Of a stretch of 45,816 bases of DNA, positions 1 to 45,816 are shown piece after piece. Numbering within the stretch: the stretch's first letter is position 1; every line of letters starts with the position of its first letter. The notes beneath the pieces were generated by a model that worked only from the letters and a program-made list of their open reading frames with translations, was not told the origin of the DNA and did no database searches. The stretch is from Bacteroidota bacterium (GTDB lineage Bacteria > Bacteroidota > Bacteroidia > B-17B0 > Aurantibacillaceae), in the NCBI GenBank assembly GCA_013697245.1, contig JACCXH010000041.1, forward strand, positions 1 to 45,816, written 5' to 3'. The translations under genes were made by a program, and so were the position numbers.

Positions 1-3000
1 TGAATCCTATTCCTTCTTTAACCGTTACTGCAACATCTACAGCTATTTGTAGCGGTAACTCTACTACATTAACAGGTATTGCCGCAGGTGGCGGACCGTT
101 CATTTCTGTATGGAATCCCGGTGCTATTGCCGGAAACGTTGCGGTAGTTTCTCCAACAGTAAATACTGTTTATACATGGAGTGCATCGAATAGTTTTGGT
201 TGTGTAAATTCTAAGACCATTAATATTAATGTTACAATTACGCCAACCGTAATTGCAACAGCGAGCAACTTTACAATATGTGCAGGCGGCTTAACTACAT
301 TGTCCGCAGTAGGTGCAACAAGTTATACATGGAACCCGGGTGCATTGATTGGTGGAACAGTAAACGTTACACCCACAATAACAACTACTTATTCTGTGAC
401 TGGTGCAAATGGTTTATGTACCAACACCAAAACAGTTACAATTACTGTAAATCCTATTCCGGTTATTACTGCTGTTGCTTCGCCAACTAATATTTGTGCC
501 GGAAGTTCTGCTACTTTATCATCAAGTGGTGCGGCCTTTTATACATGGAATCCCGGTGCAATTATTGGCGGAACAATTTCTGTTACGCCAACTGTTACAA
601 CGATTTATACAGTTACAGCAGCGAGTGCCTTTGGTTGTACAACTACTAAAACGCTTAACTTAATTGTTGCTCCATTACCAACTGTAATAATTGGTATTCC
701 ATTAGTGCCTATCTGTGCAGGGTCAAACGCAACACTTGTAGGGAATGGCGCGACATCATACACATGGTTACCAGGCGGATCTAATGCAACCGTATTGGTT
801 GTTCCTTTACCTGTAGCACAAACATTTACTTTAATAGGATCGAACGGACTTTGCCAGTCATCAGCCACCGCTGCAATTGTTCCTGTTGCAAACCCAACTG
901 TTACAGCCATAGCATCTCCAACAACAGTTTGTGCCGGAAGTAATTTAACTTTAACCGCATCGGGTGCAACTACTTATTCATGGAACCCCATTGCTACAGC
1001 CGGTTCTGTAGTTGTAACAACTCCAACCATAACTACTACTTATAGTGTTGTTGGAACAGATCTGAATGGCTGTAAAGGCGCTGCAACTATTAATGTTTCT
1101 GTTTCACCCATACCAACCTTAACAGCAACTGCTTCGGCAACTTCCATATGCATTGGCACAACAGTTACTTTAACCGCTAACGGTTCCGGAACTTACACAT
1201 GGAACCCTACGGGTTTAAGTACTGCAATCATAACTGATACACCAACACTTACAACAACCTACTCGGTTTCAAGCATCAACGCTTTTGGTTGTACCGGAAC
1301 ATCTACTATAACTGTAGTAGTAAATTCAGTACCATCATTAACAGTTTCGCCATTAAACGCAACAATTTGTAGTGGATATGCAACTACATTAACTGCAATG
1401 GGCGCTACCAATTACACCTGGTTACCAAGCGGAAATACAACTTCTACAACAGTTGAAACTCCAACGGTAAACAGTACTTATACTGTAACAGGTGCTAACG
1501 GTGTATGTTCATCTTCATATACAGTAGCTGTTTTTGTAACGCCTTTACCTGCAAACTTAACTGCTACTACTAGTGGTTCTATTACTTGTTCTGCACCAAC
1601 CGTTACATTAACAGGAAGCTCAACAACTACCAACGTAAGTTATGCATGGGCTGGCCCATTCTCATTTACATCTAGTGTACAAAGCCCAACAGTTAACGTT
1701 CAAGGAACTTATACCTTTAATGTTATTGATAATACCACAGGTTGTATTGCTTCAGTTACTCTAAATGTTCCAACAGATTCTTCTATACCATCTGTAACAG
1801 CCACAACATCGGGAAGTATCACTTGTATCAACAGCAGTGTTACTATAAACGCTACTACAACTTCAACAAACGTTTCTTATTCATGGACAGGCCCGGGTAG
1901 CTTTACCAGTACAGCGCAAACATTTACATCTATCCAGTTTGGTGTTTATACTGTAACGGTTACAGATCTAACCAGCACTTGTTCAACAACTGCAATTGTT
2001 TCTGTTGGTATTCACACAAATGTGGCTGTAACCGCATCCATAACTCCTGCAACTTGTTCGGGTAGTGTTACAAATAACGACGGAACTATTTCTGTATCTA
2101 ACTTTACGGTTACAGATAAATATGATTTGGCTGTTGGAAGTACATATACGGGATCGGCAACTTATTTAACGGCTACAACTATTCCTACAACAGGTATCAT
2201 CACAAATACTTTAGCAAACCCTACAGGTACGGTTGCCTACACAATAAGATTATTTGATATGGAAGGTTGTTTTAAAGATACCACCTTAATTTTAATTCCT
2301 ATAAATTGTTTATCTGTAAATTCATTAGGCTTAGCGAAAGCAGTTAGTACACCTACTTTAAATGCTAACGGCAGTTATGATATTACTTATAAAGTAGTAG
2401 TTAAAAATTATGGTTTGTTACCATTAAACAATGTTGTTTTAAATGAGAATTTAAATAATACTTTCCCATTACCAACTACTTTTAGTGTTGTATCACCACC
2501 GGTTATTACATCCACAGGCAGTAGTTTAACCATCGATCCGGCCTTTGATGGAAACACGAATACATCTATAACAAATACCCTTACCAGCATTTTAAATATC
2601 GGACAAAGCGATACAATTGTTTTTGGTGTAAGAGTAGTTACAAACGGATTCTTTGGGCCATTTAATAATTCGGTTATTGGATTGGCAAGTCCAAGTCCAA
2701 GTGTATTTGTCATGGATTCTTCAAATGTCGGACTCGATCCTGATCCGGATATTGATAATAACCCAACCAATAATAATATACCAACTCCAATTCAGTTCGC
2801 ACCAAATATCTTCTTTGGTATAACTAAGACCGGAGTTGTTGGTCCAAAATTAGCCGATAAAACATACGACATAACATACACGATTACCATTCATAATTTA
2901 GGAAATGATACTTTAAAAAATGTAACTGCAAAAGACAGTTTATTTAATAAGACTATCAGGTATCCTGCCTCTTATACCATGAAATCAGGCCCTGTTGTAA

Positions 3001-3578
3001 CAGGAAGCTTAACTGCCAATAGCTTGTATAATGGTAATAGTAATATAAATTTATTAGGTGCTGGGCTAAATGTAATGGCTCCGGGTAATGTAAATACAAT
3101 TATTTTTACGATCAATGTAAATCCAGATACTGTTACCATATTTAAGAACAGTGCATATGGAAATGCATTAAGTACAACCAGTGTTACTGTTGCAGATACA
3201 TCGAATACAGGCAATAACCCTGATTCGAACGGTAATGGCATTTGGAACGAACCTTCAGATAATGTACCAACCGTGTTGATAATACCAAATACGGATTTCT
3301 TTATTCCTGAAGGCTTTTCACCAAATGGTGATGGTAAAAATGATCTTTACGTTATAAAAGGTTTACCGGTTGGTGTTGATAATGTATTTACTGTTTATAA
3401 CAGGTGGGGTAATAAAGTGTATTCAAAATCAAATTATGATAATACATGGAACGGAACTCCAAACGTGAATGGCACACTTGGAACTGAGAAATTACCGCAA
3501 GGTACTTACTATTATATCCTCGAATTTAATGGCGGAGATATTAAAACAACTAATGGATTTATTATAATACAATACTAA
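1..3578 (+). CDS. Giant Ig-like repeat adhesin with T9SS type B (gliding-motility) C-terminal domain, 5'-truncated
   Basis: The reading frame is open from base 3 to the TAA at 3576-3578 (about 1191 residues), so the N-terminus lies left of the window. The first ~520 residues are about seven tandem Ig-like repeats of ~80 residues. Each has an 'ICAGS'-type cysteine, a 'TYTWNPG' strand and a later 'GC' cysteine, suggesting one disulfide per repeat. Two SprB-like repeats follow ('TATTSGSITC'), then two DUF11-like modules. The last ~90 residues are a gliding-motility-associated CHU_C domain ('FSPNGDGKND', 'YNRWGNKVY', 'GTYYYILEF'), the type B signal for T9SS export and surface attachment. Composition is very rich in Thr, Ser and Val. 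A PorP/SprF gene follows 29 bp downstream, as for known SprB/SprF pairs. Adhesion or gliding is inferred; the export signal is clear. Confidence 0.9.
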   Translation, partial: NPIPSLTVTATSTAICSGNSTTLTGIAAGGGPFISVWNPGAIAGNVAVVSPTVNTVYTWSASNSFGCVNSKTININVTITPTVIATASNFTICAGGLTTLSAVGATSYTWNPGALIGGTVNVTPTITTTYSVTGANGLCTNTKTVTITVNPIPVITAVASPTNICAGSSATLSSSGAAFYTWNPGAIIGGTISVTPTVTTIYTVTAASAFGCTTTKTLNLIVAPLPTVIIGIPLVPICAGSNATLVGNGATSYTWLPGGSNATVLVVPLPVAQTFTLIGSNGLCQSSATAAIVPVANPTVTAIASPTTVCAGSNLTLTASGATTYSWNPIATAGSVVVTTPTITTTYSVVGTDLNGCKGAATINVSVSPIPTLTATASATSICIGTTVTLTANGSGTYTWNPTGLSTAIITDTPTLTTTYSVSSINAFGCTGTSTITVVVNSVPSLTVSPLNATICSGYATTLTAMGATNYTWLPSGNTTSTTVETPTVNSTYTVTGANGVCSSSYTVAVFVTPLPANLTATTSGSITCSAPTVTLTGSSTTTNVSYAWAGPFSFTSSVQSPTVNVQGTYTFNVIDNTTGCIASVTLNVPTDSSIPSVTATTSGSITCINSSVTINATTTSTNVSYSWTGPGSFTSTAQTFTSIQFGVYTVTVTDLTSTCSTTAIVSVGIHTNVAVTASITPATCSGSVTNNDGTISVSNFTVTDKYDLAVGSTYTGSATYLTATTIPTTGIITNTLANPTGTVAYTIRLFDMEGCFKDTTLILIPINCLSVNSLGLAKAVSTPTLNANGSYDITYKVVVKNYGLLPLNNVVLNENLNNTFPLPTTFSVVSPPVITSTGSSLTIDPAFDGNTNTSITNTLTSILNIGQSDTIVFGVRVVTNGFFGPFNNSVIGLASPSPSVFVMDSSNVGLDPDPDIDNNPTNNNIPTPIQFAPNIFFGITKTGVVGPKLADKTYDITYTITIHNLGNDTLKNVTAKDSLFNKTIRYPASYTMKSGPVVTGSLTANSLYNGNSNINLLGAGLNVMAPGNVNTIIFTINVNPDTVTIFKNSAYGNALSTTSVTVADTSNTGNNPDSNGNGIWNEPSDNVPTVLIIPNTDFFIPEGFSPNGDGKNDLYVIKGLPVGVDNVFTVYNRWGNKVYSKSNYDNTWNGTPNVNGTLGTEKLPQGTYYYILEFNGGDIKTTNGFIIIQY

Positions 3579-3607
3579 TTGATAAAAATATTTAGACAGA
3601 ACACACT

Positions 3608-4555
3608 ATGAAAAAAACAAAAAAAATAGCGATAGTTGCAATTCTTTTCATGATTGTTACTACAGGTAAGGCGCAATACGATGCTCTATTTACGCAATAT
3701 ATGTTTAACGAGATGTTCATTAATCCAGCTTATGCCGGGAGTAAAGAAGCTATGAGCGCAACATTATTACACAGGCAGCAGTGGGTTAATTTTCCGGGTC
3801 GCCCAATAACAACCTCGTTTTCATTGCACGGACCATTGATGCAGAATAAGATGGGTTTAGGTCTTAGTGTTTTAAACGAATCAATTGGTGTGTTACAAAG
3901 GAATTTAGTTTATGTAAGTTATGCTTACAGGGTAAAAACCGGTGATAAAGGCCATTTAGCGTTTGGTTTAATGGGAGGTATTCATACTCAATTAAATAAA
4001 TTCTCAACTTTAAAAACCAATGATGACGGAACTGTTGATCCACAATTAGCACAAAACTCGCCAAATTTAATTTCTCCGAATTTTGGTGGAGGTATTTATT
4101 TTAATACCAAAACATTTTATACCGGTTTATCAATTCCAAGAATGGTAGATGACAGGATCGCCTTTAATCCAAACGGAACCAGCATACAAACTACTAAGAT
4201 CGATCCAACTAAATTTACTTTTTATTATACCATTGGTAACATGTTTACTTTATCAAGCGACCTGAAATTAAAAGGCCAGGCAATGATAAAAGCGGTTCAA
4301 AATGCGCCAATACAATACGACTTAAGCGCTAACTTTTTTATTAAAGAAAAAATTTGGGCAGGGGTTTCATACAGAAGCAATGCAGCGGTTGCAGCAATTG
4401 TTGGCATACAGGTAAGTCCACAATTCCTTGTGAGTTATTCTTATGATTATGGCATTAATGCCATTCAAAAATACTCGCAGGGATCGCATGAGATAGGAAT
4501 AAATTATTTATTCTCTTATAAAGGTAAAAAAGTTGTTACACCACGTTATTTCTAA
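3608..4555 (+). CDS. PorP/SprF family type IX secretion system membrane protein
   Basis: 315 residues with an N-terminal signal peptide (MKKTKKIAIVAILFM...GKAQ) and the family hallmark just after it: 'DALFTQYMFN', 'FINPAYAGS', then 'HRQQWVNFPGRP'. The rest is alternating beta strands with aromatic girdles, fitting an outer-membrane barrel. PorP/SprF proteins are cargo-partner components of the T9SS; in Flavobacterium johnsoniae, SprF is needed for surface display of SprB. The gene lies between a type B cargo (29 bp upstream) and an OmpA-family gene (21 bp downstream), so the three are probably co-transcribed and this protein probably serves that cargo. Family assignment is firm; the cargo pairing is inferred from position. 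Confidence 0.93.
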   Translation: MKKTKKIAIVAILFMIVTTGKAQYDALFTQYMFNEMFINPAYAGSKEAMSATLLHRQQWVNFPGRPITTSFSLHGPLMQNKMGLGLSVLNESIGVLQRNLVYVSYAYRVKTGDKGHLAFGLMGGIHTQLNKFSTLKTNDDGTVDPQLAQNSPNLISPNFGGGIYFNTKTFYTGLSIPRMVDDRIAFNPNGTSIQTTKIDPTKFTFYYTIGNMFTLSSDLKLKGQAMIKAVQNAPIQYDLSANFFIKEKIWAGVSYRSNAAVAAIVGIQVSPQFLVSYSYDYGINAIQKYSQGSHEIGINYLFSYKGKKVVTPRYF

Positions 4556-4576
4556 TTTTTACAATTAAACTAAATT

Positions 4577-6772
4577 ATGAAAACCAGTTTTAAATATTTT
4601 TTATTGCTTAATGTTTGTTTTTCGATCTATTCGTTTGGCCAGGCCGGCGCTTTAAAAAAAGCAAATAAGTTTTATACTACTAAAGCATACTCGCAAGCAA
4701 TTCCTTATTACGAGAAAGCGCTGAAAAAAGACAGCAGCAACAAGATCATCCTTTCTAATTTAGGAGATTGTTATCGTTTAACGAACAATACTAAAGGTCA
4801 GTTAGTATGTTACGGCTCTTTAATAAAATCGGGACGCGAAGAGCCGATCCATAAATTATATTACGGCCAGGCCTTAACTGAGATAGGGCAACAAGAAAGT
4901 GCCAAATCATACTTTGAGCAATACGGTGCTGATAGCAGAGGGAAAAACCTTGCTTCTTCTTCAGATAAAATGAAATCGTACATAAAAAATGCTGATGCTT
5001 ATAAGGTAGAAGTTGCAAAATTTAATTCAGCTCAAAACGATTTTTGTGCGGTAAAATATCATGAATCAGTTGTTTTTGCATCATCCAGAAATAAAACAAA
5101 ATGGATCAATAAAAAACATGGCTGGACCAGCGACAGTTATTTGAAATTATATACCAGCGAAAATAATGGTGGCGGTGTTTATTTAAATCCAAAATTATTT
5201 ATGGGCGATCTAAGCTCAAAATATAATGATGGCCCAATCTGTTTTACAAAAGACTATAATACGGTTTACTTTACCAGGAACAATTCAAATAAAAAAATGA
5301 TAAGTACTGAAAACACTTATAAATTAAAAATATTTGAAGCCGGTTTAAATCAAAATGGTTTTGACAGGGTAACAGAATTACCATTTAATAACAATAATAA
5401 TAATTGCGCGCACCCTTCACTTTCTGCTGATGGAACTTATTTGTTCTTTGCTTCTGATATGGAAGGTGGTTATGGCGGAATGGATATTTATTACACTAAA
5501 AAACAAGGCGATGTTTGGGGTACACCGGTTAACCTTGGAGCAAAAGTAAATACAGCGGGTACAGAAGTTTTTCCTTTTATTGCCGCTAACGGGCTTTTAT
5601 ATTTTTCATCAAACGGACTTGATGGAATGGGAGGCTTAGATATTTACGAAACAAAATTTAAAGATGATAAAGCGGGAAGAGTTTATAATATGGGCGAGCC
5701 AGTAAACAGTAAGAGCGATGACTTTGGTGTATTCTTAGGTGAGGATAATAAAATTGGTTACCTAAGTTCGAACAGAAAAAATGGTGGGATGGATGATGAT
5801 ATTTACGATTTCGAGATCTTACGTGAAGTAAAAAGAGGAAAAGAAATATTGATCATTACAAAAGATAAAGACAATGGCGAAATAATTCCTAACACTAAAT
5901 TTGCTATGAATGGTGATACGGTTACTACCAATGAAAAAGGAGAGTTACAAACTGTGATCGAAGAAGATCTTAATTATAATTTAACAGTTAATAAAACCGA
6001 TTATTTTAAATTAGAAGACAGCGTTTCAACAAAAACTTCTCCTGATGATACTTTTACAAAAGAATTACGTTTAGAGAAAGATCCGCATTTATCTTTATTA
6101 GCTTTTGTTACAGATGCAAAAACAAATCTTGCTTTAGAAGGTGTAAAACTTACTATTAATGAATTGCCAAGCAAAGCACCGTTTGATAATTATACTACAC
6201 TTGCTACCGGTGATTATCGCAAACCTTTAAAAGGTAAAAAAATTGGTGATAAAATAAGTTACTTTATTGTTTTAGAAAAACCGGGTTACGTAACCAAAAC
6301 TGTAACATTTATTTATGACATTAAAGCACCGGGAGAAATTAAAGTAAATGAATCTTTAAATCTAAAATTAGGAAAAATAGAAGTTGGTAATGACCTTGCA
6401 AAAATGATAGATATGAAACCTATTTATTTTGATCAGGGAAAATCAAATATTCGTAAAGACGCAGGTGTTGAATTAGATAAAGTTGTTAAGGTAATGAACG
6501 AATATCCTAATATGTATATTGAACTTGGTGCACATACGGATTGTAGAGGTGCCGCCGCTTCAAATACTAAATTATCCGCTGCACGCGCTAAATCAAGCGC
6601 TGCTTATATCATAAAAAAAGGAATTAAAAAAGATAGAATTGTGGGTAAAGGATATGGTGAAGCAAAATTATTAAATGGATGTATCTGCGAAGGAAAAATT
6701 AAACCTACGTGCTCTGAAGACGAGCATGCTAAAAACAGGAGAACAGAGTTTATAATTACTAAGTTAAAGTAA
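4577..6772 (+). CDS. OmpA-family protein with TPR, PD40 propeller and peptidoglycan-binding domains
   Basis: 731 residues. A signal peptide (to about residue 21, ending 'SFGQ') is followed by TPR-like helices ('NKFYTTKAYSQAIPYYEKAL'). Next comes a PD40/WD40-like propeller ('HPSLSADGTYLFFASD', 'GGMDIYY', 'LLYFSSNGLDGMGGLDIYE'), then a carboxypeptidase-regulatory-like beta domain around 430-600. The C-terminal OmpA domain has 'IYFDQGKSNIRKDA', 'HTDCRGAAASN' and 'LSAARAKSSAAYI', the peptidoglycan-binding signature. This architecture recurs in Bacteroidota downstream of PorP/SprF genes, where it is thought to anchor the secretion or adhesin complex to the cell wall. It is the last gene of the cargo-PorP-OmpA set. 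No damage is visible. Confidence 0.92.
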   Translation: MKTSFKYFLLLNVCFSIYSFGQAGALKKANKFYTTKAYSQAIPYYEKALKKDSSNKIILSNLGDCYRLTNNTKGQLVCYGSLIKSGREEPIHKLYYGQALTEIGQQESAKSYFEQYGADSRGKNLASSSDKMKSYIKNADAYKVEVAKFNSAQNDFCAVKYHESVVFASSRNKTKWINKKHGWTSDSYLKLYTSENNGGGVYLNPKLFMGDLSSKYNDGPICFTKDYNTVYFTRNNSNKKMISTENTYKLKIFEAGLNQNGFDRVTELPFNNNNNNCAHPSLSADGTYLFFASDMEGGYGGMDIYYTKKQGDVWGTPVNLGAKVNTAGTEVFPFIAANGLLYFSSNGLDGMGGLDIYETKFKDDKAGRVYNMGEPVNSKSDDFGVFLGEDNKIGYLSSNRKNGGMDDDIYDFEILREVKRGKEILIITKDKDNGEIIPNTKFAMNGDTVTTNEKGELQTVIEEDLNYNLTVNKTDYFKLEDSVSTKTSPDDTFTKELRLEKDPHLSLLAFVTDAKTNLALEGVKLTINELPSKAPFDNYTTLATGDYRKPLKGKKIGDKISYFIVLEKPGYVTKTVTFIYDIKAPGEIKVNESLNLKLGKIEVGNDLAKMIDMKPIYFDQGKSNIRKDAGVELDKVVKVMNEYPNMYIELGAHTDCRGAAASNTKLSAARAKSSAAYIIKKGIKKDRIVGKGYGEAKLLNGCICEGKIKPTCSEDEHAKNRRTEFIITKLK

Positions 6773-6825
6773 GAAAATAGTGGGGAAAATCTTTTTGTTC
6801 TTCTTTAATTATTAGAATTATCATT

Positions 6826-6873
6826 TATGGCGAAAAAGAAACAAGAACAGGATATGTGGTGTTACAGTATTGA
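6826..6873 (+). pseudogene. 3'-end relic of a T9SS type B (CHU_C) cargo gene
   Basis: Read in the frame ending at the TGA at 6871-6873, the sequence gives YGEKETRTGYVVLQY-stop. This matches the last residues of the adhesin at 7696-12561 (DGDKETRTGYVIVQY-stop). At DNA level, 6827-6857 and 12515-12545 agree at 30 of 31 positions. Upstream of 6826 the homology stops: no 'NRWGNKVY' or 'FSPNGDG' motif is present, so only the tail survives. It is not functional. The likely history is an ancestral additional cargo gene, or a duplicated copy, deleted down to its 3' end. Confidence 0.7.
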
Positions 6874-6932
6874 CGAGATGCGTAGAAAATTCTCTGTTTA
6901 GAAGTTAATTGGTAATTTAGCTTCTGGTTTAT

Positions 6933-7682
6933 ATGAAATTTTTGGGTTATATATTCTCTCCTATCTGGAAAATTTGGTTCGTACTATGTTTTGCAATTCC
7001 GTTTTTGATCTTATTCCCTGTATTTTATTTTGCTCTGCGAACCGGAAATTATGATCTTGTTTTTAAATTAAAACGTTTATGGGCCCGCATGATCTGTATT
7101 GGCTCATTTTTATTTCCAACGATTACTTATAAAACAAAAAAATACAACTTACCAAAACCTTGTATCATTGTTTCAAACCACACGTCTTACCTGGATATTA
7201 TTTTTTGTCCTTTTTACATTGATCATACAGCAGTCTTTATGGGAAAATATGAATTGCTTAAAATTCCTTTGTTCAAATACTTTTTTGTTTACCTGGACAT
7301 ACCGGTAAACCGTAAAAGTATTACCAATGCACATAAAGCCTTTTCTGATGCAGGAAAAAAAATAGATGAGGATTTAAGTGTGGTAATTTATCCGGAAGGA
7401 ACCATTAGTGAGAATGGAAAATTGAGACCGTTTAAAAACGGTGCGTTTAAATTAGCTGTAGAAAAACAAGTACCGATAGTACCGATCGTTAATTTAAATA
7501 ACTGGCAATTCTTACAAAATGGTGGCTTTTTTAAAAGTCATGGCAAGCCCGGAAACCCTAAGATAATTGTTGGCGACCCCATTTATACCAAAGGAATGAC
7601 CGCTAAAGATATTGATGAACTTAAGGAGAAAATTCATATATTTACTTTAGAGGAACTAAATAAATTCGAGAATAAAAAATAA
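6933..7682 (+). CDS. plsC: 1-acyl-sn-glycerol-3-phosphate acyltransferase (PlsC family)
   Basis: 249 residues. The family catalyses acyl transfer to lysophosphatidic acid, giving phosphatidic acid at the inner face of the cytoplasmic membrane. Residues ~8-37 are a hydrophobic membrane segment. The catalytic HX4D motif is 'NHTSYLD' (H83, D88). 'FMGKYELLKIPLFKYF' and the 'PEGT' motif (154-157) follow in the expected order, then 'VPIVPI'. Length is normal for the family. The gene sits between a cargo-gene relic and a second giant adhesin (13 bp downstream) in the same direction. That is an odd place for a housekeeping lipid gene; transcription with the adhesin is possible but not shown. Confidence 0.93.
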   Translation: MKFLGYIFSPIWKIWFVLCFAIPFLILFPVFYFALRTGNYDLVFKLKRLWARMICIGSFLFPTITYKTKKYNLPKPCIIVSNHTSYLDIIFCPFYIDHTAVFMGKYELLKIPLFKYFFVYLDIPVNRKSITNAHKAFSDAGKKIDEDLSVVIYPEGTISENGKLRPFKNGAFKLAVEKQVPIVPIVNLNNWQFLQNGGFFKSHGKPGNPKIIVGDPIYTKGMTAKDIDELKEKIHIFTLEELNKFENKK

Positions 7683-7695
7683 CTTATTTCAGAAA

Positions 7696-10600
7696 ATGAA
7701 ATTAAAATATATTATACTATTACTAGTTGGTTTAAGTGTTAATTTATTTTACTCCCAAACATTAACTACAAGCTTAACCGCCTGTTATGCTTTAAATGGG
7801 AACGGAGCAGAACCTATTAATAATTTAACGGGTACTTTAAGCGCTGTAACAGCAACTGTTGATAGATTCAGTAATCCAAGTTCGGCATTTCATTTTGCAG
7901 GACTTCCAACAAGTTATATTGCTTTACCAAATAGTCCTTTATTAAAACCGACTAATGCCGTTTCTTTTTCTGCTTGGGTTAAACTTGATAATATTACACA
8001 ACCTCATTATATTGTATTTGCGCATAATACATGCGCCAGTTATCATGAAGGCTATACTTTAATAGCGCAAAATTTAGGCCCGGGTTTTAAGCTACATGTT
8101 GTGAAATCAAGTGGGGCTTGTTCTCCGGCAACCCAGCAAGTTATATCAAGCGCCACTAATATGGTGGCAAATACTTGGTATCACATTGGCGCTTATATTG
8201 GTAATGATTCTTTGAAAGTATATTTGAATGGTGTTTTACAAGGCTCTGCGCCAACAATAATTCCATTTAATTATAACGCAACAGAAAGTGTTTATTTAGG
8301 AGGAACAGGAATTGCTTTTAATCTGCCTCTTTTAGGCTCGCTTGATAACGTGAGATTTTATAATCGTAAATTAACTGACGGAGAGTTTAATCAATTATTT
8401 TTAACTGACCCTTCGTGCGTTGCCGCTGTTACAAATCCAAATTGTAACACTTCTTTTTATGCATTAACAGCTTCAGGCGTTTCTGAATCTAATTTAACAA
8501 TCCCAAATACTTCTACCTTAACCGGATTATCGCTTCCGCCTGGCGCAAGTGGTTTAGCAGTTGGCCCCGCATTTGGATTTCCTGCCCCAAACCCCACTTA
8601 CTGGACAACATCCGGCGGGCTTTATTGGTATTATAACGGGACTTCTTTTATAAATACTTTCCACTCTACCACAAATGCTGCTGCCGTAAATCCGGGTGGC
8701 AGTAAAAATTTCATTTATAATTTAGTTGGGTCAACCGGGCAGGTATATAAATATAACGGTACCGGGGCTGCCACATTACTTGCAACAATTCCTGCACTTC
8801 TTAATTCAGGGCCATATGATGTAACCGGTGATGACCAAGATAATTTTTATTATTTAAGAACATTAGCTCCACAAGCCTTGCAGGTATATAGTCCTACAGG
8901 TGTTTTAACCTGTTCCTATTCCGTTACAGGTTTACCAATTGCCGGCGCAGGCGGTGGGTTTGCTATTGTGGGCAACACAGTTACTGTAAATGATGGAACA
9001 TCTAATTATTACGTAGGAACAATTTCAGGTAACGTTGTTAATTTTACAGTTACACCTGCATCGTTTTCACTTCCTTCTGATTTTGCTAATTGTTACATTG
9101 ATAATAGTTTTACATCAACTATTACCGCCAATCCAAGTGCCACACTTTCATGCCTTTCAACAAGTATTGGTTTGGTAGCAACTTCTACATTAGGACCATT
9201 ATCATATAGTTGGGCCGGGCCGGGAATAATAAGTGTTACGAGTAATACAGCAAATGTAAATGCCCCAGGAGTTTATACCTGTACATTATCAACAACAACC
9301 GGTTGCCCTATCAGATCATCGATCGCAAATTTTACGGTATATGGCGGAAGTGTTCCCACACCAACGATTACATTAACGAATAGTTTGAGTTGTACTAATC
9401 CAACAGCTACATTAACCGTGGCTCCAAATTCCGGAACAAACACTTATTTATGGGGCGGTGCCGGGCCAATTTTACCTTCATTTACCGGTACTTTTATTAT
9501 TGTTAATACAGGTGGTACATATAGTGTAACTGTAACAAACACAGTCACTGGTTGTTCGAACACACAAACCATAAACGTATCAAGCAGCATTCCGGCTTTT
9601 AGTGTTACAGCGGCTGCATCTGCCACACAAATTTGTTTGCCAAGCGCGGCAATAACTTTAACTGCAAATGGCGCTACCAATTATACCTGGACCCCAATTG
9701 GATCTACCATTCCCGGAACCGGTTCTGTTGTAGCAGCTAATCCAACTATTACAACAACTTATTCTGTAACAGGTGTTACAGGTATATGTTCCGGAACCGC
9801 TGTAATAAATGTTTCTGTTAATTCTACACCAACAATTATAGTGAGTGGTAGCGCAACTGTTTGCGCAGGATCATCAACCACTTTATCGGCAAGCGGTGCA
9901 GGAAGTTACACCTGGTTACCCGGTAACCTAACGGGTTCCACTGTTACGGTATCGCCAATTGCTACTACTAATTACACTATTATTGGCGCCAATGGGGTTT
10001 GTACTTCATCAGTTAATTTTGTGTTAGCTACAATTCCTGTTCCAACCATTACGCCATCTGCATCACCAACAATTATTTGTCAGGGTGGCACATCTACTTT
10101 GTCTGCAATTGGCGCTTTAACTTATACCTGGCAACCCGTTAATTTAACCGGTGCATCAGTAACCGTTAGTCCGTTAACAACCACTATTTATACAGTTAGC
10201 GGAACAAATTTATTAGGCTGTTCTTCTTCTGCCACTGTTCAATTAGTTGTAAATAATCCTACAATTGTTGTCTCTCCTTTATCTGGTACTTTATGTTCGG
10301 GTCAATCAGCAACATTGTCTGCCAGCGGTGCCACCTCATATACATGGAATCCAGGCGCCTTTACAACATCGTCAATTGTAGTTTCACCAACCGTTAATAC
10401 CACTTATACTTTAACAAGTGTGAACGGCGTATGTACTTCAACAACTGCAATTCCAATTTTGGTATCACCTACACCAACTATAAATGCAAGCGCTAATCCA
10501 ACTGCCATTTGTGTTGGCGGCACAGCAACTTTAACCGGCTCGGGTGGTTTAACTTATACGTGGAATCCCGGTCCTCTGGTTGGAAGCAACGTGACTGTTT

Positions 10601-12561
10601 CTCCTTTAGTTAATACTACTTATACGGTTGCCGGTACAACTATTAATGGCTGTACCAGCACTAAAACAGTAAGTCTGTTAGTTAACCCAAATCCTACCAT
10701 TACCGCAATAAGTAATCCAACCAATATTTGTAATGGTTCTCCGGCCTTACTGACAGCAAACGGAGCAAATACCTATACATGGGCACCCGTAAGTTCTAAT
10801 TCCAATACGCTTGTTGTTACACCAAGCTTATCTACCACTTATTCGGTTTCAGGTACCAACTCTTTGGGTTGCGTAAGTTCGCAAACCGTTAGTGTGGCCG
10901 TAACACCTTTACCAACTTTAACCATCACCGGTAATCCAAATCCAATTTGTAGAGGAAATTTTTCTAACCTAACAGGAAGCGGCGCTACTTCATATACCTG
11001 GTTACCGGGTGGTGCTAATACGCCTAGTATTGTTGTATCGCCAACGGCTACTACCGTTTATACTCTTGTGGGCATGTCGGGTAATTGTTCGTCTTCTAAA
11101 ACTTATACCCTTGTGGTGTTGCCGCGGCCTAATATTACCATTACTGCTTTACCGCCTGTTATTTGTAGCGGTAACCCCGCTGTGTTATTAGCTCTTGGTG
11201 GTATTAGTTATACCTGGACTCCGGGTAGCTCAACGGGTAATACTTTAATTGTTACGCCTAGCGTTACTTCTTCTTATACGGTTACGGGTTCTAATTTAGC
11301 GGGTTGTACCAATACTGCTGTTACTACTGTTTCGGTTAATCCTAATCCTACTATTACTGCTATGCCTTCTGCTACTTTCGTTTGCCCGGGTAATTCTGTT
11401 ACTATCGTTTCCAGTGGTGGGGTTACTTATTTGGTAAATCCTGGGGCGCAAACAGGGCCTATTGTTGTCGTTTCGCCTAGCGTGAATACTACTTATACTG
11501 TTACAGGTATTAATAATTTTGGTTGTACTAATTCGCAAACTCTTACAGTTAATGTGGGGGGTAGTCCGAGTGTGACTGCTGTTAGTTCCGCCTCACTTCT
11601 TTGCAATGGGGGTAGTTTTTCTTTAACTGCTTTTGGCGCTGTAAATTATACCTGGATGCCCGTGAGTGTTACGGGGGCTTCTATTGTTACTACCGCTACT
11701 AATTCTATTAATACTTATTCTGTTATTGGTGAGAGTGGGGGTTGTTTGGATACTGCCTTGGTATCGGTTTTTGTCATCAATTGTAATAATACCATGTTTG
11801 GTATGACCAAAGCTGCAGGCAAGCCTGTTTTAGTTTACAACTCTTTTTACAATGTTAGTTTTACTGTTACTGCCGTTAATGCTTCTACCATTAATTTAAC
11901 CAACGTTACGTTAAATGAAGATCTGGCTACTGCTTTTCCTATGCCAAGTAATTTTTCTGTTGTAAGCCAGCCCGTTATTACTTCGCAAAATAGCAGTTTA
12001 AGTATCAATCCTTTGTTTGATGGTATTTCACAGATCAGCTTAACTTCTCCTTCTACCAGTACCTTATTGGCCAACAAACGTGATACGATCGTCTTCACTG
12101 TTCGCATAGACCCTAAGGGTTTTTATGGTCCATTTAAAAATTGGGTAATTGGTTTTGCCAATTTTATTAATAACGTTACTGTGATGGATACTTCTAATAA
12201 CGGCTTTACATGGGATCCTGACTTCGACGGTGATCCAACAAATAACGATACAGTAACCATTATTAGTTTACCGCCTATTGATCTGTTTATTCCCGATGGT
12301 TTTTCTCCGGATGGGGATGGTAAAAATGATGTCTTCTTTATTAAAGGTTTAAACGGAAGACCCGTAAAACTTACCATCTTTAACCGTTGGGGTAATAAAG
12401 TTTACGAAAAATCTGAATATGATAACTCCTGGAATGCATATCCTAATGTGGCCAATACTATAGGTAGTAATAAAGTGCCCTCTGCCACTTATTATTACAT
12501 TATCGAGTTCCAGGATGGCGACAAAGAAACAAGAACAGGATATGTTATTGTACAATATTAG
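7696..12561 (+). CDS. Giant surface adhesin: LamG-like lectin domain, ~10 Ig-like repeats, T9SS type B sorting domain
   Basis: 1621 residues with a signal peptide (MKLKYIILLLVGLSVNLFYSQ). Residues ~20-235 are a concanavalin A/LamG-like domain ('AVSFSAWVKLDN', 'NTWYHIGAYIGNDSLKVYLNG', 'SLDNVRFYNRKLTDGEF'). A region of ~230 residues with no family I recognise follows, then SprB-like repeats, and from about residue 635 ten Ig-like repeats each opening with a 'xICxGx' motif. A DUF11-like module and a CHU_C domain ('DGFSPDGDGKND', 'FNRWGNKVYEKSEYDNSW', 'YYYIIEF') end the protein. The last ~220 residues are clearly paralogous to the adhesin at 1-3578. Codon usage changes sharply from about 10980 to 12200. 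No PorP/SprF gene is adjacent, so it may share the upstream one. Carbohydrate binding by the LamG domain is inferred. Confidence 0.9.
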   Translation: MKLKYIILLLVGLSVNLFYSQTLTTSLTACYALNGNGAEPINNLTGTLSAVTATVDRFSNPSSAFHFAGLPTSYIALPNSPLLKPTNAVSFSAWVKLDNITQPHYIVFAHNTCASYHEGYTLIAQNLGPGFKLHVVKSSGACSPATQQVISSATNMVANTWYHIGAYIGNDSLKVYLNGVLQGSAPTIIPFNYNATESVYLGGTGIAFNLPLLGSLDNVRFYNRKLTDGEFNQLFLTDPSCVAAVTNPNCNTSFYALTASGVSESNLTIPNTSTLTGLSLPPGASGLAVGPAFGFPAPNPTYWTTSGGLYWYYNGTSFINTFHSTTNAAAVNPGGSKNFIYNLVGSTGQVYKYNGTGAATLLATIPALLNSGPYDVTGDDQDNFYYLRTLAPQALQVYSPTGVLTCSYSVTGLPIAGAGGGFAIVGNTVTVNDGTSNYYVGTISGNVVNFTVTPASFSLPSDFANCYIDNSFTSTITANPSATLSCLSTSIGLVATSTLGPLSYSWAGPGIISVTSNTANVNAPGVYTCTLSTTTGCPIRSSIANFTVYGGSVPTPTITLTNSLSCTNPTATLTVAPNSGTNTYLWGGAGPILPSFTGTFIIVNTGGTYSVTVTNTVTGCSNTQTINVSSSIPAFSVTAAASATQICLPSAAITLTANGATNYTWTPIGSTIPGTGSVVAANPTITTTYSVTGVTGICSGTAVINVSVNSTPTIIVSGSATVCAGSSTTLSASGAGSYTWLPGNLTGSTVTVSPIATTNYTIIGANGVCTSSVNFVLATIPVPTITPSASPTIICQGGTSTLSAIGALTYTWQPVNLTGASVTVSPLTTTIYTVSGTNLLGCSSSATVQLVVNNPTIVVSPLSGTLCSGQSATLSASGATSYTWNPGAFTTSSIVVSPTVNTTYTLTSVNGVCTSTTAIPILVSPTPTINASANPTAICVGGTATLTGSGGLTYTWNPGPLVGSNVTVSPLVNTTYTVAGTTINGCTSTKTVSLLVNPNPTITAISNPTNICNGSPALLTANGANTYTWAPVSSNSNTLVVTPSLSTTYSVSGTNSLGCVSSQTVSVAVTPLPTLTITGNPNPICRGNFSNLTGSGATSYTWLPGGANTPSIVVSPTATTVYTLVGMSGNCSSSKTYTLVVLPRPNITITALPPVICSGNPAVLLALGGISYTWTPGSSTGNTLIVTPSVTSSYTVTGSNLAGCTNTAVTTVSVNPNPTITAMPSATFVCPGNSVTIVSSGGVTYLVNPGAQTGPIVVVSPSVNTTYTVTGINNFGCTNSQTLTVNVGGSPSVTAVSSASLLCNGGSFSLTAFGAVNYTWMPVSVTGASIVTTATNSINTYSVIGESGGCLDTALVSVFVINCNNTMFGMTKAAGKPVLVYNSFYNVSFTVTAVNASTINLTNVTLNEDLATAFPMPSNFSVVSQPVITSQNSSLSINPLFDGISQISLTSPSTSTLLANKRDTIVFTVRIDPKGFYGPFKNWVIGFANFINNVTVMDTSNNGFTWDPDFDGDPTNNDTVTIISLPPIDLFIPDGFSPDGDGKNDVFFIKGLNGRPVKLTIFNRWGNKVYEKSEYDNSWNAYPNVANTIGSNKVPSATYYYIIEFQDGDKETRTGYVIVQY

Positions 12562-12578
12562 TAAATGAGATATATTTG
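12548..12578 (+). promoter_or_regulatory. Bacteroidota-type promoter for gatC
   Basis: TTG at 12548-12550, a 20-nt spacer and TATATTTG at 12571-12578 match the Bacteroidota primary sigma consensus (TTTG, N17-23, TAnnTTTG). The -33 part lies within the last codons of the adhesin gene. The gatC ATG is 20 bp further on, giving a short leader. Confidence 0.5.
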
Positions 12579-12598
12579 CAAACGCAAAAACTAAATTA

Positions 12599-12901
12599 AT
12601 GGCAAATAAAATAGATATTAAAACAGTTGATGAAGTAGCGCACCTAGCGCGTTTAGAATTTAATGCCGAGGCTAAAGCCGAGATCTTAAATGATATGAAC
12701 CGTATGCTGAGCTTTGTAGATAAATTAAATGAACTGGACACAAATAATATCGAGCCATTAATTTACATGACAAATGAAAAAAATATTTTACGCGATGATG
12801 TGCCCGAAGTAACTATTACACAAAAAGAAGCTTTAAAAAACGCGCCGAAAAAAGATAGCGACTACTTTAAAGCGCCAAAAGTAATAGAGCAAAAAAATTA
12901 A
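12599..12901 (+). CDS. gatC: Asp-tRNA(Asn)/Glu-tRNA(Gln) amidotransferase subunit GatC
   Basis: 100 residues, the usual size of GatC, the small subunit that stabilises GatA in the GatCAB complex, which amidates mischarged Glu-tRNA(Gln) or Asp-tRNA(Asn). The family pattern is clear: 'VAHLARLEF' near the N-terminus, 'LNDMNRMLSFVDKLNELDT', then 'LRDDVPE' and 'NAPKKDSDYFKAPKVIE' at the end. gatA and gatB are not in the window, so the subunit genes are dispersed, as is common in this phylum. A good promoter lies just upstream. Its stop overlaps the convergent gene's stop by 4 bp (12898-12901), leaving no room for a separate terminator. Confidence 0.93.
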   Translation: MANKIDIKTVDEVAHLARLEFNAEAKAEILNDMNRMLSFVDKLNELDTNNIEPLIYMTNEKNILRDDVPEVTITQKEALKNAPKKDSDYFKAPKVIEQKN

Positions 12902-14553
12902 TTTACTTTAATGAATTTGTAAATTAAATCGTTTATTCTCAAAAAATAAATACCTTCCTGTAATTCTTTTACATCAATTTCTGAATTTTCTTCTTCACTT
13001 TCTTTTACTACCTGGCCAAGGTAATTTATTATTTCAATTGTTGTAATTACTGAGTTGCCATTTTTTATCCTTAATTTATCTTTGGTTGGATTTGGAAATA
13101 ATATAATTTGCTCTGCTAATAATGTTGGTTTATTTAACACCGTAATTAAACTTGCGTTATTATTTGGTAGTTTGGTTAGCACGCCATCGTCGTTTCCGCC
13201 ATAACTATTTTGAAAACAAGCAGCAGTTGTAGGATAATTTGAAGAAGAAGACTGACCACAAAAAAATAAGTGATTAGTTGTAATTGCCAGGTCATTTCCA
13301 TTATCATAACCGCCAACGCTTCCAAAATACGTAGAATAATTTGGTTGCCCTGCGGAATTTAGTCTTATAACCACAAAATTTTGAGACCCAGGAAGTGTAC
13401 TATAATTGGGGGTTCCAAGCATAGGAAAATTTGTCGAAGCCGTTGTGGCCAAAATATATAGTTCGTAATTATGGATCTTCATCCGGTTTAGAAGATCCAC
13501 ATCAGAACCGCCAATTAATGTTGAATACATTAAATTTCCTACAGGCGATAATTTTGAAAAGTAAAGATCTGTCATACCCGAAAGCGTTGTTTGATAAGCT
13601 GCCGTTGTAGTCGTAAAATTTGAACTGGTTGTTTGGCCACTCATATATAAATTTCCTAATCCATCTGCAGCAATACCCCAGGCATCATCTTGTCCAGCAC
13701 CACCAAGGTAAGTAGAAAAGATCCTATTCCCGGTTGAATCGAGTTTTATTAAATAACAATCCAATCCCGCATCTTTTGAAGGTTGGATGCAGCCCGCCGA
13801 AGTGCTTAAATTAAAACTGTTGCTTCCGCCACCACCAATAATATTTCCAAAAACATCAGTAGTTAAAACGTGGATATCCTCGCTTCCAAGTCCGCCATAG
13901 TAAGTGCACCATTTTAAACTTCCGGCAGCAGAAAATTTTGCGATAAACGCATCTGTACTTCCACCAAAATTTTGTTGAAACGACGAAGTGTTTGTAAAAA
14001 AATTAGTTGAAGTAGTAGTGCCGCCAATAAATATATTACCATTAAAGTCGCAACTAAGATCGTAAGCAAGATCAGAGCCTGCTTTTCCGAAATAGGTTAA
14101 CCATAAAAGATTTCCGTTAGGCGTGATCTTTCCCAAAAAACAATCTGCCTGACCGGCATTGTTTGGTTGAAAACATGCAGCAGTAGTTGGTAGCCCAGTG
14201 CCTTGTGAATATCCTGTAAAGGCAATATTACCATCGGCACACATCACTATCTTCTCACCACTATCAAAATTAGAAGTTCCTAAATAAGTTCCCCAAATAA
14301 AATTACCACAGGAATCGAATTTTGCAAGATAGGCATCATTAATACCGTTTATTACATCACTTATCAAACCCGGCATTACCGTTAACGATGGACTATCTGT
14401 TTGCATGATAATATAACTGTTCTTATTATTATCAAGGGTCATTCCTTTAACCTGGTCTGAACCGATTTTGCCCGAATACGTAGACCAGTAATTACAGCTT
14501 TGTGCATTTACGCCCAACTTAAAAAAAAATAATATATAAAACAGATACTTCAT
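12898..14553 (-). CDS. SBBP-type beta-propeller protein with T9SS type A sorting domain
   Basis: 551 residues with a signal peptide (MKYLFYILFFFKLGVNAQ). The body is a series of repeats of ~50-60 residues with the SBBP pattern: 'YLGGAGQDDAWGIAADGLGNLYMSGQT', 'YFGKAGSDLAYDLSCDFNGNIFIGGTT' and similar, each blade having 'DxxxxDxxGNxxxxG'. The C-terminal ~70 residues ('LFPNPTKDKLRI', 'NYLGQVVKE', 'LQEGIYFLRI') are a Por-secretion type A domain, so the protein should be exported by the T9SS and anchored or released at the surface. Ligand unknown. The ATG lies 4 bp after the U-tract of the upstream gene's terminator, leaving no space for its own promoter. The 3' end overlaps gatC by 4 bp. Confidence 0.9.
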   Translation of the reverse strand: MKYLFYILFFFKLGVNAQSCNYWSTYSGKIGSDQVKGMTLDNNKNSYIIMQTDSPSLTVMPGLISDVINGINDAYLAKFDSCGNFIWGTYLGTSNFDSGEKIVMCADGNIAFTGYSQGTGLPTTAACFQPNNAGQADCFLGKITPNGNLLWLTYFGKAGSDLAYDLSCDFNGNIFIGGTTTSTNFFTNTSSFQQNFGGSTDAFIAKFSAAGSLKWCTYYGGLGSEDIHVLTTDVFGNIIGGGGSNSFNLSTSAGCIQPSKDAGLDCYLIKLDSTGNRIFSTYLGGAGQDDAWGIAADGLGNLYMSGQTTSSNFTTTTAAYQTTLSGMTDLYFSKLSPVGNLMYSTLIGGSDVDLLNRMKIHNYELYILATTASTNFPMLGTPNYSTLPGSQNFVVIRLNSAGQPNYSTYFGSVGGYDNGNDLAITTNHLFFCGQSSSSNYPTTAACFQNSYGGNDDGVLTKLPNNNASLITVLNKPTLLAEQIILFPNPTKDKLRIKNGNSVITTIEIINYLGQVVKESEEENSEIDVKELQEGIYFLRINDLIYKFIKVN

Positions 14554-14557
14554 CGAA

Positions 14558-14588
14558 TAAAAAAGCCCGAAACAATTAGTTTCGGGCT
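14558..14588 (-). terminator. Rho-independent terminator of the PKD/Ig adhesin gene
   Basis: A perfect 10-bp stem (14564-14573 with 14579-14588, AGCCCGAAAC pairing GTTTCGGGCT) and 5-nt loop are followed on the minus strand by a T-rich tract (14564 down to 14558). It lies 17 bp past the stop of the gene ending at 14606 and directly abuts the ATG at 14553. Confidence 0.85.
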
Positions 14589-14605
14589 ATTAAGATAAAA
14601 AAAAA

Positions 14606-17590
14606 TTATCGTACTAAGGTAACACTACCGGTTAAAGAGTGTGATTTGTTATCTTTACCAACATAACTTACTTTATAAACGTAAACATTATTCTCCGCTA
14701 TTTCGCCTTTAACATTACCATCCCAGCCTTTTCTAATATCGTTTGACTGGAATATTAAGCTACCGCCACGGTTAAAGATCAGCATTTCAAATTTTGTAAC
14801 ACTGTTTGAAACTGCAAGGAAAACATCGTTGCTTCCATCCCCATTTGGCGAGAAGGCATTTGGTATAAATACTCCCATCTCATCAGCAACAATTACTTTT
14901 TTAGAAACAGAAGATCTACAACCTCTATCACTCGTCACTTCTAATGTTACATTATATTTTCCGCTATCCTGGTAAGTATAATTTGGATTTTGTACTGTTG
15001 ATGTATTATCAGGCGAACCAAAGGTCCACAACCACGCTTGGATATTTGCTTTAGTTGACTTATCGGTAAATTGTGTTGCGCCGTTAACCCATGTTGCGCC
15101 ATTATTATTGATAACAAAATCTGCTACAGGTACCGGATAAGTTTCCAAAGTCTTTGCAATATTTGCAGTACAACCTTTTGCATCAACAGCATTTAACTCA
15201 ACAGTATAAACCTGCGCAGCAGTGTAACAAATATTTTTAGGATTAACTGTTTGATCAACATCGCCATTACCAAATTTCCAACTTAGATCTAAAGCACTTG
15301 AATTTGTTATAGATTTAAATTCTATATTACATAACGGAGCGCAACCCGGTTTAGCTTTGCTCATATCAATATCAATATTTGGTTTTGGATTAACTTTTAC
15401 AGAAGCACTTCCGGTTGCAATACAACCTGCAGGATCTGTTAAAGTTAAAATATAAATTCCGGTGTTTAAAGGAGTAGCATCTAAAATGCCCACATTTGCT
15501 TTGTTTGAAGTAAAACCATTTGGTCCCGTCCACAAATAAGAAGTGCCGCTTCCATCCAGTGCTTCAAAATTAATTGTGCCACCTTCGCAAAGCTCTGCCG
15601 GCGAAGCGGATGGATGTAATACTCTTGCACCATTTACTACAACATTCGTAGTAGCGGTTGCAGTGCAACCTTGAGGAGATGTAATAGTAACTGTATAGAC
15701 TCCACTCGCAATGGATGTTGCATTATTTATAACAGGGTTTTGCGAATTAGAAGTAAACCCATTTGGTCCGCTCCAAACAAAAGTTCCATTTCCAAAAGCA
15801 TGTAGCTGTATATTATTACCTGAACAGGCCGGGCCGTTGTTACTGGCTGATACACTAGTTGTACTTATGTTTACTGCAACAGTTGCACTTGCATAACAAT
15901 TACCGGTTAAAGTTGCAGTAACAATATAACTTCCACCTGAATTATTTGCGGCAGTTAAAGAAGGGCTATGTTGAGCCGATAAAAAATTATTCGGCCCGGT
16001 CCAACTATAATTACCACTACCGGTAGCGGTTAGATTTATAGGGCTTCCCGGGCAAACAGGGTTATTAGCTCCTGCACTCAAAGTGGCCTGATTAGTGGTT
16101 AAACTCACTGTTGATGTTCCTGTACATCCATTTGAATTGGTAGTAACACAGGTATAAATTCCAGCCATGGCCGCTGTTACATTTGTAATAACAGGATTTT
16201 GTAAAGATGATGTATAACTGTTCGGGCCCGTCCAACTGTATGTAGCGCCATTGGTTACAGTATTTGAGAATGAAGCGGTTCCACCAATACAAACAGGTGA
16301 GTTAACCGACAATACAGAATTTGGCGAAGGGTAAACCTGCACTGTATAAGAACCATATGCAGAGCATGGACCACATCCTGCTTTATTTACGGTAACTGTA
16401 TAAATTCCGGCTGCAGTATATGTGTGCGCTACATTAGTTCCGGTTCCGGTTCCACCATCACCAAAATTCCAAAATAAATTAAAATTATTTGCATTAGCAC
16501 TAATATCTGTAAATGTAAAGTTAGGAGAACTTAAACATGTATTAGGTGTCATAATAACAGTTAATGGTGGCGGCACGCTTAGTACGTTTACAGTTACAAC
16601 TGCCGGTTGTGCATTTAAGAACTGGCACATACAGATACCTCCTGATAAACAGCTAGAAAGGGCTTGCGTCCATACTGCATTACTTGCTGCAGTTACAAAT
16701 GTATTAGTGGCGTTTGCAGATGATAAAGGAAAATTAGTAAAAATAATAGGCACATTGGAAGGTGTATACACAACTGTGCCCGAAGGCGAAGAACACATAT
16801 AAGCCAACCACACACTAAATGTTGTTGTAGAAGTTAAGTTTGTTACCGATAAAACATTTATAGTAGTGGTAAAAGTATTTCCGTTACCAATTGTAGTTGA
16901 TACTGGGTTAGAAGATGTCCAGCTAAAAGTTGGTGTAACGGTAACATTTTTTTCGCAAGATGGTGCATTACCAATACATTGTCCGTAATTCGTTCCAGTA
17001 ATAATAGCGGTAAGTTGTACAGGACCACAACAAACAATTGGATTTGGATTTGCGTTTAAGGTCATATTTAAAGTATTTGGCGGATTAACAACCGCTGATC
17101 CGGGAACCACAAATGATTGAACAGGAGTCCATGGACCAGTATTGCTACCACCTAATACCATTTCGCGAGAGCGGATATAATATGTTTTACCGGGGCAAAG
17201 ATTTGAGAAAGGAATAACATTTGGATGATACGGTTCAAGTGCGCAATTATCAGGCCATCCATTTGCGATGTTATAATTAGGGACATTTAATAATGAATTA
17301 TAATATGGATAATTTAAATAAGATGTTGCAGGATTATTCCAGTTTGTTAAAGTACTGGTCATACAAGCCGGCTGAGATCCAACAAAAACGGGTGTACAAG
17401 AAATTTCAGTTTGTAACCAATACGGACCACAGCCACAGGTTGATGGATCAGAGTTAGCTGTAACCGTTACGCCTGCTGCGCCAACAGTTACCAAATAATT
17501 CTGTAAGGGCATACCGTGACAGGCCTCTGCTTGTTTAATTCCAATAATACATGTTAAAAGGGCTAAGAGCGATAATTTTAAATTTTTCAT
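14606..17590 (-). CDS. PKD/Ig-domain surface protein with T9SS type B C-terminal domain
   Basis: 994 residues from the ATG at 17590 (MKNLKLSLLALLTCI..., a signal peptide ending near 'KQAEA'). A longer frame starts at a TTG at 17614, but that TTG lies inside a TAnnTTTG promoter element. After a Cys-rich N-terminal region come a PKD domain ('FWNFGDGGTGTGT...HTYTAAGIYTVTV'), five SprB-like 'SYSWTGPN' repeats, two more PKD-like domains ('WKFGNGD', 'WLWTFGSPDNTS') and a CHU_C domain ('AFSPNGDGSNDVF', 'FNRGGSLIFQ', 'GWDGN'). The type B domain directs T9SS export. The usual 'NRWG' reads 'NRGG' here. It is expressed alone: promoter upstream, strong terminator downstream. Surface display is well supported, ligand unknown. 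Confidence 0.9.
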   Translation of the reverse strand: MKNLKLSLLALLTCIIGIKQAEACHGMPLQNYLVTVGAAGVTVTANSDPSTCGCGPYWLQTEISCTPVFVGSQPACMTSTLTNWNNPATSYLNYPYYNSLLNVPNYNIANGWPDNCALEPYHPNVIPFSNLCPGKTYYIRSREMVLGGSNTGPWTPVQSFVVPGSAVVNPPNTLNMTLNANPNPIVCCGPVQLTAIITGTNYGQCIGNAPSCEKNVTVTPTFSWTSSNPVSTTIGNGNTFTTTINVLSVTNLTSTTTFSVWLAYMCSSPSGTVVYTPSNVPIIFTNFPLSSANATNTFVTAASNAVWTQALSSCLSGGICMCQFLNAQPAVVTVNVLSVPPPLTVIMTPNTCLSSPNFTFTDISANANNFNLFWNFGDGGTGTGTNVAHTYTAAGIYTVTVNKAGCGPCSAYGSYTVQVYPSPNSVLSVNSPVCIGGTASFSNTVTNGATYSWTGPNSYTSSLQNPVITNVTAAMAGIYTCVTTNSNGCTGTSTVSLTTNQATLSAGANNPVCPGSPINLTATGSGNYSWTGPNNFLSAQHSPSLTAANNSGGSYIVTATLTGNCYASATVAVNISTTSVSASNNGPACSGNNIQLHAFGNGTFVWSGPNGFTSNSQNPVINNATSIASGVYTVTITSPQGCTATATTNVVVNGARVLHPSASPAELCEGGTINFEALDGSGTSYLWTGPNGFTSNKANVGILDATPLNTGIYILTLTDPAGCIATGSASVKVNPKPNIDIDMSKAKPGCAPLCNIEFKSITNSSALDLSWKFGNGDVDQTVNPKNICYTAAQVYTVELNAVDAKGCTANIAKTLETYPVPVADFVINNNGATWVNGATQFTDKSTKANIQAWLWTFGSPDNTSTVQNPNYTYQDSGKYNVTLEVTSDRGCRSSVSKKVIVADEMGVFIPNAFSPNGDGSNDVFLAVSNSVTKFEMLIFNRGGSLIFQSNDIRKGWDGNVKGEIAENNVYVYKVSYVGKDNKSHSLTGSVTLVR

Positions 17591-17611
17591 ATAGAGATTA
17601 ATATTTCGGAT

Positions 17612-17619
17612 CAAAACTA
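17612..17619 (-). promoter_or_regulatory. Promoter -7 element (TAGTTTTG) of the PKD/Ig adhesin
   Basis: On the minus strand TAGTTTTG matches TAnnTTTG, 21 bp before the ATG at 17590. The -33 region is T-rich but lacks a clear TTTG. The upstream TTG start candidate at 17614 lies within this element, which favours the ATG. Confidence 0.4.
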
Positions 17620-17760
17620 CCTTATTAAAAACTTATAAAAACTGAATTTGAGTTAGACTTGGATTTAACTTACTGAATGGGAGATTTAAAAAAGGGAAAA
17701 AAAACGAACTGAGCGAAAACGCTTTATGATTGAGGGAACAATTAAAGAGTTTGGAAACCC

Positions 17761-18030
17761 TTATTTAACAGCATTTTCAGAAGATTTAGGGAAAAACTTT
17801 CTCCAAAGTTGTGCGATCTGCTTTCTAAAAATAAAAGCCATTAATAAATATGGAACCGCCATTAAATATAAGATACCCGTATTTAAACTGCGAACCATAG
17901 AATTTGGATTTGACTTTAAAGAGCTTGCTGCTGCCTGTTTACACATTGCACATTGGGCCACCATATCAACACCTGAAAAAAGGATGAAAAGAGTTACCAA
18001 AACCAAAAGATATGTTGTGCGTTTTTTCAA
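17761..18030 (-). CDS. Small conserved Bacteroidota membrane protein with CAMC motif, function unknown
   Basis: 89 residues from a TTG at 18030 (MKKRTTYLLV...). The frame could extend to a TTG at 18048, but that codon falls inside a TAAATTTG promoter element, so I use the inner TTG. A first hydrophobic segment (~7-25) resembles a signal peptide or membrane anchor. It is followed by 'AQCAMCKQAA', a CxxC pair just outside the membrane. A second hydrophobic segment ('GILYLMAVPYLLMAFIF') precedes a basic tail with 'RKQIAQLWRKFF'. I recall this pattern from uncharacterised Bacteroidota proteins. The CxxC could bind metal or be redox-active, but nothing shows it. Confidence 0.65.
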   Translation of the reverse strand: MKKRTTYLLVLVTLFILFSGVDMVAQCAMCKQAAASSLKSNPNSMVRSLNTGILYLMAVPYLLMAFIFRKQIAQLWRKFFPKSSENAVK

Positions 18031-18045
18031 GGTATAAACCTGTTG

Positions 18046-18053
18046 CAAATTTA
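18046..18053 (-). promoter_or_regulatory. Promoter -7 element (TAAATTTG)
   Basis: TAAATTTG on the minus strand matches the Bacteroidota -7 consensus, about 15 bp upstream of the TTG at 18030. No clear -33 TTTG is seen at the expected spacing. It argues against initiation at the TTG at 18048, which it contains. Confidence 0.4.
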
Positions 18054-18112
18054 CGTTACTTTTTGTCTCCTTTTATAGATTTAACACCTTAAAAAGAAAA
18101 AAATCGACATAA

Positions 18113-18145
18113 AAAAAGAGCCATTATTATATAACAGCTCTTTTT
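18113..18145 (-). terminator. Rho-independent (bidirectional) terminator of the enoyl-CoA hydratase gene
   Basis: A 9-bp perfect stem (18113-18121 with 18137-18145, AAAAAGAGC pairing GCTCTTTTT) has a 15-nt loop and ends in a T-tract on the minus strand. It lies 18 bp past the stop at 18164. Confidence 0.7.
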
Positions 18146-18163
18146 AAATATATAACGTATAAA

Positions 18164-18952
18164 TTATTCTCCTTTAAAGTTTGCCTTTCTTTTTTCTAAA
18201 AAAGCGCTTACGCCTTCTTTAAAATCTTTCGTGCCAAAAGATTTTCCAAACTCTTCAATTTCTACTTCAAAACCATTTAATTTAGTATTGTAACCTGCAT
18301 TAATTACTTTAATTGCCGTTCTTATAGCTGTTGGGCTTTTTGATGCCAGCTTTGCCGTTATTTCAAAACACTTGTTTAATAACTCGTCTTGTGTAGTTAC
18401 ATAATTTGCAAGGCCCCATTTATAAGCATCTTGAGCATTTATCATATCTGCTGTTACGATCATTTCAAAAGCTTTTCCTTTTCCAACCAATTGCGCTAAA
18501 CGTTGCGTGCCGCCATAACCGGGAATTACGCCTAAGCTTACTTCCGGCAAGCCCATTTTTGCATTATCACTTACTACGCGAATATGGCATGCCATTGCTA
18601 ATTCCAAACCTCCTCCTAAAGCAAATCCGTTTACGGCTGCAATAATTGGTTTGCTGTAATTTTCAATAAAATTAAAAATCTTAAAATGCCCGATAGAACT
18701 AAGTTGTTTACCCTGCTCTACCGAAAAATTTGCAAACTCTGCAATATCTGCACCGGCAACAAAAGCTTTGTGACCCGAACCGGTTAAAATTATCGCACGG
18801 ATCTCTGATTGATTTTCTGCTTCAACTAAAGTTTCGTGCAGTTCTTCGATCGTTTGCTTATTTAAAGAATTTAATTTGTCCGGCCTGTTAATTGTAACAA
18901 CTAAAACACCGTTTTGTATTTCGCATAAAATATATTCACTTGTAGCCACCAT
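18164..18952 (-). CDS. Enoyl-CoA hydratase/isomerase family protein (crotonase)
   Basis: 262 residues, typical crotonase length. The family adds water across the double bond of trans-2-enoyl-CoA in beta-oxidation or related acyl-CoA routes. The oxyanion-hole segments are 'AGADI' (66-70) and 'ALGGGLELA' (111-119). Both catalytic glutamates expected of a hydratase are present: E117 in 'GGGLELA' and E137 in 'GLPEVSLG'. 'PGYGGTQRL' and the C-terminal 'FGTKDFKEGVSAFLEKR' also fit short-chain enoyl-CoA hydratases. The gene is monocistronic, with a strong promoter (18976-19010) and a terminator downstream. Substrate length cannot be read from sequence; a 3-hydroxybutyryl-CoA dehydratase role is possible. 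Confidence 0.92.
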   Translation of the reverse strand: MVATSEYILCEIQNGVLVVTINRPDKLNSLNKQTIEELHETLVEAENQSEIRAIILTGSGHKAFVAGADIAEFANFSVEQGKQLSSIGHFKIFNFIENYSKPIIAAVNGFALGGGLELAMACHIRVVSDNAKMGLPEVSLGVIPGYGGTQRLAQLVGKGKAFEMIVTADMINAQDAYKWGLANYVTTQDELLNKCFEITAKLASKSPTAIRTAIKVINAGYNTKLNGFEVEIEEFGKSFGTKDFKEGVSAFLEKRKANFKGE

Positions 18953-18975
18953 ATTAATTTTAATTATAAATTGAG

Positions 18976-19010
18976 CAAATATAGAATATTAGAATTTAAC
19001 TCATACAAAA
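18976..19010 (-). promoter_or_regulatory. Bacteroidota-type promoter of the enoyl-CoA hydratase gene
   Basis: On the minus strand, TTTTG (19010-19006), a 22-nt spacer and TATATTTG (18983-18976) match the Bacteroidota consensus closely. The leader to the ATG at 18952 is about 15-20 nt. One of the best promoter matches in the window. Confidence 0.6.
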
Positions 19011-19090
19011 GTTTTAAACCATTAAAAAGTTAAAAAAACGCGTGTTTTAGCGGTAAAATGTAAATTATAAAATCGGAAATTAACATCTCT

Positions 19091-20293
19091 TTAAACAAGC
19101 TCATTTAAATGATCTGCCAAAAATTTACCCATACTAAAACACGATTGAATTAAGTAACCTCCTGTAGGCGCATCGTAGTCTAGCATCTCGCCTATTACAA
19201 AATTATTTTTTATTTTTTTTAATTCAAATTTCTCAGAGATCTCGCTCAAAAAAATTCCACCAACTGTAGAAATTGCATCTTCAATTGGTCCTAATGAAGA
19301 AATAGACAATTCGAAATTTTTTAAATTGTTAACAAATAGTAGGGGGTCTAAAAAATCACTTTTACTCATTTTAGATTTTAGTAAAAGTATTTGGGTCTTA
19401 TTTAAATTTAATTGCTTTACAATATTTTCGGTATAAGAAAGTTTTGAGTTGGACTGCGAAATACGTTCCACTATTTCTTTTGAAGATAATTGTGGCTTAA
19501 GATCGATACTGATCCTTGCTTCATTATTTTTTCTCAGCCCTTCTCTTATTTCAGGACTTAAAGGATAAATGCCACTTCCTTCCAATCCGAATGAAGTAAT
19601 TACTACTTCGCCAAAATGAATTTTATTGCCGCAACTTATTGAAATATTTTTTAGGGCTTTGCCTTCAATGCTTTTTATTATATTTTTTGTCCAATCAATC
19701 TTAAAACTGCAATTACTTGCCTGAAATGAATTTACGCGAATGCCTTTTTGATTAAAGCTCTCCAACCAATCGCCTTTACTGCCTGTTACCGGCCAACTCG
19801 CGCCACCCAAACAAAATATAACCAAGTTACTTTTTATTTTTTTAGTGCCTGTTTGTGTTTTAAATAGTAATTCATCAGATCCCGAAAAACCATTCCATTC
19901 GTGTTTAAAATTTATTTTTACATTGTTTTTTCTAAGCTTTTCCTCCATTAATTTTAAAACATCAATGGGTTTTGTTCCTTTTTTTGGAAACACCCTTCCA
20001 CTGCTGCCAACAAAGGTTTCTACACCTAAATTATGCATCCAGCCAATAAGATCACGGTTTGAAAAATGTAAAAAAGCTTGGTCCAAAAATTTGTGTGGCG
20101 TATATTTTAAAATAAATTTTTTTGGTTCCTCTGAATGTGTAAGGTTTAAACCACCATCGCCGGCCACTAAAAATTTACGACCTAAAGCATTATTTTTTTC
20201 GAAAATAGAAACAGAATATTTTTTACGGTCTAACTCACATGCCAAAATAATTGCACTAGCGCCGCCACCAATTATAGAGATCGTTTTTTTCAA
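19091..20293 (-). CDS. HI0933/BaiN-family FAD-dependent oxidoreductase
   Basis: 400 residues. The N-terminal dinucleotide-binding motif 'IIGGGASAIILACEL' (residues 7-21) is followed by 'EKNNALGRKFLVAGDGGLNL' and 'THSE', the signature of the HI0933/BaiN flavoprotein family. 'SGRVFPKKGTKP' and the C-terminal 'AISTVGGIFLSEIS...GEMLDYDAPTGGYLIQSCFSMG' match the family's FAD-contacting segments. Substrates of most members are unknown; BaiN was linked to bile-acid reduction, which cannot be assumed here. The only possible start is TTG at 20293, directly after the TAA of the upstream HTH gene (TAATTG), because the FAD motif begins seven residues in. Expression is therefore probably coupled to the regulator's. 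Confidence 0.88.
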   Translation of the reverse strand: MKKTISIIGGGASAIILACELDRKKYSVSIFEKNNALGRKFLVAGDGGLNLTHSEEPKKFILKYTPHKFLDQAFLHFSNRDLIGWMHNLGVETFVGSSGRVFPKKGTKPIDVLKLMEEKLRKNNVKINFKHEWNGFSGSDELLFKTQTGTKKIKSNLVIFCLGGASWPVTGSKGDWLESFNQKGIRVNSFQASNCSFKIDWTKNIIKSIEGKALKNISISCGNKIHFGEVVITSFGLEGSGIYPLSPEIREGLRKNNEARISIDLKPQLSSKEIVERISQSNSKLSYTENIVKQLNLNKTQILLLKSKMSKSDFLDPLLFVNNLKNFELSISSLGPIEDAISTVGGIFLSEISEKFELKKIKNNFVIGEMLDYDAPTGGYLIQSCFSMGKFLADHLNELV

Positions 20294-21307
20294 TTAGGCT
20301 TTAACTCTTTTCAGGCAATCGTCAATATTTTTATACATAGAGCTGAAGAACTGGTAACGTTGTTTTTCTGAAACCCCACTTATCAATGTGCTTTTTTTCT
20401 CTAAATTCCTTACCCAATGTTCCGTCTCCTCGCAGAATTGGGGATTATTTGTTGTTAAAGAATTCATGGTATTAAATGAAATATAGGAATACGTTGTTTC
20501 GCCCATTACCACATAAATGCAATTGGTACCTAATACTACTTCGCTATTGTATAAGAAATAAGTATCGGTTTTATCGCTGATGTTTTTTCGGCTGTTCTCT
20601 GCATTCTTTAATATCATATCTATCATGATCCGATATTCGGAAAGTAATTCTATAGCATGTGCTGCAGAGACTATGCCGCTATCAAAATAAAATTGAATTT
20701 GTCGTAAGCCGGTTAAAACCGTTTCGGTGGTCCAAATTTCAGAGCTTGGTATAGTTAAATACTCTTTGTAAACGTTATGTGCAATATCTACTAAATTTTG
20801 CGGCACAATTCCCCATTCAAATTTTTGTTGTTGATATTCGGGTACATTTAATACACTACGTTGCCAATAAAATAATTTAAAATCGGTTAATTTTTTTGAG
20901 AAAAAAGAATAAAAAATAGGGATCTCTTCGGCCACATAATAAATTTTTCGGTTCTCAAATTTATTCATGTTCTTAAGGTGCGTTAATATTCTATTTAAAT
21001 AGGTTTCAAAGTTCTCTTCGCTATCGGTTAGTTTAGTGTATGAAAAAGTGACCGTATCGTTTTGGTTACTAAAAACCTCGTCTAAACTTATTCCGTATTT
21101 TTTGGAAATTTTATACACTTCTTCAATCGTTAATTCAGTTTCGCCTCTTATGCGTCGGTAAGCACTGTCAATACTCACATCCAAAACATCGGCAATTTCT
21201 TCCGCTAATCCCACACTTGGTGGAACCACCTCTTTAAACCGGCTTATAAAATTATTCTGGATTGGTAAATTAATTTTACCGCTTTTCTTCTCTTTTTTTA
21301 CTGGCAT
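20294..21307 (-). CDS. HTH (XRE/BetR-like) DNA-binding transcriptional regulator
   Basis: 337 residues. After a basic leader, residues ~30-85 form a helix-turn-helix: 'PPSVGLAEEIADVLDVSIDSAY' is split by the turn, then 'RRIRGETELTIEEVYKISKKYG' continues it, with 'ISLDEVF' at the end. This resembles XRE/BetR-type domains common in Bacteroidota. The remaining ~250 residues are mainly helical with no domain I recognise, and could be a ligand-sensing region. It is the first gene of a two-gene unit with the flavoprotein, whose TTG start abuts this stop. A promoter (21328-21358) and a 10-bp palindrome (21401-21410) lie upstream in the divergent region, so autoregulation is possible. Target genes are unknown. 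Confidence 0.75.
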   Translation of the reverse strand: MPVKKEKKSGKINLPIQNNFISRFKEVVPPSVGLAEEIADVLDVSIDSAYRRIRGETELTIEEVYKISKKYGISLDEVFSNQNDTVTFSYTKLTDSEENFETYLNRILTHLKNMNKFENRKIYYVAEEIPIFYSFFSKKLTDFKLFYWQRSVLNVPEYQQQKFEWGIVPQNLVDIAHNVYKEYLTIPSSEIWTTETVLTGLRQIQFYFDSGIVSAAHAIELLSEYRIMIDMILKNAENSRKNISDKTDTYFLYNSEVVLGTNCIYVVMGETTYSYISFNTMNSLTTNNPQFCEETEHWVRNLEKKSTLISGVSEKQRYQFFSSMYKNIDDCLKRVKA

Positions 21308-21327
21308 ATTTTAATGATTAGTAAATA

Positions 21328-21358
21328 TAAAGATACTGTTTTTAGTAAAAAAAGCAAA
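21328..21358 (-). promoter_or_regulatory. Bacteroidota-type promoter of the HTH regulator gene
   Basis: On the minus strand, TTTG (21358-21355), a 19-nt spacer and TATCTTTA (21335-21328) match the consensus except for the last base. The leader to the ATG at 21307 is about 15 nt. Confidence 0.45.
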
Positions 21359-21400
21359 TTACCCTCTATGAATTTGCATTTATTGCAATTTTTGAGCTAT

Positions 21401-21410
21401 AGCAATTGCT
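21401..21410. promoter_or_regulatory. 10-bp palindrome in a divergent intergenic region, possible operator
   Basis: AGCAATTGCT is a perfect palindrome between the HTH regulator (-) and the CDP-alcohol phosphatidyltransferase gene (+). A nearby TTGCAATT (21383-21390) shares its core. Operator function is a guess based on position. Confidence 0.25.
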
Positions 21411-21489
21411 TATTGATCTTACCTGCATTTTTTACGGATATTAAAAAACTAACGGCAATAGCCCGTAAGGAAAGGTCTTGTTAATGAAA

Positions 21490-21497
21490 TACTTTTG
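21490..21497 (+). promoter_or_regulatory. Candidate -7 element (TACTTTTG) upstream of the CDP-alcohol phosphatidyltransferase gene
   Basis: TACTTTTG matches TAnnTTTG 17 bp before the ATG at 21515. No TTG occurs about 20 bp further upstream, so the promoter is incomplete. Confidence 0.3.
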
Positions 21498-21514
21498 ATG
21501 TTTAAAACAAACAA

Positions 21515-22087
21515 ATGAAAACTACATTTTTAAAACAAACGCCGCACATACTTATCTATAGTAGATTATTAATTGCGGTTTATTTTATTTTAGTTGCTAT
21601 TTTTAAAGGACTTCAAGACCCTATTACCGTTAGTATTTGTATAATTTTTGCTGTTTTAAGTGATGTATTTGACGGCATTATTGCCAGAAGAATGAAAGTT
21701 GACTCTGTACATTTACGTCAATTAGATAGTAAAGTGGATACATTGTTTTGGCTGGCGCTTTTATATGTTTTGTTAGTGATGGAGAATTCTTTTATAAGAT
21801 CACATGCAAAAGAGTTTTTTATTTTATTGGCATTAGAAATTACTTTACAAATATTTGGCTACATAAAATTTAATAGTGCCATGGCATTGCACACTTATGC
21901 CGCTAAAGCATGGGCAGTGCTTTTAACACTTTCTGTATTACAAATATTATCCGGAAAAAATGCCGAAATTATTTTTTATACCATGTTCTTTTGGGGTTTA
22001 ATTGCGCAGTTAGAAGTTGCGCTAATTATTTTTAAAATGAAAACATTTAAAGTGGATGTAAGTTCTGTTTTTAAATTAAAAAATTAG
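21515..22087 (+). CDS. CDP-alcohol phosphatidyltransferase family membrane protein, divergent motif
   Basis: 190 residues with about five or six hydrophobic segments. The family transfers a phosphatidyl or similar group from a CDP-alcohol to an alcohol such as glycerol phosphate or inositol phosphate. The active-site signature D-x2-D-G-x2-A-R-x8-G-x3-D-x3-D is present as D50, D53, G54, A57, R58, D71 and D75, but the conserved glycine is L67 ('VHLRQLDSKVD'). All four metal-binding aspartates remain, so activity is plausible with altered substrate preference. The gene starts a tightly packed plus-strand series (2 bp to the next gene). The substrate, and whether it makes phosphatidylglycerophosphate or another lipid, cannot be told. 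Confidence 0.82.
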   Translation: MKTTFLKQTPHILIYSRLLIAVYFILVAIFKGLQDPITVSICIIFAVLSDVFDGIIARRMKVDSVHLRQLDSKVDTLFWLALLYVLLVMENSFIRSHAKEFFILLALEITLQIFGYIKFNSAMALHTYAAKAWAVLLTLSVLQILSGKNAEIIFYTMFFWGLIAQLEVALIIFKMKTFKVDVSSVFKLKN

Positions 22088-22089
22088 CC

Positions 22090-22536
22090 ATGAAAATGCT
22101 ATTTTTCTTTCTGTCATTGCTATCAACTGTAATTATAAGATCGCAAACAATTGATTTGGGCTTCGGCAACTCATCATTAGGATATCAAAGCAATAAAAAT
22201 TCCAACGATGTAGCTGGAACGATAATTTTTTCTTCAATAAATACTTCTATGAATACGATTAATTTTTTAGTGCTGAAAAAACAAAAAGAGAAAAGTAATG
22301 CTGGTTTTGGAATTATTACCGGATTAACCCAATTAACTTATGGCGCTATCTATGATAAAGAAAAAAGCCTGCAAGCTATTAATGTATCTTATGGAAGCGC
22401 TACAATTATTTTTAGTGTCATTTGTCTCTTAAAAAAAGAGAGAAAGAAGGAAAAGAAATTAGTACTCACATCTTATTCACCAAAAATACCTCTAATAGGC
22501 AGTTATACTGGTTTGTCGTTAAACATAAAATTTTAA
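22090..22536 (+). CDS. Small exported or membrane protein of unknown function
   Basis: 148 residues, family not recognised. The N-terminus (MKMLFFFLSLLSTVIIRSQ) looks like a signal peptide. The middle has two glycine- and serine-rich moderately hydrophobic stretches ('GTIIFSSINTSMNTINFLVL' and 'SYGSATIIFSVICLL') separated by a Lys-rich patch. The C-terminus has another Lys-rich patch ('KKERKKEKK') and ends 'GLSLNIKF', with the terminal Phe common in outer-membrane proteins. It starts 2 bp after the phosphatidyltransferase stop, so translation is probably coupled. It may be a small membrane or envelope protein working with that enzyme; this is inference from spacing only. Confidence 0.55.
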   Translation: MKMLFFFLSLLSTVIIRSQTIDLGFGNSSLGYQSNKNSNDVAGTIIFSSINTSMNTINFLVLKKQKEKSNAGFGIITGLTQLTYGAIYDKEKSLQAINVSYGSATIIFSVICLLKKERKKEKKLVLTSYSPKIPLIGSYTGLSLNIKF

Positions 22537-22547
22537 AAACAAAAATT

Positions 22548-22922
22548 ATGGAACAAAAAGATATTTTGCAGCGTTTTGAATTATTAGCTGATGTACAGAA
22601 AACGATTTTCAAGATCCCTTTTTTAAAAGATGCCGTAAATTCATTCTTGCTGCAGCCTTACGAAGATTATATCATTAGTAAAAAACTAAAGATCTGTTTT
22701 GAATTAAAAGAAAGATGGTCCTTCATAGAATTGAGCCTCATCCATTCTGAATTAGCAAAACAAATTTTAACCGAGTTGGAAATTATAAATAACGGCATCA
22801 AAGAAAGCATAAGAATGGTGTCTTTTAGAAATGAAGCCGGAATCGAATTCTTTTCCAGGAATGACGGACCTTTCAAAGCCAATAAGAACAGTATTTGGAA
22901 CTGTTTTATCTCTAAAATTTAA
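22548..22922 (+). CDS. Hypothetical cytoplasmic protein
   Basis: 124 residues from the ATG at 22548; the open frame extends upstream to 22422, but that part overlaps the previous gene and lacks a better start. No signal peptide or membrane segment is visible. The protein is mostly helical and amphipathic ('EQKDILQRFELLADVQKTIF', 'LKICFELKERWSFIELSLIH'), with a C-terminal stretch ending 'NSIWNCFISKI'. I do not recognise a family. It lies 11 bp after the preceding gene in the same direction. A promoter-like sequence for the next gene begins at its stop codon, so it may end a three-gene unit. Confidence 0.5.
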   Translation: MEQKDILQRFELLADVQKTIFKIPFLKDAVNSFLLQPYEDYIISKKLKICFELKERWSFIELSLIHSELAKQILTELEIINNGIKESIRMVSFRNEAGIEFFSRNDGPFKANKNSIWNCFISKI

Positions 22923-22953
22923 TTGCTACAGTTTTTTTTGTTTCGTATCTTTA
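22922..22953 (+). promoter_or_regulatory. Candidate promoter of the aldehyde dehydrogenase gene
   Basis: ATTG (22922-22925), a 20-nt spacer and TATCTTTA (22946-22953) approximate the Bacteroidota consensus. It lies 17 bp before the ATG at 22971 and argues against the longer frame starting at 22923. Confidence 0.4.
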
Positions 22954-22970
22954 TTGTCATTTTAGAAGCT

Positions 22971-24413
22971 ATGCAACAGATCAAAAACTATATAAATGGC
23001 GCTTTAACAGAACCGCTCTCAAAAACATATTTAGATAATTTTAATCCATCAACCGGTAAAGTATATTCTGTTATACCGGATAGCGATGAAAAAGATGTTG
23101 AATTAGCATATAGTGCAGCTAAAGCTGCTTTTAAAGATTGGAGCGTTACGTCAAAAGAAAAACGTTCTGCCTACCTTTTAAAGATCGCTGCTTTGATCGA
23201 AAAAAATCTTGACAAGTTAGCACTTGCCGAAAGTATTGACAATGGCAAACCGCTTAAACTAGCTAAAACAGTTGATATTCCCCGCGCTGCAGCTAATTTT
23301 CATTTTTATGGTACCGGCATTTTACATTATGCCTCACATGCGCATAGTATGGAAGAAACCGCAATTAATTATACGCTTCGTCAACCGGTTGGTGTAGCAG
23401 GTTGTATCTCTCCATGGAATTTGCCGTTATATCTTTTCAGTTGGAAAATTGCACCCGCTTTAGCTGCCGGTTGTACTGTAGTTGCTAAGCCATCTGAAAT
23501 AACACCTATGACCGCTTTTTTATTATCCGAAATATGTATTGAAGCAGGTTTGCCCGCTGGCGTTCTAAATATTGTTCATGGTCTTGGTCCTAAAGTAGGA
23601 AACGCCATTGTAAGCCATAAGGACATTCCTTTAATTTCTTTTACGGGTGGAACCTCAACGGGTAAAAGTATTGCCAGCATTGCGGCTCCTATGTTTAAAA
23701 AATTATCGTTAGAACTGGGCGGTAAAAATCCTAATATCATTTTTGCCGATTGTGATTATGATAAAATGTTGGCTACAACCTTAAACTCTTCTTTCGCTAA
23801 CCAAGGTCAAATTTGTTTATGCGGCTCACGTATCTTTGTTGAACGAAAGATCTATGATAAATTTAAAACTGATTTCATTACAAAAACAAAAGAGCTTATT
23901 GTTGGCGATCCTTTAAATGAAAAAACAAAAGTGGGCGCTATTGTTTCTAAACAACATCAGCAAAAAATATTAAGTTATATTGAGTTAGCAAAACAGGAAG
24001 GCGGTAAAATTGTTTGTGGCGGTAAGCAACTTAATTTAACCAATGCGTTTAGCGAAGGTTATTTTATTGAACCAACAATTATTGAGGGCCTGCCCTATAA
24101 TTGCCGCACCAACCAGGAAGAGATCTTTGGCCCTGTAGTTACCATTACACCTTTTGATACAGAAGAAGAAGCGTTGATGATGGCCAACTCAACCGTTTAT
24201 GGTTTGGCAAGCATTGTATGGACGCAAAATTTAACCCGCGCACATAAAATTGCAAATAGTTTACATGCCGGTATTGTTTGGATAAACTGCTGGTTACTTC
24301 GCGATCTTAGAACGCCTTTTGGCGGCGTTAAAGCAAGTGGTGTTGGAAGAGAAGGTGGTTTTGAAGCTTTAGATTTTTTTACAGAACCAAAAAACGTTTG
24401 TATAAAACTATAA
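22971..24413 (+). CDS. 2-hydroxymuconic/2-aminomuconic semialdehyde-type dehydrogenase (ALDH superfamily)
   Basis: 480 residues from the ATG at 22971, the normal ALDH length. NAD(P)-binding and catalytic motifs are intact: 'PWN' with N150, 'KPSE' (173-176), 'SFTGGTSTGK', the general base E248 in 'LELGGKNPN', and the nucleophile C282 in 'NQGQICLCGSRIF'. The 'ICLC' pattern around the nucleophile, plus 'WINCWLLRDLRTPFGGVKASGVGREG' split across the C-terminal region, resembles ALDH8A1/AmnC/XylG. Those enzymes oxidise 2-aminomuconate or 2-hydroxymuconate semialdehyde in tryptophan (kynurenine) or catechol meta-cleavage pathways. No other gene of those pathways is in the window, so the substrate is inferred from subfamily resemblance only. 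A candidate promoter precedes it. Confidence 0.88.
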   Translation: MQQIKNYINGALTEPLSKTYLDNFNPSTGKVYSVIPDSDEKDVELAYSAAKAAFKDWSVTSKEKRSAYLLKIAALIEKNLDKLALAESIDNGKPLKLAKTVDIPRAAANFHFYGTGILHYASHAHSMEETAINYTLRQPVGVAGCISPWNLPLYLFSWKIAPALAAGCTVVAKPSEITPMTAFLLSEICIEAGLPAGVLNIVHGLGPKVGNAIVSHKDIPLISFTGGTSTGKSIASIAAPMFKKLSLELGGKNPNIIFADCDYDKMLATTLNSSFANQGQICLCGSRIFVERKIYDKFKTDFITKTKELIVGDPLNEKTKVGAIVSKQHQQKILSYIELAKQEGGKIVCGGKQLNLTNAFSEGYFIEPTIIEGLPYNCRTNQEEIFGPVVTITPFDTEEEALMMANSTVYGLASIVWTQNLTRAHKIANSLHAGIVWINCWLLRDLRTPFGGVKASGVGREGGFEALDFFTEPKNVCIKL

Positions 24414-24440
24414 TACAATTCAATAATTAAATTTTAGGTC

Positions 24441-25355
24441 TTGGCTAATTATTACGAAATTTTAGGTCTGCATTCAGGAGCCAGTTTCGCTGAAATAAAA
24501 GCTTCTTTCAGACGATTGGCGAAGATCTATCATCCCGATAAAAATCCGGTTGGCAAAGAACATTTTGCCAAGATCTTAAAAGCTTACGAAACTTTGTCCG
24601 ATCCAAAACTAAGGTCTACTTATGATTACCGATTGGATTATAATCTCACAATTACCGAAAATTATAGTTCAAAAAACAATAAAACAAAAACATGGAGTTT
24701 TGATGAGAAAGAGTTAAAGCGCAGAAGATATTACGATGAACATATTAGAAAATATGCAAAGACAAAAGAGACTTACAAACAGGAAACAGAAGGAAAAACA
24801 CATTATAATGAATTTAAATACATTCTTTTTGCCACACCCATAGCCGTAGGTCTTTTTTTATTGATACTTCATTTAGCGACGCCCGCTAATAAAGAGTTAA
24901 TGAAACATATTCCCGAAAAAGAAATTGAAGAACCTAAAACCTCTACCCTTAAAATGGGGGATGCCCCTTACAGTAATTATTTTGGAAGGAATAAATATGA
25001 TCCCACTTCTAAGCTAAGCCTTACCGTTAAAAACAATACCGGTTATGAACTGATTGTTTGCCTTTTTACCAAAAAAAGATTTGTACGAAGTTGTTATATT
25101 GCCAAAGGGTTTTATGCGCAAATAACCGAACTGCCAAAAGACCCGCTTATTATTAAATACTGCACCGGTGTTAATTTTAATTATTCTCGTAAGCTAAAAG
25201 AAACCGAAGTTTTTGGGGCATTTAAAGAGAATTTAGAATTTTATGAAAGTAAAGATCTTACCGCTTTAAATTCAATTAATGAATTAACTTTGCTGGGCGG
25301 AATAAATGAAGGTTTTAAAAAGGTAGAGGAAAAAGTATTTTTTAGTAAAGATTAG
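24441..25355 (+). CDS. Membrane-anchored J-domain (DnaJ-like) protein
   Basis: 304 residues. An N-terminal J domain (about residues 3-65) has 'NYYEILGL', the Hsp70-activating 'HPD' (31-33) and '[15 protein letters not shown]'. A Lys/Glu-rich charged helix (~85-120) leads to one transmembrane segment (~127-147, '[20 protein letters not shown]') and a ~155-residue C-terminal domain I do not recognise. Unlike canonical DnaJ it has no Gly/Phe linker, zinc fingers or substrate-binding domains, so it probably recruits DnaK to the membrane for a specific task. The start is TTG at 24441: an in-frame TAG at 24435 leaves no other choice and the J domain begins at residue 3. It lies 27 bp after the dehydrogenase and 4 bp before mce. 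Confidence 0.85.
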
Positions 25356-25359
25356 ATCA

Positions 25360-25764
25360 ATGATAAAAAAAATTGAGCATATAGGCATTGCGGTTAAAAA
25401 TTTAAATGATAGCAACGCATTATTTAAAAAGTTATTTGGTAAAGACCATTATAAGGTAGAGGCCGTTGCTTCGGAAGGTGTAAGCACTTCTTTTTTTATG
25501 CTGGGCGAAACGAAGATAGAATTATTGGAAGCAACCTCTGAAAATAGTGCTATTGCAAAATTCATTGAAAAAAAGGGAGAAGGCATTCATCATATCGCTT
25601 ACGAAGTAGATAATTTAGATGCGGAAATGGCAAGATTAAAACACGAAGGTTTTGAGTTGATCAATCCAACCCCAAAAGACGGTGCCGATAATAAACGAAT
25701 TTGTTTTTTGCACCCAAAAACTACCAATGGTGTTTTAGTGGAGTTGTGTGAAGAAAAAAAATAA
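25360..25764 (+). CDS. mce: Methylmalonyl-CoA epimerase
   Basis: 134 residues, a complete VOC-fold epimerase. It interconverts (2R)- and (2S)-methylmalonyl-CoA in the propionyl-CoA/succinyl-CoA route. Expected metal ligands are present: H7 in 'IEHIGIAV', E54 in 'KIELLEA', H77/H78 in 'EGIHHIAYEVD' and E128 in 'GVLVELCEE'. 'FFMLGETKIELLEATSENS' and 'HPKTTNGVLVEL' are family hallmarks. It sits 4 bp after the J-protein gene and 9 bp before a ferredoxin gene, so the three are probably on one transcript. The mutase genes are not in the window. Confidence 0.94.
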   Translation: MIKKIEHIGIAVKNLNDSNALFKKLFGKDHYKVEAVASEGVSTSFFMLGETKIELLEATSENSAIAKFIEKKGEGIHHIAYEVDNLDAEMARLKHEGFELINPTPKDGADNKRICFLHPKTTNGVLVELCEEKK

Positions 25765-25773
25765 GAAAAATTT

Positions 25774-26103
25774 ATGACCGATATTAAGATCAATATTCAA
25801 AATCCCGACAGCACCGTTTCTACAATTGAAGCACCAACCGATATGGGTTTAAGTTTAATGGAACTATTAAAAGGAAACGATTATGATATTTTAGCTACCT
25901 GCGGCGGCATGGCACTATGCGCTACCTGCCATGTTGAAGTATTAAAAGGTTTTGAGAACTTAAATGAAATTAGTGATGATGAATACGCAATGCTGGATAC
26001 ACTTCCTAATATAACGCCTACTTCACGTTTATCTTGCCAGTTAAAACTTAGTCCCGAAATGGATAATATTACCGTAAAGATTTGGGGCGACGGTGTGGTA
26101 TAA
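25774..26103 (+). CDS. Adrenodoxin-type [2Fe-2S] ferredoxin
   Basis: 109 residues with the plant/adrenodoxin-type cluster motif C-x5-C-x2-C...C: C43, C49 and C52 in 'ATCGGMALCATCHV', and C88 in 'RLSCQL'. 'DEYAMLDTLPNITPTSRLSCQL' follows the adrenodoxin/Isc-ferredoxin pattern, and 'HVEVLKGFENLNEIS' is typical too. It should carry one electron at a time in the cytoplasm, for example to an oxygenase or in Fe-S cluster assembly; the partner cannot be named. It is the last gene of the plus-strand run, 9 bp after mce. Convergent genes follow. Confidence 0.93.
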   Translation: MTDIKINIQNPDSTVSTIEAPTDMGLSLMELLKGNDYDILATCGGMALCATCHVEVLKGFENLNEISDDEYAMLDTLPNITPTSRLSCQLKLSPEMDNITVKIWGDGVV

Positions 26104-26139
26104 ATTTTTTCCTTTGAGTAAGGCTACATGCAGGATTAT

Positions 26140-26631
26140 TTAGTCCGCAACAATTATATTACAATCCTCACATATTTTAGTATCTGTATTGAATTTATTT
26201 TTTCTTCGAATTAAGTCATTACTACAATTTGGGCATTTTACTAAAGAATTATAACCAGCAGATAAATTGTCTATAAACCACCAATAAAAACATTCTCGAG
26301 TAATTCCTATTTCTTCTCTAATAATTAATGCGCGTTTATTTACAGAACTTTCAGGATTTGATAATTGTTCTTTTGCCCAAATTTCAAACTCTCCAGAGTC
26401 GAGCCAAAGTTTGAAAAAACAAAAGTGAAAGTCACGCCAGTCAGCAATTTTTTCGATTAACATATTGTTGAAGTCCAAACTATTTACATCGACCTCCAAA
26501 TTACAGTCTGCACATGAAATTGGATTGTAACTTAATGAGGATTGTAGAACAATTGGAGGTGTATCTGAACATTTACAAATTTCGGAATCTGGCGTTTGCT
26601 TGGGAGGTCTTAATTTTGAATATTTGTCCAT
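26140..26631 (-). CDS. Zn-ribbon protein, DUF2310-like
   Basis: 163 residues with two pairs of CxC/CxxC motifs: C19/C21 ('EICKCSD') with C40/C43 ('SCADCNLEV') near the N-terminus, and C133/C136 ('KCPNC') with C154/C157 ('ICEDC') at the C-terminus. Both pairs look like zinc ribbons. The central part is helical with several Trp ('WRDFHFCFFKLWLDSGEFEIW', 'CFYWWFIDNL'). The pattern 'ICKCSDTPPIVLQSSLSYNP' recalls DUF2310 (Zn-ribbon, possibly nucleic-acid-binding), though I cannot confirm the match. It ends 36 bp from the convergent ferredoxin gene. Unrelated in function to its neighbours as far as I can see. Confidence 0.7.
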   Translation of the reverse strand: MDKYSKLRPPKQTPDSEICKCSDTPPIVLQSSLSYNPISCADCNLEVDVNSLDFNNMLIEKIADWRDFHFCFFKLWLDSGEFEIWAKEQLSNPESSVNKRALIIREEIGITRECFYWWFIDNLSAGYNSLVKCPNCSNDLIRRKNKFNTDTKICEDCNIIVAD

Positions 26632-26677
26632 GTTTTTATAATACCTCCTAACTATCTTTGTTTAATCGAATGCATTT

Positions 26678-27406
26678 CTATCCAAAATCCTTATAATGAT
26701 TCCAGGTAATTGAACTTAAGTTTTTTCCAAAAGCAAAAGTAATGTACGCTGTTACACCACAATGAAAGATCAATAAATGCATGAAAGCTGCTGCCCTGTA
26801 GCCGCTCCAATAACTAGCTGTTGAATCTAACGTAATTAATGGTGTAGGAATGCAAAGTGTTACAATTAATGTATAGAAAAAAACAGTCATAAATAAATTA
26901 TCAAAGTTCTTTAATGACCATGAGGCAATTTTGCGATACCACTTTAGTGGTTTTCCCCATTTATGAATAATACAATAATTACCATAATTCGTCGGTACAA
27001 ATAAAATAGCAGATCGCATTAATTTATCTTCTTTAAAAGCTTGCAGAGGGGCAAGGATCTTAAATCCCTTTAGATCTTTACGGAAATTCACATTCAGATC
27101 CTTTATTTTTAAAATCGCCTCGTACGGAATTTCAGCTTTGAAGTATTGACTGTCGATAAATTTTAAGCGGTAATCCAAAGCCACCTTTTTTATTTCGGAA
27201 CCTTTAAAGATCAGGTCGCTATTTACATCCTCTTCATCAATAAGATCAAAAGAGTTATTATACTGCTTTAAGTTTTTTAAGATATTGTTTTCTGAATACA
27301 GATCGCGAGCCAGAATACGGTTGGCTTCCTGAACCAATTCATCGCCCTTGCTCCTGGTCTTATTCTTAAACCTGGTTAACTCATCTTCTATATTCACGCT
27401 CTTCAT
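26678..27406 (-). CDS. Conserved membrane protein of unknown function
   Basis: 242 residues. The N-terminal half is charged and partly helical ('NIEDELTRFKNKTRSKGDEL'), followed by a small beta-rich region ('FKGSEIKKVALDYRLKFIDS', 'GFKILAPLQAFKEDKLMRSAI'). Two transmembrane segments lie near the C-terminus ('FMTVFFYTLIVTLCI' and 'MHLLIFHCGVTAYITFAF'), the protein ending 'SITWNHYKDFG'. I recall similar C-termini in uncharacterised Bacteroidota proteins but no function. It lies 10 bp downstream of the outer-membrane barrel gene and probably shares its promoter at 28148-28178. Confidence 0.7.
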   Translation of the reverse strand: MKSVNIEDELTRFKNKTRSKGDELVQEANRILARDLYSENNILKNLKQYNNSFDLIDEEDVNSDLIFKGSEIKKVALDYRLKFIDSQYFKAEIPYEAILKIKDLNVNFRKDLKGFKILAPLQAFKEDKLMRSAILFVPTNYGNYCIIHKWGKPLKWYRKIASWSLKNFDNLFMTVFFYTLIVTLCIPTPLITLDSTASYWSGYRAAAFMHLLIFHCGVTAYITFAFGKNLSSITWNHYKDFG

Positions 27407-27416
27407 AATCTTTTAA

Positions 27417-28124
27417 TTAATATGGAATAATGGCGATCCCGAACGAATACATATTTATGCCGTTTACGCCCTTGTCTTTTTGAAACACTTCGCTAACATA
27501 ATAACAAGCTGTAAAACAAATTTGTTCAAAACCTATCCTGAAATTTACACCGTAACGAATATGATTAATATTTTTTGTGTTATATACTCTTATTTTACCA
27601 TCGCCGTCTACCATTTTACGGAAATCGTTAATAACATAGCCCGCTTTTATGCCAAATTCCATTTTAAATTTCCGATCGGTTTTACTTCTAAATCTTATTT
27701 CAATTGGAATTTCCAGGATCTTTTCGCAGTAGTTATTTGTTTTGTATGGAATTGTTTTAGGTTGCAAAGCAGTAGTTACATTTTTATTTGTACTGTCTAA
27801 TTTGTAAATAAAATCAGCATTACTATGGTAATTATGACTAAAAATGCCAACCCCATAACCAAAACTAAAGCTCGAGCGGCCAATTGGCTTATCGAACATA
27901 AAGGCAAAATTTAATCCCAAACTTCTCCAGTTTGGTTTAATATCTGCAGGCTGGCCTAACCAAACAGTACGGTTAATTTCTATGATCAACCTGTCTCCCG
28001 GTTCGCCTTTATATTTTTTAATATTAAACTCATCATCCTGCTTCGTTTTTTCTTTTCCATTATTTTGCGAAAAGAAAATAAAAGGTATTATTAAAAATGA
28101 AAATATATAGAAAGCCTTATTCAT
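27417..28124 (-). CDS. Outer-membrane beta-barrel protein (PorT-like/OMP_b-brl)
   Basis: 235 residues with a signal peptide (MNKAFYIFSFLIIPFIFFSQ). A charged linker follows ('NNGKEKTKQDDEFNIKKYKG'), then alternating beta strands with aromatic caps: 'SSFSFGYGVGIFSHNYH', 'EIPIEIRFRSK', 'KFKMEFGIKAGYVI' and 'NHIRYGVNFRIGFE'. It ends 'YSFGIAIIPY' with a C-terminal aromatic residue. The size suggests an 8-stranded barrel of the kind grouped as outer-membrane beta-barrel or PorT family in Bacteroidota. Function unknown; these are often envelope structural proteins. A clear promoter lies upstream, and the membrane protein at 26678-27406 follows 10 bp downstream. Confidence 0.75.
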   Translation of the reverse strand: MNKAFYIFSFLIIPFIFFSQNNGKEKTKQDDEFNIKKYKGEPGDRLIIEINRTVWLGQPADIKPNWRSLGLNFAFMFDKPIGRSSFSFGYGVGIFSHNYHSNADFIYKLDSTNKNVTTALQPKTIPYKTNNYCEKILEIPIEIRFRSKTDRKFKMEFGIKAGYVINDFRKMVDGDGKIRVYNTKNINHIRYGVNFRIGFEQICFTACYYVSEVFQKDKGVNGINMYSFGIAIIPY

Positions 28125-28147
28125 TTATTGGGATAATTGTTGATCTG

Positions 28148-28178
28148 CAAATTTAGTGATAATCGCTGAACTACGCAA
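28148..28178 (-). promoter_or_regulatory. Bacteroidota-type promoter of the outer-membrane barrel gene
   Basis: On the minus strand, TTG (28178-28176), a 20-nt spacer and TAAATTTG (28155-28148) match the consensus. The leader to the ATG at 28124 is about 15-20 nt. Confidence 0.55.
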
Positions 28179-28211
28179 CATGGCAGGGCTTGACCCTTAT
28201 TTAAATGGGGA

Positions 28212-29027
28212 TTATGCCGTTTTTTTTAATGTTATAATGTAAAGATCACCTATACGGTTAAAAGGCCAGAGCGTATTAACAGAAAGTTCGATTTTTTTTA
28301 AGAAACCGAATAGGTTTGGCCATTTTTTTGGAAAATGTTCTTTAAAAGTGGGGGGCAAAAAACAACCCAATGATCTAATTTGTAACATTTCATAATTTTG
28401 ACCGAATGACTTTTTAATGTACGAAGCAGAGTAATAATAGGTTGTAAAATAATGACCTTCTAAATGCGAATGCGCGCCTTTTTTGCTCAAGCGCCTGATA
28501 GCATATTTAAATCTTCCCTTGAATGCCGCTGCCAATTCCCATAAACAAACAGGTGCAATAAGTACAAAATGAACCATCGCCTTCTTATTTAATAAAGGAT
28601 CCAACTGTTTTACAACTTGGTGCATATCCTCAGCACAATTAAGCCCACCAAAATTTGAAAATACCTGGTCGAATTGTTTACCTGCATTTATCTTATCAAG
28701 CTCATTGAAAGAACATTTTTGCGTTGAGATCTTATTTTCTAAATTCTTACTTTTTATTTTTAATACGGTTTGTTCTAGCATGCCATCTGCATTATCAGTT
28801 GCATGAATAATAAGTCCATTCTCGGCAAAAAAAACAGCGTCGAGCCCCGTACCGCAATTTAATTCTAACATATTTTGTCCCCGGCTGGCAAAGCTTAAAA
28901 CATGTTTACGAACAATATCACGGTATAATACCTCCATGGGGTTAGAGGTTGTGATAGCGTCAAATTTAGAAGATTGTGCATTAAATGCATCACTAGCCGA
29001 ATTCTCCTGTTCTTTAACGTGGCTCAT
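28212..29027 (-). CDS. Class I SAM-dependent methyltransferase
   Basis: 271 residues. SAM-binding motif I is 'MLELNCGTGLDAVFFAENG' (residues ~53-71), followed by 'HATDNADGML' with an acidic ribose-binding residue and 'FDQVFSNFGGLNC' (motif IV region). This is the UbiE/Methyltransf_11 type. The C-terminal half ('WELAAAFKGRFKYAIRRLSKKGAHSH', broken by turns) has a basic amphipathic stretch that could touch membranes or a lipid-like substrate. It is the last gene of a minus-strand operon; its ATG overlaps the stop of the radical SAM gene by 4 bp (ATGA). Methyl acceptor unknown; the context suggests a small-molecule or lipid-linked product made by the operon. Confidence 0.88.
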   Translation of the reverse strand: MSHVKEQENSASDAFNAQSSKFDAITTSNPMEVLYRDIVRKHVLSFASRGQNMLELNCGTGLDAVFFAENGLIIHATDNADGMLEQTVLKIKSKNLENKISTQKCSFNELDKINAGKQFDQVFSNFGGLNCAEDMHQVVKQLDPLLNKKAMVHFVLIAPVCLWELAAAFKGRFKYAIRRLSKKGAHSHLEGHYFTTYYYSASYIKKSFGQNYEMLQIRSLGCFLPPTFKEHFPKKWPNLFGFLKKIELSVNTLWPFNRIGDLYIITLKKTA

Positions 29028-30472
29028 AGATATTTAGTTGCTTCCGGTTCCAGTTTTACTAATTTTTTCTTTAGATCGATCTGCTTTAAATAATAATAAG
29101 GACCTAAGACCATACGTTTATTAAATGTGTTTGTTTTATATAAGTGTAATGCTTGTGTTTTCCTGAATTTATAATGTACAAACCGCTGTAGATAACGGTA
29201 AAAATCCGATCGGTAAGTACTTTTGAACATCAGGTGTAAATCGTCAGAATCTTTCCAGTTTTGTTTTTCAACCAGATCTTGTTTCACCTTATCATAAAAT
29301 TTTGTTCCCGGTAACGGATAAGAAACTGAAATTCCAATGTCGTGTGGCTTTAATTCTTCCACCATCAAAACTGTTTTTCCAATATCTTCAATTAATTCGC
29401 CAGTGTAACCAAATTGCAAAAAGAAACAAGGCTTAATGTGGTGTTTCTTTAAAAGTGCAGTTGCTTCTTTTATCTGTTCAATGGTAGTGCCTTTATCCAT
29501 GGCGTCCAACACCTTTTGCGATCCGCTTTCTGCGCCTATCCATACTTCGTCGCAACCCGATTCTGCCAAATATTTAATATTCTCGTCTTCCAACAAAAGA
29601 TCTGCCCGGCTTTGGATCTTATATTTTATTTTAATGTTCTTTTCATTCATTGCCGTACTGAATTCTTTTAACCAGTTTGGTTTTAATCCAAAAATATCAT
29701 CCGCAAACCAAATATGTGTAAAACCAAATTTTGCCTGCAAGGTTTTTATCTGTTCTGCAATATTTTGAGGCGAATGTGAATTATAGCGATTACCGTAAAT
29801 TGGTTTTGCACACCAATTACATTTATACGGACAACCTCTTGTAGTAACAAAGTTGATCGAAAAATAACCATGGCCGTCCATCCATGTTTTTTTGTATTGG
29901 GTAATATCAATCAGGTCCCAGGCCGGTAGTGGCAAATGATCCAGATCTTTTAAAACCAAACGTGGTGAAGTTTTTACAATTTTATTTTCGATAGAATAAG
30001 CTAAGCCATTTATGGTGGCAGGATCAAAATTATTTTTTTTCTTAATACCATTTACGATCTCTAAAAGCGTTTGTTCGGCTTCGCCTATTATAATATAATT
30101 GGCGCCGTTAGAAAAATATTTTTCTAAATGATCTGTAGCATCCGAAGAAGAAACAATAACCGGGATATTTTTTTCTTTGGCGATCTTCTGCATTCTAAAA
30201 GCGGCCTCCCGCATATTGGTAAGGCACATTTTAGTTAAATAATTAAACGAATCGTCGTAAATTACAAATACGTCGGGTTTAAATTGTTCTATGTGTTGCG
30301 TTATCTCATCCGAAGAAGAAGAGAATTGCAGATCGGCCAACTTAACTTCATAACCATTTTCCATTAATACCGAAGCGGCATACAAGGTTGCTAATGGCGG
30401 GAAAGGCGTTCTTGTTTTTAATTGCTTATTATCAAAATGAAGAAAATACGAATGTGTGAATAAGACCTTCAT
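29024..30472 (-). CDS. B12-binding-type radical SAM protein
   Basis: 482 residues. The N-terminal ~140 residues have the Rossmann-like cobalamin-binding fold ('FPPLATLYAASVLMENGYEV', 'FKPDVFVIYDDS', 'YIIIGEAEQTLLEI'). The radical SAM core follows with the [4Fe-4S] motif CxxxCxxC at C214, C218, C221 ('TTRGCPYKCNWCAKP'), 'IWFADDIFG', 'GCDEVWIGAESGS' and 'GISVSYPLPGTKFYDKV'. Members of this class (BchE, HpnR and similar) methylate or rearrange unactivated carbons. A DxHxxG cobalamin-ligating motif is absent, as in many relatives. It begins directly after the stop of the nucleotidyltransferase gene (TAAATG) and overlaps the next methyltransferase gene by 4 bp. Substrate unknown. Confidence 0.9.
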   Translation of the reverse strand: MKVLFTHSYFLHFDNKQLKTRTPFPPLATLYAASVLMENGYEVKLADLQFSSSSDEITQHIEQFKPDVFVIYDDSFNYLTKMCLTNMREAAFRMQKIAKEKNIPVIVSSSDATDHLEKYFSNGANYIIIGEAEQTLLEIVNGIKKKNNFDPATINGLAYSIENKIVKTSPRLVLKDLDHLPLPAWDLIDITQYKKTWMDGHGYFSINFVTTRGCPYKCNWCAKPIYGNRYNSHSPQNIAEQIKTLQAKFGFTHIWFADDIFGLKPNWLKEFSTAMNEKNIKIKYKIQSRADLLLEDENIKYLAESGCDEVWIGAESGSQKVLDAMDKGTTIEQIKEATALLKKHHIKPCFFLQFGYTGELIEDIGKTVLMVEELKPHDIGISVSYPLPGTKFYDKVKQDLVEKQNWKDSDDLHLMFKSTYRSDFYRYLQRFVHYKFRKTQALHLYKTNTFNKRMVLGPYYYLKQIDLKKKLVKLEPEATKYL

Positions 30473-31408
30473 TTATGCTGCTAAAACTTTTATTTTTTCC
30501 AAACGTGTATTTAGTTCTGTTAAAACCTTTTGCTGGTAACCGCGCGGGTGATGTTTTGATACATTCTTACGACTGCGCAAATTAAGGTCAAAGTCTTCCT
30601 TATTAAAATTCGGGAATTTTTTTTGCCAGGACGAAAGTGTTATTTCAAAACACTTCTTATCTAATCTCTCTCCCGCTTTACCGGAAAATAAAAATTCAAT
30701 AAAGCCAAAAAAGTATTTCTTGGATTTTTTTTCTTTTAGAAAAGAACTATCGTAATTAAATTTATTGGGATAAAAATTACCCGTCCAGTTATTTGCGGCC
30801 AGAAATTGTTCGAACAATGCTTTATTGCTTACGGGCAATAGTGTTTTTATCTCCGCTGCAACAAATGGGTTTTGATCGGGAATGGTAAGATTATTTGAAT
30901 CGACAAGGTAATTGATGCAGAAATATTTTTTTGAATTGAAAAGGAATATTTTTTTAAAGGCAATTAATAGCGTTCGGCAAAGCCATAATTTATTTGGGCT
31001 GGTAATAATAAAGTAATCTACATCGCCATCTTCGTCCAGCAAACCTTTAGAGCAGGAACCCGAAATGCAAACCGTTTCAACAAATGGGAAACGTGAAACC
31101 AAACCGGCAAAACGTTTTATTATTTTTTGTTTTTTTGAAAATCGTTTTTCGGAATCTGAGCGTTTGTTTATATATTCGGGTGTACTTTTATCTAAAAAAT
31201 AATACCCATTGAGCTCAGCTATTAATTTAAGCTCAATTAATTGATTTAAAACCAGATTTACATGCGCCTGACTTATTTTAACATTCGCAAACTCCAGTAC
31301 CTGCGCGGGTTTTAAAGGGTATTTAAAAACATCAAAATAACTAATACAGCTGAATACCGAAAATTGCTCTTCGGTTAACGTAATAGTTTCTGTTTCAACT
31401 GCTATCAT
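30473..31408 (-). CDS. Winged-helix/nucleotidyltransferase-fold fusion protein
   Basis: 311 residues. Residues ~10-75 look like a winged helix ('LTEEQFSVFSCISYFDVFKY', then 'VNLVLNQLIELKLIAELNGY'). Next is a pol-beta-type nucleotidyltransferase core with 'ISGSCSKGLL' (GS at 117-118) and the metal-binding 'DGDVDYF' (D129, D131). The C-terminal ~150 residues are basic and helical, with no domain I recognise. Nucleotidyltransferases of this fold transfer NMP to small molecules, proteins or RNA; the target is unknown. Its ATG overlaps the stop of the upstream methyltransferase gene (ATGA, 31405-31408), and its stop abuts the next ATG, so it is translated as part of the operon. A biosynthetic role is inferred from context; a toxin-antitoxin role is less likely. 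Confidence 0.8.
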   Translation of the reverse strand: MIAVETETITLTEEQFSVFSCISYFDVFKYPLKPAQVLEFANVKISQAHVNLVLNQLIELKLIAELNGYYFLDKSTPEYINKRSDSEKRFSKKQKIIKRFAGLVSRFPFVETVCISGSCSKGLLDEDGDVDYFIITSPNKLWLCRTLLIAFKKIFLFNSKKYFCINYLVDSNNLTIPDQNPFVAAEIKTLLPVSNKALFEQFLAANNWTGNFYPNKFNYDSSFLKEKKSKKYFFGFIEFLFSGKAGERLDKKCFEITLSSWQKKFPNFNKEDFDLNLRSRKNVSKHHPRGYQQKVLTELNTRLEKIKVLAA

Positions 31409-32082
31409 TGTTGCTTTGTAATCTTAAAGATAAAGTTTTTTTCCCACTTTATTTTTTTTTCAAATATGCTCTTTAACAAATACCCCCGTTTTTTTGCAAT
31501 AGCGCTTATTCTTTCTATGTCACAGTTATCAGCCAATATCATATATATATCGGAAGATGGGCTAGAATACCTTGCCAGCTGAGCAAAAAGTTTTTCAAAA
31601 TACTCGCCATTCTTGCCACAATACCAGGCATGAGCGTCTTCAGTTTGTGGATCAGAAAAAAAATAGGGCGGATTAATTAAAAGAAAATCAAAGTTGTTTT
31701 CAGGAACGAAGTCAAAAAGATCTGAATGGCAAACGGTAAAATTTTTATTCCCCGGAAAATTAGTCTCCAAATTTTCTTTAATCCCTTTAACTGCCGTTAG
31801 GCTAATATCAAAACTATAAAGCTTTGCTCCTTTTTTTAGGGCAATAAAGCTTAAAAGTCCGGAGCCTGCGCCCACTTCACACACATTTTTATTATTAAGT
31901 TCAAGCCTTTGAATGTAAGCAGCAAAAACTTTTGTGCTAAAAAAATATCCCGGATGAAAAACACCCGGATAAATCTTTAACTTAAGATCTTCGAATACAA
32001 ACCATCTTTCTTTTTTTAAATAGTGTTTAAGAAAAGGTTGTACAAAAACGTCGTAGGTTTTTTTATGTAAACTTTCCAGCAT
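31405..32082 (-). CDS. SAM-dependent methyltransferase with NPPY motif (HemK/PrmC- or MTS-like)
   Basis: 225 residues. Motif I is 'VCEVGAGSGLLSFIALKKG' (E69, G71, G73, G75), with 'YSFDIS' as the acidic ribose contact. The catalytic 'INPPY' is at 136-140. NPPY enzymes methylate a nitrogen, such as protein glutamine (PrmC), adenine N6 or guanine N2 of rRNA. The length and 'KVFAAYIQRLEL' upstream of motif I resemble the catalytic half of PrmC without its N-terminal helical domain. As part of this operon it may modify an intermediate rather than release factors. The ATG overlaps the stop of the upstream radical SAM gene by one base (TAATG), and its stop overlaps the next ATG. Confidence 0.87.
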   Translation of the reverse strand: MLESLHKKTYDVFVQPFLKHYLKKERWFVFEDLKLKIYPGVFHPGYFFSTKVFAAYIQRLELNNKNVCEVGAGSGLLSFIALKKGAKLYSFDISLTAVKGIKENLETNFPGNKNFTVCHSDLFDFVPENNFDFLLINPPYFFSDPQTEDAHAWYCGKNGEYFEKLFAQLARYSSPSSDIYMILADNCDIERISAIAKKRGYLLKSIFEKKIKWEKNFIFKITKQQ

Positions 32083-33590
32083 TAAAAACCTTCTATTTCT
32101 GGTTGCCTGTATTTCCAGATCTTTTGAAGCGCTTTGATCTCGTATGGAAATTTATAGAACCCACTGCGATAACGGAAGACACTCCAGCTTTTTATTAATG
32201 TCTTTTGCCATTGTTTAAAACGGATATCAGATACCGTTGGAAAATAACCGTTTAAGACCGTTTCAAAATTTTTGATCTTATCGATCATGTAAGGCTTTAG
32301 CCATGGTGTTAATGGGTTCTTACGCAGGTCAAAATTTTCCCAGGCCGGACTGATCCAATCTTCTAATGTTTCCGGAAATTTAAAACCGCTTGCCAATACA
32401 TTATTATACATATCTGAGCCCTCTGTAGGCACCGGACTATAGGTATAAATAATTATCTCGGTATTTGGATTAACTGTTTTTACTTTTTTAATAAATTCAA
32501 TGTCCTCGTTAATTTGTTTTGCAGCTTCATTTTCCGTTTCACTCGGAATACCTAAAACAAAAGAGTATTCAGGAATGATGTCGAATTTTTTTAAACGCTC
32601 GGCAAATTTTAAAATTTGTTCACCGGTTTGGGTTCCGCCTTTATCCATTTTTTTAAGCACTTCATCATTGCCTGTTTCTGCGCCAAAAAAAATCATTTTG
32701 CAACCAGCTTCACGAATAATGGCCAAAGATTCATCTTTATATTTATCCATGGTATCAATTCGTGCCTCACCCCACCAGGTCATTTTTTCGCCTTTTATTA
32801 ATTTAGCGAATTCAACCGTACGTTTTTCGGAAACAAAAAAGTTATTGTCGTGAAATTCTATTGCGTCGGCCTGGTATTTATCTTTTAACCACTTAACATC
32901 GTTATAAATTCCCTGAGCCGACTTGCCTTTCCAGCGCGCATTGTAAATTGGTACTACAGCGCAAAACGAACAAGTGAAGGGACAACCAAAACTACTGTGA
33001 TAGGCGATTGTTTTTTTACCAAGATAGGTTTTGCCAAGATATTTGTGCAATGAATAAAATGAATTTAATTTCTCGTAAGGTAAAGCAGGTAATTTATCAA
33101 GATCTAAGAGTTCTTCTTTTGCAGTTTTAATTATTTGCTCATCTTTTTTGTAAATTAAATTCTTTATACCATCTACCGGCAAATTATTTTGGATGGCATT
33201 TAATAGTTGCGGGAAGGTATTATCACCCGGACCATTTACAATAAAATCGATATAGCCTGAGTTTAAAACAGACTTAGGTTGATTGGAAGGAAAATATCCT
33301 CCCCAAATGATCTTTAAATTTGGAAATAACTGTTTTAGTTTTTTTGAAATAGGAATGGCCTGTTTTAATTGTGGACCCGGCATAACCGTGCATCCAAAGG
33401 CAACAATTTTATGTTGTTTAAAATAATCCAGGATCTTTTTCTCCGGGTCTGCTTCCATGTTACCGTCCACAATAAAATACTCATGCTTTCCATCAATAGA
33501 AGCGGCAATTTGCAAAATACTGTTAGGTATCCGCGGCTTTGAATTTGCGCTACGCGGATTAAAAAGTACTATTTTAAGAGGCTTTTCCAA
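32082..33590 (-). CDS. B12-binding-type radical SAM protein, second of the operon
   Basis: 502 residues from a TTG at 33590, chosen because it puts the 'LKIVLFNPRS' strand near the N-terminus and leaves only a 17-bp overlap with the upstream gene; another TTG at 33632 would add 14 residues. The N-terminal cobalamin-binding-like domain has 'PNSILQIAASIDGKHEYFIV', 'VAFGCTVMPGPQLKQA' and 'IIWGGYFPSNQPK'. The [4Fe-4S] motif is 'SFGCPFTCSFCAVVP' (C203, C207, C210), followed by 'IEFHDNNFFVSE', 'MIFFGAETGNDEVL' and 'VLGIPSETENEA'. There is no ATG in the first ~80 residues. The fold is the same as in the enzyme at 29024-30472, but the two are diverged, suggesting two successive radical steps on one substrate. 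Confidence 0.88.
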   Translation of the reverse strand: MEKPLKIVLFNPRSANSKPRIPNSILQIAASIDGKHEYFIVDGNMEADPEKKILDYFKQHKIVAFGCTVMPGPQLKQAIPISKKLKQLFPNLKIIWGGYFPSNQPKSVLNSGYIDFIVNGPGDNTFPQLLNAIQNNLPVDGIKNLIYKKDEQIIKTAKEELLDLDKLPALPYEKLNSFYSLHKYLGKTYLGKKTIAYHSSFGCPFTCSFCAVVPIYNARWKGKSAQGIYNDVKWLKDKYQADAIEFHDNNFFVSEKRTVEFAKLIKGEKMTWWGEARIDTMDKYKDESLAIIREAGCKMIFFGAETGNDEVLKKMDKGGTQTGEQILKFAERLKKFDIIPEYSFVLGIPSETENEAAKQINEDIEFIKKVKTVNPNTEIIIYTYSPVPTEGSDMYNNVLASGFKFPETLEDWISPAWENFDLRKNPLTPWLKPYMIDKIKNFETVLNGYFPTVSDIRFKQWQKTLIKSWSVFRYRSGFYKFPYEIKALQKIWKYRQPEIEGF

Positions 33591-34740
33591 TACCAGATCT
33601 ACTTCTGAGTTTAAAATATAAATATAGTACAAAAAGACTTATGATATTGGCCAAAATAGCGCCCTGAATATGATAATATTTAATAAGCACAAAAGATAAA
33701 ATTATATTTACAATAGAGGATACAACTACTCCAGCCAATATCAGAGCATGTTTATTCTGGTGGGTATTAAGGTATATCTCTAAAAGGATGAACGAATAAA
33801 CAAACAAATTAAAGAACACAAAAGCCAACATGTTGGCGGATACAGTGAATTTATAAAAATACAGGGTTATAAAATAAAAACACGGCAAAGCAAGAATACA
33901 AAGGCAAAGCGATGTAAGAAAGAATTGCTTTGCATTGACCGAAAATTTTTCTTCTTTAGACTTGAACCAATTTACCATTTGCCGCGAAAAAAAAGAGGTA
34001 ATAATTACTTGCGATAAACCCACCAGACTACTGTAAATGTGATAGTTTATTAGTTCTTTCGCATGTAAGTAAAAAGACGAGATATAAAAGTCTGCTTTGG
34101 AAAGTAAAAAAGAGAAAAAAGCAACGAAAAAATAATTACCTGTTTGCTTTAAAAAAGGTAATGGATCAATAAAACGAAAGGACATTCTATCATTGAACAT
34201 GCTTATACCGATGATCATTTTAAGGCTCTCGGCAATAATAAATACTACAAAAACAAAATCGGCTTTAAATGTATACTGTAAAAAATAAGCTACTAGCAAA
34301 AAGCAAAAAGACAAAATATCTACAAAGGCAAAAAAATGATTTTTGTTATTAAAAGTCGAGTAGGCTTCAATAGTATTGTTAATGAATTTAAAAAGAACAT
34401 AAAGTAAAACACATGCTATTAATCTTGTTTCAAGAGGGACGAAACTTATACTTATTCCCACTAAAACGAACAAACATATTCTTAGCGAGAATAATTTTGA
34501 GAATACATTTTTAGCATTATTGTCGGAAGCAAATAATTTAATACTATAATCTTTTAGTCCCCAATTTAAAACTATTATGAGCAGATTACCGGCAGTAAAA
34601 AAAATAACAAAATCTTTTAATTCGGATTGAAGATCTAATGCAGTAAAAACAAAACAAATAAAAGCGTTCAGTAAAGAAGAAGATACCCCTCTAACTGTAT
34701 TAGAAAAAACAATGGCCGTATTTGAATTTAAGCCCTTCAA
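33574..34740 (-). CDS. Polytopic membrane protein, oligosaccharide flippase-like (MOP superfamily)
   Basis: 388 residues with about ten to twelve hydrophobic segments and a layout like Wzx/MATE exporters: 'NTVRGVSSSLLNAFICFVFT' at the N-terminus, paired helices, a long loop with charged residues around 260-275, and six more segments. Wzx proteins move lipid-linked oligosaccharides across the cytoplasmic membrane. Length is slightly short for Wzx (usually 400-500), so assignment is tentative. The start is TTG at 34740, directly after the TAG of the GT87-like gene (TAGTTG); no ATG is available near the N-terminus. Its end overlaps the next gene by 17 bp. The position between glycosyltransferase and radical SAM genes supports transport of the operon's product. 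Confidence 0.7.
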   Translation of the reverse strand: MKGLNSNTAIVFSNTVRGVSSSLLNAFICFVFTALDLQSELKDFVIFFTAGNLLIIVLNWGLKDYSIKLFASDNNAKNVFSKLFSLRICLFVLVGISISFVPLETRLIACVLLYVLFKFINNTIEAYSTFNNKNHFFAFVDILSFCFLLVAYFLQYTFKADFVFVVFIIAESLKMIIGISMFNDRMSFRFIDPLPFLKQTGNYFFVAFFSFLLSKADFYISSFYLHAKELINYHIYSSLVGLSQVIITSFFSRQMVNWFKSKEEKFSVNAKQFFLTSLCLCILALPCFYFITLYFYKFTVSANMLAFVFFNLFVYSFILLEIYLNTHQNKHALILAGVVVSSIVNIILSFVLIKYYHIQGAILANIISLFVLYLYFKLRSRSGIGKAS

Positions 34741-36312
34741 CTACTTTACTCTTTTTGGTGTTATTAATATTAAATAGTTTAATCCAACGCCAGTATTTTT
34801 GTCAGATAATTCGAATAAATCAGCCTTATTTACAAGAACTGCTTTTTTGTTTAAAGGATTATTGTTTCTAAACTGAGTGGAATCAATGTTTGTCGAAACA
34901 AAATCAAAGCTCTCAATTGTATCTTTACTCCCCATACAACTAAATAATTTAACTCTATCCTTTTGAACACTAAAATTGTAAACAACACCTTTTTTTGACC
35001 TTACCTCTAATATATTTTCGGTTTCGTATTTATAAAAAATCAAAGAAGGCAAGGCAAAAAGGAATACTCCGGCTAAAAAATATTTCAGATCAAAGCCTTG
35101 TTTCAATTCAAAAAGTACGATCAAAAATAATCCTGACAAAAGCCAAACCCTTGAATATTGAAAGAAAAACGGTGCGACTGCAAATTTATAAATAGGTATA
35201 TTACAAAGAAGGAACATTATAAAACAAAGCAAGGTCATTTTTTTTGCTGGAAAATAATTTTGAAAAAAGATAAAAGGCAAAAAAATCATCAAACCGTAAA
35301 CGGTTGAATATTTATTTAAGATCGCTAATACTAATAACGCTATAGCAAACGTGATGAATTGATTTTTTCGCACGATGGTGGTTACAAAAACACTAAAAAC
35401 AAAGGCATAAACAACTAATTGTATCGTCACGGCAATAATCGTTGAGTTAATGAACGGCGAAGGATTTAAATAGGGATGAAAAACAAAGGCATTTAGTAAA
35501 AAAGTGTAAATGCTTTGGTTATAATAAGAAAAAGGTTCGGTGATATCGTTTGCTGCGAGGCGCGGAAATACATCCATATAATAGTAGTTCATCACAGTGT
35601 TTCCAACAACAAAATAAACGACAATCTGTAATAACAAAGTAAAGCAAACTATCCATCCAAGCGCTTTCCAATCTTTTTTAAAAAGAAAAACAATAGCGAT
35701 AAATGCAGGAAAGATCTTTAAGGCAAATAAAAAGGCAATGATCAAACCTATTCTTATTTTGTTATTATTTTGCCAGGCTATATAAAATTCAAATAGTAAA
35801 GCAGTTATTAAAAGATACGTTTGCCCATGGTGAAAGTTAGAATAAAGGGGTTGGAAAAAAATAAAAGGCAACAAATAAAATGCCAGACTGAACACCTTAA
35901 TTGCTTTGATCAATCTTTCTAACGAAAAACAAAAAACTACAAGACCAAGAAAGCTAAAAATTAATTTGGCGATTGGTAATTTTAGAAAAGTAAACGGCCA
36001 ATAAAAGATCAATGAAAAAGGAGGAACCGGTGCGTAGTTCTCAAGAAATGGGCCTGCTTCATAATTTCGTATCTCGACATTAAAAAAATGGAGATCCTGA
36101 TAGAATTTTAATGGATCAATTCCTTCTCGCCAAAATTTGCTGCCGTAATAGTAATTACCAAAATCGCCAATGGGATGTTTAAATGTAAAGGCCAAAAGGA
36201 TCGTTCCGAACAGAAGAAAAGAATAAATAAATTTCCGGGAACTGAGATCCTGAAATCTATTTTCAAAAAACCCGGCAGATCCTATTCTAGCAACATTTCC
36301 TGTGGTACTCAA
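34741..36312 (-). CDS. GT87-like (DUF2029) integral membrane glycosyltransferase
   Basis: 523 residues with about ten membrane segments and a C-terminal soluble tail. The conserved first extracytoplasmic loop has an acidic residue pair ('HPIGDFGNYYYGSKFWREG'). 'NFHHGQTYLLITALLFEFYI', 'FALKIFPAF' and 'YYNQSIYTFLLNAF' follow, all typical of GT87/DUF2029. GT87 enzymes use polyprenyl-phosphate sugars such as polyprenyl-phosphate mannose on the periplasmic side. The start must be TTG at 36312: an in-frame TAG precedes it at 36316-36318 and the next ATG is far inside. It begins 13 bp after the M1 peptidase stop, so the peptidase may share the transcript, and its stop abuts the flippase start. Confidence 0.8.
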   Translation of the reverse strand: MSTTGNVARIGSAGFFENRFQDLSSRKFIYSFLLFGTILLAFTFKHPIGDFGNYYYGSKFWREGIDPLKFYQDLHFFNVEIRNYEAGPFLENYAPVPPFSLIFYWPFTFLKLPIAKLIFSFLGLVVFCFSLERLIKAIKVFSLAFYLLPFIFFQPLYSNFHHGQTYLLITALLFEFYIAWQNNNKIRIGLIIAFLFALKIFPAFIAIVFLFKKDWKALGWIVCFTLLLQIVVYFVVGNTVMNYYYMDVFPRLAANDITEPFSYYNQSIYTFLLNAFVFHPYLNPSPFINSTIIAVTIQLVVYAFVFSVFVTTIVRKNQFITFAIALLVLAILNKYSTVYGLMIFLPFIFFQNYFPAKKMTLLCFIMFLLCNIPIYKFAVAPFFFQYSRVWLLSGLFLIVLFELKQGFDLKYFLAGVFLFALPSLIFYKYETENILEVRSKKGVVYNFSVQKDRVKLFSCMGSKDTIESFDFVSTNIDSTQFRNNNPLNKKAVLVNKADLFELSDKNTGVGLNYLILITPKRVK

Positions 36313-36325
36313 AAACTAATTTTAA

Positions 36326-38758
36326 TTAATCAATTAATAATTTCCGATCGTATACCAACACATTTTCGCTTTCTATTTTTATAAAATAAGTGCCTTTTAT
36401 AAATTGACTTATATCCAGGCTGGTAACCTTGGTGGAGATCGCCCTTTTCATCAAGATCTTTCCTTCGATATTATAAACACTTAAAACATATTCTTTTTTT
36501 AATTCTTGTGTAAATTCAACCGTGCACTTATGTTTAGCAGGATTAGGATATACATTTACACCCACGTTATTTTTTACGTTTTCAATTAACCCCACCGAAC
36601 TGGTGTCGGTAGAATTACCAAAAGCATATTCTCCTAACTTTAAAGTATCTACTTCTATATACCCCGCTTTTATGCTCGTAATATTTTTTGTCATGTATTT
36701 TACCACTTTCCAATCATCTGCCGCATTAGCTCTATAAAACAAGCGAACGCTATCGCCATTTACAATAGTTAATAGTGTATCCATATATGCATATGATCCG
36801 GCTAATACTTTGCTTCCATCGTAATTGAATCCTCCCTTTGCATAAAAACCCGGAGAAAGAATACCTTCCACTTTCCAATAATGCTGATTGGAGAGTTTAT
36901 GATTTGCGGGATTATTTTTAAACGGATCTGGCTTAACGTAATTATGCACTACACGCACTAAACTCGAATCCAAACCTTTATTCTTTACTCTTATAGTTAC
37001 TTTACCAAGAGTATAATTAACATTGGTAACAATTTTAATTGTTTTGTATTCATGCGATGTGGCATCGCCAATTTTACTATCGTAATTTAAAGCAGAGTAA
37101 ACAGGGTTGTATGGAATATTAACGGTAAATGTTCCGGTTGCGCCATTCATGGTTACCGTTCTGGTAACAGCCGACCAATCGCTCTTAAAAAATTTAATTT
37201 CCAAAGGCACGCTATTATGCAATACGTTTGTGCCATATGTTTTTTGTTTTATGGCAATAACAGCATCAAAACTTGTTGGTGTTATTTGGTTATATTTAAT
37301 GGAGTCAACTGCAAAATGCGACCAGCCACCACCTAAAACCCAGTTATTAAAAAAGTCGGTAAGGTTTTGTCCGCTGCTTGTTTGAAGGTAATTTCTAAAC
37401 TCAATACTATTTAAGCTTTTAAGTTTGTTTTGTTGCAAGATATATTTTAAACCGGTAAAAAAAGCAGCATCTCCCATGTAACCTCTTAATGTATGAGCCA
37501 CATCGGCACCTTTTTTATAAACGTGGTCGCCATAGGTTAAACTAAAAGGAATGCCACTAATTGCCCTGAAACCTCCTTCTTTATGATGAAGGAATTGTAA
37601 TAACACATCATGTTCGGTTTTTACTGCATTTAAATATTTTGCGGTACCATATTGCCATTCTAAGAACATGTACGAACTAAATGTTGCCATGCCTTCGTTT
37701 ATCCACATATCTTCCTGTGTTTCGCAGGTAACAAGATCGCCCCACCAATGATGAGATAATTCATGTGCCATAAGATCGGCTTCGTAAGTTAAACTGCCAA
37801 TTGTTGCGCGTGGATATGAGATAGAAGTTACATGTTCCATAGCGCCACTATTAAATGGAACTAAAGTGTATCCAAAACGGTTCCAATAATAAGGGCCATA
37901 ATAATTTTCGAAGCCGTTGATGCAGTTCTTTAAATGAACAAATCCGTTCTTCATACCGGTAGTATCATTTTTAACGCCAACCAACGTAATTGGCTTAACA
38001 CCGTTCATGGCATTGATGGTCCAGTTTACCTGTGTGTAATTTGCAACAGCAATACTTGCTAAATAAGAAGGTATCTCATCATTCAATACCCATTTACGTG
38101 TCCGTTTATTAGAGACAATTACATCAGAAATTAATTGTCCGTTACAATATGCCCTTCTGGTTGTATCGCAGGTAATATTATATTCGTATTTACTTCTTTC
38201 AACAAAATTGTCAAAACATGGATACCAAACCCGTCCGTAATTATGTGGTTTGGCCCCAAAACCAACTCCTAAATTATACGCGTATTGATTACCGCCATTA
38301 TTATCAAAATAAAATCCACCCCAACCACTTGGATCGCCCTGTGGCAAACCATGATAATAAACACTAAATATAGATGTATCGGTTATGTTTTTTGGTGCCG
38401 TAAAATTTATCTTTAAAATGGTATCATTATAATTATAGGTCAATAAAGTAGAATTTTCTTTAACAGAGTCTATTAATAATTTTAAAAGATCAAAACGAAT
38501 ATAATTCTGGTTATTTAATTTCGGAGCGAATCTTATTTGCGTATTGCCAAAAATATTTTTGGTGGTAAAATTGCCGATCTCGAGATTGATGGTATACTTT
38601 AAGATATCAAAAGTATCGCTACGGTGGTTTTCTGGACTATAATAAATGCTGCTTAAAATCCGGTCATTTTTACCGGCCTGGCAACCAAATTTTTGTGCTG
38701 AAACTTTTGTACATATAAATGCTACAAAAATGCATACGATCTTCGCGTAATTTCTCAT
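36326..38758 (-). CDS. M1-family metallopeptidase exported by the T9SS (type A sorting domain)
   Basis: 810 residues. A signal peptide (to ~residue 22, 'KVSAQ') is followed by the M1 N-terminal beta domain, the exopeptidase motif 'GAMEH' (305-309) and the zinc site H332-E333-L-S-H336 with third ligand E355 ('HELSHHWWGD', 'WINEGMATF'), spaced exactly as HEXXH-x18-E. The C-terminal ~75 residues ('VYPNPAKHKCTVEF', 'YNIEGKIL', 'FIKGTYFIKIES') are a type A Por-secretion domain, so it acts outside the cell, removing N-terminal residues from peptides or proteins. It precedes the GT87-like gene by 13 bp on the same strand, and may be either the first gene of that operon or an independent neighbour. 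Confidence 0.93.
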   Translation of the reverse strand: MRNYAKIVCIFVAFICTKVSAQKFGCQAGKNDRILSSIYYSPENHRSDTFDILKYTINLEIGNFTTKNIFGNTQIRFAPKLNNQNYIRFDLLKLLIDSVKENSTLLTYNYNDTILKINFTAPKNITDTSIFSVYYHGLPQGDPSGWGGFYFDNNGGNQYAYNLGVGFGAKPHNYGRVWYPCFDNFVERSKYEYNITCDTTRRAYCNGQLISDVIVSNKRTRKWVLNDEIPSYLASIAVANYTQVNWTINAMNGVKPITLVGVKNDTTGMKNGFVHLKNCINGFENYYGPYYWNRFGYTLVPFNSGAMEHVTSISYPRATIGSLTYEADLMAHELSHHWWGDLVTCETQEDMWINEGMATFSSYMFLEWQYGTAKYLNAVKTEHDVLLQFLHHKEGGFRAISGIPFSLTYGDHVYKKGADVAHTLRGYMGDAAFFTGLKYILQQNKLKSLNSIEFRNYLQTSSGQNLTDFFNNWVLGGGWSHFAVDSIKYNQITPTSFDAVIAIKQKTYGTNVLHNSVPLEIKFFKSDWSAVTRTVTMNGATGTFTVNIPYNPVYSALNYDSKIGDATSHEYKTIKIVTNVNYTLGKVTIRVKNKGLDSSLVRVVHNYVKPDPFKNNPANHKLSNQHYWKVEGILSPGFYAKGGFNYDGSKVLAGSYAYMDTLLTIVNGDSVRLFYRANAADDWKVVKYMTKNITSIKAGYIEVDTLKLGEYAFGNSTDTSSVGLIENVKNNVGVNVYPNPAKHKCTVEFTQELKKEYVLSVYNIEGKILMKRAISTKVTSLDISQFIKGTYFIKIESENVLVYDRKLLID

Positions 38759-38820
38759 AACCTAAATTTATGAAAAATATCTTTACGAAAAACAGGCTGC
38801 TTTGTTGCAAAAACATAAAA

Positions 38821-38954
38821 TTTAACCACATAGGTTAGAAGAAAGATTTTTATGCCTAGAGTAAAGCTTAGGCTTTTCTTCGCCTAAGGCGAAGAAACTA
38901 TGAGTGCTTTTTTGAAACTTTTGGTTTAATTTTTTATGTGTCTATGTGGTTAAA
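38821..38954. repeat. 134-bp inverted-repeat element (MITE/REP-like) at the 3' end of hldD
   Basis: Perfect 13-bp terminal inverted repeats, TTTAACCACATAG (38821-38833) and CTATGTGGTTAAA (38942-38954), enclose a non-coding interior. Inside is a near-perfect palindrome (38875-38897, 11-bp arms around one central base, core CTTCGCC/GGCGAAG) and a weaker GCCTA...TAGGC pair (38854-38858, 38869-38873). The right repeat overlaps the hldD stop codon (TAA at 38952-38950), so the element supplies the end of that gene. No target-site duplication is obvious, and no second copy is in the window. Confidence 0.6.
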
Positions 38955-39915
38955 AATAATTCCCTTTAATAAGGTAATTGGTAACATAGTCGTTTACCCC
39001 TTCCTCCAGACTGGTAAAATTTTTTGAATAACCGGCGTTTATTAATTTACTCATGTTGGCTTCGGTAAAATATTGGTATTTATCCCTAATATCAATCGGC
39101 GTATCAATAAACTCAATATTAGGCTCAATATTTAGGGCTTTAAATGTGGCATTGGCAAGATCTAAAAAGGTGCGGGCCTTACCGCTGCCTAAATTATAAA
39201 TACCATTTTTTACAATATTAGAATATAAGAACCAAATCACATTTACCACATCTTTTACATAGACAAAATCGCGTAATTGTCCGCCATCTGTATAATTAGG
39301 GTTATGCGAACGGAATAATTTTACTTTACCTGTATTATTTATCTGGTGAAAAGAATGGAAGATCACAGACGCCATTCTGCCTTTATGATATTCATTAGGG
39401 CCATACACATTAAAGAATTTTAGTCCGTACCAATTTGGCGGCGTTTGTTTTTGTTGTAAAGCCCATTTATCAAAATCGTTCTTGCTCTCGCCATAAAGGT
39501 TCAACGGTTTTAAAAGTGGGATCTTAGTTTCATCATCATCATAACCGTGTTCGCCCAAACCATAAGTAGCGGCCGACGAAGCATAGATCATAGAAATTTG
39601 GTTCTTCGCACAAATACTCCAAATAGCTTTGGTATAATTTAAATTAAGCTCATTTAAAATATGTACATCTTTTTCGGTAGTATCGGTTCTTGCACCAATG
39701 TGTATAACATGACTAACAATATTGTGATTCTTATCAAACCACTCAATAAAATGTTTACGTTCAATCTTTTGGTAAAAGGTCTTTAACGTATAGTTGGGCT
39801 GTTTTTCGCTTATCGAAAAATCATCCACCAATATCAAATTATTAACCCCTTCAGAGTTAAATTTTGAAATTATGCAACTACCAATAAACCCTGCCGAACC
39901 TGTAATAACGATCAT
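38950..39915 (-). CDS. hldD: ADP-L-glycero-D-manno-heptose 6-epimerase
   Basis: 321 residues, the usual length. The enzyme epimerises ADP-D-glycero-D-manno-heptose to the L-form for lipopolysaccharide inner core. The NAD(P)-binding Rossmann motif is 'GSAGFIGS' (G6, G9, G12). Family-specific 'HIGARTDTTE', 'YASSAATYG', the catalytic Y141-x3-K145 in 'NLYGESKND' and 'FNVYGPNEYHKGRMASV' all match HldD/RfaD. It belongs to envelope biogenesis and lies just upstream of the M1 peptidase on the same strand, separated by an inverted-repeat element whose end contributes the stop codon. Other heptose genes are not in the window. Confidence 0.93.
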   Translation of the reverse strand: MIVITGSAGFIGSCIISKFNSEGVNNLILVDDFSISEKQPNYTLKTFYQKIERKHFIEWFDKNHNIVSHVIHIGARTDTTEKDVHILNELNLNYTKAIWSICAKNQISMIYASSAATYGLGEHGYDDDETKIPLLKPLNLYGESKNDFDKWALQQKQTPPNWYGLKFFNVYGPNEYHKGRMASVIFHSFHQINNTGKVKLFRSHNPNYTDGGQLRDFVYVKDVVNVIWFLYSNIVKNGIYNLGSGKARTFLDLANATFKALNIEPNIEFIDTPIDIRDKYQYFTEANMSKLINAGYSKNFTSLEEGVNDYVTNYLIKGNYF

Positions 39916-39973
39916 AATTAGTTTTGTGATGTAAAGTTAATTAAAAATAATGAAAGAGAAATGCAACCATGAA

Positions 39974-40137
39974 TTGCTCCGGAGGAGCAAAATATTTACA
40001 GAAATAATTATTAGCGGTCGGCGTGCCGGAGGTACGCAACATTATTGTGATAATTTGATCTTTTGTTTCACACCTCCGGTGCGATATTTTGTGCGCTTAT
40101 ACGTGTTTTTAAAATGTTTGGCTCCTCCGGAGCCAAA
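39974..40137. repeat. Four-hairpin symmetric REP/BIME-like cluster
   Basis: The 318-bp gap between divergent hldD and the acyl-CoA synthetase gene holds four short hairpins with 3-nt loops and CTCC/GGAG-type stems. H1: TTGCTCC-GGA-GGAGCAA (39974-39990). H2: GCGTGCC-GGA-GGTACGC (40021-40037, one G-T pair). H3: CACC-TCC-GGTG (40071-40081). H4: TTTGGCTCC-TCC-GGAGCCAAA (40117-40137). H1 and H4 are inverted counterparts, as are H2 and H3, so the whole block is a large inverted repeat. I recall similar sequences between genes in other Bacteroidota genomes. No coding function; an apparent open frame here is the repeat in translation. Confidence 0.7.
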
Positions 40138-40233
40138 AAAAGTAAAATTTGTATCGGAATGGCAACAAAAATCCGGCGCCTCAAAAGATCTATTTTGTTA
40201 TTCGCTTAATTTTATAGAAATTAGAATTAAATT

Positions 40234-42009
40234 ATGGAGATAAAAAGAGTTTTTGATATTTTAGATACGCTTAAAAAAACCTCAACAAAAGAGGATATCT
40301 TAAGTGGTAAAGTAAATAAAAAGTGGGTAAAGTATAGCATTAGCGATTTTGTAAATAATGCCAATTATGTTAGCTCTGCGCTTTTACATTTGGGTTTACA
40401 AAGTGGCGATAACCTTGCTATCATGGCTAGTAACATGCCCGAATGGAATTTTGTAGATTATGGTTCGCAACAAGTGGCCATGCCATCGGCCCCTATTTTT
40501 CCAACCATTAGTGCCGAAGACCTTAAATATATTTTAAACCACAGCCAGGCTAAAATTATTTTTATTTCAGAAAGATCTACTTATCAAAAACTGGCAAGTA
40601 TGGAGGGCGAACTGCCATATTTAAAATATGTGTTCAGTTTTCACCCAATAGAAGGCGTTAAAAATTTTTCTGAATTTTTAGAATTAGGTAAACAAAATCT
40701 TGACCTGGATAAAATAGAACAAATTAAAAACAAAGTTACCGAAAACGACCTGCTTACTATATTATACACATCTGGCACAACCGGCCAGCCAAAAGGTGTG
40801 ATGATCTCGCATAAAAATTTGGTAAGCAATGTTATGATCTGTAAAGACATTGCTCCTTTTGTGGACAGGTGGCGTGCTTTAAGTTTTTTACCGCTCAATC
40901 ATGTTTACGAACGTTTTTTAAATACACTTTATTTATACCATAATGTAAGTATTTATTATGCCGAAAGTTTTGAGACCATTGGCGATAATTGCCGCGAATT
41001 GCATCCCGAAATTTTTGTGGCCGTGCCGCGTGTGTTGGAGCGTGTGTTGGAAAAGATCATTTCGGCCGGCGAAAAATTAAGCGGCTTTAAAAAAATGATT
41101 TTTGACTGGAGCGTACGGTTGGCCGAAAAATATGAATTAGATGGCGCCAACGGACCCTGGTTCGAATTTCAACGAAAAATTTGCGACACCCTGGTCTATT
41201 CAAAATGGCGCGCAGCAGTTGGTGGAAAAGTGGAAGTGATCGTTAGTGGCGGTGCAGCTCTTAATCCGCGCATTGAAAGAATTTTTGCCTGCGCCAATTT
41301 AAAATTACTGCAGGGCTATGGTTTAACCGAAACCTGTGTTGTGGTTGCCGTTAACCGTTTAGGAAAAGGCAATATGATGTTTGGCACCGTGGGTAAAGTG
41401 GTAGAGAACTCAGAAGTAAAAATAGCAGAAGAAGATGGCGAGATCTTAATGAAAGGGCCAAGCCTGATGTTGGGATATTATAAAAACCCCGAAGCAACGG
41501 CAGAAGCAATTGATCCTCAAGGTTGGTTCCATACCGGTGATATTGGAAAATTTATTGATGGCAAATTTTTAAAAATTACCGATCGTAAAAAAGAGATCTT
41601 TAAAAGCAGTGCAGGCAAATACATTTCGCCGGTAGCTATTGAAAATAAATTAAAAGAGTGTAAGTATATTGAACATTGCATGGTAATTGGTGAAGGGCAA
41701 AAATATGCTTCGGCTTTAATTATACCATCTATGTTAAATTTAAAAGAGCATTTTAATAAAAATAATATTGAGTGGCCGGGTAATGATGCCGTGCATGCGC
41801 ATGACGAGGTTAAAAAAATAATAAACGCTCATATTAAAGCCATTAATGCAACATTGGCGCCTTACGAACAATTAAAGCGTACACAATTAATTAAAGGTAA
41901 CTGGACAGTTGAGTCGGGAGAAATAACGCCAAAACTTAGCCTGAAACGGAAAATAATCGCCGAGAAAAACAAAGAGGTAATAGTTAAGATCTTTGGGGAA
42001 GGGGATTAG
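40234..42009 (+). CDS. Long-chain fatty acid-CoA ligase (AMP-forming)
   Basis: 591 residues, typical of bacterial long-chain acyl-CoA synthetases. The AMP-binding P-loop is 'YTSGTTGQPKGVMISHKN' (178-195). 'LQGYGLTETC', 'GWFHTGDIG' and 'ITDRKKEIFKSSAGKYISP' are the acyl-CoA synthetase A- and C-terminal signatures, and the catalytic lysine probably lies in 'LSLKRK' near the C-terminus. It activates fatty acids to acyl-CoA at the membrane for lipid synthesis or beta-oxidation; the crotonase at 18164-18952 could act downstream. Transcribed alone from the REP-containing gap, with no clear promoter visible. The gene at 42056 follows after 46 bp. Confidence 0.93.
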   Translation: MEIKRVFDILDTLKKTSTKEDILSGKVNKKWVKYSISDFVNNANYVSSALLHLGLQSGDNLAIMASNMPEWNFVDYGSQQVAMPSAPIFPTISAEDLKYILNHSQAKIIFISERSTYQKLASMEGELPYLKYVFSFHPIEGVKNFSEFLELGKQNLDLDKIEQIKNKVTENDLLTILYTSGTTGQPKGVMISHKNLVSNVMICKDIAPFVDRWRALSFLPLNHVYERFLNTLYLYHNVSIYYAESFETIGDNCRELHPEIFVAVPRVLERVLEKIISAGEKLSGFKKMIFDWSVRLAEKYELDGANGPWFEFQRKICDTLVYSKWRAAVGGKVEVIVSGGAALNPRIERIFACANLKLLQGYGLTETCVVVAVNRLGKGNMMFGTVGKVVENSEVKIAEEDGEILMKGPSLMLGYYKNPEATAEAIDPQGWFHTGDIGKFIDGKFLKITDRKKEIFKSSAGKYISPVAIENKLKECKYIEHCMVIGEGQKYASALIIPSMLNLKEHFNKNNIEWPGNDAVHAHDEVKKIINAHIKAINATLAPYEQLKRTQLIKGNWTVESGEITPKLSLKRKIIAEKNKEVIVKIFGEGD

Positions 42010-42055
42010 AGCCTGTATATATTAGCCGCAGGATTGTACTGATTTAATTTAAACA

Positions 42056-42553
42056 ATGACAGATTTTGAGAAAATAGCGCATTTAATTCGTTTTGGACTT
42101 CCCTTAAAAAAAATAAGTCATGAAACAATAATTGAATGGACTGATAAGAAAATAAATGATGAAAGATTTTCTGATATTTTCCTGACAAATAATTCAAATC
42201 AAATCATTGAGTCCTTTTCAAACAAAGTTGTTTGGGATTTTAATAATGTCGAAATAAGAAATCTTATTTTAAGTTATTACAATGAATACTTGAAAAACAA
42301 TGAAGATAAATGGTTTAAAATCGAAGAAGAGCTCTCCAATTATTTTGAATTATTAGAATACAATAACAGTAATGAAGCCGGTAATGACTTTCTATACATT
42401 CTCGCTGATGATATTTCTCTCCGAAAAGATGGTTATGGAAATTTTGTTGCCAATATGCCGGATTATTTAATAGAAAATTTGTCTGGTCACTCTAATTATA
42501 ATAAATTAAATGAACTTCTTACAAAAAATGGTCTCGTAGGATATAATATTTAA
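42056..42553 (+). CDS. Hypothetical soluble protein
   Basis: 165 residues, family not recognised. It lacks a signal peptide and membrane segments, is strongly acidic and Asn-rich, and mostly helical ('TDFEKIAHLIRFGLPLKKIS', 'RNLILSYYNEYLKNNEDKWF', 'IEEELSNYFELLEYNN'). The C-terminal part has 'DGYGNFVANMPDYLIENLSG'. Its AT content is higher than that of the acyl-CoA synthetase beside it, consistent with acquisition. Size and charge resemble immunity proteins of polymorphic toxins, but no toxin gene is adjacent, so that is only a thought. It stands alone between a 46-bp gap and a 77-bp gap before the convergent SPASM gene. Confidence 0.55.
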   Translation: MTDFEKIAHLIRFGLPLKKISHETIIEWTDKKINDERFSDIFLTNNSNQIIESFSNKVVWDFNNVEIRNLILSYYNEYLKNNEDKWFKIEEELSNYFELLEYNNSNEAGNDFLYILADDISLRKDGYGNFVANMPDYLIENLSGHSNYNKLNELLTKNGLVGYNI

Positions 42554-42630
42554 TAATCCTCTGTGCAATCCGCGAAATCTGTGGCTTTTTATGCACTTCG
42601 ACTAGTACCTTATTCGTATTATATTAGTAA

Positions 42631-43701
42631 TTATTCGTAGATCTTAGTTCCTTCCGTACAATTGGTACAAATATCAATTTGATCTCTACTCTTTAATATA
42701 GAGCGACGAAAATTATTATACGACTCCGAGAACCAAATGCTCTCAAAGGTATCTTTTTCTAAATTACCTAATTTGTATTTGGCATCTTTATCAAAACAAC
42801 ATGGCACAATTTTACCGTCCCAGGTTATTACACAACCCTGCCACATACGCCAGCATTGATTGAGTAATTTGTTCTTAAGCTCATACTTTCCTGAATCACC
42901 TTTTTTGTAACGCGAATATTCTTCGAGGTCTGGAATAAGATCGTGCCCATTCTCAAAATCGTAGATCTGTGCCGTTTTTATCTTTACCTCATCCACCCCT
43001 AATTCTTTTCCTAATTTTTTTACTGCCTCAATTTGATGTTCGTTGGTTTTAAATACCACAAATTGCCAAACCACATGTGGCGAACTACTTTTTAAGAGTT
43101 TTTTTTGTTTTAAGATCTCTTTGGTGCCTTCTATCACTTTATCAAAATGTCCGCCAATGCGGTATTTCTCATAAACTTCCTGTGTAATGCCATCTACTGA
43201 AATAATAAGTTTATCCAGTTTACTCAAAATAGTTTGTTTGGCATTTTCTTCGGTTAAATAATGTGCATTGGTACTGGTTATTGTAAAAATATTGTTGTTG
43301 GAGGCAAAAGAAACCATTTTTAAAAAGTCGGGGTTCAAATAAGGTTCGCCCTGGAAATAAAAAGTAAGGCTATGTAAATGTTTTTTTGTCTGCAGAATGA
43401 TCTTTTCAAACAATTGGTTTTGCAACATACCGGTTGGGCGGGTAAATTCGCGCAAACCACTCGGGCATTGCGGACATCTTAAATTGCAGCTTGTAGTTGG
43501 TTCTATACTAATAAAGAATGGTAAGCCCATTTGAACGGGCTTATTAATCAAACGTGAGTAATAAAATCCAAAAGCGAGTTTAAAAAAGTTAAATGCTTTA
43601 TAAACGGATAGTTTTTTAAATATTTTAAGATAATAGCGTATCACAGCGTTTTGTAAAGATATGCTATTAACCGTAAATAGACAGTAGAATTTCGGCTGCA
43701 A
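42631..43701 (-). CDS. Radical SAM/SPASM domain protein
   Basis: 356 residues as drawn from a TTG at 43701; a GTG at 43644 (MIRYYLKIFKKL...) is an equally good start and no early ATG exists. The [4Fe-4S] motif is 'TTSCNLRCPQCPSG' (C72, C76, C79). 'FYFQGEPYLNP', 'TSTNAHYL' and 'LIISVDGITQEVYEKYRIGG' follow the radical SAM core. The C-terminal SPASM region has 'CWRMWQGCVITWDGKIVPCC' and 'DICTNCTEG', giving ligands for one or two auxiliary clusters. I recall close relatives throughout Bacteroidota, in envelope or glycan contexts. No short precursor peptide is visible nearby, so a peptide substrate is unproven. A 16-bp palindrome with 2-bp spacer lies upstream. Confidence 0.85.
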   Translation of the reverse strand: MQPKFYCLFTVNSISLQNAVIRYYLKIFKKLSVYKAFNFFKLAFGFYYSRLINKPVQMGLPFFISIEPTTSCNLRCPQCPSGLREFTRPTGMLQNQLFEKIILQTKKHLHSLTFYFQGEPYLNPDFLKMVSFASNNNIFTITSTNAHYLTEENAKQTILSKLDKLIISVDGITQEVYEKYRIGGHFDKVIEGTKEILKQKKLLKSSSPHVVWQFVVFKTNEHQIEAVKKLGKELGVDEVKIKTAQIYDFENGHDLIPDLEEYSRYKKGDSGKYELKNKLLNQCWRMWQGCVITWDGKIVPCCFDKDAKYKLGNLEKDTFESIWFSESYNNFRRSILKSRDQIDICTNCTEGTKIYE

Positions 43702-43749
43702 ATCAATATTTGCATTCGTCTTTGATTGTACTCGATTTTGCGGTCTTCA

Positions 43750-43767
43750 AAATATCATTTGATATTT
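43750..43767. promoter_or_regulatory. Perfect 8-bp inverted repeat in a divergent intergenic region
   Basis: AAATATCA-TT-TGATATTT lies between the SPASM gene (-) and the Ig-like surface protein gene (+). It is flanked by similar GTCTTCAAA and GTCCTCAAA sequences. It could be an operator shared by both genes, but no regulator is implicated. Confidence 0.3.
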
Positions 43768-43884
43768 ATACAGTCCTCAAATCTGCGTTAACCAAATCCA
43801 AACGCAAATATTGTTTTTCGCCACGAAATCAACTCTCCATTTACGGTTTAATGGAATAATGTTTTACTTTTACAGCGTTAATTA

Positions 43885-45522
43885 ATGGCAAAGCAGGTAT
43901 ATAAAATAGTTTCAGCATTTTTTTTGATTCTTTTATTCGAAAAATGTGCCCAGGTGGGTGTACTTACCGGTGGTAAAAGAGATACTATTCCGCCTAAACT
44001 TATTGAAGCCCTTCCGGCAAACAATACTGTCAATTTTAATTCAGACCAGGTCGTACTCAAATTTGATGAACACGTAAAATTAACCGATCTGCCCAATCAA
44101 CTCATCATATCGCCCAAACTTGGTTTCGATCCCGATATATATGCCGATGGTAAGAAAATAATTATCTCGTTTAAAAAACACGCACTATTACCAAACACTA
44201 CTTACCGTTTTTATTTTGGTAAAGCCATATTAGATATGACCGAAGGAAATGCTTTAACCAATTTTGAATACGTATTCTCTACCGGTAATCAAATTGATTC
44301 ACTCAGGATAAAGGGCACTGTGCTCAATGCATTTAATAATAAACCAGAAAAAGATATTATCATAGGCATATATAATAAGGCCGAAGCTGTAGATAGTTTA
44401 CCCTACAAAAAAACACCAAACTATATTACCAGGAGTTCTGAAAGTGGAGACTTTGCTTTTGGTAATTTACCGCCAGGTATATATAAGGTATATGGTTTAG
44501 CCGATAAGAATAAGAACTATATGTATGATGGCGAAGTTGAACGCATAGCCTTTTTAGATTCTGCTCTTGAACTTAAAGGCGATACCAACATCAAACTCAA
44601 CTTATTTCAGGAAGAATCCAATAAGGCCTATATCAAAAAAATTAGTTCGCCTTATTTTGGCTTTAGCCAAATCATATTAAATAAAAAGAGCATCATAAGT
44701 TTAAAAACAATAAATAAGGCCGATAAGCATAATATTTATGAAACAAATACCGGCAAGTTAAAAGACACCATTTCGTTCTTCTATAAAAATTTAAGCGACA
44801 CATTAGATCTTTTAGTTGAGAACCTTTCTTTTAAAAAGACAGATACGGTTAAAGTAAAGCTGCCTAAGATCAAAGCCGGTAAAAAGAAGATAAGTGTATC
44901 GCTCAATGCGTCGGGTGGAAAACTTTTCTTTAACAAACCTTTGCAATTGGTATTTTTAAACTGGATGGACACAAGTACAACAAATGTAACAAAGCTTAAG
45001 TTGTCGAGTAAAACAGATAGTTTGATCGAAACAGAGAAATTAAAGTACAAATGGATAAATATTAATACACTTCAAATAAACAATAGACTAAGACAAGGCA
45101 CTCAATATTCATTAAAAGTTGATACAAATGCTTTTTTTGATGTGAGCGGGAACAAAAACGACAGTTCAATGATCGTTTTTCAAACCGAAAGTGAAAATGA
45201 GCTCGGAAAATTATCTTTAAAACTACTTTTTAATAAAAAACAAGGTTACTTAGTTCAACTCATCAATGAGCAAGAACAAATTATCAGAGAACAATTTGTG
45301 TCATTCAGTTTATCAGGCAGTAACGCTACAACTATTGATTTCACTAATGTTACGCCGGGTACCTATCAAATTAAAATTGTATTTGATGAGAACGAAAATA
45401 AAAAATGGGATACCGGTAACTTAAACTCAAAAATTCAGCCCGAACATGTTTATATTCATCCAAAAGCAATAAAAATTTTGTCGGATTGGGAAATTGAAGA
45501 AGAAATTTTAATAAAAGAATAA
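43885..45522 (+). CDS. Surface/lipoprotein-like protein with Ig-like domains
   Basis: 545 residues. The N-terminus (MAKQVYKIVSAFFLILLFEKCAQ) looks like a lipoprotein signal, with C21 as the candidate lipidated cysteine, but the residues before it (F-E-K) do not match the usual lipobox. 'VLTGGKRDTIPPKLIEALPA' leads into a Big_5-type Ig-like domain ('SDQVVLKFDEHVKL', 'PNTTYRFYFGKAILDM', 'FEYVFSTG'), followed by a CarboxypepD_reg-like domain ('FAFGNLPPGIYKVYGLADKN'). The C-terminal half is beta-rich with a further 'TPGTYQIKIVFDENENKKWD' segment. I recall this 'GGxxDxxPP' plus Ig architecture as conserved in Bacteroidota envelope lipoproteins. Function unknown. It is divergent from the SPASM gene. 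Confidence 0.8.
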   Translation: MAKQVYKIVSAFFLILLFEKCAQVGVLTGGKRDTIPPKLIEALPANNTVNFNSDQVVLKFDEHVKLTDLPNQLIISPKLGFDPDIYADGKKIIISFKKHALLPNTTYRFYFGKAILDMTEGNALTNFEYVFSTGNQIDSLRIKGTVLNAFNNKPEKDIIIGIYNKAEAVDSLPYKKTPNYITRSSESGDFAFGNLPPGIYKVYGLADKNKNYMYDGEVERIAFLDSALELKGDTNIKLNLFQEESNKAYIKKISSPYFGFSQIILNKKSIISLKTINKADKHNIYETNTGKLKDTISFFYKNLSDTLDLLVENLSFKKTDTVKVKLPKIKAGKKKISVSLNASGGKLFFNKPLQLVFLNWMDTSTTNVTKLKLSSKTDSLIETEKLKYKWININTLQINNRLRQGTQYSLKVDTNAFFDVSGNKNDSSMIVFQTESENELGKLSLKLLFNKKQGYLVQLINEQEQIIREQFVSFSLSGSNATTIDFTNVTPGTYQIKIVFDENENKKWDTGNLNSKIQPEHVYIHPKAIKILSDWEIEEEILIKE

Positions 45523-45806
45523 AAAAATTATTTTGGCCTCTTTTACCATTTTTTCCGAAAATCAGCATTTCGTTTTTTTCTATCAAAACATACGATGCCC
45601 TGTAACAATAGTAAAATCAATATACGCCGAGCTTCGTGAAATTTTTTTTTTATTTAAACAGCCATATTGTAATTATTAATTAGGCGATTAGATTCCGCTA
45701 TTAACAATTTCAACAAAGCAATGTTGAAAAAATAATGACTTAATAATTAGATAACTCTGAAAAATTTATTTACTTCGTATCAACAAATCTCAAAAACAAA
45801 AAAACC

Positions 45807-45816
45807 ATGGCAAAAA
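45807..45816 (+). CDS. Start of a gene running off the right edge
   Basis: ATG GCA AAA (M-A-K) begins at 45807 after an A-rich leader, in the style of starts in this window. Only three codons are visible, so no identity can be given. The preceding 284 bp (45523-45806) hold no gene; I see only AT-rich sequence with no terminator hairpin. Confidence 0.3.

What the first reader, a model, noticed from the sequence alone, without database searches (positions are those of the whole stretch)
39974..40137. Symmetric four-hairpin REP/BIME-like cluster in a divergent promoter region
Hairpins H1-H4 have 3-nt loops (GGA, GGA, TCC, TCC) and H1/H4, H2/H3 are inverted counterparts, giving a nested palindromic block of 164 bp. 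Compensating G-T pairs occur (H2 on +, H3 on -), hinting at selection for RNA or single-strand structure. Such repeats are often moved by REP-associated tyrosine transposases. Here the block occupies the promoter region of hldD and the acyl-CoA synthetase.
Basis: partly seen in the sequence, partly recalled or inferred. Interest (0 to 1): 0.5.

Follow-up and report, generated by a model that had tools for sequence, protein, structure and literature searches.

The report
Transposase-less paired-hairpin element in Bacteroidota
The four hairpins look like the two ends of a small jumping-gene-like element that has no transposase of its own; the same ends frame an intact transposase gene elsewhere in this genome, and that type of transposase had been described as lacking such repeats.

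Summary
In detail: four 3-nt-loop hairpins at 39974-40137, in the order <- <- -> ->, able to fold as one long hairpin. The unit is not the single hairpin but a dyad: two same-orientation hairpins ~50 nt apart, here with TGTT foot and TCC/TCT loop. The window holds two inverted, abutting dyads (39965-40051 -, 40054-40144 +). A covariance model finds 20 dyads in this genome (E<=0.01); all 23 at E<=1 lie outside ORFs. Dyads abut both ends of an intact Y1 transposase gene on C41 of this genome.

Of 82 transposase loci with the Y---Q--HH signature (subclass 1.2 of Quentin et al. 2018, "REP: no" there), 39 have a dyad within 150 nt; the nearest points outward in 28 of 29 (upstream) and 23 of 27 (downstream). 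So the block looks like such an element without its gene, a REPIN/MITE-like composite, probably mobilised in trans by IS200-type TnpA. Movement is inferred; one single-dyad insertion with empty orthologous sites is shown. "RAYT" in the strict sense is not met: proteins score as IS200, and the foot is not GTAG. At this locus hairpins are better conserved than linkers in three species. No promoter or terminator role is shown.

The parts
39965..40051 (-). Left hairpin dyad (H2 inner, H1 outer), read on the minus strand
   Evidence: Covariance model R1, 66.7 bits, E 1.5e-13 in own genome; this dyad is one of the 31 rows of the model
40054..40144 (+). Right hairpin dyad (H3 inner, H4 outer)
   Evidence: R1 75.4 bits, E 7.4e-16; also one of the model's rows
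39974..39990 (-). H1, outer hairpin, loop TCC on minus strand, degenerate foot (ATATT)
40021..40037 (-). H2, inner hairpin, loop TCC on minus strand, foot TGTT, one A-C mismatch
40068..40084 (+). H3, inner hairpin, loop TCC, foot TGTT, one A-C mismatch
40117..40137 (+). H4, outer hairpin, loop TCC, foot TGTT overlapping the stem base
38950..39915 (-). Flanking gene, ADP-glyceromanno-heptose 6-epimerase (hldD/rfaD type)
40234..42009 (+). Flanking gene, AMP-binding enzyme (acyl-CoA synthetase-like)

Best explanation
The block is a non-autonomous (transposase-less) composite of two inverted, abutting hairpin dyads, which are the end structures of a family of Y1 (HUH, IS200-type, subclass 1.2) transposase elements of Bacteroidia. 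The complete form is <-dyad - tnpA - dyad->; the window has <-dyad dyad->. Likely mechanism, inferred: TnpA made from an intact copy elsewhere in the genome (C41:42606-43070) recognises these hairpins in single-stranded DNA and cuts and rejoins strands near the foot, so that dyads and dyad pairs spread between genes. Shown: anatomy, copies, outward-facing association with tnpA, two-sided stem changes, and one dyad insertion with empty orthologous sites. Inferred: binding, cleavage and mobilisation by this TnpA. The window copy is old: it lies at the same place in three species.
For: Dyad = two same-orientation hairpins with centres 46-53 nt apart (39 collected); 31 aligned: 97.2% of 433 cells paired, 13 of 14 pairs changed on both sides, covariation 0.630 against 0.221 shuffled, 0 of 500. 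20 dyads in own genome at E<=0.01, 23 at E<=1, 23 of 23 outside ORFs of >=100 aa. Intact tnpA C41:42606-43070 (ORF) lies between dyads 42514-42602 (-) and 43073-43162 (+). In 82 subclass-1.2 loci, 39 have a dyad within 150 nt, nearest one outward in 28/29 upstream and 23/27 downstream; 23/24 and 19/23 without the loci used for the model; 40 control loci gave 1 hit at E<=0.01. Hairpins 10.7 times denser near than >500 bp from the gene. TCC/TCT-loop loci cluster on the TnpA tree: 4 changes against 6.9 shuffled, 0 of 500. Dyad inserted in G021 and G019 and absent in G006, G000, G023.
Against: 43 of 82 subclass-1.2 loci have no dyad hit within 150 nt, and only 16 of 82 have a strict dyad of two perfect >=6-bp stems. 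Downstream 4 of 27 point the wrong way. Other hairpin labels (A, 4A) are not clustered on the tree (158 and 500 of 500 shuffles as low). The TGTT foot near transposases is confined to the TCC clade: L117, L066, L048, L121, L042. G043 has 42 dyads and no Y1 match; G006 and G040 also have dyads without one. No target-site rule or exact element ends could be defined; the one insertion is longer (~119 bp) than the dyad. Inner hairpins of the window copy are mismatched. No biochemical evidence.
Confidence: 0.74

Rival explanations
1. Of mobile origin, but this copy is now kept by the host as a cis element between two divergent genes (protein-binding cruciform, insulator or supercoiling site).
For: In three species with 80-83% identity in the neighbouring gene, hairpins are 65/68 and 64/68 identical to the window while linkers and gap are 75/94 and 71/94 (Fisher p 0.004 and 0.002).
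Against: L072, sister of L070 in the gene tree, and L069 lack the block; H3 has lost a pair in the window; only three sequences; repair from other copies could also keep hairpins.
Confidence: 0.2
2. A structured RNA or transcription attenuator/terminator.
For: The region folds well as RNA, z -4.13.
Against: No Rfam family at gathering score in ten sources; only a microRNA-precursor family, MIR8562, at E 0.11-0.12 in a permissive search of the region. No terminator-like site. The block lies upstream of both diverging genes. Almost no G-U among the changed pairs except at the outermost pair of helix 2 (the dyad finder disfavours G-U).
Confidence: 0.04
3. A MITE of a DDE transposase defined by its terminal inverted repeats.
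For: Outer arms 22 nt, 91% complementary.
Against: Dyads also occur singly (L049, L038), abut Y1 genes in outward orientation, and TCC/TCT hairpins follow the TnpA tree. DDE transposases and target duplications were not searched for systematically.
Confidence: 0.03

Closest known systems
REP / BIME / REPIN with TnpAREP (RAYT), 'REPtron'
   Same: Extragenic hairpins with a 5' foot, inverted pairs, copies dispersed in the genome, and a Y1 transposase gene flanked by them.
   Different: Foot TGTT, not GT[AG]G; TnpA is IS200-type with Y---Q--HH, not Y---NP; the unit is a same-orientation dyad with ~50-nt spacing; tens, not hundreds, of copies in this genome.
IS200/IS605 family, TnpA subclass 1.1 (IS608, ISDra2)
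   Same: TnpA homologous to solved structures (2xm3_A E 9.1e-13; that these are IS608/ISDra2 transposases is partly recalled); subterminal hairpins at the ends.
   Different: Here the ends are inverted dyads abutting the ORF; in IS608 a single hairpin lies at each end in the same orientation (recalled).
TnpA-Y1 subclass 1.2 of Quentin et al. 2018 (PMC6006769; passages and sections 12 and 18 read)
   Same: DH[IV]H, WQ, Y---Q--HH, ~150 aa, Bacteroidetes, low copy number.
   Different: The paper gives REP 'no' and generally no typical terminal structures; here 61 of 82 loci have GC-rich hairpins within 300 bp and 39 of 82 an adjacent dyad.
CGTC-tagged repeats (PMC3733652; passages read)
   Same: Palindromic intergenic repeats reported also in Bacteroidetes.
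   Different: Tagged CGTC; the window hairpins carry TGTT.

Membership tests
REP/BIME (REPIN) | short GC-rich extragenic palindrome | tested here: met
   23 of 23 own dyads outside ORFs >=100 aa, against 53 of 840 random windows
REP/BIME (REPIN) | pairs in inverted orientation | tested here: met
REP/BIME (REPIN) | high copy number (usually >100 per genome, PMC2817692 abstract start) | tested here: not met
   20 dyads at E<=0.01 in own genome; other hairpin classes not counted
REP/BIME (REPIN) | GT[AG]G foot | tested here: not met
   foot TGTT: 67 on the 5' side against 8 in the mirror place of 143 hairpins, partly loci chosen by similarity to the window
RAYT (TnpAREP) | profile over curated cut-off; Y---NP motif | tested here: not met
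   RAYT scores 41.1, 33.5, 34.5 bits and none, against cut-off 80; Y motif YIKNQEEHH in L066
IS200/IS605 TnpA | profile over curated cut-off | tested here: met
   84.5, 80.1, 63.1, 59.3 bits against 55
TnpA-Y1 subclass 1.2 | Y---Q--HH, DH[IV]H, WQ | tested here: met
   L066, L065, L067 in own genome; motif-based assignment, not the paper's own profiles
TnpA-Y1 subclass 1.2 | no associated REP-like hairpins (as reported) | tested here: not met
REPtron-like system | transposase cuts the repeats | not testable with these tools
   needs a biochemical assay

The most novel reading that the evidence does not exclude
Subclass 1.2 Y1 transposases are a further lineage, besides IS200 and RAYT, that keeps its own repeat system. 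Its unit is a hairpin dyad with ~50-nt spacing; dyads frame tnpA pointing outward, spread singly and as tnpA-less composites through Bacteroidia, co-diversify with their TnpA, and are in places kept by selection long after insertion.
Probability: 0.45. Interest if true: 0.65.

Novelty: new variant of a known kind. Interest (0 to 1): 0.52.

Why it matters
It gives a transposase subclass that was described as having neither IS properties nor repeats a defined set of candidate DNA substrates, with an architecture that can be tested in vitro. It accounts for a class of palindromic intergenic repeats in Bacteroidia. And because hairpins at one locus change more slowly than their linkers between species, the open question of why genomes keep REP-like repeats becomes testable in another phylum.

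Tried and rejected
Structured RNA: no Rfam family at gathering score in ten sources; permissive search gave only MIR8562, E 0.11 and 0.12, one on each strand. Terminator: none; promoter-like sites 2 against 1.7 in shuffles. RAYT in the strict sense: rejected on profile cut-offs and Y motif. A pattern for converging inner hairpins found nothing in the genome. The pattern TGTT-N(1-8)-CCTCCGG gave 27 matches against 7 for its reversed control, but only 9 of the 27 lie in a hairpin by the scan, so the dyad model replaced it. Presence of dyads and of Y1 genes across 100 genomes is associated (36 of 39 against 38 of 61; Fisher p 0.0009; Spearman 0.50) but not corrected for kinship or genome size.

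Rows dropped and limits. 115 Y1 loci went into the classifier: 21 gave no ORF with both motifs, 82 fell into the 1.2 bin, 9 into a bin Y---Q without HH (rough; some may be class 2) and 3 into class 2. The loci are most full-domain rows above 66 bits in the capped list, some weaker ones, and 16 low-scoring ones; L042 and L048 first came in by DNA similarity to the window but are also in that list. The tree used the 80 proteins of >=110 aa. Of 39 dyads, 31 were aligned; eight were left out (two each of L135 and L151, one each of L168, L175, L048, L155). The dyad finder favours paired stems, which biases the percentage paired upward. In one search only 43 candidates per genome were scored, so the highest counts (42 in G043, 39 in G057) are probably lower bounds, and the match list was cut. 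In one search, 5 of 19 relatives' loci were skipped for contig edges and 1 of 14 counted as inside an ORF (L216, the orthologue of the window block, a long ORF through the palindrome). In one search overlapping opposite-strand hits were reduced to the best.

Full report
What is there. The four hairpins exist at the stated coordinates. On the strand that carries the loop TCC, H2, H3 and H4 have TGTT 5' of or at the base of the stem, and H1 a degenerate form; H1 and H2 are read on the minus, H3 and H4 on the plus strand. Centres lie at 39982, 40029, 40076 and 40127, spaced 47, 47 and 51 nt. The region folds better than shuffled sequence as DNA and as RNA and can form one long hairpin.

Copies of the block. 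A second full-length copy, 72% identical, lies in the same genome at C6:55183-55342. Of 100 genomes searched (own included), 14 have a DNA match at E<=0.001; apart from the own genome, G021 and G006 have nearly the whole block, others one half or a hairpin. G021 and G006 are the records behind L068 and L070, as contig lengths and positions agree.

The unit is a dyad. The half-elements show two hairpins in one orientation with centres 46-53 nt apart (39 collected, 23 of them at 49 or 50). Thirty-one were aligned: foot TGTTT, first hairpin, variable linker ending near TTTTTAAAAnTGTTTG, second hairpin. Stems differ but pair: 97.2% of 433 cells, 13 of 14 pairs changed on both sides, covariation 0.630 against 0.221 in shuffles (0 of 500) and at most 0.136 when slid. 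The foot is oriented: TGTT on the 5' side in 67 and in the mirror place in 8 of 143 hairpins (many of these loci were chosen by similarity to the window). Among strong TCC/TCT-type hairpins within 400 bp of subclass-1.2 genes it is 12 and 0 of 30, or 9 and 0 of 26 without L042 and L048; all of these lie in one clade of transposases, so TGTT is a mark of that clade, not of the subclass.

Copies of the dyad. The covariance model R1 finds 20 dyads at E<=0.01 in the own genome and at least one in 39 of 100 genomes; the highest counts, 42 and 39, meet the limit of 43 scored candidates. An own-genome search gives 23 at E<=1; 23 of 23 lie outside ORFs of 100 aa or more, whereas 787 of 840 random 90-nt windows lie inside. 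Back-to-back pairs (minus then plus, abutting or slightly overlapping) occur in the window, at C6, at C11 (two, one of them with a weak arm, E 0.006) and at C21 (second arm only E 0.45). Face-to-face pairs (plus then minus) lie at C37 and at C41:63571-63789, the last with a weak arm (E 0.07).

The transposase. The own genome has four Y1_Tnp matches. One, L066 (C41:42606-43070, 154 aa, DHVH, WQ, YIKNQEEHH), lies between dyads that point outward and end 3 and 2 nt from it (42514-42602 minus, 43073-43162 plus). L066, L065, L042 and L048 pass the NCBIfam IS200 cut-off and not the RAYT one. The nearest solved structures are annotated as transposases, ISHp608 among them. Y---Q--HH is the signature of subclass 1.2 in Quentin et al. 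2018, for which that paper states REP 'no', low copy number and generally no typical terminal structures (passages, sections 12 and 18). My assignment rests on motifs, not on the paper's profiles, and its supplements were not read.

Is the association general? Of 115 Y1 loci examined, 82 fall into the 1.2 bin; 61 of 82 have a perfect GC-rich hairpin within 300 bp, 23 on both sides, 150 hairpins in all against 2.95 from dinucleotide shuffles. Over all 94 classified loci the density is 2.60 per kb near the gene and 0.24 beyond 500 bp; the distal parts are largely coding, so this compares in part intergenic with coding DNA. The other Y1 bins have hairpins too (6 of 9 and 2 of 3 loci), as expected for known kin. 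The distance between neighbouring hairpins near 1.2 genes peaks at 45-54 nt (80 pairs in two 5-nt bins, every other bin at most 14); with both stems perfect and >=6 bp, 16 of 82 loci have such a dyad. R1 finds a dyad within 150 nt of the gene in 39 of 82 loci, at both ends in 17; the nearest upstream points outward in 28 of 29 and the nearest downstream in 23 of 27; without loci that gave rows to the model, 23 of 24 and 19 of 23 (binomial p 3e-6 and 0.003). Many of these dyads end within a few bases of the ORF. Hits outside the TCC clade are mostly weaker, with other stems and loops. Forty control loci (24 of the own genome, 16 with low-scoring Y1 matches; 108 kb) gave one hit at E<=0.01 and one more at 0.045. 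On the TnpA tree the TCC/TCT label is clustered (4 changes against 6.9, 0 of 500), five of its seven loci in one supported clade of six that includes L066; the sixth, L133, also has two such hairpins. Labels A and 4A are not clustered.

Insertion. A lone dyad in G021 and G019 lies between two converging genes. In G006, G000 and G023 the flanks meet within two bases at that place; in G006 query bases 462-580 (119 bp) are missing; six more genomes lack the dyad in the alignment or have only short unrelated sequence (G007, G012, G005, G001, G004; others not aligned). Insertion is the simpler reading. The insert is longer than the dyad, and its exact ends are not known.

The window locus. The block is at the same place in the window, L068 and L070 and absent in L069 and L072; L071 has a different upstream region, and L073 and L074 are distant. 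L070 and L072 are sisters in the gene tree (94/96, not starred), so a loss, replacement or second gain occurred. The stretches next to both genes are conserved in carriers and non-carriers. Hairpins are 65/68 and 64/68 identical to L068 and L070, linkers and gap 75/94 and 71/94 (p 0.004 and 0.002). Hairpins seem to be kept, by host function or by repair from other copies; three sequences cannot decide.

Mechanism. By homology with IS608/ISDra2 and TnpAREP (Background of Quentin 2018, passages), TnpA should bind such hairpins in single-stranded DNA and cut near a tetranucleotide set by the foot. The tnpA-bearing form would be autonomous and the window block a derivative mobilised in trans. None of these steps was tested.

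Novelty. The paper searches (open-licence library only) listed no paper that describes repeats for subclass 1.2 or TGTT-foot hairpin dyads in Bacteroidota, as far as listings show. In PMC8266576 and PMC2817692 the word Bacteroid- does not occur; PMC3733652 reports CGTC-tagged repeats in Bacteroidetes (passages). Subscription journals are not covered.

Noticed in passing
L072 and L069, upstream of the acyl-CoA synthetase orthologue (about 3600-4000): Where the window has the hairpin block, these two relatives carry other palindromic sequences (GCCACGAAGACAC...TTAGTGGC in L072; GCCAC...GTGGC in L069), as if the same intergenic spot had received different elements.
   Followed up: no
Own genome C33:150581, C33:28933, C37:52506-52758, C41:63571-63789, C53:294784-295754 (L252-L258): A sister class of dyads with GTCCC-TAC/GTA-GGGAC hairpins and feet like TATTTCG, in part next to another intact subclass-1.2 transposase (L065).
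   Followed up: partly
G043: 42 dyads but no Y1_Tnp match; G006 and G040 also have dyads without one.
   Followed up: no
G042 C31, C16: Face-to-face dyad pairs (plus then minus) recur with near-identical scores, suggesting a recently multiplied composite of about 175 bp.
   Followed up: no
L117 (G009:C25): The transposase gene lies between two copies, 683 bp apart, of the same three-hairpin cluster.
   Followed up: partly
L107, L112, L115, L120: Transposases of another branch are flanked by very long hairpins (13-19 bp perfect stems, loops TTAA/TAAA).
   Followed up: no
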